Positions 1 through 64,000 of a stretch of DNA of 64,000 nt are shown one piece after another (position 1 is the first letter of the stretch; each line of letters begins with the position of its first letter). A program made the translations under genes and the position numbers. The notes beneath the pieces were generated by a model. The model was not told the DNA's origin. It worked only from the letters and a program-made list of their open reading frames with translations, and did no database searches. Source of the DNA: an uncultured Campylobacterales bacterium (GTDB lineage Bacteria; Campylobacterota; Campylobacteria; Campylobacterales; Arcobacteraceae); NCBI GenBank assembly GCA_947503785.1, contig CANNFB010000009.1, forward strand, positions 37,037 through 101,036, in the 5' to 3' direction.

Positions 1-134
1 AAAGATGAGAATAAAAATAATACTAATAAAAAATACTTCAATATGATACCTTAGGCTTAATTCTAAATATTTTATCCTAAATTTAATAAAAAAAGGTATA
101 ATCATATTAATAAAATTTATTACAGGGCATTGAT

Positions 135-1082
135 TTGAATATTTATATTTATGGTAATAATAGTTTTAAAAAAGAAATTCATGAAACTTTAGAACATGCA
201 AATATAAAATTCAAGTTAGATAGTGATAGTAAAATTGAAGATATACTTAGTCTTGAGTTACTAAAATCAACTATAGAGGCAAGTCCTAATGATATTTATT
301 TAATTGATGATGAAAAAATAATCAAAAAAAATGCAATTTCTCAAAAAATAAAATTTTTAAGTCCAAAAGATGGGATTGAAGAAGATTTCTTATTAGATAA
401 TGGTATAGCTGATATCTCAGTTGATTCTTTAAAAGAGATACCTAAATATATTCTAAAAAAACATGAACAGCAAAAAGAACTAGAGCCAAATATTCAAAAC
501 TCAATAATTAATATTGTTGATGAAGCTTATGAAAATGATGAAGATGATTTTGATATTGAGTTAGATGATGAATTAGCACAACTTCTTTCAAGTGCAGATG
601 TGGAAGAAAAAAAGATAGAAAATATTAATTTAGACGAACTTGAAGGTTTGATAAATGATGAAGATAGTTCGAATCCTGAACTATCAAAAGATGAATTAGC
701 CTCTATGATTAATTTTGAAGAAGATTTTGGCTTAAATAATATAAAATCTGATTATGATGATGAAGAATTGTTTCAAGAAGAAAAAGTTCAAGAAGTAAAA
801 GAAAATAGTGAATTTGATTTTAAGAAAGAAGAAAACATAATTTTAGAAGAATCTATACAAGGAGATGATATGTCTAGTGATTTTTCAGAACTTGATTCCT
901 TAAATGAACAAGATGTTTTAAGTGCGTTATCAAGTATTGATAGCCCAATAGTTACTACAACGAATAATACAAATAATCAAAAAGTTGAAGTTTCAAGTTC
1001 TAATGTGAATGATATTGCAGAATTAATATCAAAACTATTAAATAATAAAACTTTAGAAATCACAATAAAAATAAAAGATTAA
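135..1082 (+). CDS. highly acidic hypothetical protein upstream of fliQ (TTG start)
   Basis: 315-aa ORF rich in D/E, directly followed by fliQ; no recognised domain. Confidence 0.7.
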   Translation: MNIYIYGNNSFKKEIHETLEHANIKFKLDSDSKIEDILSLELLKSTIEASPNDIYLIDDEKIIKKNAISQKIKFLSPKDGIEEDFLLDNGIADISVDSLKEIPKYILKKHEQQKELEPNIQNSIINIVDEAYENDEDDFDIELDDELAQLLSSADVEEKKIENINLDELEGLINDEDSSNPELSKDELASMINFEEDFGLNNIKSDYDDEELFQEEKVQEVKENSEFDFKKEENIILEESIQGDDMSSDFSELDSLNEQDVLSALSSIDSPIVTTTNNTNNQKVEVSSSNVNDIAELISKLLNNKTLEITIKIKD

Positions 1083-1083
1083 T

Positions 1084-1344
1084 GTGGATTTAATTGGAAT
1101 TGCTGAAAATACAGTAAAAATTATTCTAATCTTAGGGTTACCATCATTACTTGTTAGCATGGTGATAGGTTTAGTGATTTCTATTTTTCAAGCAGTTACT
1201 CAAGTTAGTGATGCTTCGCTTAGTTTTGTTCCAAAAGTTGTATTTGTATCTGCTTTTATTTTGATTTCCCTACCTTGGATTGGAGATAATATTGAAACTT
1301 ATACAAAAGACTTATGGGATTTAATATTAGTTTTTGGTAACTAA
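1084..1344 (+). CDS. fliQ: flagellar export apparatus protein FliQ
   Basis: 86 aa with two TM segments, FliQ/SctS-like (LGLPSLLVSMVIGLVISIFQAVTQV); GTG start. Confidence 0.9.
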   Translation: MDLIGIAENTVKIILILGLPSLLVSMVIGLVISIFQAVTQVSDASLSFVPKVVFVSAFILISLPWIGDNIETYTKDLWDLILVFGN

Positions 1345-1346
1345 AA

Positions 1347-1751
1347 ATGATTGATCAATTATATAATCTAAAAAAAACTCAAACAGACCAAAGATTGATG
1401 CAAAAAGGTCAACTACTATCAAAGATAGAAAGAATTGATGCAGAAGTAATAATTACAAAAACACAAATGGATACAGCTACAGTTCAAAAGTTTGGAGCAA
1501 TTTCAGATTTTGCAGTTTTACAAATGCATAAGAATACAATGAAATTACATATATCAAAACTAGAGGTTCAAAAAAATAATCTAAAACAAGAATTAGAATT
1601 ACTAATAAAAGATATAATAGAATTACAAAAAGAAACAGAACAGTTTGGATATATTTTAGAAGAACAAAGACAAGAAACAATAAAAAGAATTTTAGTAGCA
1701 GAAGAAGAAGAAGCAAATGAATATATTCAAAGTAAATATATATCAGGATAA
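1347..1751 (+). CDS. FliJ-like coiled-coil flagellar export chaperone
   Basis: 134-aa coiled coil between fliQ and a MotE-like gene; size and position fit FliJ. Confidence 0.6.
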   Translation: MIDQLYNLKKTQTDQRLMQKGQLLSKIERIDAEVIITKTQMDTATVQKFGAISDFAVLQMHKNTMKLHISKLEVQKNNLKQELELLIKDIIELQKETEQFGYILEEQRQETIKRILVAEEEEANEYIQSKYISG

Positions 1752-1762
1752 AGGGTTATACA

Positions 1763-2251
1763 TTGTTTAATAAAGTAGTTATTTTTTTATTATTTTCTAC
1801 TATATTGTTTTCTGAAAATGAAACAAGTAGTACATTAATAAAACAAAGAATTGAAGTAAAAGAATTAAAAAAAGAATTAAATTCTTTCTATAACCAAAAA
1901 GAAAAAGAGTATCAAGATAGAAAAAAAGAGTTAGAAACGATACTTGATCAAATCAAAAGAGAAAAAGCTAAAATCCAAGCTTTACATGATAAAAACCTCT
2001 CAATCTTACAAGATATGACTGAAACAGTGAATAGTAAAACTGCAAAAATTTATAATTCTATGAAGCCTAAAATTTCTGCTTCAATTTTTAATGAAATGAT
2101 TAGTGATGGAAGAATTGAAGATGTTTTTGATATAATCTTAAAATTAAAAGAAAAGAATGTAACATTATTAATGAAATATTTAAGTGTTCCAAATGCGGCA
2201 CAATTAACATTAATGCTTGAGAATTTTAAAGTAGATGACAATAAGGAATAA
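1763..2251 (+). CDS. MotE/MgtE-N-like flagellar protein
   Basis: Signal peptide, coiled coil, then C-terminal MKPKISASIFNEMISDGRIEDVFDIILKLKEKNVTLLMKYLS...; TTG start; flagellar context. Confidence 0.6.
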   Translation: MFNKVVIFLLFSTILFSENETSSTLIKQRIEVKELKKELNSFYNQKEKEYQDRKKELETILDQIKREKAKIQALHDKNLSILQDMTETVNSKTAKIYNSMKPKISASIFNEMISDGRIEDVFDIILKLKEKNVTLLMKYLSVPNAAQLTLMLENFKVDDNKE

Positions 2252-2253
2252 CA

Positions 2254-2793
2254 ATGGCTGAAGAAGAAAACAAAGAAGAAGCAAAAAGTTCAGGTGGTGG
2301 AAAAGGTATAATTATAGTACTAATTGCATTAGTTGTGATTTTATTATTAGCAGTTGGTGGTGGAGCTTATTTCTTATATTCTCAAGGTATGTTCTCCCCT
2401 AAAGATTCAGGGTCTGGCGATGAGATGGTTAAGAAAGAAGAAACTGGTGATTCTAAAGAAACATTTAAAGCTAATATTGATGACTTAGTTTTAAATATTA
2501 CGAATGCTAAAGGGAAAGAAAAGTTAATGAAACTGTCTTTTGCTGTTAAGAGTGTTGAGCCTACGATTGCTGTAATAATGGAAGAGTATCGAGCAGAAGT
2601 TATTGATGTTGTTATTAATCAAATTAGTGCTAGAAGTTCTGAAGAGTTGTTGACTGTTGGTGGAAAAGCTTTATTAAAAGAAGAGCTATTAGAAGAAATT
2701 AATAGTATTATTAATGAAGTAACATCTAATAATGAAGAAGTGAAAGCAAATAGTATTAAAAAAATATTATTTACAACTTTTGTAATAAAATAG
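2254..2793 (+). CDS. fliL: flagellar basal body-associated protein FliL
   Basis: N-terminal TM plus FliL-like domain in flagellar context. Confidence 0.85.
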   Translation: MAEEENKEEAKSSGGGKGIIIVLIALVVILLLAVGGGAYFLYSQGMFSPKDSGSGDEMVKKEETGDSKETFKANIDDLVLNITNAKGKEKLMKLSFAVKSVEPTIAVIMEEYRAEVIDVVINQISARSSEELLTVGGKALLKEELLEEINSIINEVTSNNEEVKANSIKKILFTTFVIK

Positions 2794-2797
2794 AATT

Positions 2798-3226
2798 ATG
2801 ATAGTAGCTGTAAAAAGAAATAAAAAACAAAAAGTAATAAAGTTCATTTCTTTAGCTGTCTTAGTAGCTATGTTTACTGGCTACTATTTTTATATGAGTA
2901 AAGAGTTTGAAGAAAAACAAAGAATTGAACTTGAAACAAAAAAAGCAGAAAAATTAGAAGCTTTAGAAACAAAAAAATATAAAAAAAGTTTAGAAAAAGC
3001 GATTCTTACAGAAATAGAAAAAGCTGTAGATTTAATAGGTCAGAAATATATACAACATGTTAAAATTATTGAAAATAAAGTTGTAATAATTTGTAAGCCT
3101 AAAACGAATTTAGATGCCCTAAAAGTTAGATATGGAACTATGGCTTTAATAAAAAATACGCTAAATGAAATTATTATTGCAATTGATGTTAAATATATTG
3201 TTAAGAGTAGATTAGATGAAAAATAG
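2798..3226 (+). CDS. membrane-anchored hypothetical protein
   Basis: 142-aa ORF with one N-terminal TM, overlaps flgH start. Confidence 0.65.
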   Translation: MIVAVKRNKKQKVIKFISLAVLVAMFTGYYFYMSKEFEEKQRIELETKKAEKLEALETKKYKKSLEKAILTEIEKAVDLIGQKYIQHVKIIENKVVIICKPKTNLDALKVRYGTMALIKNTLNEIIIAIDVKYIVKSRLDEK

Positions 3227-3923
3227 TATATTCTTAGTATCAATAGCTTTTTTATTTACAGCTTGTGGTGTTTTGCCTAAGCAAGAAATTAACTTTACAA
3301 AACCAAAAATTCAAATTCCAAAAAAAATTCCAGCACCAAAAAATAATAAAGGTTCATTATATTCTATGCAAGGGGCTTCTTTATTTGCAGATAAAAAAGA
3401 CTTGCAAGTTGGTGATATAATTCAGATTAATATTAGTGAGTCTTTATCTGCTGATTCAAATGATAAAAGAGAGTTAACTAGTACAAGAGCAAATAAACTA
3501 GGTGGTGGAATTTTAGCTGGAACAGGAACTAATGTTTTAAATGGAACTGTTAATAATTTAGCTAATAAATTAAATGGGACCTTAGGTGTTGATTTTAGTA
3601 CAAATAGTTCCTCTTCAGATAAAGGTGCAGTTAAAACACAATTTGATGAAACTTTTGAAACAGTAATTTCTGCAATTATTGAAGAAACTTATCAAAATGG
3701 TAATTATTTTATAAAAGGTTCAAAAGAACTATTAATTGATGGACAAAAACAAGAAATTATTATAAGTGGAGTTATAAGACCTTATGATATTAGCTCAGAT
3801 AATTCAATTAGTTCTTCTCAAATGGCTAATTTGAAAGTGCTTTATGACAAAGAAGGTCAAGAAGCAGATATCTTGGATACACCATGGGGAACAAGATTAT
3901 TTAGAGCAATTTGGCCATTTTAA
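3216..3923 (+). CDS. flgH: flagellar L-ring protein FlgH
   Basis: Lipoprotein signal (FLFTACG), LQVGDIIQINISESLSA..., C-terminal IKGSKELLIDGQKQEIIISGVIRPYDIS. Confidence 0.93.
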   Translation: MKNSIFLVSIAFLFTACGVLPKQEINFTKPKIQIPKKIPAPKNNKGSLYSMQGASLFADKKDLQVGDIIQINISESLSADSNDKRELTSTRANKLGGGILAGTGTNVLNGTVNNLANKLNGTLGVDFSTNSSSSDKGAVKTQFDETFETVISAIIEETYQNGNYFIKGSKELLIDGQKQEIIISGVIRPYDISSDNSISSSQMANLKVLYDKEGQEADILDTPWGTRLFRAIWPF

Positions 3924-3979
3924 TCTAATTTTAAGAATTGTAATGCAATAATTAGTTATCTTATCCTAAAGGAGTCTCA

Positions 3980-5890
3980 ATGCTAGGTACATTAAATGTT
4001 TCACATTCAGGACTAAATGCTGCTAAAGTAGCAGTTGAAAACGTATCAAATAATATTGCTAATGAGAATACTCCAGGATACAAAAAAAGAGTAGTACAAC
4101 TTAGTGAGTTAGATCAAAGTGATAATAGAGTAACTGGAAGAGGTGTTGATTCTAGTACAGCTTATAGAATCACTTCTCAATATATGTATGAGAATATATT
4201 AACTGAAAACTCAAAACTAAATCAATATGAAAAATTATCTTCAACATTAGCTAATGTTGAGTCAGCATTTAAAGAAACAGAAAATAGTGGTTTTTCTGCT
4301 GATTTAAATAGATATCTGCAATCTGTTGAAAACTTAAGAACTAATCCAAACTCAGAAGTTGCAAGAACTACTTTAAAAAATGAAGGTAATACTTTAGTAG
4401 AATCTTTACAAAATATTTATTCAAGCATTGAAAAACAAGAATCTTTAGAAAGAGAAGATTTAAGTAATAATGTTACAAAAATAAATGATATTCTTCAAGA
4501 AATTGGACATGTAAATGAAAAGCTTAGTCAATACAACTCACCTTCAAATGATCTTTTAGATAAAAGAGATCAATTAGAAAAAGAATTATCAATGTATATT
4601 GATGTTGATGTAAGAACTGAATTTGGCGAATATGAACTAAAAATAGCAGGAACAACTGCTGTAAGATACAGTACAAATGTTAGAGCTTTAGAAATTAAAG
4701 AAGAAAAAACTCCTCAAATAGACAAATATGTAAATAATATTGATGGCTCGAATATTATCGATATTAATGATATTGATGCTGATGATATAATTACTTATAA
4801 AATAAATAATGAACTTGAAGTTAGTGTTAAAATTGGAGATGATTCAGGTTTTGATTTAGATGGTGATGGCGCTAATGATATAATTACTTCTGATAATTAT
4901 ATTAGAGTATTAGCTGAGAAAATCAATACAACTACAGGAATAAGTAGTTTAGTTGAAGCACATAATGGAAACTATAAAGTTAATGAAAATGGTGAGAAAG
5001 AAGAAGTTTATCCAGGACAAGATAACTTTTTATTAATTGAATCAAAAGTTGATGGACCAGATGGAAATTTTGAAGGTAGAATTACAGTTGTTAAAAAAAC
5101 TTTGGATATTACGGATAACACTTTAACAATAAATGATAAAGCTAATTATTTTGCAGATGATGATTATAGTAGTGAATCCGAATCTAGAACATTTTTAAGT
5201 ATTTATGATAGTGAAATTACTGTTAAAAGTGGAATTCTAAAACCACAAATAGATAATTTGGATTCAACATCATATAATAATAAAATCCAAAACTATAAAG
5301 ATAAGTTAGACTCATTTGCACAAACATTAAGTGATTTAACTGATAATTACATAAAAACTGATGAAGGCGATGATAGATATGATGGGTATATATATGGAGA
5401 TACAAGTGTAGATTCTCTTAAAGTTCCTGTAGTTACGGACCCTATTACACCTGATTATACAAATAGTGACATTAATGAACTTAATTTATTTTCAGGTGGG
5501 AGTGTAATGTCTTTGAAGTTTAATGAAAACTCTGTAAATGATTTAGAGCAAAATGATTTAGATTACTTAGCCACTTTACAATGGAAAAAAGATATTTCAT
5601 ATACAGGAAAAGAACAAGAACCAGGTAATAATTCTGTTAGTTCTTTATCAGAATTTTTCCAAGATATCAGAATAAATGTATCCTCTGATAAAGAGAGTAA
5701 TGATTTTTTATTAAAAACTCAAGAGGGAGTTCAACAAGCCCTTGAAAATGCTCATGATCAATTAACAAAAGTTGATTCAGATGAGGAAATGATAAACTTA
5801 ATTAAATTCCAAGCTGCCTATAGTGCAAATGCTAAAATCATAACAGTTATTGATGAAATGTTACAAGTATTACTTGGATTAAAAAGATAA
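3980..5890 (+). CDS. flgK: flagellar hook-associated protein FlgK
   Basis: N-terminal LNVSHSGLNAAKVAVENVSNNIANENTPGYKKR; C-terminal MINLIKFQAAYSANAKIITVIDEMLQVLLGLKR. Confidence 0.95.
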   Translation: MLGTLNVSHSGLNAAKVAVENVSNNIANENTPGYKKRVVQLSELDQSDNRVTGRGVDSSTAYRITSQYMYENILTENSKLNQYEKLSSTLANVESAFKETENSGFSADLNRYLQSVENLRTNPNSEVARTTLKNEGNTLVESLQNIYSSIEKQESLEREDLSNNVTKINDILQEIGHVNEKLSQYNSPSNDLLDKRDQLEKELSMYIDVDVRTEFGEYELKIAGTTAVRYSTNVRALEIKEEKTPQIDKYVNNIDGSNIIDINDIDADDIITYKINNELEVSVKIGDDSGFDLDGDGANDIITSDNYIRVLAEKINTTTGISSLVEAHNGNYKVNENGEKEEVYPGQDNFLLIESKVDGPDGNFEGRITVVKKTLDITDNTLTINDKANYFADDDYSSESESRTFLSIYDSEITVKSGILKPQIDNLDSTSYNNKIQNYKDKLDSFAQTLSDLTDNYIKTDEGDDRYDGYIYGDTSVDSLKVPVVTDPITPDYTNSDINELNLFSGGSVMSLKFNENSVNDLEQNDLDYLATLQWKKDISYTGKEQEPGNNSVSSLSEFFQDIRINVSSDKESNDFLLKTQEGVQQALENAHDQLTKVDSDEEMINLIKFQAAYSANAKIITVIDEMLQVLLGLKR

Positions 5891-5905
5891 TAGGAGGTAG
5901 AGATT

Positions 5906-7255
5906 ATGGCTGAAGGTATTTTAGGATTAGGGTCAGGGCAAGCGGCATCTTTAAATCAAGACTTAATTGATAAGTTAAAAACAGCAGAGAGAAAATCTAC
6001 TGTTGAGCCACTTGAAACAAGTATAGAAAGTATTACAAGTGAAAAAGAAGTATTTACAACTATTGATGATAAAGTTAGTGAAGTTTTAGATGCGATAAAA
6101 GTATTTGATCTATTTACTTTAAGTGGCTCGACTGCTTTTGATCAAAAATCTGCAACTGCAACAGGTGATTCAGTTGTTTTTGACGCAGCTGACATTTCTT
6201 TATTAAATGAAGGTGTAACTACTGTTGATATTAAAAATCTAGCACAGAAAGACACATATCAATCAAATGATGTTAATGCAATAGTAAAAGATGAAGTTGT
6301 AGATTTAGGTATTTTGGATATTACAGTAGGCGGAATACCAACTTCAATTGATACTTCAGGTAAAACATATGAAGAACTTGCTTCAGAAATAGATAAAATA
6401 AGTGGAGTTAACGCTTCTTTAGAGCAAGTAGGTACTGATTCGTATAGGCTTGTATTAAAAAGTAGTGAGTCTGGTATTGATAATAAAATTGATATTAGTG
6501 ATAGTGCTGCAGGTAATGCACTTGGATTTGTAGGTATTGGTAATGAAGCAAATCATACTTTAGTAGCACAAGATATGAAAGCTTTAGTTGATGGTATTGA
6601 ATATAATGTTTCATCAAATACTTTAGAAGTGGATGGCTTAAAAATAGCAGCAACAGAAACTGGAATTTCTAGTATTAATATCTCAAAAGATAATACTAGT
6701 ATTGAAAAAAGTATGAATACATTTATAGAAAAATATAATGAATTAGTAGCTTTAGTAGATACCGAAGTGTACTCAGCTGATTCTGATATTGCTGATAAAG
6801 CTGCATTAAAAGATATAGTAAATCAAATAAAAGATAAGTTATTTGGCTCTTATGGGACGAATTCAGATAAATCAGTATTTAGTTTTGGATTTGAATTAGG
6901 AAAAGATGGTTCACTTTCTTTAGATGCTGAAGTTTTTAATAAAGCTTTAGATGAAGATATAGATACGATAAAAGACTTATTTATTGGAAGTGCTGAGAAC
7001 AAAGGTTTAGGTACTCAAATAAAAGAGCTAATTGATAATATGGGATTCTCTGATGGTGTTATTGGTTTATATGAATCATCAATGAAAGAAAGAGAAACTA
7101 CATTAAATGAAGATAAAGACAAAGCAGAAGAAGCATTAAATGCTAAATATACAGCTTTAGCTGCTCAATTTGGTTCATATGCAGCGATTATTACACAATT
7201 TGAATCATCTTTTTCAGGTTTATCATTAATGATAGAACAATCAACTGCAAAATAA
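5906..7255 (+). CDS. fliD: flagellar filament cap protein FliD
   Basis: 449 aa between flgK and fliS; FliD-like N and C termini. Confidence 0.92.
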   Translation: MAEGILGLGSGQAASLNQDLIDKLKTAERKSTVEPLETSIESITSEKEVFTTIDDKVSEVLDAIKVFDLFTLSGSTAFDQKSATATGDSVVFDAADISLLNEGVTTVDIKNLAQKDTYQSNDVNAIVKDEVVDLGILDITVGGIPTSIDTSGKTYEELASEIDKISGVNASLEQVGTDSYRLVLKSSESGIDNKIDISDSAAGNALGFVGIGNEANHTLVAQDMKALVDGIEYNVSSNTLEVDGLKIAATETGISSINISKDNTSIEKSMNTFIEKYNELVALVDTEVYSADSDIADKAALKDIVNQIKDKLFGSYGTNSDKSVFSFGFELGKDGSLSLDAEVFNKALDEDIDTIKDLFIGSAENKGLGTQIKELIDNMGFSDGVIGLYESSMKERETTLNEDKDKAEEALNAKYTALAAQFGSYAAIITQFESSFSGLSLMIEQSTAK

Positions 7256-7347
7256 GAATAAAAAATTATTTTATTCTTATTCTAAAGATATTTAAGTAAA
7301 GATATACTATACTACCTAAACAACATAATTAAATGGAGACCTAATAT

Positions 7348-7704
7348 ATGGGGATAGAAGCCTACAACCAACAAAATGCAGTATCAGATGATCCTTATGC
7401 ATTAATATTAAAACTTTACGAAGGGGTTATTAAATATTTATCTTTCGTAAAAAGTGCAATAGATGATGGAAATATTGAAGCAAAGTTTACATATATAAAT
7501 AAAGCAATTGCTATATTTGATGAATTAAGAAACGTTCTTGATTTTGATGGTGGAGATGTAGCATACTATTTAGATGGTTTATATTTATATCAAATAGAAA
7601 CACTATTTTCAGCTGGAGTTGATGATAATGTTAACTCAATAAATCAAGTAGTAAAAGTTACTCAAGGACTAATAGACGCATGGAAAGACGAAACTGGTCT
7701 GTAA
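7348..7704 (+). CDS. fliS: flagellar export chaperone FliS
   Basis: MGIEAYNQQNAVSDDPYALILKLYEGVIKYL..., classic FliS. Confidence 0.93.
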   Translation: MGIEAYNQQNAVSDDPYALILKLYEGVIKYLSFVKSAIDDGNIEAKFTYINKAIAIFDELRNVLDFDGGDVAYYLDGLYLYQIETLFSAGVDDNVNSINQVVKVTQGLIDAWKDETGL

Positions 7705-7949
7705 TAGCTCTTAAAGAATTAATTTATATTGATTCTTTAGACTCAAGTGAAAAAGCTGATTCTTTAGTTAAATGGCATAATAAATATCTTGAAGAAAATA
7801 ATATTCAAGATTTTGATTTAGAGCTTGAAGATTTAAAGTATTTACAAGAGCTTTTTTTTAAAAATATTAACTTTTTAAAAAATCACAAGGAAGAATCTAG
7901 ATTAGAACTTATAAAGATGAAAAAAGTGAAGAGATTTCTACAACATTAA
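7680..7949 (+). CDS. small protein downstream of fliS, possible FliT-like chaperone
   Basis: 89-aa helical ORF overlapping the fliS 3' end; position only. Confidence 0.5.
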   Translation: MERRNWSVIALKELIYIDSLDSSEKADSLVKWHNKYLEENNIQDFDLELEDLKYLQELFFKNINFLKNHKEESRLELIKMKKVKRFLQH

Positions 7950-8918
7950 ATTTTTTAAATCTATTTCTTTTTCTTTTATATAAGCTCGAATATTCTTAGG
8001 TATTTTTTGTATTCTACACTTTTCTTTAAACTTTTTATCCATAATTTCATTTGATTTTGGACATATCCAAATAAAATCTTTTTTTATACTTATACAAATT
8101 TTATTAGATATTGTAATCTCTTTTTGTCTTAAGATTTCACTTCTTTGAGATTGTGAGAGTAATAAACCCCTTTTTTTTAATGATAAATCAACAAGTCTAA
8201 TATTTAAATTTTCATCATTCATATTTGTATATATTTCTAATTGAGATATTTGGTATAAAGCCTTATTTGCAATATTTAAAGAGTTGACATCTTTTTCTAA
8301 ATACTTAAAAGAGTTTTTCACACCTTCTTTATATTCATTTAAAAATTTATCTGAGAAGTTATGTCTAAAATAGTTTCTTTTATATTTTTCATCATAATTA
8401 CTTTTATCTATAAAATACTGAATATTATTTTCTTTTAGAAAACTCTCTAATTCATTCTTTGAGATTTCAAGTAAAGGTTTAAATGTTTTATAGAATTCAT
8501 TCTCTTCAAACTCTTTAAATCCAATAAGCTCAACTAATCCCGCGCCTTTGCTTAGTTGCATTAAAAACCATTCTAGTTTGTCATTAAGTTGATGTCCTGT
8601 TATTAAAGTATCGTAAGAGTTTTCTTTTATAATTTCTTTAAAAAAACTATATCTTATATCTCTTGCAGTTTTTTCAAAGTTAGATTTAGATTCTAACTGA
8701 GCTTCTTTGCAAAAGATTCTTTTATTATATTTTAAAGCTAAATCTTTTGCATATTGAAGTTCTTCTTTTGATTCTTCTCTTAGATTATAATTTACAATTG
8801 CAATATCAAAATCAATATTTTCTTTTAACATGATGAAAAATAATGCAGTAGAATCAATACCAGCAGAAAATGCTAGTAGGTTTTTTGATTCTTTTATTGC
8901 ACTAAAATTCAAGTTCAT
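7938..8918 (-). CDS. tilS: tRNA(Ile)-lysidine synthase TilS
   Basis: PP-loop (LLAFSAGIDSTALFFIML), TilS domain layout. Confidence 0.92.
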   Translation of the reverse strand: MNLNFSAIKESKNLLAFSAGIDSTALFFIMLKENIDFDIAIVNYNLREESKEELQYAKDLALKYNKRIFCKEAQLESKSNFEKTARDIRYSFFKEIIKENSYDTLITGHQLNDKLEWFLMQLSKGAGLVELIGFKEFEENEFYKTFKPLLEISKNELESFLKENNIQYFIDKSNYDEKYKRNYFRHNFSDKFLNEYKEGVKNSFKYLEKDVNSLNIANKALYQISQLEIYTNMNDENLNIRLVDLSLKKRGLLLSQSQRSEILRQKEITISNKICISIKKDFIWICPKSNEIMDKKFKEKCRIQKIPKNIRAYIKEKEIDLKNLML

Positions 8919-8929
8919 ATATTTATGAT

Positions 8930-10279
8930 TTATTTAATTACCGTTGCTAGTAATTTATCACCAGAAAGTTCAGTAACTCTTACTGTATAGATCTTTCCAA
9001 ATTCAAGTTGTTTTGGATTATTTTCATCATAAAGTTCATTATCATTTATATAAATTTCTCCATCAATATCAGGAGCCCAAATAGTTTTTCTAGCACTTAA
9101 TAAAAATTCATGTTCTTCACTTTCTCCATCAATATAAACTTCAAAAGTTTTTCCAACTTCTTTTTCTAGTGATTCAGCAGTTGTTTGTGCAATAATTTCA
9201 CCAATTTCTTCAGCTCTATTATCAATAGTTTCTTGATCAATTAACATATCAGATTTTGCAGCTGCTGTTCCTTCTTCTGTTGAATAAGAAAATACGTTTG
9301 CTCTATCAAATTTATAGTTTTGGATATAGTCACATAAAGCTTTATGGTCTTCTTGTGTTTCACCTGGGTGGCCTGCAATAAATGTTGTTCTTACAAAAGA
9401 GTTTGGTTTTGATTTCATATGATCCATTAACTCAATTAATTTTTCAACACCTTTCCCTCTTTTCATAATTTTTAGCATTGAAGGAGTTATATGTTGAAGT
9501 GGCATATCAAAATAGTTTTGGAAAACTTTTGAATCTGCAATTTTATCAATTAAAGATAAAGTTGTAGTCGATGGGTAAAGATAAAGAATTCTTGCTGTTT
9601 TAATACCTACAACTTTTTCAACTTCAGAGATTAATTGTTCTAATCCATCTTTTTGTCCTAAATCTCTTAAAAATGATGAAGAATCTTGTGAAATAAAAGT
9701 AAAGTCTGAATATCCTTTAGATACTAATGAACTTACCTCTTTTACTAGTGATTCAAGAGTTCTAGAGTGTAGTTTTCCTTTAAATGAAGGAATAGCACAG
9801 AATGAACAAGACTGATTACATCCTTCACTTAACTTAACGTATGCATGATATGAAGAACCTGTTATTACTCTTTCATTTGTATCTGATGCTAAAAACACTT
9901 GATTTGTAAAAGCACTTCTTTTTTCATTTACAAGTTCGTCAATTCTATCATAATCACCAACACCTGTAAAAATATCAACTTCTGGAATTTCTCTTTGTAA
10001 TTCCTCTTGATATCTTTGTGTTAAACAACCAGCAACTACAAGAACTGATTCGTCTTTTCTTTGGTCATGTAAGTCTAAAATAGTATTAATACTCTCTTCT
10101 TTTGCAGAATCAATAAATCCACATGTATTAACAATTAATACATCAGCAGAGCTTGCATCATCACTTATTTTATACTCTTTTAGTTTTCCTAACATGATTT
10201 CAGAATCAACAAGATTTTTTGTACATCCAAGAGATACTAAATGTAAAGATTTTTCAGGATTTTGTGTTGTAAATTTCAT
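8930..10279 (-). CDS. rimO: ribosomal protein S12 methylthiotransferase RimO
   Basis: LVSLGCTKNLVDSEIMLG and radical SAM CNQSCSFCAIPSFKGKLHSR. Confidence 0.95.
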   Translation of the reverse strand: MKFTTQNPEKSLHLVSLGCTKNLVDSEIMLGKLKEYKISDDASSADVLIVNTCGFIDSAKEESINTILDLHDQRKDESVLVVAGCLTQRYQEELQREIPEVDIFTGVGDYDRIDELVNEKRSAFTNQVFLASDTNERVITGSSYHAYVKLSEGCNQSCSFCAIPSFKGKLHSRTLESLVKEVSSLVSKGYSDFTFISQDSSSFLRDLGQKDGLEQLISEVEKVVGIKTARILYLYPSTTTLSLIDKIADSKVFQNYFDMPLQHITPSMLKIMKRGKGVEKLIELMDHMKSKPNSFVRTTFIAGHPGETQEDHKALCDYIQNYKFDRANVFSYSTEEGTAAAKSDMLIDQETIDNRAEEIGEIIAQTTAESLEKEVGKTFEVYIDGESEEHEFLLSARKTIWAPDIDGEIYINDNELYDENNPKQLEFGKIYTVRVTELSGDKLLATVIK

Positions 10280-10378
10280 ATGAAGTTGTTGCCTTAGTTT
10301 TTATGCAATTTTAACATAAAACTAATAATATAAGATAAAATAAAGAATAGATAAACTCTATTCTTTATTTAAAAAGAG

Positions 10379-10945
10379 TTATTTAGCTTTGATACCTTCA
10401 ATTTCAATATCAAGTTTAATAGTATTTCCAACTGTCAGACCACCAGCTTCTAATATTTTATTCCAAGTAATACCAAAATCTGTTCTATCGATTTTTCCAC
10501 TTAAGGCAAATCCAGCTCTTTCATTTCCCCAAGGATCTTTAATAGTTCCACCATTATCAAAGTCAAGTTTGATATTTTTTGTAACACCTTTCATAGTAAA
10601 GTCACCATAAACATCATCACCGTCAACTTTTGTTAATTTAAATGTAATTAATGGAAATTTAGCTGCATCAAATAATTCGGGTTCTCTTAAGTGCGCATCT
10701 CTTTTTTCATTATCTGTATTAATTGAAGCTGTTTGAATTTCTCCATTTAAAGATACTAAAGTCTTAGTTTTTTCGTCATATTCAAATGAGCCTTTAAATT
10801 CATTAAAGTTTCCCTTTACATTTGAAATCATTAAATGTTTAACTTTAAACCCCATGTTTGAGTGACTCTTATCTACGTTGTATGTTCCTGCAAAAAGTGT
10901 TGAAACTAATAATGTACTTGTTAGTACGAATTTTTTTAAATTCAT
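10379..10945 (-). CDS. YceI family periplasmic protein
   Basis: Signal peptide, GTYNVDKSHSNMGFKVKHLMISNVKGNFNEFKG. Confidence 0.92.
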   Translation of the reverse strand: MNLKKFVLTSTLLVSTLFAGTYNVDKSHSNMGFKVKHLMISNVKGNFNEFKGSFEYDEKTKTLVSLNGEIQTASINTDNEKRDAHLREPELFDAAKFPLITFKLTKVDGDDVYGDFTMKGVTKNIKLDFDNGGTIKDPWGNERAGFALSGKIDRTDFGITWNKILEAGGLTVGNTIKLDIEIEGIKAK

Positions 10946-11011
10946 TTTAATCCTTTTATAAAATTTTTAATAACAAATATAATAACATCATAAAACTTAA
11001 AATTATAAAAT

Positions 11012-11830
11012 CTATAGCCAAATATTATCTAATAATCTTGTATTTCCAAATTTTGCTACTATTAATATAATTGTGTTTTTTAATTCAATTTCTTTTATTT
11101 CATTAAAATCTCTATCTACAATAGCTACATATTCTACATCTAAAGTTCTCATAATTTCTAGTATTCTATTTTTTATAATCTTTACATCTACTTCACCTTT
11201 AGCTATTAAAGCCCCAGCTGAATATAAAGATCTTGAGATTAATAAAGCTTCTTCTCTTTGCTTACTACTTAAATAAATATTTCTAGAACTAAGTGCTAAT
11301 CCATCACTTTCTCTTACTATTTCACATGAGACTATATTAATTGGAAGGAATAAATTTTTAACCATTTGAGAAATTAGTGATAGTTGTTGTGCATCTTTTT
11401 TTCCAAAGTATGCATTTGTAGGCTGAGTAATTCCAAATAGTTTTAAGACAACTTGTAATACACCATCAAAATGTCCAGGTCTTGAAAGCCCTTCTAAAAT
11501 ATAGCTTTTATTTGGTGCTTTTATTAAAATCTCTTCTTTTGAATACATAGTAGAAATTTTAGGCATAAATAAGTAATCAACTTTACAAAGTTCACATATT
11601 TTTTTATCGGCTTCTTCTTTTCGCGGATATGCATCTAAATCTTCACCTGGAAGAAATTGAGTCGGGTTTACAAAAATTGAAACAATTACAATATCATTGT
11701 CTTTTCTAGCTTGTTTAATAAGTGAAATATGTCCATCATGCAATGCTCCCATTGTTGGAACAAAGCCAACATTTGAAGTTATAGTTTTTCTTATGTTTTG
11801 TAATTCTTCTATAGTTTTTAATATTTTCAA
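11012..11830 (-). CDS. panC: pantoate--beta-alanine ligase
   Basis: [32 protein letters not shown]. Confidence 0.95.
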
Positions 11831-11851
11831 TTATTTTCCTTATTTAAATTT

Positions 11852-12826
11852 TTATTTACCATCATAATTTGGATTTAATTTAAGTAGTACCAAGTCTGCA
11901 ATCATATTTCCAATTAATGTCAAAAATGCTCCAATTATAAGTATTCCCATAATTACTGGATAATCATGACTTAATGCACTTTGGAAAAATAGTAAGCCCA
12001 TTCCATCTATTGAAAATATAGTTTCAAGGATTACAGAACCCCCAATAATTCCAGGAAGAGAAAGTCCTAAAAGTGTAATAACAGGAGGATATAAATTTGG
12101 TAAAATATAATATCGTAAGATTTGTTTATTACTTAGTCCTCGTGACCTGGCAAAAAATATGTAATCAGATTTAAGTATTTCAATTGTAAGTGAACGAATA
12201 TATAAAGTCAAACTTCCAATTCCTCCAAAAACAATTATTGTAATTGGTAAAATTAAATGCCATGCATAATCTAAATAGTAATTTAAACTTCCATCATCTG
12301 GTATTGAATGTAATCCTGCAATTGGTAAAATTTCAAAAGTTATTGAAAATACTAAAACAGCCAAAAGAGCTAGATAAAAAGAAGGCATAGAAAAACTAAT
12401 AAGTGATAATTGTCCAGTAAATTTATCAAAAAAACTGTTTTTATTTAAAGCTGCTTTTATTCCTAAATACAATGATAAAACAAAGATTAAAATCATTGAT
12501 ATTATATTGATGATTAAAGTTATAGGAATACGAGTTAATATCTCATCTTTAACCATTGAACCACTTGCAAATGATATTCCAAAATCAAGTTGAATTATTG
12601 CTATGATCCATGAGTAAAACTGCATATATAAAGGTTCATCAAGGCCATAGATTGCTTTTAGTTGTGCTACTGATTCTTCAGTAATATTTGGATTTAATGC
12701 ACCACTTGCAAAAAAAGAGTTTGGAGCTAGGTTTATTGCTAAAAAAGATATCAGGCTAATAATAAAAAGCATGATAATTAAGTATAATACTTTATTCAAA
12801 AATAATTTCATAAAATGATTATACAT
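11852..12826 (-). CDS. ABC transporter permease (Dpp/OppB-type)
   Basis: Multi-TM, EILKSDYIFFARSRGLSNKQILRYYILPNLYPPVIT EAA loop. Confidence 0.88.
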   Translation of the reverse strand: MYNHFMKLFLNKVLYLIIMLFIISLISFLAINLAPNSFFASGALNPNITEESVAQLKAIYGLDEPLYMQFYSWIIAIIQLDFGISFASGSMVKDEILTRIPITLIINIISMILIFVLSLYLGIKAALNKNSFFDKFTGQLSLISFSMPSFYLALLAVLVFSITFEILPIAGLHSIPDDGSLNYYLDYAWHLILPITIIVFGGIGSLTLYIRSLTIEILKSDYIFFARSRGLSNKQILRYYILPNLYPPVITLLGLSLPGIIGGSVILETIFSIDGMGLLFFQSALSHDYPVIMGILIIGAFLTLIGNMIADLVLLKLNPNYDGK

Positions 12827-12840
12827 AAGATAGGTTTAAA

Positions 12841-13191
12841 ATGTTAGGAATAGATGTAGTTTCAATAGATAGAATAAAAAGAATGCACGAAAAGTTTGGT
12901 ATTAAAGCATACGAAAAGTTTTTAAATCCAGATGAAATAGTATTAGTAAGAAGAGTGGAAACAGCTGCTGGTTTTTGGGCAGCAAAAGAAGCTGCCAGTA
13001 AAGCTATTGGTACGGGTATTGGAGCTAGCTGTGGTTTTCATGATATTAAGATATCAAAAACTGCAAAAGGTGCACCAAAGCTAAAATATAAGAAAAAAGT
13101 TAGACAGAAATTTAATATAAAAGAGACACATGTCTCAATTACCCATGATTCAGGTTTTGCAATAGCAATTGTTAAAAATGTTATAAAATAA
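12841..13191 (+). CDS. acpS: holo-[acyl-carrier-protein] synthase
   Basis: MLGIDVVSIDRIKR..., FWAAKEAASKAIGTG. Confidence 0.95.
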   Translation: MLGIDVVSIDRIKRMHEKFGIKAYEKFLNPDEIVLVRRVETAAGFWAAKEAASKAIGTGIGASCGFHDIKISKTAKGAPKLKYKKKVRQKFNIKETHVSITHDSGFAIAIVKNVIK

Positions 13192-13206
13192 TACCTATTT
13201 AAATTA

Positions 13207-13227
13207 TTTTAGATAGAATATCTAAAA
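13207..13227. promoter_or_regulatory. 9-bp inverted repeat TTTTAGATA-gaa-TATCTAAAA upstream of the effector gene
   Basis: Perfect arms by inspection, ends 19 nt before the 13246 start. Confidence 0.4.
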
Positions 13228-13245
13228 AATAATTATGGATATTAA

Positions 13246-16200
13246 ATGGGAAATACTCTTAACGTAGTAGAAGAAGGTTTTATCAAGTGCGCTTGTGGTG
13301 GAAAAGTTACTTTAAAATCAACAGTTGCCGGCCTTACAATTGGAGGAAAGAAACCTCTTTATTGGAAAGATTTATTAAATGCACCAGTTGCATGTCCTAG
13401 AAGTTCAAAACAAAATCCTTGTACAAAAGTTGCTGCTATTACATCAGTAGGAACTGAACCTAATGTTGGAGCAAATGGAGAACCTTATTTATTAAGAACT
13501 GATGGTTTTGTAACAGATAAAGGTCGTCCAGTAATTTTAGTAGATCCGGGTCAATATACTTCCAAAATACTCGCACCACCTAGCACAAAATCAGAATTTG
13601 TTGAAGAAGAAAAACCAAGCGAAGCGGCACTAAAAGAAGCAAAAGAAAATATAGCAAAAGAAAAATACAAGTTATATCTAATAAGACCTAGTAAAGATAA
13701 TAAGAACGAAGATATATATAAACCCCTACGAGCTAGTAGAAATTTTATGAAAACTGAAAACTTTTATTCAAAAGACAAAGATATAAATCCAAGAATAAAA
13801 GATAAAATATATACAGCACTTCAATCTTATGTATATATAAAAACAGCTAAAAATATAGACGAATACAAAGTTGTTTCAAAAGGTACACTTTGTGCTGAGA
13901 ATCTAAACGAAATATCATATAAAAATGAAAAAAATATTCCTAGTAAATATATTCCATTAAATGACGATAAAGATATAGAAATATTTTATACAAATGTAAA
14001 ACTTAGAAAATCAAAAAAGAATAGAGAAGCTGATTTAAAAAACTTTGAAGCAATACCTCTGAATCCTAAAACATTAGTTTCAAAAAAAGAAAAAGCATTT
14101 TATATAAAAGATATACAAAGTTTAAAAACAAATGAAATTACAAAAGAAGATATTCAAACTCAAAAGAAATTTGATCCACTTAAAATACATGAAAAGAATT
14201 CAAAACTCTATCCGTTAAATGTAGTTTGTACAATAGAAGATGAACTAGGAATTATAGAAGATCTATATCAAGAGTATGAATCAACTTTTAAACTAAACTT
14301 TGTAAAAAATGAAGATATTATAGATGATATAAGAGATAAAAATGCTTATGTTTATAACGTAGCTAGTCAAATTAATTATTTTTATGTATCCGAAGAAAGA
14401 AAAGAGAAATATAATAAAAATATAAAAAAACTATCATCTTTTTATAGTACCTTTGTAAGAGAAGTTTTATATGGAAAATTATCTGATATTATAATTGAAG
14501 ATAAAAGTTTTGATTTAGCAGATATTGTAGTGCCAAACTTTGATGTGTCTTCCCATTATTATAACCAAATTGAGTTTTTAAATAAATCTTTTTTTATAAA
14601 TAAAAAAATCGAATTATATAATGGACAATTGAAATTTATTAACAATAATTTAAACTACTATTACAATCCAAATGAAACACATGCGGATATTGATCATAAA
14701 AATAATATTATTAGTAAAAACATTGAAGAAAGAGGAATAAATAGAGCTATTCATACTGCACATGGGTACTTGAAGTTTTCAAATTATCATGATGATTATA
14801 AAACATATAGAGAAAATCCAAATAAATTACTAGCGTTACTAGTGTTTTCTATTTTATTTTCTGGAGATTATGATGAAGATATTAGAGCTATAAAAGGATT
14901 AGAAGATAAAAAAATAGAGTTTTATAATCTTCTTATAAATATGCGACCACTACCTCCTATTAGTGATAACGATATTGAAGATATAGACTATATGCTAAAA
15001 GATCAAAAGTTATATAAAGATATGTTTGAAGGAAGTACTAAAAAAAGTGGTTTTATTTTTAAAAAAGAGCATAAAGATAAAAATACACTATTAGCACAAT
15101 TTGATAATTTAGAATATATTCATAAAAAAGTATCATTTTCGTATGACGAAGCAAAAAAAATAAACATACAAACAGCTTTAGAATTTGAAGATTTATATAG
15201 AAGTAAACACTTATCAACTTTTGAAATAGATAAATCTTTGGTATCTCCAGATAAACTACTAAAACGTATAGTAAAACAGATGCAAAGCACTAAAGTCAAA
15301 ACCTTGCTATCTTCTTATGTAAAATTAAAAGAGTTTGAAAATAATACTACTGAAGTTTCGTATCATTATTATATGTTAAATATAGCATTTGCTTTTGTAA
15401 AACTAGTAGCTTATTGTGATGAAGAACAAAATATTTTGACACCTTTTAATACTAGCTCAAAACATATCCTAGATTTTATGGAAAAATTAACAGTAGCAAG
15501 AGAAAATATACAAGATATGAATGAATGGGCAGATTATAGAGATAGTAAAAAGCTATTCTTTGAAACATACTCTTTAGTTCTTAATTCTGTTGTAACACAC
15601 TCTTGTATTCAAAATGGTCAAAATAATATAGATAAAAAATTTGAAGAAAGACAAACAAACGCTTTATCATTCTTAAATAAAATTGGACATTTACATGGCT
15701 TAGAAACAAAAATAAATTTTACATTCTCAAAAGAAAAAAAGAAAAATCCAAATCAAAGTTATAAATCACTTATAGCAAATAACTTTGATATTGGTCAAAA
15801 GTCTCAAGACACAGCAAATGGACTATATAATACTTTAAATGCAATAAATGGTTTTACAAAAAGATTAGCAGATGTTAACGGTATCTTCGAAGAGATAAAA
15901 GCTCTAAAAAATGAAGAACTAGCTTTAAAAAATGAGATTGATAAACTAAATAATGATTCTTCTCAAAGAAAACATATCAAGAAAAAAAGAAAAAAAGAAA
16001 TAGTAAATTTGATTGAGGAAAAGCAAGCTAAGATTAATAAGCTTGGTGGAAGTACTAATTATGATGATTTAGGTGATGACAAAAGAGTTGTTACTTTTAA
16101 TATAAGTAAATTCAAAAAAACCTTAGCCTCAACAAAAGCTCTCTCAAATGTAGTCGCACTTATAGGAGTATCAAACTACTATAATTCTTATGAAAAACTA

Positions 16201-17223
16201 AAACTATCAAATCTAACAGCTTTTGCATCAGATGTGTCAACATTGTCAATTTTAGCTTTAGAAGGATTAGAAAAAGCAAAAAATAATGTCAAACTAGCAA
16301 CTACTTTAATATCACAAACAGCAAATAAAGCAAAATTAAATATAGGAGCATTTGCATATAGATTAGATATATTTATTACAATAATAGCAGGAGTTAGTAG
16401 ATTTACTGAACTAGATAAAGAAGATATAGATGGAAAAGCAGTAACAGCTATAACAAGCGGACTACAAGTAATATTTCTTTTAAGAGCAACATGGGTTGGA
16501 TTTGCAGTAGCAGGTGCAACAGAATTAGCCTATCAATTAATACTTAACTTTACACATATAATAAATAGCCCAATAGAAAACTATATAAATAAATCCTTAC
16601 TTTATAAAACAAAGATGGATAATGAATATAAATTTAAAACAACAATCTTAAATAGAACACTAAAAGGTTCAAGTTTAAAAATACCAATATTTAATACCTT
16701 TAAAGATATTCAAAACTTTATAGGAGATAATTATGATAAAAATAAAGGAATACTTGATTCAGCTTTGTTAAATGAAATATCAGTACTTAAAAAAACACTG
16801 TTTGGATTAGAATTAGAGTTATACTCAAATAGAATGCCTTCTAATAATGGAAAAATCACTAAATCTACTGGAGTTAAAATACCTAATAAAATATTTAAAG
16901 ATAAAGGCTTTAAATTAATAATGATAAATAATAAAAATGAGTATAATTTATTAGAAAATATTAATGCAACAGAAAATTCAGATTATCAAGTATTTGACTT
17001 ATTAAATAAGGAAGTAAAAATAGAAGACATGAGAACAATAAATGGATCTAAAAATTCACTTATAGTTATCACAGAAAATATTTCATTGAAATATGAGTAT
17101 AGTTTTTATACTCAAATGAATGATCGTGCAGGGATGAACTATACAATACAAATACCATCTTTTAAAGATAGTTTATTAAATAGTGAAGATGAAAAATATA
17201 TAGGAACAATAACAAATGATTAA
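13246..17223 (+). CDS. putative secreted effector/polymorphic toxin with PAAR-like N-terminus, long middle region and hydrophobic C-terminal module
   Basis: N-term GFIKCACGGKVTL...GGKKPLYWKDLLNAPVACP...NPCTKV...VILVDPGQ resembles PAAR-like spike-tip modules; charged coiled coil; hydrophobic segments ITIIAGVSRF...VIFLLRATWVGFAVAGATELAYQLIL; followed by overlapping lipoprotein gene. Confidence 0.65.
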   Translation: MGNTLNVVEEGFIKCACGGKVTLKSTVAGLTIGGKKPLYWKDLLNAPVACPRSSKQNPCTKVAAITSVGTEPNVGANGEPYLLRTDGFVTDKGRPVILVDPGQYTSKILAPPSTKSEFVEEEKPSEAALKEAKENIAKEKYKLYLIRPSKDNKNEDIYKPLRASRNFMKTENFYSKDKDINPRIKDKIYTALQSYVYIKTAKNIDEYKVVSKGTLCAENLNEISYKNEKNIPSKYIPLNDDKDIEIFYTNVKLRKSKKNREADLKNFEAIPLNPKTLVSKKEKAFYIKDIQSLKTNEITKEDIQTQKKFDPLKIHEKNSKLYPLNVVCTIEDELGIIEDLYQEYESTFKLNFVKNEDIIDDIRDKNAYVYNVASQINYFYVSEERKEKYNKNIKKLSSFYSTFVREVLYGKLSDIIIEDKSFDLADIVVPNFDVSSHYYNQIEFLNKSFFINKKIELYNGQLKFINNNLNYYYNPNETHADIDHKNNIISKNIEERGINRAIHTAHGYLKFSNYHDDYKTYRENPNKLLALLVFSILFSGDYDEDIRAIKGLEDKKIEFYNLLINMRPLPPISDNDIEDIDYMLKDQKLYKDMFEGSTKKSGFIFKKEHKDKNTLLAQFDNLEYIHKKVSFSYDEAKKINIQTALEFEDLYRSKHLSTFEIDKSLVSPDKLLKRIVKQMQSTKVKTLLSSYVKLKEFENNTTEVSYHYYMLNIAFAFVKLVAYCDEEQNILTPFNTSSKHILDFMEKLTVARENIQDMNEWADYRDSKKLFFETYSLVLNSVVTHSCIQNGQNNIDKKFEERQTNALSFLNKIGHLHGLETKINFTFSKEKKKNPNQSYKSLIANNFDIGQKSQDTANGLYNTLNAINGFTKRLADVNGIFEEIKALKNEELALKNEIDKLNNDSSQRKHIKKKRKKEIVNLIEEKQAKINKLGGSTNYDDLGDDKRVVTFNISKFKKTLASTKALSNVVALIGVSNYYNSYEKLKLSNLTAFASDVSTLSILALEGLEKAKNNVKLATTLISQTANKAKLNIGAFAYRLDIFITIIAGVSRFTELDKEDIDGKAVTAITSGLQVIFLLRATWVGFAVAGATELAYQLILNFTHIINSPIENYINKSLLYKTKMDNEYKFKTTILNRTLKGSSLKIPIFNTFKDIQNFIGDNYDKNKGILDSALLNEISVLKKTLFGLELELYSNRMPSNNGKITKSTGVKIPNKIFKDKGFKLIMINNKNEYNLLENINATENSDYQVFDLLNKEVKIEDMRTINGSKNSLIVITENISLKYEYSFYTQMNDRAGMNYTIQIPSFKDSLLNSEDEKYIGTITND
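16446..16655 (+). repeat. direct repeat copy 1 (in effector gene), ~210 bp
   Basis: Gapless match to 17942-18151 (offset 1496) with 5 mismatches counted by eye. Confidence 0.9.
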
Positions 17224-17899
17224 ACTAATAAAAATATTAACAATAGTAACACTTCTAATATTTACAGGATGTGACGAACCTCTAGGTAAGAAAACAACAA
17301 CTACTATACTTACAACAAAAGATATGGATCCAAGACTTAAGGCTTATCCTGAAGCGGTTGAGTGGTATAAAGACGCAGGAAATTATCCTGAGGCGGCTTT
17401 TAATTTGGGAGTTATATACCAGACAAAAATAAAAGATTATAAAGAATCATTAATATGGTACAGTAAAGCATATAATTTAGGATATAAAAATGATATTGAA
17501 AACAATATTGCATCTGTTTACGAGGATATGAAAGATTATAAGAGTTCAATTGATTGGTATATTAAATCAAATTCTTTGGATTCAATTGCAAATTTAGGAC
17601 TACTATATAAATCAAAACTAAAAGATTATAAGAATTCTATAAAATATTATAAACTAGCTATAGAGAGAGAGAGTTTAAGATCATTACGAGGTATGGCCTG
17701 GCTTTATCATGAAAACCTAAAAGATGATGTCAAATCCAGTGCTTATATGATAAATCTAATTGAATATGGAAAAACAAAACATCATATTGTTTCATTTTTA
17801 AAAGAAAAATGGAACCTATCAGACGAAACAATAAAAAAAGGCTATGAACTACAACTAACAATGCCAGGACTTCCAAGAAGATATACAGGTGGAATTTAA
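17216..17899 (+). CDS. TPR/Sel1-like lipoprotein, candidate immunity protein for 13246-17223
   Basis: Lipobox LLIFTGC, tandem YKESLIWYSKAYNLG-type repeats; start overlaps effector stop by 8 nt; C-term KKGYELQLTMPGLP shared with 19164-19976. Confidence 0.65.
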   Translation: MIKLIKILTIVTLLIFTGCDEPLGKKTTTTILTTKDMDPRLKAYPEAVEWYKDAGNYPEAAFNLGVIYQTKIKDYKESLIWYSKAYNLGYKNDIENNIASVYEDMKDYKSSIDWYIKSNSLDSIANLGLLYKSKLKDYKNSIKYYKLAIERESLRSLRGMAWLYHENLKDDVKSSAYMINLIEYGKTKHHIVSFLKEKWNLSDETIKKGYELQLTMPGLPRRYTGGI

Positions 17900-17903
17900 T
17901 TAA

Positions 17904-19163
17904 TTCCATCTTTATGAAAAACTAAAACTATCAAATCTAAGAGCTATAACAAGCGGACTACAAGTAATATTTCTTTTAAGAGCAACATGGGTTGGATTTG
18001 CAGTAGCAGGTGCAACAGAATTAGCCTATCAATTAATACTTAACTTTACACATATAATAAATAGCCCAATAGAAAACTATATAAACAAATCTCTACTTTA
18101 TAAAACAAAGATGGATTATGAATATAAATTTAAAACAATAATCTTAAATAGCTTTCCCGAAGGCATGTTAAATGCAATTATGAAGAAAGATGATATAAAA
18201 CTTAATATTAATTTACATAATAGTAAGTTTTTAACAGGATTAAAAACAGGGGTCTCAAAAGTATCAGCATATGCAGTAATAATAATGTCAATAATGGATG
18301 CTGTAAAATATCAGAAAAATGAAGATTATGATGCACTAGCAGCAACAGTAGCTATGATAGGAGTAAATGTCCTAGCTCTACTAGTTACTAGTGGAATGCC
18401 ATTAGTAGTATTTGTAACAATAAGTTCAATAGTATATGCAATTGCAATGTTAACATTTGTAGATAGTGCTTTTGAGTCTTATTTGAAAAGGTCTTTGTTC
18501 TATGAAAATAAAATGTCAAAAAACAAATATATCAAAAAATATCCAGCAACATTTCTTTTAGAATCAACAAATAAAAACTCTAGCCTAAAAGCAATTAATT
18601 CAGATGGTTTTACAAAAACAAAAGAGATATTTGATTTTATAGGAAAGAACTATGAGAAAAATGAGATATATTTTGATACAGGATTAAAAAATGAGCTAAG
18701 TTTTTTAAATGCTGCTTTATATGGATATAAACTAGAAATAACAGATTTTAACTCACATCAAAGAGTAAAAATAAAAACAGGTTTAGAGATAAGTATGTAT
18801 GTTAATCATGCTGTAGAAATACCTAAAGATATTGCTGAAGATATTGATTTTACATTATATTTAGTAGGTGACAAAATTAATAAAAATTTTAAATTAAAAG
18901 ATTTAGTTAATAATGGAAGTTCGTATGCATTTAACTTCTTCCCAGAAAAAGACCCATACTTTGATTTATCACTATTCCCACACAGTTTAAAAGTAAAAAA
19001 TCATACATCATATATCATAATAAAATCTTCAAAAATAGATATGAAATATAAAGTAGTATTTAGAGATAATGATAAAATAACACCAAACTCTCACATAGAA
19101 ATAGATAGTTTAGAGCAAGTAAGCTTTGATATAGAAGACGAAGAAATAATAGAAGGAAAATAA
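17904..19163 (+). pseudogene. orphan effector C-terminal module lacking a conventional 5' start (open from 17904; first ATG 18111)
   Basis: No in-frame ATG/GTG/TTG before 18111; N-terminal part near-identical to parental effector; rest paralogous (IFDFIGKNYEKNEIYFDTGLKNELSFLNAALYGYKLEI vs IQNFIGDNYDKNKGILDSALLNEISVLKKTLFGLELEL). Confidence 0.7.
17912..18151 (+). repeat. direct repeat copy 2 (start of orphan module): 29 bp matching 16188-16216 fused to 210 bp matching 16446-16655
   Basis: Sequence comparison by eye; intervening 228 bp of the parental gene is absent. Confidence 0.9.
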
Positions 19164-19976
19164 TTGAAAAAAATATTACAAACAATATTACTTATAAGTT
19201 TAACCCTAGGAATTACAGCTTGTACAAAAGAAGAAAAGAAAAAAGAAGAAGTTAAATATACCGCTTCATTACCTATGCCTGAATGGGATGAGGAAAAGAG
19301 TAAAAGAATTTGGAATGTCTATAAAAACTGGCATACTGCAAAAAATGATCCAATCCCCGCCACAAAAATAGGTTACGCATACGCAGATAAACTAAAAGAC
19401 CATGAAAAAGCACTAGAGTGGTTTAAATATGCTGATTCAATGGTAAGCTTTGGAGAAAACTCATATTTTGCATGTTATTCATTGAATAAATTAAAACAAT
19501 ATGATGAAGCAATAACTTGGTGTAAAAAAGCAGTTGAACAAAACTGGGATAAGGCATTACTAGAACTAGGTGATGTTTATCTTAATAAATTAGATTATAA
19601 TGAGTCTATAGTGTGGTTTAAGAAATCTTTTGAAAAAACAAAGGATAATATATCTGCAAATGCTCTAGGTTATGCTTATTCAGATATAAAAAAATTTAAA
19701 GAAGCTGAGAAGTGGTATAAAGAAGCTATTAAACTTGATAATTATGAGGCTTATAAAAATATAGCGATACTTTATAATAAAAATTTAAAAGATGATATAA
19801 AAGCTGCAGCTTACTCAATTGCAGTTATTAATACAAAGTATAGAAAAGGTTCAGTATTAAAACTTTTAAAGGAAACATGGAAAATACCAAACGAAACAAT
19901 AAAAAAAGGCTACGAATTACAATTAAACTCGCCAGATTTTCCTGTTAAATATGATGGTAACTTAGGATTAGAATAA
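19164..19976 (+). CDS. TPR/Sel1-like lipoprotein, candidate immunity protein for the orphan module
   Basis: Lipobox LTLGITAC, TPR-like repeats, TTG start abutting the orphan module stop, shared C-term KKGYELQLNSPDFP. Confidence 0.65.
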   Translation: MKKILQTILLISLTLGITACTKEEKKKEEVKYTASLPMPEWDEEKSKRIWNVYKNWHTAKNDPIPATKIGYAYADKLKDHEKALEWFKYADSMVSFGENSYFACYSLNKLKQYDEAITWCKKAVEQNWDKALLELGDVYLNKLDYNESIVWFKKSFEKTKDNISANALGYAYSDIKKFKEAEKWYKEAIKLDNYEAYKNIAILYNKNLKDDIKAAAYSIAVINTKYRKGSVLKLLKETWKIPNETIKKGYELQLNSPDFPVKYDGNLGLE

Positions 19977-20133
19977 TAAAGATATTCTTAACTCTGCTGG
20001 TAGTTGGTATATTTTTTTGCAAGATACTCAGTATAAAAACAACAAGAAATAACACCCGTTCATCCAGATTTAATAAAACAAGATATGAAGAATATAAAAA
20101 ACTCTTCAAAATAAGATATATTCGATTGTAAAT

Positions 20134-20514
20134 TTAATCTTTTGTTAAATATCTCTCAAGAATAATCTTAGCAGCAATAGAGTCTATTCTTCCGTCTCTT
20201 TTGTATTTAATTTCACCTTTGATTAAATCCTCTGCTTCAATTGAACTCATATTTTCTTCTTGAAATTCATAAGGAATTTTCAGTTCTAAAAGTGCTACAA
20301 AATGTTTTATTCTTTTTTGCATATCTTCACTCGAACTAGGAAATCCAACGATTAGTTTTTTAATATCCCATTCTTTTAAAAAAGTATTTACATCACGTGC
20401 TGCTTGATTTCTATTTTTTCTTAAAATTGGATCTTTTGGAGTTACAATATTTGAACCAACACATATAGCAACTCCAATTCTTTTAAGACCTACATCAATA
20501 GAAGCTAGGCTCAA
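20134..20514 (-). CDS. ruvX: Holliday junction resolvase-like RuvX/YqgF
   Basis: MSLASIDVGLKRIGVAIC...GFPSS, C-terminal DSIAAKIILERYL. Confidence 0.93.
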   Translation of the reverse strand: MSLASIDVGLKRIGVAICVGSNIVTPKDPILRKNRNQAARDVNTFLKEWDIKKLIVGFPSSSEDMQKRIKHFVALLELKIPYEFQEENMSSIEAEDLIKGEIKYKRDGRIDSIAAKIILERYLTKD

Positions 20515-21434
20515 GAAATAACTTCATTCGCAACATCAAATCTATTTGCTGTCATTAAGTGTATTTTTGGGTGTATTTTTCTAATTTCTTTGTAAATATC
20601 TTGACTTAGTCTCATTCCAACTTTATACTCTTCTTCTACAGATATTTTGTGAGCATTTTCAAGTTGGTCAATCCAATATTGCGGTACATGAATGCCAGGA
20701 ACTTGAGCTTCTAAAAAAAGTGCAGTTCTTAGTTTTGTAATAGGAAATAATCCAAAGATTAATTGAGATTTCTTCTTATCTCCTGAAACATCTTCTTTTG
20801 CTTTATCAAATGTTTCAAGTAATTTTTTTGCATTATCAATATCAAATACTGGTTGAGAAATAATTCCTAAAGAACCATTTTGTATTTTATTATGCATTTT
20901 TTTCTCTAATGTTGAGAAGTTTCTTGCATATGAATTTACAACTGAAAAAGGAAATATTTGCTTTGGTTCGATTTTAAAAGGATGCCCTGCAAAATCCATT
21001 CCATAATTAAATGATTTTATGATTTTTAAAAGCATTAATGAGTTTGATTCAAATACACCTTTTGAGTGTGGTTGGTCACTCATTTTTGCAGGATCTCCTG
21101 TAAGTGCTAAAATAGCTCGTACATCAAAATCACTAGCTCCTAATAAATCTGATTGTAAAGCAATCTTATTTCTATCTCTCATACTCATAGTTGCAATTAC
21201 TGGTTTGTTAAATTCCATTTGTAATTTAAGTGAGGCAAATAATGCGTTGTATTTTAATTTTGCAAGTGGGTTATCTGTACAAGAAAATCCATCTACTTTA
21301 TTTTGTAGTTTAAATTTTTTAATTCTTTCAATAATATTATGCATAGAAGGTTCATGTTGTGGTGTTGTTTCTAATGTTAAATAATAGTCTTCTTGAAGTT
21401 TTTGTAGTAGTGTTTCAAACATAGGGAAAAACAA
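20511..21434 (-). CDS. methylenetetrahydrofolate reductase family protein
   Basis: TIM-barrel MTHFR-like: TLETTPQHEPSM, ILALTGDPAKM, QPVFDIDNAKKLLE. Confidence 0.8.
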   Translation of the reverse strand: MFFPMFETLLQKLQEDYYLTLETTPQHEPSMHNIIERIKKFKLQNKVDGFSCTDNPLAKLKYNALFASLKLQMEFNKPVIATMSMRDRNKIALQSDLLGASDFDVRAILALTGDPAKMSDQPHSKGVFESNSLMLLKIIKSFNYGMDFAGHPFKIEPKQIFPFSVVNSYARNFSTLEKKMHNKIQNGSLGIISQPVFDIDNAKKLLETFDKAKEDVSGDKKKSQLIFGLFPITKLRTALFLEAQVPGIHVPQYWIDQLENAHKISVEEEYKVGMRLSQDIYKEIRKIHPKIHLMTANRFDVANEVIS

Positions 21435-21503
21435 TCCTTTTAGTATATTTAGTTAAATTTAGATAATATTATATCCTTAAAAGACTAAAACTAGGGAAAA
21501 TTA

Positions 21504-22124
21504 ATGAAATTAGCTATTTTTGATTTTGATTCAACACTTATGGATGGAGAGACAATAGACTTTCTAGCAGATGAGTTAGGAATAGGAAAAGAAGTTGCAC
21601 TTATAACTGAAGAAGCTATGTCTGGACGACTTGATTTCTTTGAATCTTTAACTACAAGAGTAGGTTTATTAAAAGGTTTAGAGTATCAAAAAGCCGTTGA
21701 TATTTGTAAAGATTTACCATTAATGCCAGGAGCAAAAGAACTAATTCCAGCTTTAAAAGCAAAAGGTTATAAAGTTGTATGTTTTTCAGGTGGCTTTAGA
21801 ATTGGAACTAGTCCTGCAAAAGATATTTTAGGTTTAGATGCAGATTTTTCAAATGTATTACATGAAAAAGATGGAATATTAACAGGTCTTGTTGGTGGAG
21901 ATATGATGTTTTCTCATTCAAAAGGTGATATGATTCAAAGACTACAGTCTTTATTGGGCGTAACTCGTGCTGATACTTTAGTTTGTGGTGATGGAGCTAA
22001 TGACTTATCTATGTTTGCACATGCAGATACAAGAATTGCCTTTTGTGCAAGAGAAGTATTAAAAAAAGAAGCAAATATTATTATAGATGAAAAAGATTTA
22101 ACAAAAATATTAGAAAAAATATAA
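21504..22124 (+). CDS. serB: phosphoserine phosphatase (HAD)
   Basis: IFDFDSTLMDGETID, VCFSGGFRIG, VCGDGANDLSM. Confidence 0.9.
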   Translation: MKLAIFDFDSTLMDGETIDFLADELGIGKEVALITEEAMSGRLDFFESLTTRVGLLKGLEYQKAVDICKDLPLMPGAKELIPALKAKGYKVVCFSGGFRIGTSPAKDILGLDADFSNVLHEKDGILTGLVGGDMMFSHSKGDMIQRLQSLLGVTRADTLVCGDGANDLSMFAHADTRIAFCAREVLKKEANIIIDEKDLTKILEKI

Positions 22125-22133
22125 GGAAAACAG

Positions 22134-23126
22134 ATGAGCTTAAAAGAAGATATTAATTACTCTTTATGGTGTGATTTTATAGAAAGAGATTTTTTAGAGA
22201 ATAGATTTCAAGAGATAATTAAAGATGAAATTATTCAAGGTGCTACATCAAATCCTGCAATTTTTGAATCTTCAATTTCAAATTCTGTTGCATATAAACA
22301 ACAACTTGATATGTTACAAGCAAATAATGCAAAAACTATTTATGAAGAATTAGCACTTACGGATATTAAAAGAGCAGCTGAATTACTTTCTTCTTTACAT
22401 AAAGAAGATTCTGATGATGGCTTTATTTCAATTGAAGTGGATCCTTCATTATGTGATGATGCTCAAGGAACTATTGATGAAGGTGTAAGATTACACTCTT
22501 CAATAAATGCTGAAAATGTAATGATTAAAGTACCTGCAACTGAAGCTGGATATATTGCTATGAGAGAATTAACTTCAAAAGGTATTCATGTAAATGCAAC
22601 GTTGATTTTTTCTCCTATACAAGCTATTAAATGTGCGCAAGCCTTGGATGAAGGTATTAAAGATTCTAATAAAGATATTAAAGCCGTAGTTTCTGTTTTT
22701 GTTTCTAGATTTGATAGAATGTGTGATGGGGAGTTTATCACTAAAGGTTTAGTAACTTCTAAACTAGGTATCATAAACGCAACTAAATGTTATCATGAAA
22801 TTAATAAGTTTAAAAACTCTAATATTAGAACATTATTTGCAAGTACAGGTGTAAAAGGAAATGAATTATCACCTAGTTATTATATTGATAACTTAATCTT
22901 TCCAAACTCTGTAAATACTGCGCCTTTATCAACTATTGAAGATTGGGTAAAAGATGGAGTTAAAGAAGAAACAAATATTATGAGTGAAGAAGAGTGTAAT
23001 GCATACTTTGAAAAAATAAAGAACAAGAAAGTAAATATGAATAATATTTATAATGAGCTATTAACTCAAGGTTTAGATGCATTTAAAGTTTCATTTAAAG
23101 ATTTATTATCAAAGTTAATTAACTAA
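22134..23126 (+). CDS. tal: transaldolase
   Basis: GATSNPAIFESSISNS, VMIKVPATEAG, VSVFVSRFDR. Confidence 0.93.
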   Translation: MSLKEDINYSLWCDFIERDFLENRFQEIIKDEIIQGATSNPAIFESSISNSVAYKQQLDMLQANNAKTIYEELALTDIKRAAELLSSLHKEDSDDGFISIEVDPSLCDDAQGTIDEGVRLHSSINAENVMIKVPATEAGYIAMRELTSKGIHVNATLIFSPIQAIKCAQALDEGIKDSNKDIKAVVSVFVSRFDRMCDGEFITKGLVTSKLGIINATKCYHEINKFKNSNIRTLFASTGVKGNELSPSYYIDNLIFPNSVNTAPLSTIEDWVKDGVKEETNIMSEEECNAYFEKIKNKKVNMNNIYNELLTQGLDAFKVSFKDLLSKLIN

Positions 23127-23176
23127 GTAAAAATAAGATAACATTTCAAAATTAAAAATACAAAAAAAGGCAGAAA

Positions 23177-24541
23177 ATGAAGAATTGGGAACCAAATAGT
23201 TGGAGAGACTTTCCAATAAAACAACAACCAACTTATACTGATTTAGATAAGTTAAACAAAGTAGAAAAAGAACTAGGTTCATATCCTCCACTTATTTTTG
23301 CAGGAGAAGCTTTAAATTTAAAGAATCAATTAGCTGATGTAGTAAATGGTAAAGCTTTCTTACTTCAAGGTGGAGATTGTGCTGAATCTTTTGCTTCATT
23401 TGATGCAAATAATATTAAGAATTTGTTTAAAGTTATGATGCAAATGTCTGTAGTTTTAACATTCTCAGGAGGATGTCCTGTTGTTAAAGTTGGACGAGTT
23501 GCTGGCCAATTTGCAAAACCTAGATCTTCTGATTTTGAAGAAATAAATGGAATTTCATTGCCTTCTTATAGAGGAGATATTGTAAATGATATTGAATTTA
23601 ATGAAAAATCAAGAGGTCCAAAACCTAAAAAGTTATTAAAAGCATATAATCAAAGTGCTGCAACGATGAACTTACTTCGAGCTTTTTCTCGTGGAGGTAT
23701 GGCTGATTTAAATCAAGTACATTTATGGAATACAGACTTTGTAAATGATAATACTTTAGGTGAAAAATATAATGAGGTATCGCATAAAATTACTGAAGCA
23801 CTTAATTTTATGAAAGCTTGTGGAATTACAAGTCAAACAACTCCAAACTTAGCTCAAACAACACTATTTACTTCACATGAAGCATTGTTATTAAACTATG
23901 AACAAGCACTAACTAGAAGAGATTCAATTACTGGTGATTGGTTTAACTGTGCCGCTCATATGTTATGGATAGGTGATAGAACAAGAGATTTAAAAGATGC
24001 TCATATTGAATATTTTAGAGGGATTAAAAATCCAATTGGATGTAAAGTAGGACCTTCTATGAAAGAAGATGAATTGATTCAGTTAATTGATACTTTAAAT
24101 CCAGAGAATGAAGCGGGAAGACTAAACTTAATTGTGCGAATGGGTGCAAATAAAGTTGGAGATTTCTACCCAAAATTACTTGAAAGAGTAAAAAGAGAAG
24201 GGAAAAATGTATTATGGTCATGTGACCCAATGCATGGAAATACTATTAAAGCTGATAATGGTTATAAAACTAGAGATTTTGAAGCAATATTATCTGAAGT
24301 AAAACAGTTCTTTCAAATCCATAGAGCTGAAGGTACTTATGCTGGTGGTATTCACTTAGAAATGACTGGTCAAGATGTAACTGAGTGTACAGGAAGTGCA
24401 AGTTCAGCAGTTACTACTGAAGGACTAGCATCTCGATATCATACTCAATGTGACCCAAGATTAAATGCTGACCAAGCACTTGAGTTATCATTTATGATTG
24501 CAGATACTTTAAAAGAAGCTAGAAAAGATTTAATTATATAA
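23177..24541 (+). CDS. aroG: class II 3-deoxy-7-phosphoheptulonate synthase
   Basis: [46 protein letters not shown]. Confidence 0.95.
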
Positions 24542-24565
24542 TTAAATCTTTTAAGTTTTTAGCAT

Positions 24566-24602
24566 AAAAAAAGGGAGATAGTTTTACTATCTCCCTTTTT
24601 TT
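24566..24602 (+). terminator. intrinsic terminator after aroG (probably bidirectional)
   Basis: GGGAGATAG-TTTTA-CTATCTCCC flanked by A and T runs. Confidence 0.9.
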
Positions 24603-24623
24603 ATCTCTAATTTTTTTAGATGA

Positions 24624-24965
24624 TTATAAAAAAGTTTCTTTATAAATCTCTTCTTTAAAAGCTACTAAAACTTTTCCATCATATTCAACTAGAGGTCTTT
24701 TTAAGAGCATAGGCTCTTTTTTTAACCACTGTATTTTCCCATCATCATCTAAATTTAACTCTTTTAATTTTAAAGTTCTATATTTAGTACCTCTTGAATT
24801 AAATAGTAAATTTATATCTGCTTTTTCTACCCATGAATCTATTAGATCTGAAGTTGGTAATTCTTTTTTAAAATCAAAAAATTCAACGTCTATTTCGTTG
24901 TCCTTAAAAAACCTTAAGGCTTTTCTAACAGAGTCTCAGGTTTTTATTCCATAAACCTTAAACAT
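24624..24965 (-). CDS. ArsC/Spx/MgsR family protein with in-frame TGA at codon 10 (candidate selenoprotein)
   Basis: Reverse strand: MFKVYGIKT-(TGA)-DSVRKALRFFKDNEIDVEFFDFKKELPTSDLIDSWVEKADINLLFNSRGTKYRTLKLKELNLDDDGKIQWLKKEPMLLKRPLVEYDGKVLVAFKEEIYKETFL*; TGA (24936-24938) sits at the family's redox Cys; rest of frame intact. Confidence 0.85.
24896..24938 (-). promoter_or_regulatory. candidate bacterial SECIS element just 3' of the UGA
   Basis: TGA GACTCTGTTAGAAAAG CCTTAA GGTTTT TTAAGG AC AAC: 6-bp stem, 6-nt loop starting GG, loop begins 22 nt after TGA; possible outer GTT/AAC pairing. Confidence 0.7.
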
Positions 24966-24973
24966 TTTTCTTC

Positions 24974-25264
24974 CTATTCTATAATTTTTGGTACGACAAA
25001 AAACCCATCTTCACTTTTTGGTGCATGATCTAAAATGTGTTTTGATAGTTCTAAGTCTTGATTTGCGTTATCTTCTCTAAGTGGTGTTCCACCCTCAATT
25101 GTACTAAATGTAGCTTCAATATTTGATACATCTATCTCATTTAAGTTTTCAACAAAGTTAATAATATCAGCAAGTTCTGCTTTTAAATTTTCTTTTTTTG
25201 ACTCATCTATTTCTAAACTAGATAGTTTTGATAGTTTTGCAATTAAGTTATCATCAACAGTCAT
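24974..25264 (-). CDS. gatC: Asp/Glu-tRNA amidotransferase subunit C
   Basis: 96 aa, LSSLEIDE...ADIINFVENLNEIDVSNIEATFST...LREDNANQ. Confidence 0.93.
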   Translation of the reverse strand: MTVDDNLIAKLSKLSSLEIDESKKENLKAELADIINFVENLNEIDVSNIEATFSTIEGGTPLREDNANQDLELSKHILDHAPKSEDGFFVVPKIIE

Positions 25265-25328
25265 ATTTTTCCTTATAATTTCTAATATATATCTATTTTA
25301 ACATAAAAATAGAAAATCTTCTTTTAAT

Positions 25329-26474
<1,146 letters not shown>

Positions 26475-26549
26475 TTAAAAGAATTATATCTAAAGTAAAT
26501 TAATATTTAAATTTATAATTATTAATTTATCTAAAAGCCTTGTTATGGA

Positions 26550-26582
26550 GATAAAATAAAATTATTTATTTTATCTTTTTTT
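26550..26582 (+). terminator. orphan hairpin plus T-tract between divergent tgt and tolC
   Basis: GATAAAATAAA-ATTA-TTTATTTTATC followed by a T run; no annotated gene upstream on +. Confidence 0.55.
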
Positions 26583-26620
26583 TGTTATACTTATAAAGCA
26601 TATATTTTACAAGGAAAAAA

Positions 26621-28096
26621 ATGAAATTATTATTATGTTTATTAATCTGCTCAAGTGTTATCTTTGCAAAAGCAAAAGAATTTACATTAAAAGAAGCAAT
26701 AAATATTGCTTTAGAAAATAATCATCAAAGTAAGATTTCAAAAGTTGCACTAGAAATTGCAAATACTCAATATAACCAAGCACTTAGTGCAAATTATCCA
26801 GCCTTAAATGCAATGGTTGTCGGACAGAGACTGAACGAAGATCTTATTTTTCAGCAAAGAGGTTCATTTACTTTACCATCAGATGTAAGTAAGACATTTG
26901 CTCTTGCTAATACTTTAAATACTAATTTTGTAGTACCTGCAGAATTAGCTGCGTATGGAATAACAACTGTTGACCAATATAGAGCATTTATATCAGCTGA
27001 TACTACTATTCTACCTGAAGGTCAACTATCTGCAGATATAGATTCTAAAGCATTAGGTCGAGATACTATAAAAGCCTCCTTAAATCTTTTATATCCCTTA
27101 TTTACAGGTGGAAAAATATCTTCTGTAATCCAACAAGCTAAATTAAATAAATTATTAGCAATGAATACAATAAGAAGAAATGATTTAGAAGTGATTTATG
27201 ATATTAAAAAATATTTCTATGGATATGTCCTAACAAATGAATTGTATAAAATAGCAAAATCAACGCTTGATAGAATGACTTATATATCTACTCTAACAAA
27301 ACAGTTTTATGAAAGTGGAGAGTCTTTAAATGTTAAAAAAACAGATTATCTATCTATCCAAGTTACAGTTGCTTTAATAGAATCAATTGTTGCAAAAATT
27401 GAAGCAAATAGATTTATGGTTACATCAGCTTTATCAAATGCAATGGGTTTAGCATGGGATAGTGAAATCAAACCAAGATATACTAATAATGAGTTATTAC
27501 CTCCAAAATATTCTTTATCAAAATTAGTTCAAGATGCATATAGAACAAATAGTGATATTAGGAAAATGGATATTGCTTTGAAAATATCAAAGGAACAAAT
27601 AAAAGAACAAAAAGCTGGGCATTATCCTAGTGTTGCTTTAATGGGTGAGCTTGCACATACATATAACTCTTATGAATATGGATATTTATCTGATGACAAA
27701 GAAAACACATGGAATATAGGTTTCGCAGCAGAAATACCACTTTTTGATGGTTTTAAGACTACAAATATGGTAAGTGAAAAAAAATTAGAGAAAAAGAAAC
27801 TATATTTATTACAAGATATGTTAAAGGAAGGAGTTGCAATACAAATTAAGAATGAACTTAATAACGCACTTCTTGGTTTTAAACAAATCCAGACACTAAA
27901 AAAAGCAAAAAAATTAGCACAAGCTAGTAGAGAATTAAATGTAAGAGGTTATCAAATAGATGCTATTGAACCAAAAAGTGTAATAGAAGCACAATATATT
28001 GAATCTTATGTAAAAGCTGATTATTTAAAATATATTCATGATTATTTATTATCTTTAGCAAAAATTGATAAGTTAATAGGGCAAGAAGTAAAGTAA
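26621..28096 (+). CDS. TolC family outer membrane efflux protein
   Basis: Signal peptide, KEFTLKEAINIALENN, paired OEP-like repeats. Confidence 0.9.
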   Translation: MKLLLCLLICSSVIFAKAKEFTLKEAINIALENNHQSKISKVALEIANTQYNQALSANYPALNAMVVGQRLNEDLIFQQRGSFTLPSDVSKTFALANTLNTNFVVPAELAAYGITTVDQYRAFISADTTILPEGQLSADIDSKALGRDTIKASLNLLYPLFTGGKISSVIQQAKLNKLLAMNTIRRNDLEVIYDIKKYFYGYVLTNELYKIAKSTLDRMTYISTLTKQFYESGESLNVKKTDYLSIQVTVALIESIVAKIEANRFMVTSALSNAMGLAWDSEIKPRYTNNELLPPKYSLSKLVQDAYRTNSDIRKMDIALKISKEQIKEQKAGHYPSVALMGELAHTYNSYEYGYLSDDKENTWNIGFAAEIPLFDGFKTTNMVSEKKLEKKKLYLLQDMLKEGVAIQIKNELNNALLGFKQIQTLKKAKKLAQASRELNVRGYQIDAIEPKSVIEAQYIESYVKADYLKYIHDYLLSLAKIDKLIGQEVK

Positions 28097-28148
28097 AAAA
28101 TTAGCTTTATTTCTGCTACTATTAATTTAAAAAAGATATAATGTCCAA

Positions 28149-29576
28149 ATGAAAAAAATCTTGATTATTTTAGACGGTATTGTTGCAAAAAAACTAATGC
28201 ACAGAATCGTAGAAGCAAATACTGGCGAGAACGCTTATGATATTATATATATGAGTGATGTTATTCTTCCTGTTCAAAAACCTTCGAATTTTACTTTTTA
28301 TAAATTTGACCCAACATCAAAATCAAAACTTGCAATGGTTTTAGATAAAAATATTCATACAGAAGTATTAATCGCACTTAACTCAAAAGATGAGATGATT
28401 AATGTAACTAAGAATATTAGAAGTCATAAAAAAAACTTGCAAATGACAGTTTTAGATTATTGGGGATTAGATTTTAAAGACCAATATATAAATGTATATA
28501 AAGGTATAGATGTTCTTGCAAATGGAATGGTTGAAAGACTTCCAAATATTCCTGTAGTTGCCCAAAATATTGGTTTAAAACAGGGTGAAATTATGGAAAT
28601 TAGAGTTCCTTTTGGGAGTTCTTATGCATATAGATATCTAGGTTCAATTGAGCAAAAAGAGTGGAAAATATTTGCACTTTATAGAAATCAACAACTTGTA
28701 AATATCAAACCTTCATTAGTATTAAAACCAAATGATGTAATCTTAGTAGTTGGAAAACCTTATGTTTTAATGCAAGTTTATAATGCAATTGGTAAAACGC
28801 AAGGGCAATTTCCTATGCCTTTTGGGCACAATATTTATTTATACCTAGACCTTTATTTACAAGATGAAATGAGTGTAAAAAAAGCTATTGAAGAAGCTAA
28901 AACATTAAATCAAAGATTAAAGAATAATAAATTAATTATTAGAATTACAAGACCAACAACGCCTGCTATTATGAATTATATAAAAGAAAAATTAAAATAT
29001 TTTGATAGCATTATTGTTAGAATTGATTATTCAAGTAAGGGTCTTAATAAAATTTTAAAAGAAGACTTTAGAAAATATGATATTGGAATGATGATTTTAA
29101 CACAAGAAATGTTTAAAGCTAAAGACTCTTTAAAAAATATAATTAACTTTAAAGTACCTATTTTTAAATTAGGAAATGAGAGTTTAAAATCTATAAAACA
29201 GACTGTAGTATTATTAAATGATACTCACTCTTATGAGCAAATATCTCCGATTGTATTTGATGTTGCAAGTCAAATAAAAACAAAAACAAGAATTTTTGAT
29301 TTAGATCCAATTGGTGAAGAAGAAGATAAAACAAATTTATTAGATCATTTTGAAAATCTTGCAAAGATATTTAATGAAAAAATCGAAATAGTATCAAATA
29401 ATGAAAATCCAATAAGAGAATTAAAAAAAGAAAAAAATATGCTTCAAATTTTACCTTTAAAGCAAGAAATGCTTAAAAAAAGATTTTCATGGAAGTTCTT
29501 CTATACAAATACTGATTTTATCTCTTTTGATATGAACAAATATAACCAATTATTAGTTCCAATAGTTGAAGAATAA
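28149..29576 (+). CDS. TrkA-C/COG3400-like potassium channel regulator-type protein
   Basis: RCK_C-like stretch (LVNIKPSLVLKPNDVILVVGKPYVLMQVYNAIG) in a 475-aa protein. Confidence 0.65.
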   Translation: MKKILIILDGIVAKKLMHRIVEANTGENAYDIIYMSDVILPVQKPSNFTFYKFDPTSKSKLAMVLDKNIHTEVLIALNSKDEMINVTKNIRSHKKNLQMTVLDYWGLDFKDQYINVYKGIDVLANGMVERLPNIPVVAQNIGLKQGEIMEIRVPFGSSYAYRYLGSIEQKEWKIFALYRNQQLVNIKPSLVLKPNDVILVVGKPYVLMQVYNAIGKTQGQFPMPFGHNIYLYLDLYLQDEMSVKKAIEEAKTLNQRLKNNKLIIRITRPTTPAIMNYIKEKLKYFDSIIVRIDYSSKGLNKILKEDFRKYDIGMMILTQEMFKAKDSLKNIINFKVPIFKLGNESLKSIKQTVVLLNDTHSYEQISPIVFDVASQIKTKTRIFDLDPIGEEEDKTNLLDHFENLAKIFNEKIEIVSNNENPIRELKKEKNMLQILPLKQEMLKKRFSWKFFYTNTDFISFDMNKYNQLLVPIVEE

Positions 29577-29596
29577 TAGATATTAAGGAAAAATAA

Positions 29597-30727
29597 ATGA
29601 ATTTTGAAAAATACCCTTTCGAAAGATTAACAGAAATTTTAGCAGATATTACACCTAATGAAAATTATGAATTATCTGCTTTAACTATTGGTGAACCAAA
29701 GTTTGAAACACCAGATTTTATACAAGAGACTTTAAAACAATCAACTTCTTTGTTGAAAAAATATCCAGCATCAGCAGGAATTCCTGAACTTAAAGATTCG
29801 ATGATTAATTTTGTAAATAAAAGGTTTGATGTTACTTTAGATTACACACAAATTATTCCAACTTTTGGAACAAGAGAAGTGTTATTTAACTTTCCTCAAT
29901 TTGCATTATTTGATATAAAAAATCCAACTATTGCTTTTACAAATCCTTTTTATCAAATTTATGAAGGTGCTGCAATAGCTAGTAGAGCAGAAGTTATTCA
30001 TATTGATTTAGTAAAAGAGAATAATTTTAAAGCGCACTTGAGTGATGAGCAATTAAAAAAATGTGATTTAGTTGTATTAAACTTTCCAAATAACCCAACT
30101 TCTGCCTCTATGAGTAAAGAAGAATTGGGAGAGTGGGTAGAAAAAGCTTTAAAATATGATTTTATTTTAATAAATGATGAGTGTTATTCAGAAATTTATT
30201 TTGATGATAACAATAAACCAGCTTCACTTTTAGAAGCTAGTATTCTAGTTGGAAATGATAAATTTAAAAATGTTTTAGTAATGAACTCGATTTCAAAAAG
30301 ATCTTCAGCCCCAGGATTAAGAAGTGGATTTATTGCAGGAGATGCAAAGATACTTAAAAATTATATGCAATATAGAACTTATGTAGGTTGTGCTTCACCC
30401 GTTCCTCTTCAGTACGCTGCTGCTGATGCTTGGAATGAAGAGAGCCATGTAGAGTATTTTAGAAGTATTTACAAGAAAAACTTTGAACTTGCACGTGAAA
30501 TATTAGGAGTAAAAACTCCACAAGCAACTTTTTATATTTGGTTAGAAGTTGATGATGAAATAGAATTTACAAGAAATTTATATAAAGAAAAAAATATAAA
30601 AGTACTTCCAGGTTCTTTTCTAGGTAGAGAAGGAATTGGAAAAGGTTATGTACGAATAGCCTTAGTTGAAAATGCGCAAAAAACAGAAGAAGTATTAAAA
30701 AGATTAAAGGATTTTATTGATGGATAA
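29597..30727 (+). CDS. class I/II aminotransferase (succinyldiaminopimelate transaminase-like)
   Basis: PLP fold: NFPNNPTSASMSKEEL, NDECYSEIYF, SISKRSSAPGLRSGF. Confidence 0.85.
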   Translation: MNFEKYPFERLTEILADITPNENYELSALTIGEPKFETPDFIQETLKQSTSLLKKYPASAGIPELKDSMINFVNKRFDVTLDYTQIIPTFGTREVLFNFPQFALFDIKNPTIAFTNPFYQIYEGAAIASRAEVIHIDLVKENNFKAHLSDEQLKKCDLVVLNFPNNPTSASMSKEELGEWVEKALKYDFILINDECYSEIYFDDNNKPASLLEASILVGNDKFKNVLVMNSISKRSSAPGLRSGFIAGDAKILKNYMQYRTYVGCASPVPLQYAAADAWNEESHVEYFRSIYKKNFELAREILGVKTPQATFYIWLEVDDEIEFTRNLYKEKNIKVLPGSFLGREGIGKGYVRIALVENAQKTEEVLKRLKDFIDG

Positions 30728-31301
30728 AGAGCAGTTAAACGATGCAAGAACAAATCCAGACTTTCTAAAGTATTTAGAAGAGGCTAGAGTTAAATCTATT
30801 GCAGAAAAGAATATAAATGTAATGTATGAAACATTAGATTCAATGTTAATTTTGGATTTAGATGAAGAAAAGATAAACAAACTTTATGAAGAAATTTTAA
30901 AAACTTCTTTTGAAAATGTTGAGCAAATTGTAAATAAAAATGAAAAATTAAAATTAAAAAATGAAAACTTACTTTATGTAAGAGCTTTTTATGAACATGC
31001 AATTGAAAAGTGGTCGTATGATAATTTTGATGGGGCTAAAGAGCTAGTTTTTGTTTTAGCTAACATAATTGATGATGAGCCACTTGAAAAGGCTTTAAAT
31101 GTTTTATTAATAGTTTTATCAACTAGAAATCAATTAGATTTTTTCTATGATACAAGTGTTGATCTTGAAAAAGAAAGTAGTGAAGAAAAATACGGATATT
31201 TTATTATGAATTTTAAATTCAATACAGATGAATTTTTAAATGACAATAAAGAGACACTTGAAAAAGAATATAAAAATTTAAAACATTTATTGGATAGCTA
31301 A
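30717..31301 (+). CDS. conserved hypothetical protein upstream of murC
   Basis: 194-aa ORF overlapping the flanking genes. Confidence 0.7.
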   Translation: MMDKEQLNDARTNPDFLKYLEEARVKSIAEKNINVMYETLDSMLILDLDEEKINKLYEEILKTSFENVEQIVNKNEKLKLKNENLLYVRAFYEHAIEKWSYDNFDGAKELVFVLANIIDDEPLEKALNVLLIVLSTRNQLDFFYDTSVDLEKESSEEKYGYFIMNFKFNTDEFLNDNKETLEKEYKNLKHLLDS

Positions 31302-32605
31302 TGAAAGTACATTTTATAGGAATAGGTGGAATTGGACTTTCTGCACTAGCACGATTTTTAAATAATGATGGCCATGAAATAAGTGGTTCAGATATGAAAA
31401 GCTCACCTATTACAAATGAGCTTCAAAAAGAAGGTATTGCTGTTTCTTGTCCTCAACAAGCTTCAAATATTAAAGATGATTTTGACCTAGTAATATACTC
31501 AGCAGCTGTTACAGATGAGAACCCAGAATTAATTCAATCAAGAGTTAAACAAATTAGAACTCTTTCACGAAAAGAAGCCTTACCTATTATTTTAGGGGAC
31601 AAGAAAAACTACTGTGTTGCAGGTGCACATGGAAAATCTACAACAACAGCAATTTTAGCTTCTATACTTCAAAGTTCAGCACTAATTGGTGCAATCTCAA
31701 AAGAGTTTGGCTCAAACTTTAAATATGTAAATGATTTAGTAGCTTTTGAAGCAGATGAATCTGATGCATCTTTTTTACTTTCAAACCCTTATTGTGCAAT
31801 TGTAACAAATGCAGAACCTGAGCATATGGAATATTATCATTATGACTATGATAAGTTTTATGGTTCGTATGAAAGTTTTATAGGACTTGCTACAAAAAGA
31901 GTTTTAAATGGCGAAGATAAAGATATTCAGAAATTAAAAATTGAAGAAGCTACTTACCTTTATCCAAGTATTGATATTAAAAATTTATCATACACACTTA
32001 AAGATAAAGAGCCATGTACTAGATTTGAGTTAAAAGATTTAGGTACTTTTGAGGTTTGGGGCTTTGGATATCATATTGCAGTTGATGCATCTTTGGCAAT
32101 ATTAGCCGCACTTAATGAGCTTGATATTGAAAGTATTAGAACTAACCTTTTAAAATATAAAGGTATTAAAAAAAGATTTGATGTAGTTCAAGCAAATGAT
32201 AAATTTGTTGTAATTGATGATTATGCACATCATCCAACTGAGATTGAAGTAACTATGAAATCAGTTGAATTGTATGACAATCTAACAAATCTAAATAACA
32301 GAATAGTTTTATGGCAGCCTCATAAATATTCACGAACAAGTGATAATCTTGAAGGCTTTAAAAAATGCTTTAGAAGATGTGATGAGCTAGTAATTTTACC
32401 TATATGGACAATTCCAGGTGAACAAAAAATTGATATTGATTTTGAAAAAGAATTTGCTGTATATAATCCAATTTTTGCAGATAGAATTTCTTCAACAAAT
32501 GGAAGAATTGATTTAATTAAAGATGAAAAGATTATAAAAAGTTATGATAAAGGAATATTCTTAGGAGTAGGTGCTGGAGATATTACTTATCAGCTTAGAC
32601 ATTAA
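31301..32605 (+). CDS. murC: UDP-N-acetylmuramate--L-alanine ligase
   Basis: VHFIGIGGIGLSALAR, VAGAHGKSTTTAIL, DDYAHHPTEI. Confidence 0.95.
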   Translation: MKVHFIGIGGIGLSALARFLNNDGHEISGSDMKSSPITNELQKEGIAVSCPQQASNIKDDFDLVIYSAAVTDENPELIQSRVKQIRTLSRKEALPIILGDKKNYCVAGAHGKSTTTAILASILQSSALIGAISKEFGSNFKYVNDLVAFEADESDASFLLSNPYCAIVTNAEPEHMEYYHYDYDKFYGSYESFIGLATKRVLNGEDKDIQKLKIEEATYLYPSIDIKNLSYTLKDKEPCTRFELKDLGTFEVWGFGYHIAVDASLAILAALNELDIESIRTNLLKYKGIKKRFDVVQANDKFVVIDDYAHHPTEIEVTMKSVELYDNLTNLNNRIVLWQPHKYSRTSDNLEGFKKCFRRCDELVILPIWTIPGEQKIDIDFEKEFAVYNPIFADRISSTNGRIDLIKDEKIIKSYDKGIFLGVGAGDITYQLRH

Positions 32606-32610
32606 TTAAT

Positions 32611-32640
32611 AAACTGCTTTAATATTTAATAAAGCAGTTT
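32611..32640. terminator. hairpin after murC
   Basis: AAACTGCTTTA-n8-TAAAGCAGTTT, 11-bp stem. Confidence 0.6.
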
Positions 32641-32679
32641 ATACTAAAATTATATATTAGTCTTTAAAAGGCGGATAGT

Positions 32680-33870
32680 ATGAAGATTTTAGTTAGAAAG
32701 TTTTTACAAAAAGAATCAACAGCTGGCATTATATTAATGATCGTTACGGTTCTTGCTTTAATATTTAGCAATACATTTTTATCAGAATTCTATACGGGTT
32801 TTTTACACACTATCATTGAGTTTAAAATAGGTACTCTGCTAGAAATATCAAAACCATTAATCCTTTGGGTAAATGATGGCTTAATGGCAATATTCTTTCT
32901 TCTTATTGGTTTAGAAATAAAGAGAGAACTCTTACTAGGACATCTTTCCACTATTTCAAAAATCGCATTGCCAGGAATTGCTGCTATTGGCGGAATGTTA
33001 GTTCCTGCTTTAATATATGTATTTTTTAATTATGATAATGAATTTGCTCTTCGAGGTTGGGCAATTCCAACTGCAACTGATATTGCTTTTGCTTTAGGAA
33101 TTGTGGCCTTACTTGGCAAAAGAGTACCAGTTTCTTTAAAAATATTTCTAATGGCATTGGCTATTTTCGATGATCTTGGAGCGATTTTAATAATCGCATT
33201 TTTCTATACCTCTAGCTTATCTCTTACTTCTTTATTATCTGCATTAGTTTGTATAATTATCTTAATTTCAATGAATAAAATGCAAGTAACACTCGTAAGT
33301 GCTTATGCTTTAGTGGGAATGATCTTATGGGTTTTTGTATTAAAATCTGGTGTTCATGCAACATTAGCTGGAATTATTTTAGCCTTTACAATTCCACTTA
33401 ATGCAATTAATGAAAAAAGGAAACGTGTATCACCTGTAAAAAGCTTGCAACACTATATACACTTTTGGGTTGCTTTTTATATTTTGCCAATCTTTGCCTT
33501 TGTAAATGCTGGAATTGACTTAAGAACTTTAGATATGTCTGCTGTTTTTAATCCCGTATCATTAGGAATTATTTTAGGGCTTTTCCTTGGTAAACAAATT
33601 GGAGTATTTTTATTTGTTTATTTAGCTGTAAAGTTTAAATGGGCAAAACTTCCTAAATGCACTAGTTGGGCACAAATATATGGAATAAGTGTACTTACGG
33701 GTATTGGTTTTACCATGAGTTTATTTATAGATTCTCTAGCTTTTGAAGATTCATCAATGTTCTTTTATACTGATAAATTAGCTATTTTAATTGGTTCTTT
33801 ATTATCTGGTATTGTTGGGTATTTAATTTTATTAAAAGTAAAAGGAAAAAAACATTGCTCTGTTTCTTAA
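32680..33870 (+). CDS. nhaA: Na+/H+ antiporter NhaA
   Basis: IPTATDIAFALGIVALLGKRVPVSLKIFLMALAIFDDLGAI. Confidence 0.96.
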   Translation: MKILVRKFLQKESTAGIILMIVTVLALIFSNTFLSEFYTGFLHTIIEFKIGTLLEISKPLILWVNDGLMAIFFLLIGLEIKRELLLGHLSTISKIALPGIAAIGGMLVPALIYVFFNYDNEFALRGWAIPTATDIAFALGIVALLGKRVPVSLKIFLMALAIFDDLGAILIIAFFYTSSLSLTSLLSALVCIIILISMNKMQVTLVSAYALVGMILWVFVLKSGVHATLAGIILAFTIPLNAINEKRKRVSPVKSLQHYIHFWVAFYILPIFAFVNAGIDLRTLDMSAVFNPVSLGIILGLFLGKQIGVFLFVYLAVKFKWAKLPKCTSWAQIYGISVLTGIGFTMSLFIDSLAFEDSSMFFYTDKLAILIGSLLSGIVGYLILLKVKGKKHCSVS

Positions 33871-34643
33871 ACTAAAGATATTCGTGCATTGTTAATAGTA
33901 ATTTTTCCTTCTAATTCATATTCTAGTACTCTATTTCCAAATTTTAAAATAGCCTCTTCATAACTTGGGTTACTTTCACAAAATAGTAAAAGTTCATCTG
34001 TGACTTTTTCTATTTTATTTGTATTCGTAAATTGTGATATAAATTCATCAACATCATAAATAGGTTCAACTAAACCTTTTTTTACTAACTCTTGTGTTCC
34101 TAAACTTTCATTTATTCTATGAGGTAATGTATAAATCTTTTTTTTCATTTTGATTGCATATTGTACGGAGGTAAGACTTCCTGAGTTTAAATCAGCTTGT
34201 GTAACTATTAAAATATCGCCAAGTGCTACAACTATTTCATTTCTTAGAACAAAGGTATAATTTCTAGCTTTTTCACCTGCTTTATATGCTGATATTACTA
34301 AACCATTTTCTTCAATACTTGTAATAAGGTTTTTATTTACACTTGGATATCTTATATCTAAACCATTTGCGACAACTGCAATTGTATTTTTAGGTTTTGC
34401 TGCAAGATGAGAAATAGCATCAACACCCATAGCAGCTCCACTTACTATGCAAATATCTAAAGAAGATAGTTTGTGAGCTAACTTATGAGTGAACTCTTTA
34501 GTATAAGAATTTGGCCTTCTAGTACCTATTATTGATATCTTTTTCTTTTTTAGAAGTTCAGTATTTCCAATATAAAAAAGTTCTTTTGGGTATTTTTTCA
34601 TTGATTTTAATTCTGGAATATTAAAGATAAGTTTTTCAATCAT
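33867..34643 (-). CDS. dprA: DNA processing protein DprA
   Basis: ISIIGTRRPNSYTKEF, VSGAAMGVDAISHLAA, NSGSLTSVQYA. Confidence 0.9.
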   Translation of the reverse strand: MIEKLIFNIPELKSMKKYPKELFYIGNTELLKKKKISIIGTRRPNSYTKEFTHKLAHKLSSLDICIVSGAAMGVDAISHLAAKPKNTIAVVANGLDIRYPSVNKNLITSIEENGLVISAYKAGEKARNYTFVLRNEIVVALGDILIVTQADLNSGSLTSVQYAIKMKKKIYTLPHRINESLGTQELVKKGLVEPIYDVDEFISQFTNTNKIEKVTDELLLFCESNPSYEEAILKFGNRVLEYELEGKITINNARISLV

Positions 34644-34709
34644 AAAAAGCCTTGTAAAATATTTATATAATAATATAATTTATTATATATTTAAAAGCTT
34701 AATTTTAAA

Positions 34710-34730
34710 ATCTTCATTGAATCTTCATAA
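34710..34730 (+). promoter_or_regulatory. candidate response-regulator box, copy 1
   Basis: ATCTTCATTGAATCTTCATAA, TCTTCAT direct repeat with 11-bp period; 2 mismatches to 37015-37035. Confidence 0.55.
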
Positions 34731-34768
34731 TTAAAATATAAAATCTTTTTTAAATAAAAGGAGATAAT

Positions 34769-35296
34769 ATGAAAATATTAAAAAAAATTACATCGGTTTT
34801 ATTATTAAGTACGATAGCTTATTCATCTGATGTATACATTAGTGATATAACAAAAGTACCAGAACTAAAGATGAAAGGTACAAAGTTATCTTTTAAAGAA
34901 ATTGAAGGGTACCAAAATTATCAAATTGTAGCCACTCATTTTAGAAAAGATAAAAATGAACTAAGATATGTGTTAGCTAACCCTATAGCTTATAATGCTT
35001 TAAGAGAAAAAAAGAAAATTATGCCAGATGGTAGTAAAATTGTAAAGATTGGATGGACTGTTAATGATATGTCAACTTTTCCTACAGCACTTGAGGCGAA
35101 TGAAATACAAAGAGTTGAATATATGATAAAAGATAAAACTAAAGCTAGTGAAAGTGATGGTTGGGGATATGCAAGGTTTATAAAAAAGAATGGAAATTAT
35201 GAATCTTGGCAAGGTGATACTAAAAGTTGTGTAGCTTGTCATTCTATTGTTTCAAAAAATGATGCCATATTTACAGAATTTCAAAAAATGTTTTAA
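34769..35296 (+). CDS. cytochrome P460-like heme protein
   Basis: Signal peptide, FKEIEGYQNYQIVATHFRKDKNELRYVLANP, heme motif CVACH. Confidence 0.85.
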   Translation: MKILKKITSVLLLSTIAYSSDVYISDITKVPELKMKGTKLSFKEIEGYQNYQIVATHFRKDKNELRYVLANPIAYNALREKKKIMPDGSKIVKIGWTVNDMSTFPTALEANEIQRVEYMIKDKTKASESDGWGYARFIKKNGNYESWQGDTKSCVACHSIVSKNDAIFTEFQKMF

Positions 35297-35332
35297 AATG
35301 TTATACTATTATTTATTATAATAAGAGGAATT

Positions 35333-36016
35333 ATGAAAAAAAGAATATTAATAGTTGAAGACGAAGAAAAAATTGTAAGCTTTATTAAAAATCGTCTAGA
35401 TAACGATATCTATGAAATAGATATCGCACTAGATGGAAAAGAAGCATTAAAAAGAATATCTTCACAAATCTATGATTTGATTACATTGGATGTGTTATTG
35501 CCATTCTTTAATGGTTTTGATATATGCAAAGAAATACGTAGTAAATCATCTAAGACTTTAATTATAATGATTAGTGCAATAGATGAAGAAGATTTCAAAA
35601 TTAAAGGTTATGACTTTGGAATAGATGATTATATTTCAAAACCTTTTTCTTCAAAAGAACTTGCATTAAAGATAAAATCACTTCTTAAAAGAAGAGAAGA
35701 GTTACTATCTTTATCCTCTCAAATTATTCCAAATATCATCATTGATGATAATCTAAAAAAGATATTAATAAATGGTTTTGAAATCAATTTTACTCCAAGT
35801 GAATATATGATTTTACATATTTTAATTCTAAATAAAAATAGAGTTTATTCTAGAAGAGAATTAGCTCAAATAATATATGATAGTGCTATTGGTGAAATAG
35901 ATGAGATAGGTATTAATAGTCATATTTATCATATAAGAGAAAAAGTAAAACAATTTTATGATAAAGATATTATCAAAACAATAAGAGGAATGGGATATAA
36001 AATAAATGAAAATTAA
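35333..36016 (+). CDS. OmpR-family response regulator
   Basis: REC domain (LIVEDEEK, LITLDVLLPFFNG, SKPF) and winged-helix C-term (IKTIRGMGYKI). Confidence 0.93.
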   Translation: MKKRILIVEDEEKIVSFIKNRLDNDIYEIDIALDGKEALKRISSQIYDLITLDVLLPFFNGFDICKEIRSKSSKTLIIMISAIDEEDFKIKGYDFGIDDYISKPFSSKELALKIKSLLKRREELLSLSSQIIPNIIIDDNLKKILINGFEINFTPSEYMILHILILNKNRVYSRRELAQIIYDSAIGEIDEIGINSHIYHIREKVKQFYDKDIIKTIRGMGYKINEN

Positions 36017-37004
36017 AACTTTTATTATTCTGGTATATATAGCTGCAGGTTTATTTATATCAATATTAAGTGCATTTACTACTTTTCTTATAATTGGTGA
36101 ACCAATAGGTTCTAAAATGTTTTTACAAATTGTTTTTGCAATTATATTTATGCTACCACTTATTGGTTTAATAAGTTATATGATTGGTAAATATTTGGCT
36201 CTTAAATTTAATCAAACTTTAGCAAGACTAGAAAAAATTAAAGAAGGAAACTTTCTTGAATATAATGAATATACTTATATTTTTGAAGTTAATGAAATAA
36301 ATACTAGTATGAATTATTTATCAAAACAATTAGATGGGCTAATAAATAATTTAAAATTAAAAAATCAGAATTTATCTAATTTACTTATCTCCATGTCTCA
36401 TGATATTAAAACTCCAATAACAATTATAAATGGCTATATTGAAGAGATAGAAGATAATTTAATAAAAAAAGAAGAATTACCTGCCGTTTTATCACATATG
36501 AAAACAGAAATAAATTTTTTAAATGAGTTAACTATAGATATGATGAGTTACATTAGTTCTATGCAAGAGAGCAAAGAAAAAAATAATATTAATTTATTTA
36601 CATTTATAAATGAAGAAGTTTTTCCTCTTTTACCTATAAGAGAAGAAATTGTTTATATTAATGAAATTGATAAAAAACTTTTAATAAAATTTAATAGAAT
36701 GGATTTAAAAAAAGTAAGTTTGAATCTCTTTTCAAATGCATTAAAACATACAAAAAAAGGTTATATTAAAATTAGTAATAAAAAAGAAAATATAGAATTT
36801 GAAAATAATGGAATAAAAATAGACTTAAAATTAAAAGAGAAAATCTTTGAACCTTTTTTTACTATATCAAAAAGTAAAAATAGAAAAGAAGATGGCTTTG
36901 GATTAGGTCTTTCTATTGTTAAGAATCTGAGCAACAATAACCTTTATAACTGCTATTTAAAAAATAGTGACAATACTACAATTTTTTGTCTAGAACAAAA
37001 GTAA
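36006..37004 (+). CDS. sensor histidine kinase
   Basis: Two TM segments, H-box MSHDIKTPITIINGYIEEI, N-box LFSNALKHTKKG, G-box GFGLGLSIVKN. Confidence 0.93.
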   Translation: MKIKTFIILVYIAAGLFISILSAFTTFLIIGEPIGSKMFLQIVFAIIFMLPLIGLISYMIGKYLALKFNQTLARLEKIKEGNFLEYNEYTYIFEVNEINTSMNYLSKQLDGLINNLKLKNQNLSNLLISMSHDIKTPITIINGYIEEIEDNLIKKEELPAVLSHMKTEINFLNELTIDMMSYISSMQESKEKNNINLFTFINEEVFPLLPIREEIVYINEIDKKLLIKFNRMDLKKVSLNLFSNALKHTKKGYIKISNKKENIEFENNGIKIDLKLKEKIFEPFFTISKSKNRKEDGFGLGLSIVKNLSNNNLYNCYLKNSDNTTIFCLEQK

Positions 37005-37014
37005 TAATTTAAAT

Positions 37015-37035
37015 ATCTTCATTCAATCTCCATAA
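37015..37035 (+). promoter_or_regulatory. candidate response-regulator box, copy 2
   Basis: ATCTTCATTCAATCTCCATAA upstream of acfC-like gene. Confidence 0.55.
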
Positions 37036-37096
37036 ATTATAAATATAATTGCTTATGTTAAAAAAACTAACATAATATTTAAAAAGGAGATTTCTA

Positions 37097-37888
37097 ATGA
37101 ATCTTAAAATGTATATATTGGCTAAGGCCTTAATTGTTCCATGCTTATTAAGTACGGAGTTATTTGCAGATAATATTAACTATCAGCCAAAAGATGGCAT
37201 GATAAACTTATATGGAGCAGGGGGACCTCATACTGCCTTAATAAGAGTAGCTAGTGAATTTACAAAAATGACAGGTGTAGCTGTAAAGGTTAATTCTGGT
37301 CCAGAACATAAATGGACAGATGCTGCTAAAAGAAATGCAGATATTATTTGGGGAACTTCAGAACAATCTACAACAGCATATTTAGAAAATTATACAGAAT
37401 TTAATAGTAATAATGTTGAGCCTATTTATATAAGAAGAGCAGTTATTGCAGTAGCTAAAGGGAATCCAAAAAAAATAAAAGGGTTTAATGATTTATTACG
37501 TCCGAATACAAAGATAGTAGTAACTGAGGGTGCTGGTGTATATAATACTTCCGGAACAGGTGTATGGGAAGATATAGCAGGAAGGAAAGGTTCATTATCT
37601 GATATAAAAGCTTTTAGAAAGAATATCATCGCTTTTTCAAAAGGAAGTGGAGCTAGCTTTAGAGCTTTTAAGAATAAAAGAGCAGATGCGTGGATTACAT
37701 GGGCACATTGGCCATTAACGCATCAAAAGGATGCAGATATCGTTGAAATAGAAAAAAGTCGTAGTATATATAGGGATTTAACTGTTGTTACAAATAAAAA
37801 AGTAGACTCTGAAGCAAAGCAATTTATTGATTTCTTAAAAGGTGATATTGCTTTAAAAATATTTCAGTCAGAAGGGTGGACTAATTAG
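37097..37888 (+). CDS. AcfC-like periplasmic substrate-binding protein
   Basis: INLYGAGGPHTALIRVASEFTKMTGVAV, GAGVYNTSGTGVWEDIAGR, AWITWAHWP. Confidence 0.82.
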   Translation: MNLKMYILAKALIVPCLLSTELFADNINYQPKDGMINLYGAGGPHTALIRVASEFTKMTGVAVKVNSGPEHKWTDAAKRNADIIWGTSEQSTTAYLENYTEFNSNNVEPIYIRRAVIAVAKGNPKKIKGFNDLLRPNTKIVVTEGAGVYNTSGTGVWEDIAGRKGSLSDIKAFRKNIIAFSKGSGASFRAFKNKRADAWITWAHWPLTHQKDADIVEIEKSRSIYRDLTVVTNKKVDSEAKQFIDFLKGDIALKIFQSEGWTN

Positions 37889-37901
37889 TTTTATATCTAG
37901 A

Positions 37902-39092
37902 TTATAAATAAGGAAGTTTATTTATAAAAATTGGTTCAACATCTTTTAACAGATGTTTTGATTCTCTTAAAACTTTAATTGTCATAGAGTGAGGATGTCC
38001 AATTGCAATTGCATATCCTCTTTTTTTTGCAATCTTTATAGCTTTTTTTAATTGATTTTGAATATAGTTATAATCTTTTTCATTATCAATAAAAGTATTT
38101 CTTACAATATATGGCATTCCATATTTTATTGCATATTTTTTAGCTACACTTTTTGCAGTTGTTCTACTATCTACGAAAATAAAGTTATATTTTTTTAAAG
38201 CACGAAATAGTTTATCCATAGCTACATCATTTTGAGTAAATACTGAACCTGTATGGTTGTTTGTATATTTTACTTTTGGATATTGTTGTCTTAGTTTTTT
38301 TACAATACCTTCAATTTTTTCATAAGAGTCATTAATGTTTAGAGTTATTCTCTCTTTTGATTTAAATTTAGACGAAGCTTGCATAGGAAAGTGAATCATA
38401 TGAACAGGTAACTCTTGTGCAATTTTTGCAGAATTCAAATGACCTTTTTGTGGTGGAAGAAAAGCCATAGTTACTTTATATCCAATATTTAAGATTGCCT
38501 TTTTTTGCTTACTGCTACTTACATCATCAATAATAATTGCAAGTTTTGGTTTAGTTTTCTTGTCATAATGATATAAGTCTTTTTTGCTTTTTATTAAAGG
38601 TGTTCGCTTTACTTCTTCTTTTACTTTTTTTGTTTCTTTTTTTACTTGTTCTTTCTTTTTATCTTCTAGTTTCTTTATTTCTCTTATTTCAGGTTTTATT
38701 TCTTCTGTGTCAATATGATCTTTTTTTAGCTCTTCTGTATCTTCTTCAAATTTCTCTTTTGAAGTTTCAATTTTATCAAAGTACTCATCAAGTTTTTCAT
38801 TTTGGAATTTTTTGATTTCACTTAAAGGTGATAGTTTTTGGGGTGGGGAATCTTGTTTTTTTTCTTGTGTAAGAATGTTATTAATATTTTTATTTGAACT
38901 TTTATTTGAATCTTCATTCTTCATTATAAAATAACTTAATCCACTAGCTATAAATGCAAATAAAAATATTAGTAGAAAGATTTTTACTAATTTAGATTTT
39001 GAAATTGATGATGATTGTTTTTTTCGTTTTGTTTGTTTATTACTCATAAGTTTAAGAAAGTAAATAAAGAGAGTGAAACTCTCCTTATTCAA
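37902..39092 (-). CDS. divergent polysaccharide deacetylase family protein (YibQ-like)
   Basis: KPKLAIIIDDVSSSKQ, VHMIHFPMQAS, NNHTGSVFTQ, AIAIGHPH. Confidence 0.85.
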   Translation of the reverse strand: MNKESFTLFIYFLKLMSNKQTKRKKQSSSISKSKLVKIFLLIFLFAFIASGLSYFIMKNEDSNKSSNKNINNILTQEKKQDSPPQKLSPLSEIKKFQNEKLDEYFDKIETSKEKFEEDTEELKKDHIDTEEIKPEIREIKKLEDKKKEQVKKETKKVKEEVKRTPLIKSKKDLYHYDKKTKPKLAIIIDDVSSSKQKKAILNIGYKVTMAFLPPQKGHLNSAKIAQELPVHMIHFPMQASSKFKSKERITLNINDSYEKIEGIVKKLRQQYPKVKYTNNHTGSVFTQNDVAMDKLFRALKKYNFIFVDSRTTAKSVAKKYAIKYGMPYIVRNTFIDNEKDYNYIQNQLKKAIKIAKKRGYAIAIGHPHSMTIKVLRESKHLLKDVEPIFINKLPYL

Positions 39093-39095
39093 ATA

Positions 39096-40130
<1,035 letters not shown>

Positions 40131-40252
40131 CTAAATAAAATTTTAGAGATTATACTGAAAAAAAGTTAAAATCTTGGTAATTTAATATAAAAAAGACTAA
40201 TACTTAACATATTTTAGCTAGGATTACGAGATATATATAGAAGGAAATAAAA

Positions 40253-42106
40253 TTGCTAAAAGAGCTCTTTACAAAGATACAAACACAAAATAACACTTAT
40301 ACTAAGTTAGAATTAATTGAAATTGAGAAATTTATAAAAAAAAATATTATTATAAAAATGGATGATGATTCCTATGAACTTAATTCAAAGTATAAAATAG
40401 CGATTGTTAATGTAGGTAAAAATTTAGTAATATTAGAAGATTTAGTAAGTGAACATAAAAATATCAAAATAGAGTTTGATAATTTAAATGGGGCATATAA
40501 TGGAGACTTAGTCTTAGCTAAAAGAGTTTTTAATCCAAGATCAAAAATTAAAGCAAATATTATTGAAATTTTAGATGGTAAGAAAAATGATATTTTAGTT
40601 TATATAAAAGAAAAATCTTTTTATACAGTAAAAGAAAACATAAAATTAGAAAATAAAGGTGCATCTAAATATGAAGAAGGAGATATTCTTTTAGTTGATA
40701 ATCAATCTTTAGATTTAGTTAAAAATTTAGGAAACATTCAAGACCCAAAAGTTGATGAATTAATATCATTACATTTATATCATGAAGAAATAAGATTAGT
40801 TAAACCTTTAGAAGTTGATGCAAAAATGAATGATGAGAAACAAAGAGTTGATTTAACACATCTTCCTTTTTGTACTATTGACCCAAACTCTGCAAAAGAT
40901 CATGATGATGCAATTTATTATGATGAGGAAGAAAAAATATTATATGTAGCAATTGCTGATGTATCTTATTTTGTAAAGGAAGGAAGTGCACTTGATAGAC
41001 TTGCATTTTTAAAATCAACTTCGATTTATTTACCAGGAAAAGTTTTGCCAATGCTTCCTAATGAATTAAGTGAAGATATGTGTTCTTTAAAAGAAGGAGT
41101 TGATAGATATTCTTTTGTTTTTAAAATACATTTAGATTTACAAAAGAAATGTGCAAAAAAAGCACAACTTTTTGAAGCGATTATAAACTCACATAAAAAA
41201 TTCTCTTATGGAAGAATAGATAGAGTTTTAGAAGGACATCTAGATCAGTATTCACCAGTTGATAAAACAATTTTTGAATATTTACTTCCCTTATATGAAA
41301 TTACAAAAAGTTTTAGAGCTAAGAGATTAGAAAAAGGTTATGATTTTAGAACAACTGAACTTAGACAAAAACTTAAAAACTTTAAAGTTATAGCAGTAGA
41401 GAAAGAAGAATCAACAGCCTCTCATCAATTAGTAGAAGAGTGTATGCTTTTAGCAAATATTGAAGCAAGTAAAAAAGTAAATACTGTTGGAATTTATAGA
41501 ATCCATGAAGAACCATCTTTAAAATCAATTTCGAGATTAGTTGATGATGTAAATATTTTAGGGGTTAAAGTAAAAGTGCAAAGTGATGTTCATGAAACAA
41601 TTACTCATATTCAAAAGAAAGCGAAGGCTTCAATGATGAGTGAAGAGATTGATGAACTTATTATTCAGTCACAAACTCAAGCTAAATACTCTTCAAAAAA
41701 CTTAGGACACTTTGGTTTAGGTTTTACTTCTTATTCACACTTTACATCTCCAATTAGAAGATATTCAGATTTAGTATTACATAGGATGTTAAAGTCAAAA
41801 CAAACACCTAAAAATATTGAAGAAATATGTGAGCACATATCTTTAAATGAAAGAAAAGTAGCTCAACTTGTTTGGGATTATGAAGATAGAAAATATGCAA
41901 GATGGGCAAATGATAATATTGGGCAGATGATAAAAGTAAAAATAGTAGATACAGAAAGAAACAAAGCAGTTTCTTATGATGCTATTTCTGGATTAAAAGT
42001 AACTATTGATAATATAAAAGGTCAGAAACTTTTTACAAAATTAAAAGTTAAAATTAAAGAAGTTGATATAGTTACAAAACAAATTATTGCTAGTATTAAA
42101 TACTAG
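40253..42106 (+). CDS. rnr: ribonuclease R / VacB family exoribonuclease
   Basis: RNB motifs TIDPNSAKDHDDAIYYD, YSHFTSPIRRYSDLVLHR; TTG start. Confidence 0.93.
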   Translation: MLKELFTKIQTQNNTYTKLELIEIEKFIKKNIIIKMDDDSYELNSKYKIAIVNVGKNLVILEDLVSEHKNIKIEFDNLNGAYNGDLVLAKRVFNPRSKIKANIIEILDGKKNDILVYIKEKSFYTVKENIKLENKGASKYEEGDILLVDNQSLDLVKNLGNIQDPKVDELISLHLYHEEIRLVKPLEVDAKMNDEKQRVDLTHLPFCTIDPNSAKDHDDAIYYDEEEKILYVAIADVSYFVKEGSALDRLAFLKSTSIYLPGKVLPMLPNELSEDMCSLKEGVDRYSFVFKIHLDLQKKCAKKAQLFEAIINSHKKFSYGRIDRVLEGHLDQYSPVDKTIFEYLLPLYEITKSFRAKRLEKGYDFRTTELRQKLKNFKVIAVEKEESTASHQLVEECMLLANIEASKKVNTVGIYRIHEEPSLKSISRLVDDVNILGVKVKVQSDVHETITHIQKKAKASMMSEEIDELIIQSQTQAKYSSKNLGHFGLGFTSYSHFTSPIRRYSDLVLHRMLKSKQTPKNIEEICEHISLNERKVAQLVWDYEDRKYARWANDNIGQMIKVKIVDTERNKAVSYDAISGLKVTIDNIKGQKLFTKLKVKIKEVDIVTKQIIASIKY

Positions 42107-42473
42107 CTTCACTTAATGTTGTAAATAACCTTGGGATTCTATCTTTTAAAACATATTGTCCTATTAGTTTTTCTTTTTCGTTTATTAAAATTGGAGCTGC
42201 AAGATTTACAATTGAGTCTTCTATAGGTTTTTGCATTACAATACAAAAAAATATTTTGAAATCTTTTAGTTCTTTAATATTCATTTTTTCTAAAGTATCA
42301 TCGTCAATATTAAAGTTAAAGTCAGCTTCTTTAAAATAATCAATATTTACAAGATTAATATTCAGGTTTTTTTCTTTATTTAATTCTATTGTAATAAAAT
42401 TATTGTCAAGAGATTTAATCTCCAATTCTTTTATATCTTCAAAACCTAGTAGTGGAAGTTCTATTTTATACAT
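42096..42473 (-). CDS. fliW: flagellar assembly factor FliW
   Basis: LPLLGFEDIKELEIK...VNLAAPILINEKEKLIGQYVL. Confidence 0.9.
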   Translation of the reverse strand: MYKIELPLLGFEDIKELEIKSLDNNFITIELNKEKNLNINLVNIDYFKEADFNFNIDDDTLEKMNIKELKDFKIFFCIVMQKPIEDSIVNLAAPILINEKEKLIGQYVLKDRIPRLFTTLSEASI

Positions 42474-42534
42474 TAGTAACCTTTCATTGTTAGATGAATT
42501 TTATTGAAAGATAACTTAGGATAAGATATACCCT

Positions 42535-43515
42535 ATGTATAAAAACGAATTTGATAATCATTTAAGACAAAATAAAAAATTTAATGCTTATATGTTCTAT
42601 GGGCAATCAACATTCTTAGTTGAGCATTACTCTAATATTGTGACTTCCTCTCTTGGGCAAAAAGATGAAATTGAAAAATTATATTTTGACGAATATGATT
42701 TTAAATATGCAAAAGATAAATTACTTCAATCTTCACTATTTTCATCAAACAATATCTTATTAATAAAATGTGATAAAAAAATACCTAAAAAAGAAGTAGA
42801 TACTTTAGTAGAAGCTTGTAATACAAATCCTGATAGTACCGTGATTTTTTCATGTATTGGGGATACAGACTTTAGGTCTATGGAGAAAAGCTTTTCTGCT
42901 AAAACAAACTCTGCAGTTGTTAGAATGTTCTCTCCAAACGATAATGAAGCAGTAAGACTTATAGAAGATACTGCAAAAAAGTTAAATATCAATTATGAAG
43001 TATCAGCATTGAATCATTTATACTTTATGCATAAAAATGATTTATCATTATGTATCAACGACTTATCAAAATTAGCTATTTTAGATGAAAAGATAACTTC
43101 AAATATTGTAAACACTCACTGTTTTGGAATAGGAGCTGTTTCTTTTGAAGACTTTTTACATGATTTATTAAGTGGTAAAGATATAGCAAATGATTTAACA
43201 CTTTTATTAGAAGAGGGTGTTAATGAAATATTTTTAATCAATCAAGTAACATCATTTATTCAACAACTATTTATGATATCTTCATATGCCAGAGCAATAG
43301 GAGCACCAAATCCTAAAGAGATATTAGGATTTATTCCTCCAAAAAATGTTTGGGAAAAGAAATCAAAATTAGCTATAAATATAAAACCAGAAAAATTTCA
43401 AGAAATGTTAGAGTTCTTACTAAATATTGAGTTAGAACTAAAATCTTCAAAGATTGATAACTCAAATCTTTACATACAAGCAAGCCTAAGAAAGTTTACA
43501 GTTTTATTTGGATGA
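42535..43515 (+). CDS. holA: DNA polymerase III subunit delta
   Basis: Epsilonproteobacterial HolA-like, YMFYGQSTFLVEHYSN; between rnr and rpsF region. Confidence 0.85.
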   Translation: MYKNEFDNHLRQNKKFNAYMFYGQSTFLVEHYSNIVTSSLGQKDEIEKLYFDEYDFKYAKDKLLQSSLFSSNNILLIKCDKKIPKKEVDTLVEACNTNPDSTVIFSCIGDTDFRSMEKSFSAKTNSAVVRMFSPNDNEAVRLIEDTAKKLNINYEVSALNHLYFMHKNDLSLCINDLSKLAILDEKITSNIVNTHCFGIGAVSFEDFLHDLLSGKDIANDLTLLLEEGVNEIFLINQVTSFIQQLFMISSYARAIGAPNPKEILGFIPPKNVWEKKSKLAINIKPEKFQEMLEFLLNIELELKSSKIDNSNLYIQASLRKFTVLFG

Positions 43516-43533
43516 TTATAACTTTATAAAAAA
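43486..43533 (+). repeat. holA 3'-end direct repeat, resident copy
   Basis: 28-bp exact CTAAGAAAGTTTACAGTTTTATTTGGAT (43486-43513) plus ACTTTATAAAAAA. Confidence 0.9.
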
Positions 43534-43564
43534 GGAAAGAAATTAAAATTTCTTCCCTTTTTTT
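43530..43564. terminator. bidirectional terminator holA / OYE
   Basis: AAAGGAAAGAAATT-AA-AATTTCTTCCCTTT, 14-bp stem with one mismatch. Confidence 0.85.
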
Positions 43565-44660
43565 ATTTATAGCTTGGATAATCACTATAGCCTACTTCAT
43601 CTCTCCCTCCAAATAAAGTATGAGAATCTTTGATTTCTGATAATGGATAGTTGTTTTTTAGTCTATTAACTAAATCTGGATTAGGAATATAATATCTACC
43701 AAAACCTACAATATCAACTAAATCTTTTTCTATAACTTTATTTGCTCTTTCAAGGCTATATCCTCCCGTAGCAATAATTGTATTTTTAAAAGTATTTCTT
43801 AATTCTTTTCTAAAAGACTCAGGAATTTGTGGTGCATCATCCCAATCTGCTTCACACAAATGAATATATAACATATCTAATTTATTTAATTCTTTTGCTG
43901 CTAACATAAAAGTATCAAGAATCTCAGGATCTTCCATGTCTTTAAATTGAATAAATGGAGATAATCTTACACCTGTTTTATCTGCACCAATTTCATCTAT
44001 TACTTCTTTTGTTATTTCTAATAAAAGTTTGATTCTATTTTCTTTACTTCCTCCATAACTATCTTCTCTTTTATTTGAATTACTTCTTAAAAATTGGTCA
44101 AGCAAGTATCCATTAGCTCCATGTATTTCAACTCCATCAAATCCTGCCTCTATTGCATTTCTTGAAGCTTGTTTAAATTCTTTGATTACTTGAGTTATAT
44201 CATTAATATCCATAGCTTTTGGAGTCTCTACTGGTAGCATAGTTGCATCTTTACTTGTAGGTGTATCAAATACATAAACTTGTGTATCTTTTGCTAGTAA
44301 AGCAGATGGTCCAATAGGTTGTAAGCCATTAACCTTAGAGCTTGAAACTCTTCCTACATGCCAAAGTTGTAAGATAATTTTCCCACCTTTTTCATGTACT
44401 GCTTTTGTAACAAGTTTCCAACCTTCTATTTGCTCTTTTGAATAAATACCTGGTGTATCAGCATATCCTTGTCCTTGTAATGATATCTGTGTTGCTTCTG
44501 ATATTATAAGACCTGAGCTAGCTCTTTGTGCATAATATTCTGCATTCATTTGAGTTGGAATTTCGCCTTCTATAGTTCTTGATCTTGTCATTGGTGCCAT
44601 TGATATTCGATTTTCTAATTTTAAATCTTTCATTTGATATGAGTTAAATACATTTTTCAT
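43563..44660 (-). CDS. Old Yellow Enzyme family FMN oxidoreductase (NemA-like)
   Basis: ISMAPMTRSRT, GFDGVEIHGANGYLLDQFLRSNSNKREDSYGGS. Confidence 0.95.
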   Translation of the reverse strand: MKNVFNSYQMKDLKLENRISMAPMTRSRTIEGEIPTQMNAEYYAQRASSGLIISEATQISLQGQGYADTPGIYSKEQIEGWKLVTKAVHEKGGKIILQLWHVGRVSSSKVNGLQPIGPSALLAKDTQVYVFDTPTSKDATMLPVETPKAMDINDITQVIKEFKQASRNAIEAGFDGVEIHGANGYLLDQFLRSNSNKREDSYGGSKENRIKLLLEITKEVIDEIGADKTGVRLSPFIQFKDMEDPEILDTFMLAAKELNKLDMLYIHLCEADWDDAPQIPESFRKELRNTFKNTIIATGGYSLERANKVIEKDLVDIVGFGRYYIPNPDLVNRLKNNYPLSEIKDSHTLFGGRDEVGYSDYPSYK

Positions 44661-44848
44661 ATACTTGTCCTTTTATTATTATATATATTTTGTTTTTTAT
44701 GAATTATTTTTTAGTATACAAAAAAATTTTAAATAAAAAAATAGATATCTTGTGAACTTTATCTATCATTTGTGCTATTTTAAAAATGAAGTATATTTTT
44801 GTTTCTGCTTTTAAGCTAAGAATATTTTCTGTAGATGTATAATAGTTT

Positions 44849-45727
44849 ATGAAAAAAACAATAACTAAAAAATCACACTTTGAACAAATAAACCTTGCTT
44901 TAGTTTATGTGCAAAATAATTATAGTTCAAATATTACTGCTGAGGATTTAGCTAAAGTAAGTGCTTATTCAATATTTCATTTTCATAGAATATTCAAAGA
45001 ACTTACAGGTACAAGTGTAAATAATTATATACGAAATACAAGATTAGAGAAAGCATCGAATCTACTACTTTATAACTATCATAAAAGTATTCAAACAATA
45101 GCATTAGAATGTGGTTTTTCAACTGCAACTAGTTTTACACAAGCTTTTAAAAAAATGTTTTCCATGACCCCAAAAGATTGGAGAAAAGGAGGCTACAAAA
45201 TAAATAATCCTAGGAATAATATTTCATTGATAAGAGTTGATGAATCTATGGTTCTAGAATCTCCTCAAATTGTCACTAAAGAAAGTGTTCCTATTTTATA
45301 TACAAGAGTATATAAATATGAAAACGATATAAGTTCAGTTTGGAATGAAATGTATGAATGGTGCGAAGCTATGAATGTTTTAAATAAACCTCATAAATAT
45401 ATAGGACTTTTTCATAATCATCCATCTTTTCTTCCTTATAATACAATGAGATATTCAGCATGTATAAGAACAGATGAAGATATAATACCTTCAGGTAAAA
45501 TAGGAAGATGTAAATTAAGTAGTGGAAAGTTTGCAAAATTTGAATTTACTTGTTCTCATTTGGACTTGTATAAAATGATGCATTTAGCATATCTAACTTG
45601 GATACCGAGTTCTAACTATGAAGTAAGAAATTTTCCAGCTTATGTAGAGTATAAAAATCCAGAGCATCTTATGAGTAATGACATTTTAGAAATAGATTTT
45701 TACTTACCTATTCAAATTATAATATAA
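44849..45727 (+). CDS. AraC-family regulator with GyrI-like C-terminal domain
   Basis: HTH FHFHRIFKELTGTSVNNYIRNTRLEKASNLL...ATSFTQAFKKMFSMTPKDWRKGG; GyrI-like C-term. Confidence 0.9.
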   Translation: MKKTITKKSHFEQINLALVYVQNNYSSNITAEDLAKVSAYSIFHFHRIFKELTGTSVNNYIRNTRLEKASNLLLYNYHKSIQTIALECGFSTATSFTQAFKKMFSMTPKDWRKGGYKINNPRNNISLIRVDESMVLESPQIVTKESVPILYTRVYKYENDISSVWNEMYEWCEAMNVLNKPHKYIGLFHNHPSFLPYNTMRYSACIRTDEDIIPSGKIGRCKLSSGKFAKFEFTCSHLDLYKMMHLAYLTWIPSSNYEVRNFPAYVEYKNPEHLMSNDILEIDFYLPIQIII

Positions 45728-45773
45728 AGTATTTTTTACTTTTTAGTAAATCTTTAAAGTTAAGAAGTTTAAG

Positions 45774-45826
45774 CTAAGAAAGTTTACAGTTTTATTTGGA
45801 TAAAATCCATGACTTTATAAAAAAAG
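45774..45826 (+). repeat. holA 3'-end direct repeat, displaced copy upstream of rpsF
   Basis: Matches 43486-43513 exactly over 28 bp; keeps the LRKFTVLFG* reading frame. Confidence 0.9.
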
Positions 45827-45885
45827 TACCCTTGCTGATATTAGTGAAAACTAGAATACCGGCATAAACTATAAGGAGAAAATAG

Positions 45886-46242
45886 ATGAGTAAATTAAGA
45901 CATTACGAAACAATGTTTATTGTTAAGCCTACGTTAACTGAAGAAGAAACTGCAGCTCAAATTGATGGTGTAAAAGCTATTATTGAAAAGAATGGTGGAG
46001 AAATTGTACAATGTGACAATATGGGTTCTCAACAATTAGCTTATGAAATTGAAAAACACAAAAGAGGTTACTACTACCTTGTATATTTCAAAGGTGAACC
46101 TGCAGGAATTGCTGAAATCGAAAGAAATTACAGAATCAATGAAAATATCATGAGATTCATTTTCATTAAATATGAAAATAAAAAAGAGATTGCAGCATGG
46201 ACTTATATGTGTGGCGAAGCAGCTAAAAAAGAATCTAAATAA
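45886..46242 (+). CDS. rpsF: 30S ribosomal protein S6
   Basis: LRHYETMFIVKPTLTEEE. Confidence 0.96.
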   Translation: MSKLRHYETMFIVKPTLTEEETAAQIDGVKAIIEKNGGEIVQCDNMGSQQLAYEIEKHKRGYYYLVYFKGEPAGIAEIERNYRINENIMRFIFIKYENKKEIAAWTYMCGEAAKKESK

Positions 46243-46259
46243 ATTTATAGGAATCTAGT

Positions 46260-46787
46260 ATGTATAATAAAGTAATTATGGTTGGAAATTTAACAAGAGA
46301 TATTGAGCTAAGATATTTACCATCTGGTGCAGCAATAGCAAAATCTGCAATTGCAACATCATTTAAGTTTAAATCAGCAGCTGGAGAACAAAAAGATGAA
46401 GTTTGTTTTTTAGATTTTAATATGTTTGGAAGATCTGCTGAGGTTGCTAATCAATACTTACGAAAAGGTTCTAAAGTTTTATTAGAAGGTCGACTTGTAT
46501 TTGAACAATGGACTGCTCAAGATGGAACTAACAGAAATAGACACTCTTTAAGAGTTGAAACTATGAAAATGTTAGATTCAAAAAGTGATTCAATGAATAA
46601 TAATGCTGGGGATAACCAAGGTTATAATCCTCAAGGATCTAATAATCAACCAGCGCAAAATCAATACAATAACACTTCGAATACACAAAATGCTCAAAAC
46701 AACTATGGTGGTAATAATCAAGCAGCAAAAATGCCTGAACATAAAATACCTGAAATAGATATAGACGAAGACGAAATACCGTTTTAG
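46260..46787 (+). CDS. ssb: single-stranded DNA-binding protein
   Basis: MYNKVIMVGNLTRDIELRYLPSG..., acidic tail DIDEDEIPF. Confidence 0.96.
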   Translation: MYNKVIMVGNLTRDIELRYLPSGAAIAKSAIATSFKFKSAAGEQKDEVCFLDFNMFGRSAEVANQYLRKGSKVLLEGRLVFEQWTAQDGTNRNRHSLRVETMKMLDSKSDSMNNNAGDNQGYNPQGSNNQPAQNQYNNTSNTQNAQNNYGGNNQAAKMPEHKIPEIDIDEDEIPF

Positions 46788-46805
46788 TAAATAAAGGAAA
46801 ACAAC

Positions 46806-47063
46806 ATGGCTGAAAGAAGAAAATACGGAAAGAAATATTGTAAATATACTGAAATGAAAGTTACTTTCATTGATTATAAAAACTCTGATTTATTAAAAAT
46901 TTCAATGAGTGAAAGAGGTAAAATTATGCCTAGAAGACTTACTGGAAATTCTAAGAATTCTCAAGAGATGGTAGAAACTGCAATCAAAAGAGCTAGACAT
47001 ATGGCATTAGTTCCATACATCGTTAACACTCATAATGTTACAGACGCAGCTTTTTCTAGATAA
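46806..47063 (+). CDS. rpsR: 30S ribosomal protein S18
   Basis: [23 protein letters not shown]...[10 protein letters not shown]. Confidence 0.96.
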
Positions 47064-47080
47064 TTCTAGTAAAAGTTTAT

Positions 47081-47117
47081 AAAAAAGGGAAGAAGCTTTT
47101 GCTTCTTCCCTTTTTTT
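47081..47117 (+). terminator. intrinsic terminator after rpsR
   Basis: GGGAAGAAGC-TTTT-GCTTCTTCCC flanked by A/T runs. Confidence 0.92.
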
Positions 47118-47151
47118 ATGCCAAAATATCGATTTTATTAGAGAAAAGTAA

Positions 47152-48555
47152 TTAAACTTTTTCCCAAACAACGCCTGATGGGGTATCCATAAGTGAAATT
47201 CCTAGTGCGGTAATTTCATCTCTTACTTTATCCGCAGCTTCAAAATCTTTAGCTTTTTTTGCTTCAGTTCTTTTTTCTATTAGATTTTCAATTGTATCTT
47301 TTTCTTCATTACTTATTCCAAATTGGAAATATTCATAAGCATCTGATGAACCGATTCCTAAAATATCTGAAATAAATTCTATGTTTGAAACTAGTTCTTT
47401 TTTTAATACTTTATCTTTAGAATTAGCATCAAGTTTATCGTTTGCATTTGAAATCATTTCATCAATGTATGAAATAGCTTTTGATGTATTAATATCATCA
47501 TTTAAAGCAGTAAATATTTTTTCTTTAAACTCTTTACTAACTTCTGATTTAGCACCTGCATAAACTCTTTTTTTAACTCTATAAAGTTTATCAAGTCTCT
47601 TTTTTGAAGATAATAAATCTTCTTCATTAAAGTTGAAATCAGTTCTATAATGAGCTGTTAATAAATAAAATCTAATAACCTCTCCACTATAAGATTTTAA
47701 AACATCTTTTAGGAAAAATGAGTTACCTAAAGATTTACTCATTTTTTCCCCATCAATATTTACAAAACCATTGTGCATCCAATATTTTGCAAGTTCTTGA
47801 TTTGATGAACATCTTGTTTGTGAGGCTTCATTTTCATGGTGAGGAAAAAGTAAATCAGCACCACCACCATGAATATCTATTTGGTAAGGAGAATTTTTAT
47901 ATGCTAAATGTTTTTCAATCATAGCCGAACACTCAATATGCCAACCAGGACGACCATTTCCAAATTCTGCTTCAAAAATAACATCTTCATCTTTTGCAAA
48001 TTTCCATAAAACAAAATCAGATGAGTTTCTTTTTTCTAAGTTTGCTTCAACTCTTGCTTGTGAGTTTTCATCACTTGCTCTAGAAGAAATAGAACCATAA
48101 GTTGAGTCTTTTGATGTATCAAAATAAACACCATTTGAAATTACATAGGCTATATCTTTTGAGATTAGATTATTAATCATCTCTTTCATAACTTCAAGAT
48201 TTTGTGTAGCTTTTGGTTCGATTGTATTATCTAATACATTTATAGCTTTCATATCAGCTTTATATGTATTTATATATTGAGTTGTAATATCTTCAAGTGT
48301 TCTTGAAGTTTCATACATTTTTTTGATGATTTTATCATCGATATCTGTAAAGTTTTTTGTCATTGTTACTTCATAGTCGTTCATTTTTAGAACTCTATGA
48401 AGTAAATCAAAGGCAATAGCAGATCTTGCATGACCTAGGTGTGAGTCATCATAAACTGTTGGACCACACACATAAATTTTTGCTTTTTTTTCTTCTATTG
48501 ATTTAAATAAAACTTTTTCTTTTTTTACTGAATCATAAATATATATATTATTCAT
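47152..48555 (-). CDS. cysS: cysteinyl-tRNA synthetase
   Basis: VYVCGPTVYDDSHLGHARSA-type motif, KMSKSLGN. Confidence 0.96.
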   Translation of the reverse strand: MNNIYIYDSVKKEKVLFKSIEEKKAKIYVCGPTVYDDSHLGHARSAIAFDLLHRVLKMNDYEVTMTKNFTDIDDKIIKKMYETSRTLEDITTQYINTYKADMKAINVLDNTIEPKATQNLEVMKEMINNLISKDIAYVISNGVYFDTSKDSTYGSISSRASDENSQARVEANLEKRNSSDFVLWKFAKDEDVIFEAEFGNGRPGWHIECSAMIEKHLAYKNSPYQIDIHGGGADLLFPHHENEASQTRCSSNQELAKYWMHNGFVNIDGEKMSKSLGNSFFLKDVLKSYSGEVIRFYLLTAHYRTDFNFNEEDLLSSKKRLDKLYRVKKRVYAGAKSEVSKEFKEKIFTALNDDINTSKAISYIDEMISNANDKLDANSKDKVLKKELVSNIEFISDILGIGSSDAYEYFQFGISNEEKDTIENLIEKRTEAKKAKDFEAADKVRDEITALGISLMDTPSGVVWEKV

Positions 48556-48556
48556 T

Positions 48557-49729
48557 TTATTTAAATAATGCTTCTAATGAAGAAGTATCAGTAGTTCTTT
48601 CTTCTCTTCTTTCATTGTTACCTTCAACAGTTGGCGTAGAACCTTCAATTTCAATTAGTTCAATTTCATATTTTGTAAGCATTGAAGCAAGTCTAATATT
48701 TAAACCAGCTTTTCCAATTGCTTTAGATTTTTGATCACTTGGAATAGTAACAGTTGCTTTACCTTTATCTGTAAATGTAGGTGCTTGTGTAATCTCAACT
48801 TTTGAAATAATTGCAGGTGATAAAGCTCGTGAAATAAACATTTCTGGAATTGTTGAATATTCAACACAGTCAATATTTTCTCCACTTAATTGGAAAGATA
48901 CAGCAGAAATTCTAATACCTTTAACACCAACAACTGCACCAATTGGGTCAATTTGAGGGTCAAGACTTGTTAATGCAATTTTAGCTCTACTTCCAGGAAT
49001 TCTAGCACTAGCTTCAATAATTACTTTTTCATCTTTAAGCTCAGGTACTTCAAGTGCTAATAAACACTCTAAGAATTTAGGACTTGTTCTTGAAATATCA
49101 ACGATTAAACCATTAGTTTTATCAATATTAACACCTCGTACTACTGCTTTTACAGTATCTCCAACTTTAAAAGTTTCACCTTTTATTCTACTTTTTCTTT
49201 GTAACATTCCTTTTACTTCACCAATTTCGATAAAAGTATTTTCTTGTCTATCAACTCTAGTAACAACACCAGATACAACTTTTCCTATTTTATCTTGATA
49301 TTTACCTAGTAAGTTTTCTTCAATAAATCTTTGTATTCTATATTCAAAATTATTATGTAAAATAGTTGCAGCATTTCTTCCCATATTTTCAAACTCAAGA
49401 TCGTAATCAATAAAATCACCAATTTCTAAATCTTCATCAATCTCTTTTGCTTCATCTAAATCAATAAAGTTTCCAGCATTGATTTCATTTCCATATTCGT
49501 CTTCTACTTCGCCAGTTAATTTTGCATCACCAACTGCTAAAACTTCTATCTTTTGTGATAATTGTAATTTTTTATTTTCTCTATCAATATTTGCATCGAA
49601 TCTTAATGTTTCATCTACCATTTTTTCTGCTGTTTTGATAAGTGCTTCTTTTAATGCATTTTCAACATTTTCAATTTGTAGACCTTTTTCATATGCAATT
49701 GAGTCTAAAATATCTATAATTTTGTCCAT
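48557..49729 (-). CDS. nusA: transcription termination/antitermination factor NusA
   Basis: S1 and KH regions; VDISRTSPKFLECLLALEVPEL, DPIGAVVGVKGIRI. Confidence 0.95.
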   Translation of the reverse strand: MDKIIDILDSIAYEKGLQIENVENALKEALIKTAEKMVDETLRFDANIDRENKKLQLSQKIEVLAVGDAKLTGEVEDEYGNEINAGNFIDLDEAKEIDEDLEIGDFIDYDLEFENMGRNAATILHNNFEYRIQRFIEENLLGKYQDKIGKVVSGVVTRVDRQENTFIEIGEVKGMLQRKSRIKGETFKVGDTVKAVVRGVNIDKTNGLIVDISRTSPKFLECLLALEVPELKDEKVIIEASARIPGSRAKIALTSLDPQIDPIGAVVGVKGIRISAVSFQLSGENIDCVEYSTIPEMFISRALSPAIISKVEITQAPTFTDKGKATVTIPSDQKSKAIGKAGLNIRLASMLTKYEIELIEIEGSTPTVEGNNERREERTTDTSSLEALFK

Positions 49730-49888
49730 TAATAACCTTTAATAATCTTTTATTTGTTGACATTGAAATGTAATGTTTATGAATTCAATGTAGTGTAGAG
49801 TTATATTATATCCAAAACTCCTTTTATGAAAATAAAAGTAATTTTAAGATAGAATATTTAGCTAATTAAAAAGAAAAGGTTTACTAAT

Positions 49889-50134
49889 ATGGAATTATTA
49901 ATTGCAAGAGAAGAATTAAGTAAAAAACCAAAAAAAATGCAACTAGATAAAATTAAAGAAGAATTAAAAAAAGGTTCAAATGCAGAATTATTGTATTTTG
50001 ACAGAGATAACTCACATAAAGATATGATGGCGTTAGTTGATGCACTTGAAGCTGATGATTATAATGTTTACTTCAGAGAAGTAAAATATGGTTTAGCGGA
50101 TGATGAGTATATGTATGAGGTTCATGCACTTTAA
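49889..50134 (+). CDS. HP0268 family small protein
   Basis: 81 aa, MELLIAREELSKKPKKMQLDKIK...; directly before miaB. Confidence 0.8.
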   Translation: MELLIAREELSKKPKKMQLDKIKEELKKGSNAELLYFDRDNSHKDMMALVDALEADDYNVYFREVKYGLADDEYMYEVHAL

Positions 50135-50149
50135 TCAAGTGATAAAGCT

Positions 50150-51460
50150 ATGAGTTCAAATAAAAAACTATTTATACAAACACTTGGTTGTCAAATGAAT
50201 GACACAGATAGTCAACATATCGCAGCTGAGTTAGAAAAACATAAAGATTATTCACAAACTAATGTTATGGAAGATGCTGATTTAATTATCATTAATACAT
50301 GTTCTGTAAGAGAAAAACCTGTTCAGAAACTATTTTCTGAGATTGGTCAGTTTAATAAGAAGAAAAAAGAGGGTGCTAAAATTGGTGTTTGTGGTTGTAC
50401 TGCATCACATTTAGGACGAGATATTATTAAAAGAGCACCTTACGTAGATTTTGTTGTAGGTGCTAGAAATATATCTAAGATTAAAGATGTTGTAGATATC
50501 AAAGGTTCAGTTGAAATTTCAATTGAAAATGATGATTCTATGTATGAATTTGCAACTGCAAAAACAAACCAATATAGAGCAAGCGTAAACATTTCAGTTG
50601 GTTGTGATAAAAAATGTACTTACTGTATTGTTCCAAGCACAAGAGGTGAAGAACTTTCAATTCCTATTGAAATGATTGTTGACCAAGTTCAAAAATCAGT
50701 TGACCAAGGTGCTGTTGAAGTAATGCTTCTAGGACAAAATGTAAACTCTTATGGAAGAAGATTCTCTGATGGTAGAGAAAAATCTACTTTTACAAAACTT
50801 TTACAAGAAGTTTCAAAAGTAGAAGGTATCCAAAGAATTAGATTTACATCTCCTCATCCTTTACACATGGATGATGAATTTATTGAAGAGTTTGCAAAAA
50901 ACAAAAAGATTTCAAGATGTATTCATATGCCTTTACAAAGTGGTTCAACATCAATTTTAAAAGCTATGAAAAGAGGTTATACAAAAGAGTGGTTCTTAAA
51001 TAGAACTGCAAAAATAAGATCACTAGTACCTGATTTAAGAATTACTACAGATATTATTGTAGCTTTTCCAGGTGAATCTGACGCCGATTATCAAGATACT
51101 TTAGATGTTGTAAAAGAAGCTAAATTTGATCAAATATTTAACTTTAAGTATTCTCCAAGACCTGGAACGGAAGCTTTAAATATGGAAGATTTAGCAGTTG
51201 ATGACAAAATTGGAAGTGCTAGATTAACTGAATTAATTGAATTACATAAAAGACACTTAGAAGCTGTAATGCCAACTTATGTTGGACAAACTTTTTCTGT
51301 ATTAGTTGAAAGTTTAAAAGCAAATGGTGAAGTTTGTGGTTTCACTGATAATTATTTACAAGTATTTACAAAAGGAAGTGATGAACTTCTTGGTAAATTT
51401 GTAGATGTTAAAATTACTAGTAATTCAAGAACATCATTAAAAGGTGAAATAGTTCAGTAA
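50150..51460 (+). CDS. miaB: tRNA-2-methylthio-N6-dimethylallyladenosine synthase
   Basis: QTLGCQMNDTDSQHI, CDKKCTYCIVPSTRGEE. Confidence 0.96.
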   Translation: MSSNKKLFIQTLGCQMNDTDSQHIAAELEKHKDYSQTNVMEDADLIIINTCSVREKPVQKLFSEIGQFNKKKKEGAKIGVCGCTASHLGRDIIKRAPYVDFVVGARNISKIKDVVDIKGSVEISIENDDSMYEFATAKTNQYRASVNISVGCDKKCTYCIVPSTRGEELSIPIEMIVDQVQKSVDQGAVEVMLLGQNVNSYGRRFSDGREKSTFTKLLQEVSKVEGIQRIRFTSPHPLHMDDEFIEEFAKNKKISRCIHMPLQSGSTSILKAMKRGYTKEWFLNRTAKIRSLVPDLRITTDIIVAFPGESDADYQDTLDVVKEAKFDQIFNFKYSPRPGTEALNMEDLAVDDKIGSARLTELIELHKRHLEAVMPTYVGQTFSVLVESLKANGEVCGFTDNYLQVFTKGSDELLGKFVDVKITSNSRTSLKGEIVQ

Positions 51461-52074
51461 TGAAAAAATATTTTAAGACAAATATTTTACCTTATATATT
51501 ATATTTCCTTGTGAAATTTATTTACTCTACAAACAAAAAAGTTTTTCATCACTCTAAAATTGAGAGTGATGAAGCTTTTATCTTTGTTGCTTGGCACGGA
51601 GATTTATTAGCCCAACCTACAAACTATTTTAAGTTTAGACCAAACGGTAATGTAAAAGCAATGATTAGTCATAACAAAGACGGCGAAATTATTGCAAAAA
51701 TTTATGCTCTTTTAGGAACAGGATTAATAAGAGGTTCTTCTTCTAAAGGTGCTGCTAAAGCTTTAATTAGTACAATTAAGGAAATCAAAGCAGGTTCAGA
51801 TGTTGCACTAACTCCAGATGGTCCAAGAGGCCCTAGATATAGTGTTGCTCCTGGAATTGTTGCTATTGCTCAAAAAAGCAATGCAAAAATAATTGTTTTA
51901 AATTCAAAGCCATCTAAGTATTGGCAGTTTAGTTCATGGGATAAATTTGTTTTACCAAAACCTTTTGGAAAAATAGATTTTTATTTATCAGAGCCTTTTA
52001 GTATTGAAGGTTTAGAATCGCAAGAGGCAATAGAGTTAATCAAAGATAAAATGATGACTCATTCAATGCCTTAA
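51460..52074 (+). CDS. DUF374 lysophospholipid acyltransferase-like protein
   Basis: FVAWHGDLLAQP, LTPDGPRGPRYSVAPG. Confidence 0.9.
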   Translation: MKKYFKTNILPYILYFLVKFIYSTNKKVFHHSKIESDEAFIFVAWHGDLLAQPTNYFKFRPNGNVKAMISHNKDGEIIAKIYALLGTGLIRGSSSKGAAKALISTIKEIKAGSDVALTPDGPRGPRYSVAPGIVAIAQKSNAKIIVLNSKPSKYWQFSSWDKFVLPKPFGKIDFYLSEPFSIEGLESQEAIELIKDKMMTHSMP

Positions 52075-52094
52075 AAAGTTTAAATAGGAAGTAT

Positions 52095-53648
52095 ATGTTT
52101 ACTAAAGAGTCTTTATATATTAATGCTATTAAATATGATACACAATTAAAACTTGATTATAAGAAACTAAGTGATAATGAAATTACTGAGGCAAATAATT
52201 CTGTTTTTTTAGTTGATGATGAAATCTTGGCACATGATATTGCTCATAAATTAAACACTTCACAAAAAGAAATTAGTAATACTTATATTTCAACACTTCT
52301 AATAAGTGATACAACAAGACTAGTTCCCAAAGCTTTATCTTCTAAACTAAAAGATTGCGAAGTAACAGAGTTAAATAATGAATTTGATATTGCTGTTTTG
52401 AAAACAACTCTTTTTGAAACAAAAAACTATTTTGATAAAACAGGTGTAGATTATATCTATTCTGCTTTTCATATATTAAATTTACATTTAGAACAAAATA
52501 TTTGTAAGAATCAATTACTAATCTTTCTATTTAACAATAAAGCTTTTGTTCTAATTTTAGGAAATGATGGATCAATTGTCTTTAATAAAACAGTTGACTT
52601 ACCTACTTTTGAATCTATTAAAAAAACGCATTTTTATGAAGATGATATAACGGGCCAAAAACTTTATGATGAAATATATTATTTAGAATTAAATGAAATA
52701 ATTCATAATATGCTTAATGAATTTTATAAAAAATCAAAAGATGTTTTTGTAGAGAAAATTGTAATTTTATATGCATTAAAACAGCTATCAAATGAACAAA
52801 TTGAACAATTAAGTGATGAGTTATTATTACCTATTGATTATCATCCAATAAATATTGATGAAGAAATTTTTGAATTATCAAAAGATAAGCATTTAAAAAA
52901 AAGTTTTATAAAACCTAGAAAAAAAGCTAAAAAAACTAATTTTAATAATCTATTTATTTTACTATTTTTCCTTATTGCTTTTTTTGGTATTTATAAACTG
53001 TTTATAAATATGGAAGTAACACAAGATAAAGAAAAACAAGATATTAGAAAATTTGTTAAATTACCTGATCATGTAAATATAAATGATAAGATTGATAAAC
53101 GTATAAAATCAATTTTTAAAAGAATACCTTATGACATTGTATTAAAAAACTTAAAATTAGAAGAAGATAGTTTAGAAATAAATGCTACATTATTAGCAGA
53201 TGATACTTTTATAAAATCAGTAAAACCTGCGTTAGACGATATTTATACACAAATAGATATAAAAGTTGAAGATGATAAAAAAAATATGATATCTGGAAAA
53301 ATAAATGCTAAAGAAGCATTAGAATTAAAAGATATTGTATATAAAACTTATAACGATAAATATATTACTGATGAGTTTTTACCAATTTCTAGAGTTACTG
53401 AGCAATTAAAGATTTTATTCCCTGATGATACGCTTATCAAGTTTAATTCTAGTAAAAATGAAGATATTACAAAGTTCTTTTATTCAGTAAGCATGTTAGT
53501 AGAAACTCCAGCAGAGTTTTTTAATACAATTGAGATGCTAAGTAATGAGTTGTATTCTATAAGTATTATGTATCCCATAATAATGACAAAAAATGAAGAT
53601 GGTTTTTTAGAAATAGAGTTTAAATTAGCTTTTAATCAACCAAAATAA
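52095..53648 (+). CDS. single-TM hypothetical protein; PilM/PilN- or GspL-like layout suspected
   Basis: Cytoplasmic region, one TM (FNNLFILLFFLIAFFGIYKLF), periplasmic-like C-term. Confidence 0.5.
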   Translation: MFTKESLYINAIKYDTQLKLDYKKLSDNEITEANNSVFLVDDEILAHDIAHKLNTSQKEISNTYISTLLISDTTRLVPKALSSKLKDCEVTELNNEFDIAVLKTTLFETKNYFDKTGVDYIYSAFHILNLHLEQNICKNQLLIFLFNNKAFVLILGNDGSIVFNKTVDLPTFESIKKTHFYEDDITGQKLYDEIYYLELNEIIHNMLNEFYKKSKDVFVEKIVILYALKQLSNEQIEQLSDELLLPIDYHPINIDEEIFELSKDKHLKKSFIKPRKKAKKTNFNNLFILLFFLIAFFGIYKLFINMEVTQDKEKQDIRKFVKLPDHVNINDKIDKRIKSIFKRIPYDIVLKNLKLEEDSLEINATLLADDTFIKSVKPALDDIYTQIDIKVEDDKKNMISGKINAKEALELKDIVYKTYNDKYITDEFLPISRVTEQLKILFPDDTLIKFNSSKNEDITKFFYSVSMLVETPAEFFNTIEMLSNELYSISIMYPIIMTKNEDGFLEIEFKLAFNQPK

Positions 53649-53661
53649 AAACTAAAAACTT

Positions 53662-54744
53662 TTACCAAGTTTTTAGTTCATTATAAACAGAGTCTCTCTC
53701 AACTGGAGTAAACCCAGTATTTTTAATCAAGTCAACAAACTCTTTTAAAGCCACACCCTTAGCACTAGTAGCACCTGCTGCACTTTGTATAGATTCTTTC
53801 TCAATTGTTCCATCAACATCGTTTGAACCAAACTCTTGAGCTATTAAAGCTAGTTTAACAGTTGATGTTGCCCAGTAAGCTTTAATATTAGAAATATTAT
53901 CTAAAACAATTCTAGCAATTGCATATGTTTTTAAAATTTCAACACCTGTTAAAGGAGCTTCAATTTTTAAATAATTATTCTCAGTTTGATACACAAGAGG
54001 AATAAAGGCATTAAAACCACCTGTTTCATCTTGTAAATCTCTTAGTCTAATCATATGGTCAATTCTATTATCTCTACTTTCTACGTGTCCAAATAGCATT
54101 GTTGCATTACTTTGTTTTCCTGCTTTATGCCAAGTTTTATGAATTTCAATCCATTGATCAGAAGTAACTTTTCCACCACAGATTTTCTTTCTAACTTTTT
54201 CATCAAAAATTTCAGCACCACCACCTGGCATAGAATCTATTCCATGCTCAATCATCATATCAATTAATTCTTGATAGGTAAGATTATATTCAGTACTTAA
54301 AAAATGAATTTCAGCAGCTGTTAATGCTTTTACATGAATAGATGGAAAAGCTTCTTTTATTTTTCGAAATACATCCATATACCATTGTAAGCCAGTACTT
54401 GGGTTATGTGCAGATACTATATGTACTTCTTTTATATCATTCTTAGAAGAATTTTTTACAATCTCAAGTATCTCTTCATGAGTCATTGTATATTGTAAAG
54501 GATTCTTCCTACTAGCACTATAGGCACAAAACTGACAAACATCTTTGCAGATATTTGTTGGATTTATATGTCTATTTATATTGAAGTATGTTTTCTTCCC
54601 ATGTTTTTCTTCTCTTATTTTATTTGCATATTTTGCAAGTGTAAATAAATCTAAATCATAAAGTTTAATGGCATCTTCATATTCTAATCGTTCATTATTT
54701 TCTAATTTTTCTATAATACTCATATTATTCCTATTTACAATCAA
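53662..54744 (-). CDS. mqnE: aminofutalosine synthase MqnE (radical SAM)
   Basis: NRHINPTNICKDVCQFCAYSASRKNP. Confidence 0.9.
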   Translation of the reverse strand: MIVNRNNMSIIEKLENNERLEYEDAIKLYDLDLFTLAKYANKIREEKHGKKTYFNINRHINPTNICKDVCQFCAYSASRKNPLQYTMTHEEILEIVKNSSKNDIKEVHIVSAHNPSTGLQWYMDVFRKIKEAFPSIHVKALTAAEIHFLSTEYNLTYQELIDMMIEHGIDSMPGGGAEIFDEKVRKKICGGKVTSDQWIEIHKTWHKAGKQSNATMLFGHVESRDNRIDHMIRLRDLQDETGGFNAFIPLVYQTENNYLKIEAPLTGVEILKTYAIARIVLDNISNIKAYWATSTVKLALIAQEFGSNDVDGTIEKESIQSAAGATSAKGVALKEFVDLIKNTGFTPVERDSVYNELKTW

Positions 54745-55057
54745 AATCTTTTGTATTTTTATTATATCTACCCATATGAATAAAACCTATACATGTTTTA
54801 TTCATATCTTCATCATAAAATTTAACTTTGTATACTTTACTTTTATATCTTGTTTCTTTATCTTCTACACTTAATTTATTAATTACTTCAATTTTTCCAA
54901 TATTACTATGACCTAAAGTTGCAAGAATTTCTGTCATTTTATCTTGTTTTAGTGTTTTTAATATTGTAAATACAGCAATACCTGCAAGTATTAAAATACC
55001 TATAATTATAATTGTTTTTTTAGGTAATTTTCTTATCTCAGTATTAGTCATCTGCAT
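54731..55057 (-). CDS. membrane-anchored hypothetical protein
   Basis: 108 aa, N-terminal TM, overlaps neighbours on the same strand. Confidence 0.65.
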   Translation of the reverse strand: MQMTNTEIRKLPKKTIIIIGILILAGIAVFTILKTLKQDKMTEILATLGHSNIGKIEVINKLSVEDKETRYKSKVYKVKFYDEDMNKTCIGFIHMGRYNKNTKDFDCK

Positions 55058-55694
55058 TCTCCACTAATGGTAAAAATGAACATTTCTCACCATCATAAGA
55101 TTCCAATGTTCCATCTTCAATTCTATAGTACCAGCCATGAATTTGTAAAGATCCATTTTTAACTTTTCTTTCAACATCAGGAAAAGTTAATAGATTCTCC
55201 ATTTGATGAACTACAGAAATTCTTTCAGTTGCTCTATAAAGTTTTTCTTTATCACTTTTATCTTGAATTGCAAGAAGAGTATACTCTTTTGCTTTTTTCC
55301 CTAATTCTAACCATTTTTTAACATGTATTAAATCAGGAGAATCTCCAATATCTTGGTATAAACTTTTACAAGCACCACAGTGAGAATGACCACAAATAAT
55401 GATATGTTTTACTTCTAAAACTGATACAGCATATTCAATAGCAGCAGAACTACCATGAAAATCATCATCTTCACTATATGGAGGTACAAAGTTTCCAACG
55501 TTTCTTAGAATAAACATATCACCTGGTTTTGTATCTAGCATTAAATCTGGAATAATTCTACTATCACTACACCCAACAAAAAGAATTTCTGGTTTCTGTC
55601 CATTTTCAACTAAATCTTGTACATTTCCTTGAAATTTAGGGAAAGAAACTTCTCTAAATTTTTGATTACCTTTTATTAAATCATTTATTATCAT
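55044..55694 (-). CDS. beta-carbonic anhydrase
   Basis: GCSDSRIIPD, GHSHCGACKSL. Confidence 0.95.
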   Translation of the reverse strand: MIINDLIKGNQKFREVSFPKFQGNVQDLVENGQKPEILFVGCSDSRIIPDLMLDTKPGDMFILRNVGNFVPPYSEDDDFHGSSAAIEYAVSVLEVKHIIICGHSHCGACKSLYQDIGDSPDLIHVKKWLELGKKAKEYTLLAIQDKSDKEKLYRATERISVVHQMENLLTFPDVERKVKNGSLQIHGWYYRIEDGTLESYDGEKCSFLPLVENADD

Positions 55695-56785
55695 TTTGAT
55701 TCCTTTAATATTTCACATACTTTTATTAAATCATCTTCATTTATATCTATTTTAGCAATTAGTCTAATAATTGCACTTTTAACAGTAGGTTGTCTAATTG
55801 CACCCACTAAATAATTCTGCTTTTGTAAAATAGCTTGAATTTCTTTTACTTTTTTATTGTCACCTATATCAATAGGGATAATTAAACTTTTCGATTTTAT
55901 ATCTAATATTCTGTGTATAATAGTTAAATTTTTATTTATCTTTTCTTTTAATACTTTTTTATTTTCAATAATATATTTTAAAGACTCTAATCCAAGTGCA
56001 ATATCAAACAAAGAAGGTGCCGTTGAATAGATAATTGGCTTTGCTCTATTTACTAAAAAATCTATAATTTCTTCTGATGCTAAAATATAAGCACCGTATG
56101 AGCCATAAGCTTTTCCTAAAGTTCCCATTTTTATATGATATTTATTTGGTTTTATTTTATAATAGTCAAAAAGACCTAATAAATTATCTCCAATAACCCC
56201 AGAACTATGTGCTTCGTCAACTAATAAAATAGCTTTATACTTGTATGATACATCAAAAAATTCTTTAGGAGCCACATCTCCACCCATAGAGTAGACACCT
56301 TCTATTGCTATGATTTTTCTACCAGTTCTTGTATTATTTAAAATCTTTTCTTCTAAATCTTTATAATCATTGTGATTGAATACAATAACTTGCTCAGGTC
56401 TTAAAAGTTTAGTTGCAAGTATTCCACTTGCATGGTACTCTTCATCAATGTATAAAGTGTCATTATTTCTACATAAGGCTTCAATCATCGAAATATTTGC
56501 AAGAAAACCAGAACCTACTGCTACGCCTGCTTCAAAATTGTTTACTTTACATAGAGTGTCTTCAAAATCTTTGTGTATTTGATTGTAGCCATTTACAAGC
56601 ATAGATGCTTTTGGACTTGTATATTGTTCTTTAAGTACTCTTTGATAAGCTTTTTGAAATATATCTTTATTTGTGGATAATCCTAGATAGTCGTTTGATG
56701 CTAAATCTGTAATATTTTTATCAAATATTTCACGAGTTCTAAAACGGTTTGATTTTTTAATAGATAATATTTCTTTTGAATACAA
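55691..56785 (-). CDS. 8-amino-7-oxononanoate synthase-like aminotransferase
   Basis: LASNDYLGLSTN, VDEAHSSGVIG, GTLGKAYGSYGAYI. Confidence 0.87.
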   Translation of the reverse strand: MYSKEILSIKKSNRFRTREIFDKNITDLASNDYLGLSTNKDIFQKAYQRVLKEQYTSPKASMLVNGYNQIHKDFEDTLCKVNNFEAGVAVGSGFLANISMIEALCRNNDTLYIDEEYHASGILATKLLRPEQVIVFNHNDYKDLEEKILNNTRTGRKIIAIEGVYSMGGDVAPKEFFDVSYKYKAILLVDEAHSSGVIGDNLLGLFDYYKIKPNKYHIKMGTLGKAYGSYGAYILASEEIIDFLVNRAKPIIYSTAPSLFDIALGLESLKYIIENKKVLKEKINKNLTIIHRILDIKSKSLIIPIDIGDNKKVKEIQAILQKQNYLVGAIRQPTVKSAIIRLIAKIDINEDDLIKVCEILKESK

Positions 56786-56872
56786 AAAGGTCTCCGTAAG
56801 TGTTTTAGAATATTAACTAAAAACTGCTAAATAAAGCTTGAATAAATTATATGAAACAATCATGCTAGTTTA

Positions 56873-57031
56873 ATGCTACTAACTGTTGTTATACTTTCAG
56901 TACTAATTTTATATACAATCAAAAATAAAAAAGGTGAAAGTTTACTAACAACTCTTCTTTCATCTTTTATACTCCTAATAGCAATATTTTCCAAGACTTT
57001 TAATCCTTTATTTTGTAAGATGCTCAAATGA
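56873..57031 (+). CDS. 52-aa putative small membrane protein
   Basis: MLLTVVILSVLILYTIKNKKGESLLTTLLSSFILLIAIFSKTFNPLFCKMLK*; stop overlaps next start (ATGA). Confidence 0.5.
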   Translation: MLLTVVILSVLILYTIKNKKGESLLTTLLSSFILLIAIFSKTFNPLFCKMLK

Positions 57032-57867
57032 TAGAAAACAACAATAATAGAATCTTTAAAATAGACGAATTACCTTATTTAGAATTAAAATATAGCACAA
57101 CATTTCTTGAATGCCCTCAAAAACATTATCATAATATGATATGTCTAATAGGACTAAAAAAAGGTAGTGCAAAATTTATTGTAAATGAAAAAGAAATTCT
57201 TTTGAAAAAAGAAAAACTTGTTGTTATAAATCCAAATGAAGTACATTATTCGATTTCAAATAAAGAAAATCAAGATTATTATGTAATTTATATAGATAGA
57301 GATTGGTATAAATCTTTACAAAATCAAATATTTGAAAGCAAGGATATAGTTGCAATACCAAATATAATAGATGATTTAAATATAAATGAAGACTTTTTTA
57401 AACTATTTGATTTTTTAAGTAAGAATAATGATGTTATAGAAAAAGAGATGAGATTATTAGATTTTTTAAAAACTATTTTTAATTTGTTTATAGATGAAAA
57501 GAAGTTTTTAAAAATTAATGAGACAACAAAAATTGCAAAAAAATTTAAAGAGCATATTGAGAAAAACATTTCTTCAAAATTAACTTTAACTTCTATATCA
57601 AAAGAGTTAAATGTAAGTGCTTTTCATATAATTAGAGTTTGTAATCAAGACTTTGGTTTATCTGCAAATGCATATATTGTAAACAAAAGAGTTCATAGAG
57701 CAAAAAAATTAATAAGTGAAGGTTTAGATATTTCACAAGCAGCTGTTGAAGTTGGTTTTTATGATCAAAGTCATTTAACAAATGTTTTTAAAAAAGTTTT
57801 TGCAATGACACCAAAAGCATATCAAAATGATATTTTAAAAAGTACACAAAGGGAAAAGTTTGAATAA
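57028..57867 (+). CDS. AraC-family transcriptional regulator
   Basis: Cupin-like N-term, HTH NVSAFHIIRVCNQDFGLSANAYIVNKRV...VGFYDQSHLTNVFKKVFAMTPKAY. Confidence 0.92.
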   Translation: MIENNNNRIFKIDELPYLELKYSTTFLECPQKHYHNMICLIGLKKGSAKFIVNEKEILLKKEKLVVINPNEVHYSISNKENQDYYVIYIDRDWYKSLQNQIFESKDIVAIPNIIDDLNINEDFFKLFDFLSKNNDVIEKEMRLLDFLKTIFNLFIDEKKFLKINETTKIAKKFKEHIEKNISSKLTLTSISKELNVSAFHIIRVCNQDFGLSANAYIVNKRVHRAKKLISEGLDISQAAVEVGFYDQSHLTNVFKKVFAMTPKAYQNDILKSTQREKFE

Positions 57868-59044
57868 TTTAAATTTATTAGATAAAAATAAAAATTTTAA
57901 TATTTTATTAGCAGGAATTATAGGTTTATTTATAGGTGTTGGAGTTGCAAGATTTTCTTATACTTCTTTACTTCCTTCAATGTTAGATGATAATACGATT
58001 TCTCTAACTTTCTCAGGTGTATTAGCATCATTGAATTATGTAGGATATTTATCAGGTTCAATTTTTGCAATTTTTATAAAAGATATAAATACAAAAGTAA
58101 AGTATTTTCGCTTAGGAATTATTCTTTGTATTTTAACTACTGTTATTATGGGCATTACAACAAATGAAATTTTATGGTTGTTGGGTCGTATAGTTGCAGG
58201 ATTTGGAGCTGCTATGGCTTTAGTTGTTGGTGCTGCTATTGTAATGACAAAATTAGATTTTGAAGATAAAACAAAAGCTATGGGAATATATTTTTCAGGT
58301 ATTGGAATAGCATTAGCCCTTTCAGATGTAATAAGTAGATATGTTTTATATATTTCTTCTTGGCAAACGTCATGGATTATATTAACTCTAAGTGGAGCCT
58401 TAGTAGCTTTTTATCCTTTGTATATTTTATCCTTTGATAAGCATATCAGTCAAAAAAGTGAAAAACATCCATTTAATAAAGCATTGTTTTCCCCTTTCGT
58501 TGTGATTTTAATTGCTGCATATTTTACTGAAGGTGTAGGTTTTGTAATACAAGGAACATTTCTTCCTACTATTTTAAAATCACTTCCAGGTTTGGAACAT
58601 GTTGCAGGATTATCATGGTTATTAGTTGGACTTGCAGGAATTCCTGCTGCTATTATATGGATGAAATTGGCACATAAATATGGAAGTGTAAATATAATTA
58701 TAATTGCTATGTCAATTCAAATAGTTGGTATTTTAATTCCTACGATGACTACTAATATATATTTAAATTTATTATGTGGAATTTTATATGGTGGAACATT
58801 TACAGGTTTAGTTGCTTTATTTATGAATTTAGGTGGTAAATTATCTGGTAAAAATCCAGTTATGTTAATGGGTGCATTAACTACTGCTTATGGAATAGGG
58901 CAAGTAACAGCGCCTTTATATGCAGTAAGTTTAACTGAGTGGACTGGAAATTATGATTATGCTTTATATTTAACTGCTGCAATTGTATTTTTTGGAGTAC
59001 TTATGCTTTTAGGTGCTAAGAAATTTAAAAGTTTTGTTTCATAA
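57860..59044 (+). CDS. YbfB/YjiJ-like MFS transporter
   Basis: Multi-TM; IGVGVARFSYTSLLPSMLDD; TTG start overlapping the AraC gene. Confidence 0.88.
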   Translation: MNNLNLLDKNKNFNILLAGIIGLFIGVGVARFSYTSLLPSMLDDNTISLTFSGVLASLNYVGYLSGSIFAIFIKDINTKVKYFRLGIILCILTTVIMGITTNEILWLLGRIVAGFGAAMALVVGAAIVMTKLDFEDKTKAMGIYFSGIGIALALSDVISRYVLYISSWQTSWIILTLSGALVAFYPLYILSFDKHISQKSEKHPFNKALFSPFVVILIAAYFTEGVGFVIQGTFLPTILKSLPGLEHVAGLSWLLVGLAGIPAAIIWMKLAHKYGSVNIIIIAMSIQIVGILIPTMTTNIYLNLLCGILYGGTFTGLVALFMNLGGKLSGKNPVMLMGALTTAYGIGQVTAPLYAVSLTEWTGNYDYALYLTAAIVFFGVLMLLGAKKFKSFVS

Positions 59045-59047
59045 AAG

Positions 59048-59380
59048 TTAAAGCGTGATATTTTCAAGTAGTTCAATTTCATTATCAACTACAATTATTA
59101 CATCTATACAATATGCAACATCAAGTTTTTTAATTTGTAAGTAGTAATCAATACTTCTTTTAATTTTTGATAGTTTTGAAGGTGTTATATTGTTTACAGC
59201 AACTTCATAATCATTTGCTGATTTAACTTCACAAAAGTGATAGATATTGTTCTTTTTGGCAATAATATCTATTTCACCTAGCTTTTTAGCATAAAAATTT
59301 TGTTCAATTATTTTATAATCTAAATCTTCTAAAAAAGATATAGCTTTCTTTTCTGCTTCATCACCTTTTTGTTTGCTCAT
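59048..59380 (-). CDS. YraN family protein (UPF0102)
   Basis: KGDEAEKKAISFLEDLDYKIIEQNFYAKKLGEIDIIAKKN. Confidence 0.92.
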   Translation of the reverse strand: MSKQKGDEAEKKAISFLEDLDYKIIEQNFYAKKLGEIDIIAKKNNIYHFCEVKSANDYEVAVNNITPSKLSKIKRSIDYYLQIKKLDVAYCIDVIIVVDNEIELLENITL

Positions 59381-59398
59381 TAAATTTATTTACTACCT

Positions 59399-60064
59399 TT
59401 AATCTTCTTTTTTACACTCAACCATATAACCAAGACCTCTGATATTTGTAATAAAGTCTTCTTTTAATACTTTTTTTAATCTATTTATTTCTGCCCTAAT
59501 TGTCGCATTGTCAATATCATCATCTTGCCATACAAATTCTCTAAACATATCATAGTTTACAGGTGAATTTTTATGTCTTGCTAGAAGTTGAATAATCTGT
59601 ATTTGTCTTTTTGGTAGTGTATGTGCTTCGCTGTTATATAAAAGAGTCAATGTATTTGTGTTAAAACTATATGACGCTGAAAGTTGTTTATTTTGTTTTG
59701 GAACTACTTGTGACTGTGATATTTTATTTATTCGTAAAGTTAATTCTTTTAAATGAAAAGGTTTTTTCAAATAATCATAACATCCAAGCTCAAAGGCTCT
59801 TGATATCTCTTCAATATCAATAAGTGCAGAAATAAATATAGTTGGAATAATTATATTTTTTGAATGTAATGTTTCAAGTACTTCAAACCCATTAATATCA
59901 GGTACATTAATATCAAATATTAATAGTTCAAAATCTTCTTCTTCAATAATTCTTAGACAATTCGTTCCATCTCTTGTAGTTCTTACTGAATGATTTGTTG
60001 ATTGTAAATATTGCGTTATTGCTCTATTTAACATTACGTCATCTTCAAGTAATAAAATTCTCAT
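59399..60064 (-). CDS. OmpR-family response regulator
   Basis: REC plus winged helix (ITNIRGLGYMVE). Confidence 0.93.
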   Translation of the reverse strand: MRILLLEDDVMLNRAITQYLQSTNHSVRTTRDGTNCLRIIEEEDFELLIFDINVPDINGFEVLETLHSKNIIIPTIFISALIDIEEISRAFELGCYDYLKKPFHLKELTLRINKISQSQVVPKQNKQLSASYSFNTNTLTLLYNSEAHTLPKRQIQIIQLLARHKNSPVNYDMFREFVWQDDDIDNATIRAEINRLKKVLKEDFITNIRGLGYMVECKKED

Positions 60065-61977
60065 TGGCTCTCCATTTTAAATATATAATTAAATGAGGTA
60101 TAGTATTCATTTGATTCAATTTTTATACCTATGTTTTCTTCATCACAGATTCTTTTTACTAAACTAAGTCCCAATCCAAAACCTTCTTTTGTTGATTCTT
60201 CTCTATAATACTCTTTGAAAATTTTCTCTGGATATTGAATATATTCAGAACAACTAGAAAATGTTAAGACATAATCTTCTTTTTCTTTTTTTAATACTAA
60301 ATATATATTTGAATTTTCATCTGTATATTTTATAGCATTTGTTAGGTTATTATCAATTATTCTTTGCAGTTTTGTTTCATTAAAATTAAAAATAAGTGTC
60401 TTAAAGTTACTATCAAAGATAATATTTGAACCAAATTGCTGTGCTGAAATATTAAAAAAATCAATTCTAGAGCGAATATAATCAACAAAATCAATATCTC
60501 TTTTAGGATATTTAACTTGATCTTTTTTTACTAAATAAGATAAATCATCATAAATATTAAAGATATTTTTTAATGCAACCTCAATTGTTGATAAATATTT
60601 ATTTTTCCCATACTCCATTTCATAAAGTTCAATATTACTCATAATAACAGAAATTGGTGTATTTGTTTCATGTACGGCATGACGTAAAAATATTTTTTGA
60701 GAGGTTACTAAAATTTGAGAATTTATCTTTTCATCTTCAAGATTTCTCGATTGTATATCATAATCTTTTGATGACTGTTCTATTAAGTAAGTTAGTGTTT
60801 GCATAGTTTTAGTGTACTTGCTAGATGTAATTTCTTTATCTATTTCTTTTACTGCTTGATTTTTAACTTTTTTATTTATAGTTTCATTTAATCCTATTAC
60901 GGTTAGGCGTTGATTATGTAACTGATTTTCGCCATCTTGTTTATAAAACTCTCCATAAGAGTAGAAACCAGATGTTTTTGTAATATTTGAAAAAGCCTTG
61001 TTTTCAGTATTAATCAAATCGCCCACATATCTTCTTCTAGCCATACAAGAATAAATAAAAAATGTTTCTATATCATCATAATTTTTACCAAAAGGAATTA
61101 TTGTATCTTTTAAAATCATTTCAGCATTTCCAAATCCAAATTTAACTTTTTCACCTTCTTTTAAATTTCCATTAAATTGAAAACTTCCATCTTCAAAGAT
61201 TTTAATTGCAACTCGTGCTATATATTTGTTGTTTCTTTTTATTAATAAAGGAAAAGCAATCGCATCTAGTAAAAGAGTATCCATAATTTCTTTTCCTAAA
61301 TATTTTTTATAAAAATCTATCGTTTTTAGATTATTTATTTCATAAACTCTATTGTTTATAACTTTTGTAATAGTATGTTCAATACCAATTGATGACCAAT
61401 TAAATCTTGAATCGTTTTCTACGGTTAAAGTATCTGAATTTAAAGATATACCAACAGCTGCATTATTAAATATTTTATTTCCACAAGAAACATAAGTGCG
61501 TTTAAACCTTGCGTTATCTCCTGCCATTGCACCTGCGATTAAAACATTTTTATTTATAGATTCAATTCCATTTAAAAAAACTTCACCATTAGTGTTTATT
61601 GCATCGGCAAATAAAATTAAAAGTTTTGTATTACTTGTAAGTAAGTCTTTTGCAAGATAAGAACCTCTTTTATAACTATCTTCTTCTTGTGAATATGAAA
61701 CTTTAATTGTTGTTTCTTTAAAAATAGATATTGATACAATTATTGCATTTGTACTTACTTCATCTTCACAAATTTCTCCATCTGTTGTAGTTCCAATACA
61801 AAAGGCTTTTGGTAGATAATCTGATAATAAATCTACGGTTTTTTGAAAATTTAAATGATCTTGTCCACAAAATACTTGTATTAGGATATTTTTTTCATTT
61901 TTAAATAAATTAAAATTTATAATATCTTCAATAGATTCAACAGATTCATTTTTTATTTTGTAGTTAAAGGTTTTCAT
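60061..61977 (-). CDS. FIST-domain sensor histidine kinase
   Basis: FIST-like N-term (FCIGTTTDGEICED, GAMAGDNARF); H-box HAVHETNTPISVI; G-box GFGLGLSLVKRI. Confidence 0.87.
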   Translation of the reverse strand: MKTFNYKIKNESVESIEDIINFNLFKNEKNILIQVFCGQDHLNFQKTVDLLSDYLPKAFCIGTTTDGEICEDEVSTNAIIVSISIFKETTIKVSYSQEEDSYKRGSYLAKDLLTSNTKLLILFADAINTNGEVFLNGIESINKNVLIAGAMAGDNARFKRTYVSCGNKIFNNAAVGISLNSDTLTVENDSRFNWSSIGIEHTITKVINNRVYEINNLKTIDFYKKYLGKEIMDTLLLDAIAFPLLIKRNNKYIARVAIKIFEDGSFQFNGNLKEGEKVKFGFGNAEMILKDTIIPFGKNYDDIETFFIYSCMARRRYVGDLINTENKAFSNITKTSGFYSYGEFYKQDGENQLHNQRLTVIGLNETINKKVKNQAVKEIDKEITSSKYTKTMQTLTYLIEQSSKDYDIQSRNLEDEKINSQILVTSQKIFLRHAVHETNTPISVIMSNIELYEMEYGKNKYLSTIEVALKNIFNIYDDLSYLVKKDQVKYPKRDIDFVDYIRSRIDFFNISAQQFGSNIIFDSNFKTLIFNFNETKLQRIIDNNLTNAIKYTDENSNIYLVLKKEKEDYVLTFSSCSEYIQYPEKIFKEYYREESTKEGFGLGLSLVKRICDEENIGIKIESNEYYTSFNYIFKMESQ

Positions 61978-61983
61978 CTGTAA

Positions 61984-63018
61984 TTATAACTTATACTGTT
62001 TTCTAGCATTTATTATCTTAAACCTGTCGCCCATTCCAGTTGGTTCTAAAAGTGTTTTTACATTTTGAGTTTGTCTTAAATAAGTTGATTCATCAACGTT
62101 TGCTTTTAAAATCTCAAGTAATTCAATGATTCCAAACTCTACAAGTGCTTTTAGTTGAGTATTAAAAATAACATCTTCAATATCATTATTTTTAAAACAA
62201 TCACTTAAATGATTAAAATGAACATCATAAGTAATATCAGAATTTTTATATAGTTTTTTTAAATCTAAGCCTTCTTCAAATATTGGATAAACTGAATGTT
62301 TTTCATAAACTCTTGCAGAAAAATCATTTCTTGGATATCTATCTCCATAATCAAAAGTTAAAAACTCAAAGCTATTTATATTTTCACAAAGTGTATTTAC
62401 AAATTCTTGATATGATAAACCAACTTCACCTTTTGTAATTTGATATTTTTCACAATGCTTAATGATTTTTTCATCAATACAATCTACAAATTTTAATTGA
62501 TGATTTTCTACAAAAGCTTGTTGTAAAATATTTTTATCATTTGTATAAACTAATTCGCACGAAAAAGCATCAAATATTTCATTTGCAAGAACAAAGGCAT
62601 TTTCAAGTTTTACTTCTTGTAAATCATGATAATGCTTTAATTTTATAATATCACCAAAAGATTCTTTGATATATTCAATTTGTTTTTTTTGTAGATTTGG
62701 GAATCTTTCAACAATTGAAAAGTTTAAAGTTTCTAGGAGTTTTGGTTTAATCGTGTATATAAATTGAATTACATCAGCAAGTAAGTAGCCATGATGTGCG
62801 CCAATCTCAAGTATTGTTGTATCTTTGGGTAAGAAACCATCTTCAATAGATTTTATAATTTTTTTAGCAATTGCTCCACCAAAAAAAGGTGAGGTTGAAA
62901 CAGCGGTAAAAAAATCTCCATCTTTCCCAATTTCTTTATAAGTAGCATAGTAGCCATCATTTCCATATAGCCAGTCATTAAAGTATTCACTAAATTTTAT
63001 CATTGGTAATTGTATCAA
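61984..63018 (-). CDS. MidA/NDUFAF7-like SAM-dependent methyltransferase
   Basis: ILEIGAHHGYLLADVIQFI, FVLANEIFDAFSCEL, FLTFDYGDRYPR. Confidence 0.82.
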   Translation of the reverse strand: MIQLPMIKFSEYFNDWLYGNDGYYATYKEIGKDGDFFTAVSTSPFFGGAIAKKIIKSIEDGFLPKDTTILEIGAHHGYLLADVIQFIYTIKPKLLETLNFSIVERFPNLQKKQIEYIKESFGDIIKLKHYHDLQEVKLENAFVLANEIFDAFSCELVYTNDKNILQQAFVENHQLKFVDCIDEKIIKHCEKYQITKGEVGLSYQEFVNTLCENINSFEFLTFDYGDRYPRNDFSARVYEKHSVYPIFEEGLDLKKLYKNSDITYDVHFNHLSDCFKNNDIEDVIFNTQLKALVEFGIIELLEILKANVDESTYLRQTQNVKTLLEPTGMGDRFKIINARKQYKL

Positions 63019-63072
63019 AATTTATTTATTCTAGATATAAACAAAGGGCTGTAAATAAAAAGATTTCTCTTT

Positions 63073-63789
63073 TTATTTACAAGTATCGATTACTGATTCA
63101 GTATTTGGGTAAAGATATACTTCTACTCTTCTATTTAATCCCATATTAGATGCTGAGTTATTTGGTGCAACTGGTTTATCAAATGAACATCCTTTTGAGA
63201 AAATTTGATTGTTTACACCAGAAGTATAAATAATATTTCCAACGTTTGAAGCTCTTTTTTCAGATAAATTTTTATTAAGAGAGTATGATCCTCTGTTATC
63301 TGTATGACCTGTTACTTGAACTAAAGTATTTGGATATTTTTCTAATACAGATGTTACTTTAGCAATTTTTGAACTAGCACTCATTGTAGGAGTTGCAGAA
63401 TTTGTTTCAAACATCATTGCATCTCTAAACATGATTTTTACGTAGTTATCTGTATTTGAAACAATTAAATCTTGGTTTGGGTCTAAAACTGCATTTGGAT
63501 TATTGTTAACATTAGTATTTAAACTATCAGCAACTTCTTTTGCTTGCTTATCTAAACTATAACCAATTGCTCCACCAATGGCAGCACCAACAACAGCACC
63601 AACAACCTTGTTTCTTTTCTTACTTCCACCACCAACATTATTTCCAAGGGCAATACCAGCTAAGGCACCTAAAGTTGTACCAATAATTGCTTTTTGATTA
63701 TTATCAATAGTTTGATTTCCTGTTCCTGTTGCACATCCACTAATCATTGTCGCAGCTATTACAGATGATATCATTAATTTTATTTTCAT
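63073..63789 (-). CDS. OmpA-family lipoprotein with glycine-zipper domain
   Basis: Lipobox MISGCATG, glycine-zipper, OmpA-C VQVTGHTDNRGSYSLNKNLSEKRA. Confidence 0.92.
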   Translation of the reverse strand: MKIKLMISSVIAATMISGCATGTGNQTIDNNQKAIIGTTLGALAGIALGNNVGGGSKKRNKVVGAVVGAAIGGAIGYSLDKQAKEVADSLNTNVNNNPNAVLDPNQDLIVSNTDNYVKIMFRDAMMFETNSATPTMSASSKIAKVTSVLEKYPNTLVQVTGHTDNRGSYSLNKNLSEKRASNVGNIIYTSGVNNQIFSKGCSFDKPVAPNNSASNMGLNRRVEVYLYPNTESVIDTCK

Positions 63790-63923
63790 TTTATGTCCTT
63801 AGTGTTTTATTTTATCATTCTAGCATATTATTGTCTTATTGTGAAATAATTGTTAAGTAATATTGTATCTAGTCTGTAACTATATTGTGCTATAATCAAC
63901 TTAAATAAAATAAGGAATTATAG

Positions 63924-64000
63924 ATGAAAAAAAGAACAAAAATACTAGCAACTTTAGGCCCAGCAAGCCATAGCATAGAAATAATAGAAGGCTTAATAAA
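63924..64000 (+). CDS. pyk: pyruvate kinase, N-terminal fragment cut by window end
   Basis: MKKRTKILATLGPASHSIEIIEGLI. Confidence 0.9.
   Translation, partial: MKKRTKILATLGPASHSIEIIEGLI

What the first reader, a model, noticed from the sequence alone, without database searches (positions are those of the whole stretch)
24624..24965. Unannotated candidate selenoprotein: ArsC/Spx-family protein with UGA at the redox cysteine position
Seen: on the minus strand a continuous 114-codon frame (113 aa) has one TGA at codon 10 (24936-24938): MFKVYGIKT-TGA-DSVRKA..., ending TAA at 24624. ArsC/Spx-family proteins normally have Cys here (YGIKxCDxxRKA). The deduced protein has no Cys elsewhere, so Sec would be its only chalcogen redox residue. 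Everything downstream reads as an intact ArsC/Spx protein (LFNSRGTKYRTLKLKELNLDDDGKIQWLKKEPMLLKRPLVE), arguing against decay. The ORF track misses it because of the TGA. Inference: Sec insertion.
Basis: partly seen in the sequence, partly recalled or inferred. Interest (0 to 1): 0.88.

Follow-up and report, generated by a model that had tools for sequence, protein, structure and literature searches.

The report
Selenocysteine version of YffB/ArsC-family protein
A small redox-type gene that looks broken by a stop codon in this marine Arcobacter relative almost certainly carries the rare amino acid selenocysteine at its active site, and close relatives show bacteria switching that site between selenium and sulfur while still carrying the old RNA signal.

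Summary
On the minus strand (24965-24624) one reading frame encodes a 113-residue YffB-type protein of the ArsC/Spx fold, with an in-frame TGA (24938-24936) where relatives have cysteine. The genome carries tRNA-Sec (anticodon TCA), selA, selB and selD, and its selD and an fdhA are themselves selenoprotein genes. In 90 orthologs of the family (Arcobacter relatives) this codon is TGA (18), TGT (64) or TGC (8), never anything else. All 18 TGA genes have a 6-bp hairpin with the loop guanosine expected of a bacterial SECIS; none of 65 Cys genes outside the window's genus has both. The hairpin shows compensatory changes and in one gene survives a paired +1/-1 indel that alters the protein. The strain is the only Sec form in its immediate clade, but five of seven Cys neighbours keep the complete hairpin as a 'ghost' SECIS. 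Sec forms are not one clade (AU p=0.0015), so the site switched repeatedly. Sec ArsC-family proteins are already known (UxxS, UxxC motifs); this YffB-type UDSV form and the ghost SECIS were not found in the literature searched. Substrate and electron donor are unknown; arsenate reduction is unlikely.

The parts
24624..24965 (-). Complete reading frame of the candidate selenoprotein (113 aa, YffB/ArsC family, Sec10)
24936..24938 (-). In-frame TGA, codon 10, read as selenocysteine (inferred); motif G6-x3-U10-x3-R14
   Evidence: 18 TGA / 64 TGT / 8 TGC at this codon in 90 orthologs
24902..24919 (-). SECIS apical hairpin CCUUAA-GGUUUU-UUAAGG; 16 nt lie between the TGA and the stem, 22 nt between the TGA and the loop G
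   Evidence: 18/18 Sec genes versus 0/65 Cys genes outside the genus; two compensatory base pairs
24974..25264 (-). gatC, directly upstream (8-nt gap to the ATG); found upstream of the ortholog in 89 of 90 family genomes
25329..26450 (-). tgt (queuosine tRNA-guanine transglycosylase), upstream on the same strand
24564..24604 (.). Inverted repeat with T-rich flank just past the stop codon; probable terminator shared with the convergent DAHP synthase gene (23177-24541, +)

Best explanation
The gene encodes a selenoprotein. The mRNA hairpin just after the UGA acts as a SECIS: SelB carrying Sec-tRNA-Sec binds it, and the ribosome reads UGA at codon 10 as selenocysteine instead of stopping. The product is a YffB-type ArsC-fold protein whose only redox residue is Sec10, at the N-terminus of helix 1, followed by Arg14 (U-x3-R). 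It most likely works as a one-residue selenol redox protein: Sec10 attacks a disulfide, sulfenate or oxidised small molecule, forms a selenenyl-sulfide with a small or protein thiol, and is released by a second thiol. Sec forms in this family probably arose from Cys ancestors that acquired a SECIS within the coding sequence, and several lineages have since gone back to Cys. Shown by sequence: the frame, the codon alternation, the hairpin and its covariation, the machinery, the repeated switching. Inferred: actual Sec insertion, the enzymology, the direction of individual switches.
For: Machinery in the same genome: tRNA-Sec with anticodon TCA next to selA, selB 290.7 bits, selD 347 bits with its own TGA, fdhA with TGA in the motif HQARI-U-HSS. 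Codon 10 is only TGA, TGT or TGC in 90 orthologs. selB passes its cut-off in 16 of 18 TGA genomes; G006 has a selB fragment and G086 is a 74% complete assembly. Hairpin plus loop G in 18/18 Sec genes, 0/65 Cys genes outside the genus (Fisher p about 1e-18, which ignores relatedness). Residue 18 is Lys in 64 of 65 such Cys genes but Arg or Ser in 17 of 18 Sec genes, a change that puts G in the loop; the remaining Sec gene (G076) keeps Lys but has shifted its hairpin by a paired +1/-1 indel and so keeps the G. Two compensatory pairs, 100% pairing, 0 of 500 shuffles as high on pairing or covariation score. Codons 14-22 show no differences from G002 and G006, although the rest of the gene differs at 23-24% of sites. 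TGA occurs in single-contig genomes G002 and G045, so it is not an assembly error. Fold: pLDDT 96, best structural match P. aeruginosa YffB 1rw1 at TM 0.91.
Against: No Sec has been measured in any of these proteins. Relatedness inflates the counts: the 18 Sec genes represent perhaps a handful of independent lineages. RNAfold does not always return the 6-bp hairpin as the minimum-energy fold of 48 nt; in several sequences a competing register pairs GAAAAGCC with GGUUUUUU. The UGA-to-loop distance (22 nt) is longer than in this genome's selD (17) and fdhA (18). The own-genome search with the hairpin model finds this gene alone with confidence, so it does not recover selD or fdhA. The enzymatic proposal rests on homology to proteins whose function is itself unproven.
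Confidence: 0.95

Rival explanations
1. The TGA is a true stop and the gene is a recent pseudogene or truncated remnant in this strain.
For: The seven closest relatives encode Cys, so the strain is a lone TGA carrier in its clade.
Against: The same TGA occurs in 17 other genomes (eight genera in all), always at this codon. The downstream frame is intact and under purifying selection. The hairpin is linked to TGA.
Confidence: 0.02
2. UGA is read through by some other route (near-cognate Trp or Cys tRNA, or general UGA reassignment) rather than as Sec.
For: None specific; read-through occurs at some level everywhere.
Against: A complete Sec system exists in the genome. UGA at this site alternates only with Cys codons, never Trp. 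The hairpin accompanies TGA and not TGT/TGC outside the genus.
Confidence: 0.02
3. Sequencing or assembly error turned TGT or TGC into TGA.
For: The window's genome is a 54-contig draft, and near relatives have Cys.
Against: Independent genomes, including the single-contig G002 and G045, carry TGA in the same or nearly the same 42-nt context.
Confidence: 0.02
4. It is a selenoprotein, but one that works as a selenium-dependent arsenate reductase of the classical ArsC kind, or as a Spx-type transcription regulator.
For: ArsC Pfam family; the TIGR01617 model carries the Spx/MgsR name; Spx and E. coli ArsC structures match at TM 0.73-0.84.
Against: The arsC equivalog model scores 36.7 against a cut-off of 106 and Spx models about 19-23 against 123-159. 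There is no CxxC or UxxC. YffB proteins keep only one of the three arginines of the E. coli arsenate site (PMC3169414). The neighbours are tgt and gatC, not ars genes.
Confidence: 0.08

Closest known systems
Sec-containing arsenate reductase (COG1393 / pfam03960, UxxS) of the Sargasso Sea and GOS selenoproteomes, and ArsC-like selenoproteins of Desulfotalea and Desulfuromonas (PMC1088965, PMC2398784, PMC1794560)
   Same: Same protein superfamily, Sec at the catalytic Cys, bacterial SECIS downstream of the UGA
   Different: Motif UxxS and assigned to TIGR00014 in a later review; here the motif is UDSV (U-x3-R) and TIGR00014 is far below its cut-off; no ars context
ArsC-related selenoprotein with UxxC (cd03032 / NF041106)
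   Same: ArsC/Spx fold with Sec at the N-terminal redox position
   Different: NF041106 scores 19.5 against a cut-off of 85 here; no second redox Cys three residues on
YffB, P. aeruginosa 1rw1 and B. melitensis 2kok (PMC3169414)
   Same: Fold (TM 0.91 to 1rw1), length, single catalytic chalcogen with Gx3(C/U)x3(R/K)
   Different: Cys, not Sec; glutathione binding was shown for them, whereas no glutathione synthetase above cut-off was found in this genome
Epsilonproteobacterial selenoproteins FdhA, SelD, SelW, DUF466, C. curvus peroxidase (PMC4607533)
   Same: Same lineage, same decoding system, 5/6-bp apical hairpin with an invariant loop guanosine
   Different: The main text of that survey does not mention ArsC, arsenate or Spx

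Membership tests
Bacterial selenoprotein | In-frame UGA aligned with Cys in homologs | tested here: met
   18 TGA, 64 TGT, 8 TGC, nothing else
Bacterial selenoprotein | SECIS hairpin shortly after the UGA, with a guanosine in the loop | tested here: met
   the bSECISearch program itself was not available
Bacterial selenoprotein | SelA, SelB, SelD and tRNA-Sec in the genome | tested here: met
   (selA named from its sequence next to tRNA-Sec, not by a model)
Bacterial selenoprotein | Selenium actually present in the protein | not testable with these tools
   needs 75Se labelling or mass spectrometry
YffB-type ArsC family | ArsC fold and sequence family, nearest solved structures YffB | tested here: met
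YffB-type ArsC family | PRK10853 (NF008107) equivalog cut-off | tested here: not met
   70.6 against 121 bits; hence 'YffB-type', not the E. coli equivalog
YffB-type ArsC family | Glutathione binding | not testable with these tools
   no gshB above cut-off in the genome, so another thiol is likelier
Classical arsenate reductase ArsC (TIGR00014) | Model cut-off | tested here: not met
   36.7 against 106.05 bits
Spx regulator | CxxC switch and Spx model cut-offs | tested here: not met
   motif UDSV; Spx models 18.5-22.7 against 123-159 bits; TIGR01617, a broader subfamily model bearing the Spx name, is met
ArsC_rel_Se_1 (NF041106) | Model cut-off and UxxC | tested here: not met
   19.5 against 85 bits

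The most novel reading that the evidence does not exclude
Within one genus the catalytic residue of this protein has changed from Sec to Cys several times (TGA to TGC and to TGT separately) while the Sec machinery was kept, leaving intact or decaying 'ghost' SECIS hairpins. A retained hairpin would also let a single base change restore Sec, so the site may work as a reversible Sec/Cys switch. This would be a bacterial Sec-to-Cys case outside FdhA and SelD, caught in progress.
Probability: 0.6. Interest if true: 0.65.

Novelty: new member of a known kind. Interest (0 to 1): 0.52.

Why it matters
It adds a Sec-bearing YffB-type protein to the selenoproteome of a marine bacterial group, in a gene that ordinary ORF calling misses. 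It also offers a natural series (Sec with SECIS; Cys with intact SECIS; Cys with decaying SECIS; Cys without) in closely related species. A 2026 review states that Sec-to-Cys changes in bacteria are rare and documented mainly for FdhA and SelD (PMC13188914), so this series makes the Sec/Cys exchange question directly testable.

Tried and rejected
Pseudogene, sequencing error and non-Sec read-through: rejected on recurrence, linkage with the hairpin and purifying selection. Classical arsenate reductase and Spx: model cut-offs not met. Searching the own genome with the hairpin model for further selenoproteins: only this gene scored well (68.7 bits); a frame test found no plausible TGA gene at the four weaker full-length places examined. 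A pattern search for the TGA motif over 399 genomes of the order found it in ArsC-type genes of the own family only; the other two matches (G046, G245) have no coherent frame. The pattern is strict and misses some true cases such as G068, and the protein match table is cut off, so Sec forms outside the family are not excluded.

Full report
Observation. The minus-strand frame 24965-24624 is exactly as described: 113 residues with one TGA at codon 10. The ordinary ORF list omits it. The protein belongs to the ArsC family (Pfam 64 bits, cut-off 24; TIGR01617 86.8, cut-off 75.05), but is far below the cut-offs for arsenate reductase, Spx and the known ArsC-related seleno model NF041106.

Host. The window lies in a 2.76-Mb draft genome. 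The nearest named relatives in the collections are Poseidonibacter lekithochrous and P. ostreae, so the host is most likely a Poseidonibacter. This is inferred; the record carries no name.

Sec machinery. The genome has tRNA-Sec with anticodon TCA beside a selA gene, selB and selD. selD is itself interrupted by TGA in the motif AG-U-AAK, and an fdhA gene has TGA in HQARI-U-HSS; both are the usual Sec positions of those enzymes (own knowledge). Sec decoding is therefore expected to be in use.

Codon alternation. In 104 genomes of the family, 96 have a match. Of 90 orthologs read at the codon, 18 have TGA, 64 TGT and 8 TGC. TGA genomes belong to eight genus codes (g1, g2, g4, g5, g7, g10, g15, g19). 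selB passes its cut-off in 16 of the 18; one has a selB fragment and one is a 74% complete assembly. 50 of the 72 Cys genomes also have selB, so Cys forms are not explained by loss of the machinery alone.

SECIS. All 18 TGA genes have the stem CCUUAA/UUAAGG, or its compensated variants CUUUAA/UUAAAG and CUUUGA/UCAAAG, with G at the first loop position. None of 65 Cys genes outside the genus has both features. Two of the six pairs vary, always on both sides. The control matters here, because the peptide LKFFK is by nature nearly self-complementary in DNA: 16 of 65 Cys genes can form all six pairs, but none of those 16 has the loop G. Residue 18 is Lys in nearly all Cys proteins and Arg or Ser in 17 of 18 Sec proteins, so the protein sequence appears to have yielded to the RNA signal. 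In G076 a base has been gained before the hairpin and one lost in its loop: the frame is kept, the peptide changes from RKALRFF to RNSLKFF, and the hairpin and loop G persist. This is the clearest single sign that the RNA is under selection. The invariant loop guanosine and 5/6-bp hairpin are the features described for SECIS elements of this lineage (PMC4607533).

Ghost SECIS and switching. The window's strain sits among seven Cys-encoding species. Five of these keep the full hairpin and loop G; one (G003) has lost only the loop G; one (G001) has a broken stem. Across codons 14-22 six of the seven differ from the window at no more than one base (three at none), but short divergence makes that comparison weak on its own. 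Against G002 and G006, both Sec, the same stretch shows no difference while the rest differs at 23-24%. On a tree of GatC plus this protein with codons 10-24 removed, five changes between Sec and Cys are needed at best, at least three are forced by well-supported branches, and a tree with all Sec forms in one clade is rejected (p-AU 0.0015). Two histories fit the window's clade: at least three separate Sec-to-Cys changes, or one Sec-to-Cys change followed by a return to Sec in this strain. Both involve loss of Sec with the signal left behind. The short alignment and possible recombination limit this inference.

Distribution. Outside the family, all listed orthologs of the order are free of stops (table cut off), and the strict TGA pattern found no other ArsC-type case. 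The simplest reading is that Cys is ancestral to the whole group and Sec arose inside this family.

Function. The model is confident (pLDDT 96) and matches P. aeruginosa YffB (1rw1) best. Residue 10 lies at the start of helix 1. YffB proteins bind glutathione next to Gx3Cx3K and are proposed to be glutathione-dependent thiol reductases; they keep only one of the three arginines of the arsenate site (PMC3169414). No glutathione synthetase above cut-off was found here (gshA was not searched), so another thiol or a protein thiol probably resolves the selenenyl intermediate. The gene follows tgt and gatC and ends at a probable terminator; gatC precedes it in 89 of 90 family genomes. This looks like a housekeeping operon, not an arsenic locus. 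The substrate is unknown.

Novelty. Sec in ArsC-family proteins has been known since 2005 (UxxS, PMC1088965; UxxS and UxxC, PMC2398784; ArsC-like, PMC1794560). The survey of epsilonproteobacterial selenoproteins does not mention ArsC, arsenate or Spx in its main text (PMC4607533). I found no report of this YffB-type form in the open-access library searched, which does not hold most subscription papers; NCBI may also have annotated some of these genes. I therefore file it as a new member of a known kind, with the ghost-SECIS series as the most interesting part.

Noticed in passing
L050 (G000:C17:1049-1969, -) and L143 (G000:C17:21946-23475, +): selD and an fdhA on the same contig both carry an in-frame TGA at the usual Sec positions; other Sec genes may lie on this contig.
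   Followed up: partly
L074 (G069:C2:47247-47582): The Cys ortholog of G069 has a TAA eight codons before the usual end, followed in frame by the normal C-terminal residues (DMYKETFL): a possible C-terminally trimmed copy. This genome also holds a second, 44% identical paralog without stops.
   Followed up: partly
genus code g10 genomes G063, G064, G066, G067, G069, G070, G074, G077, G078: A second ArsC/YffB paralog (34-44% identical to the query, no stops) is present in many genomes of this genus.
   Followed up: no
window 24564-24604: Strong inverted repeat (19 pairs) between two convergent genes; probable bidirectional terminator.
   Followed up: no
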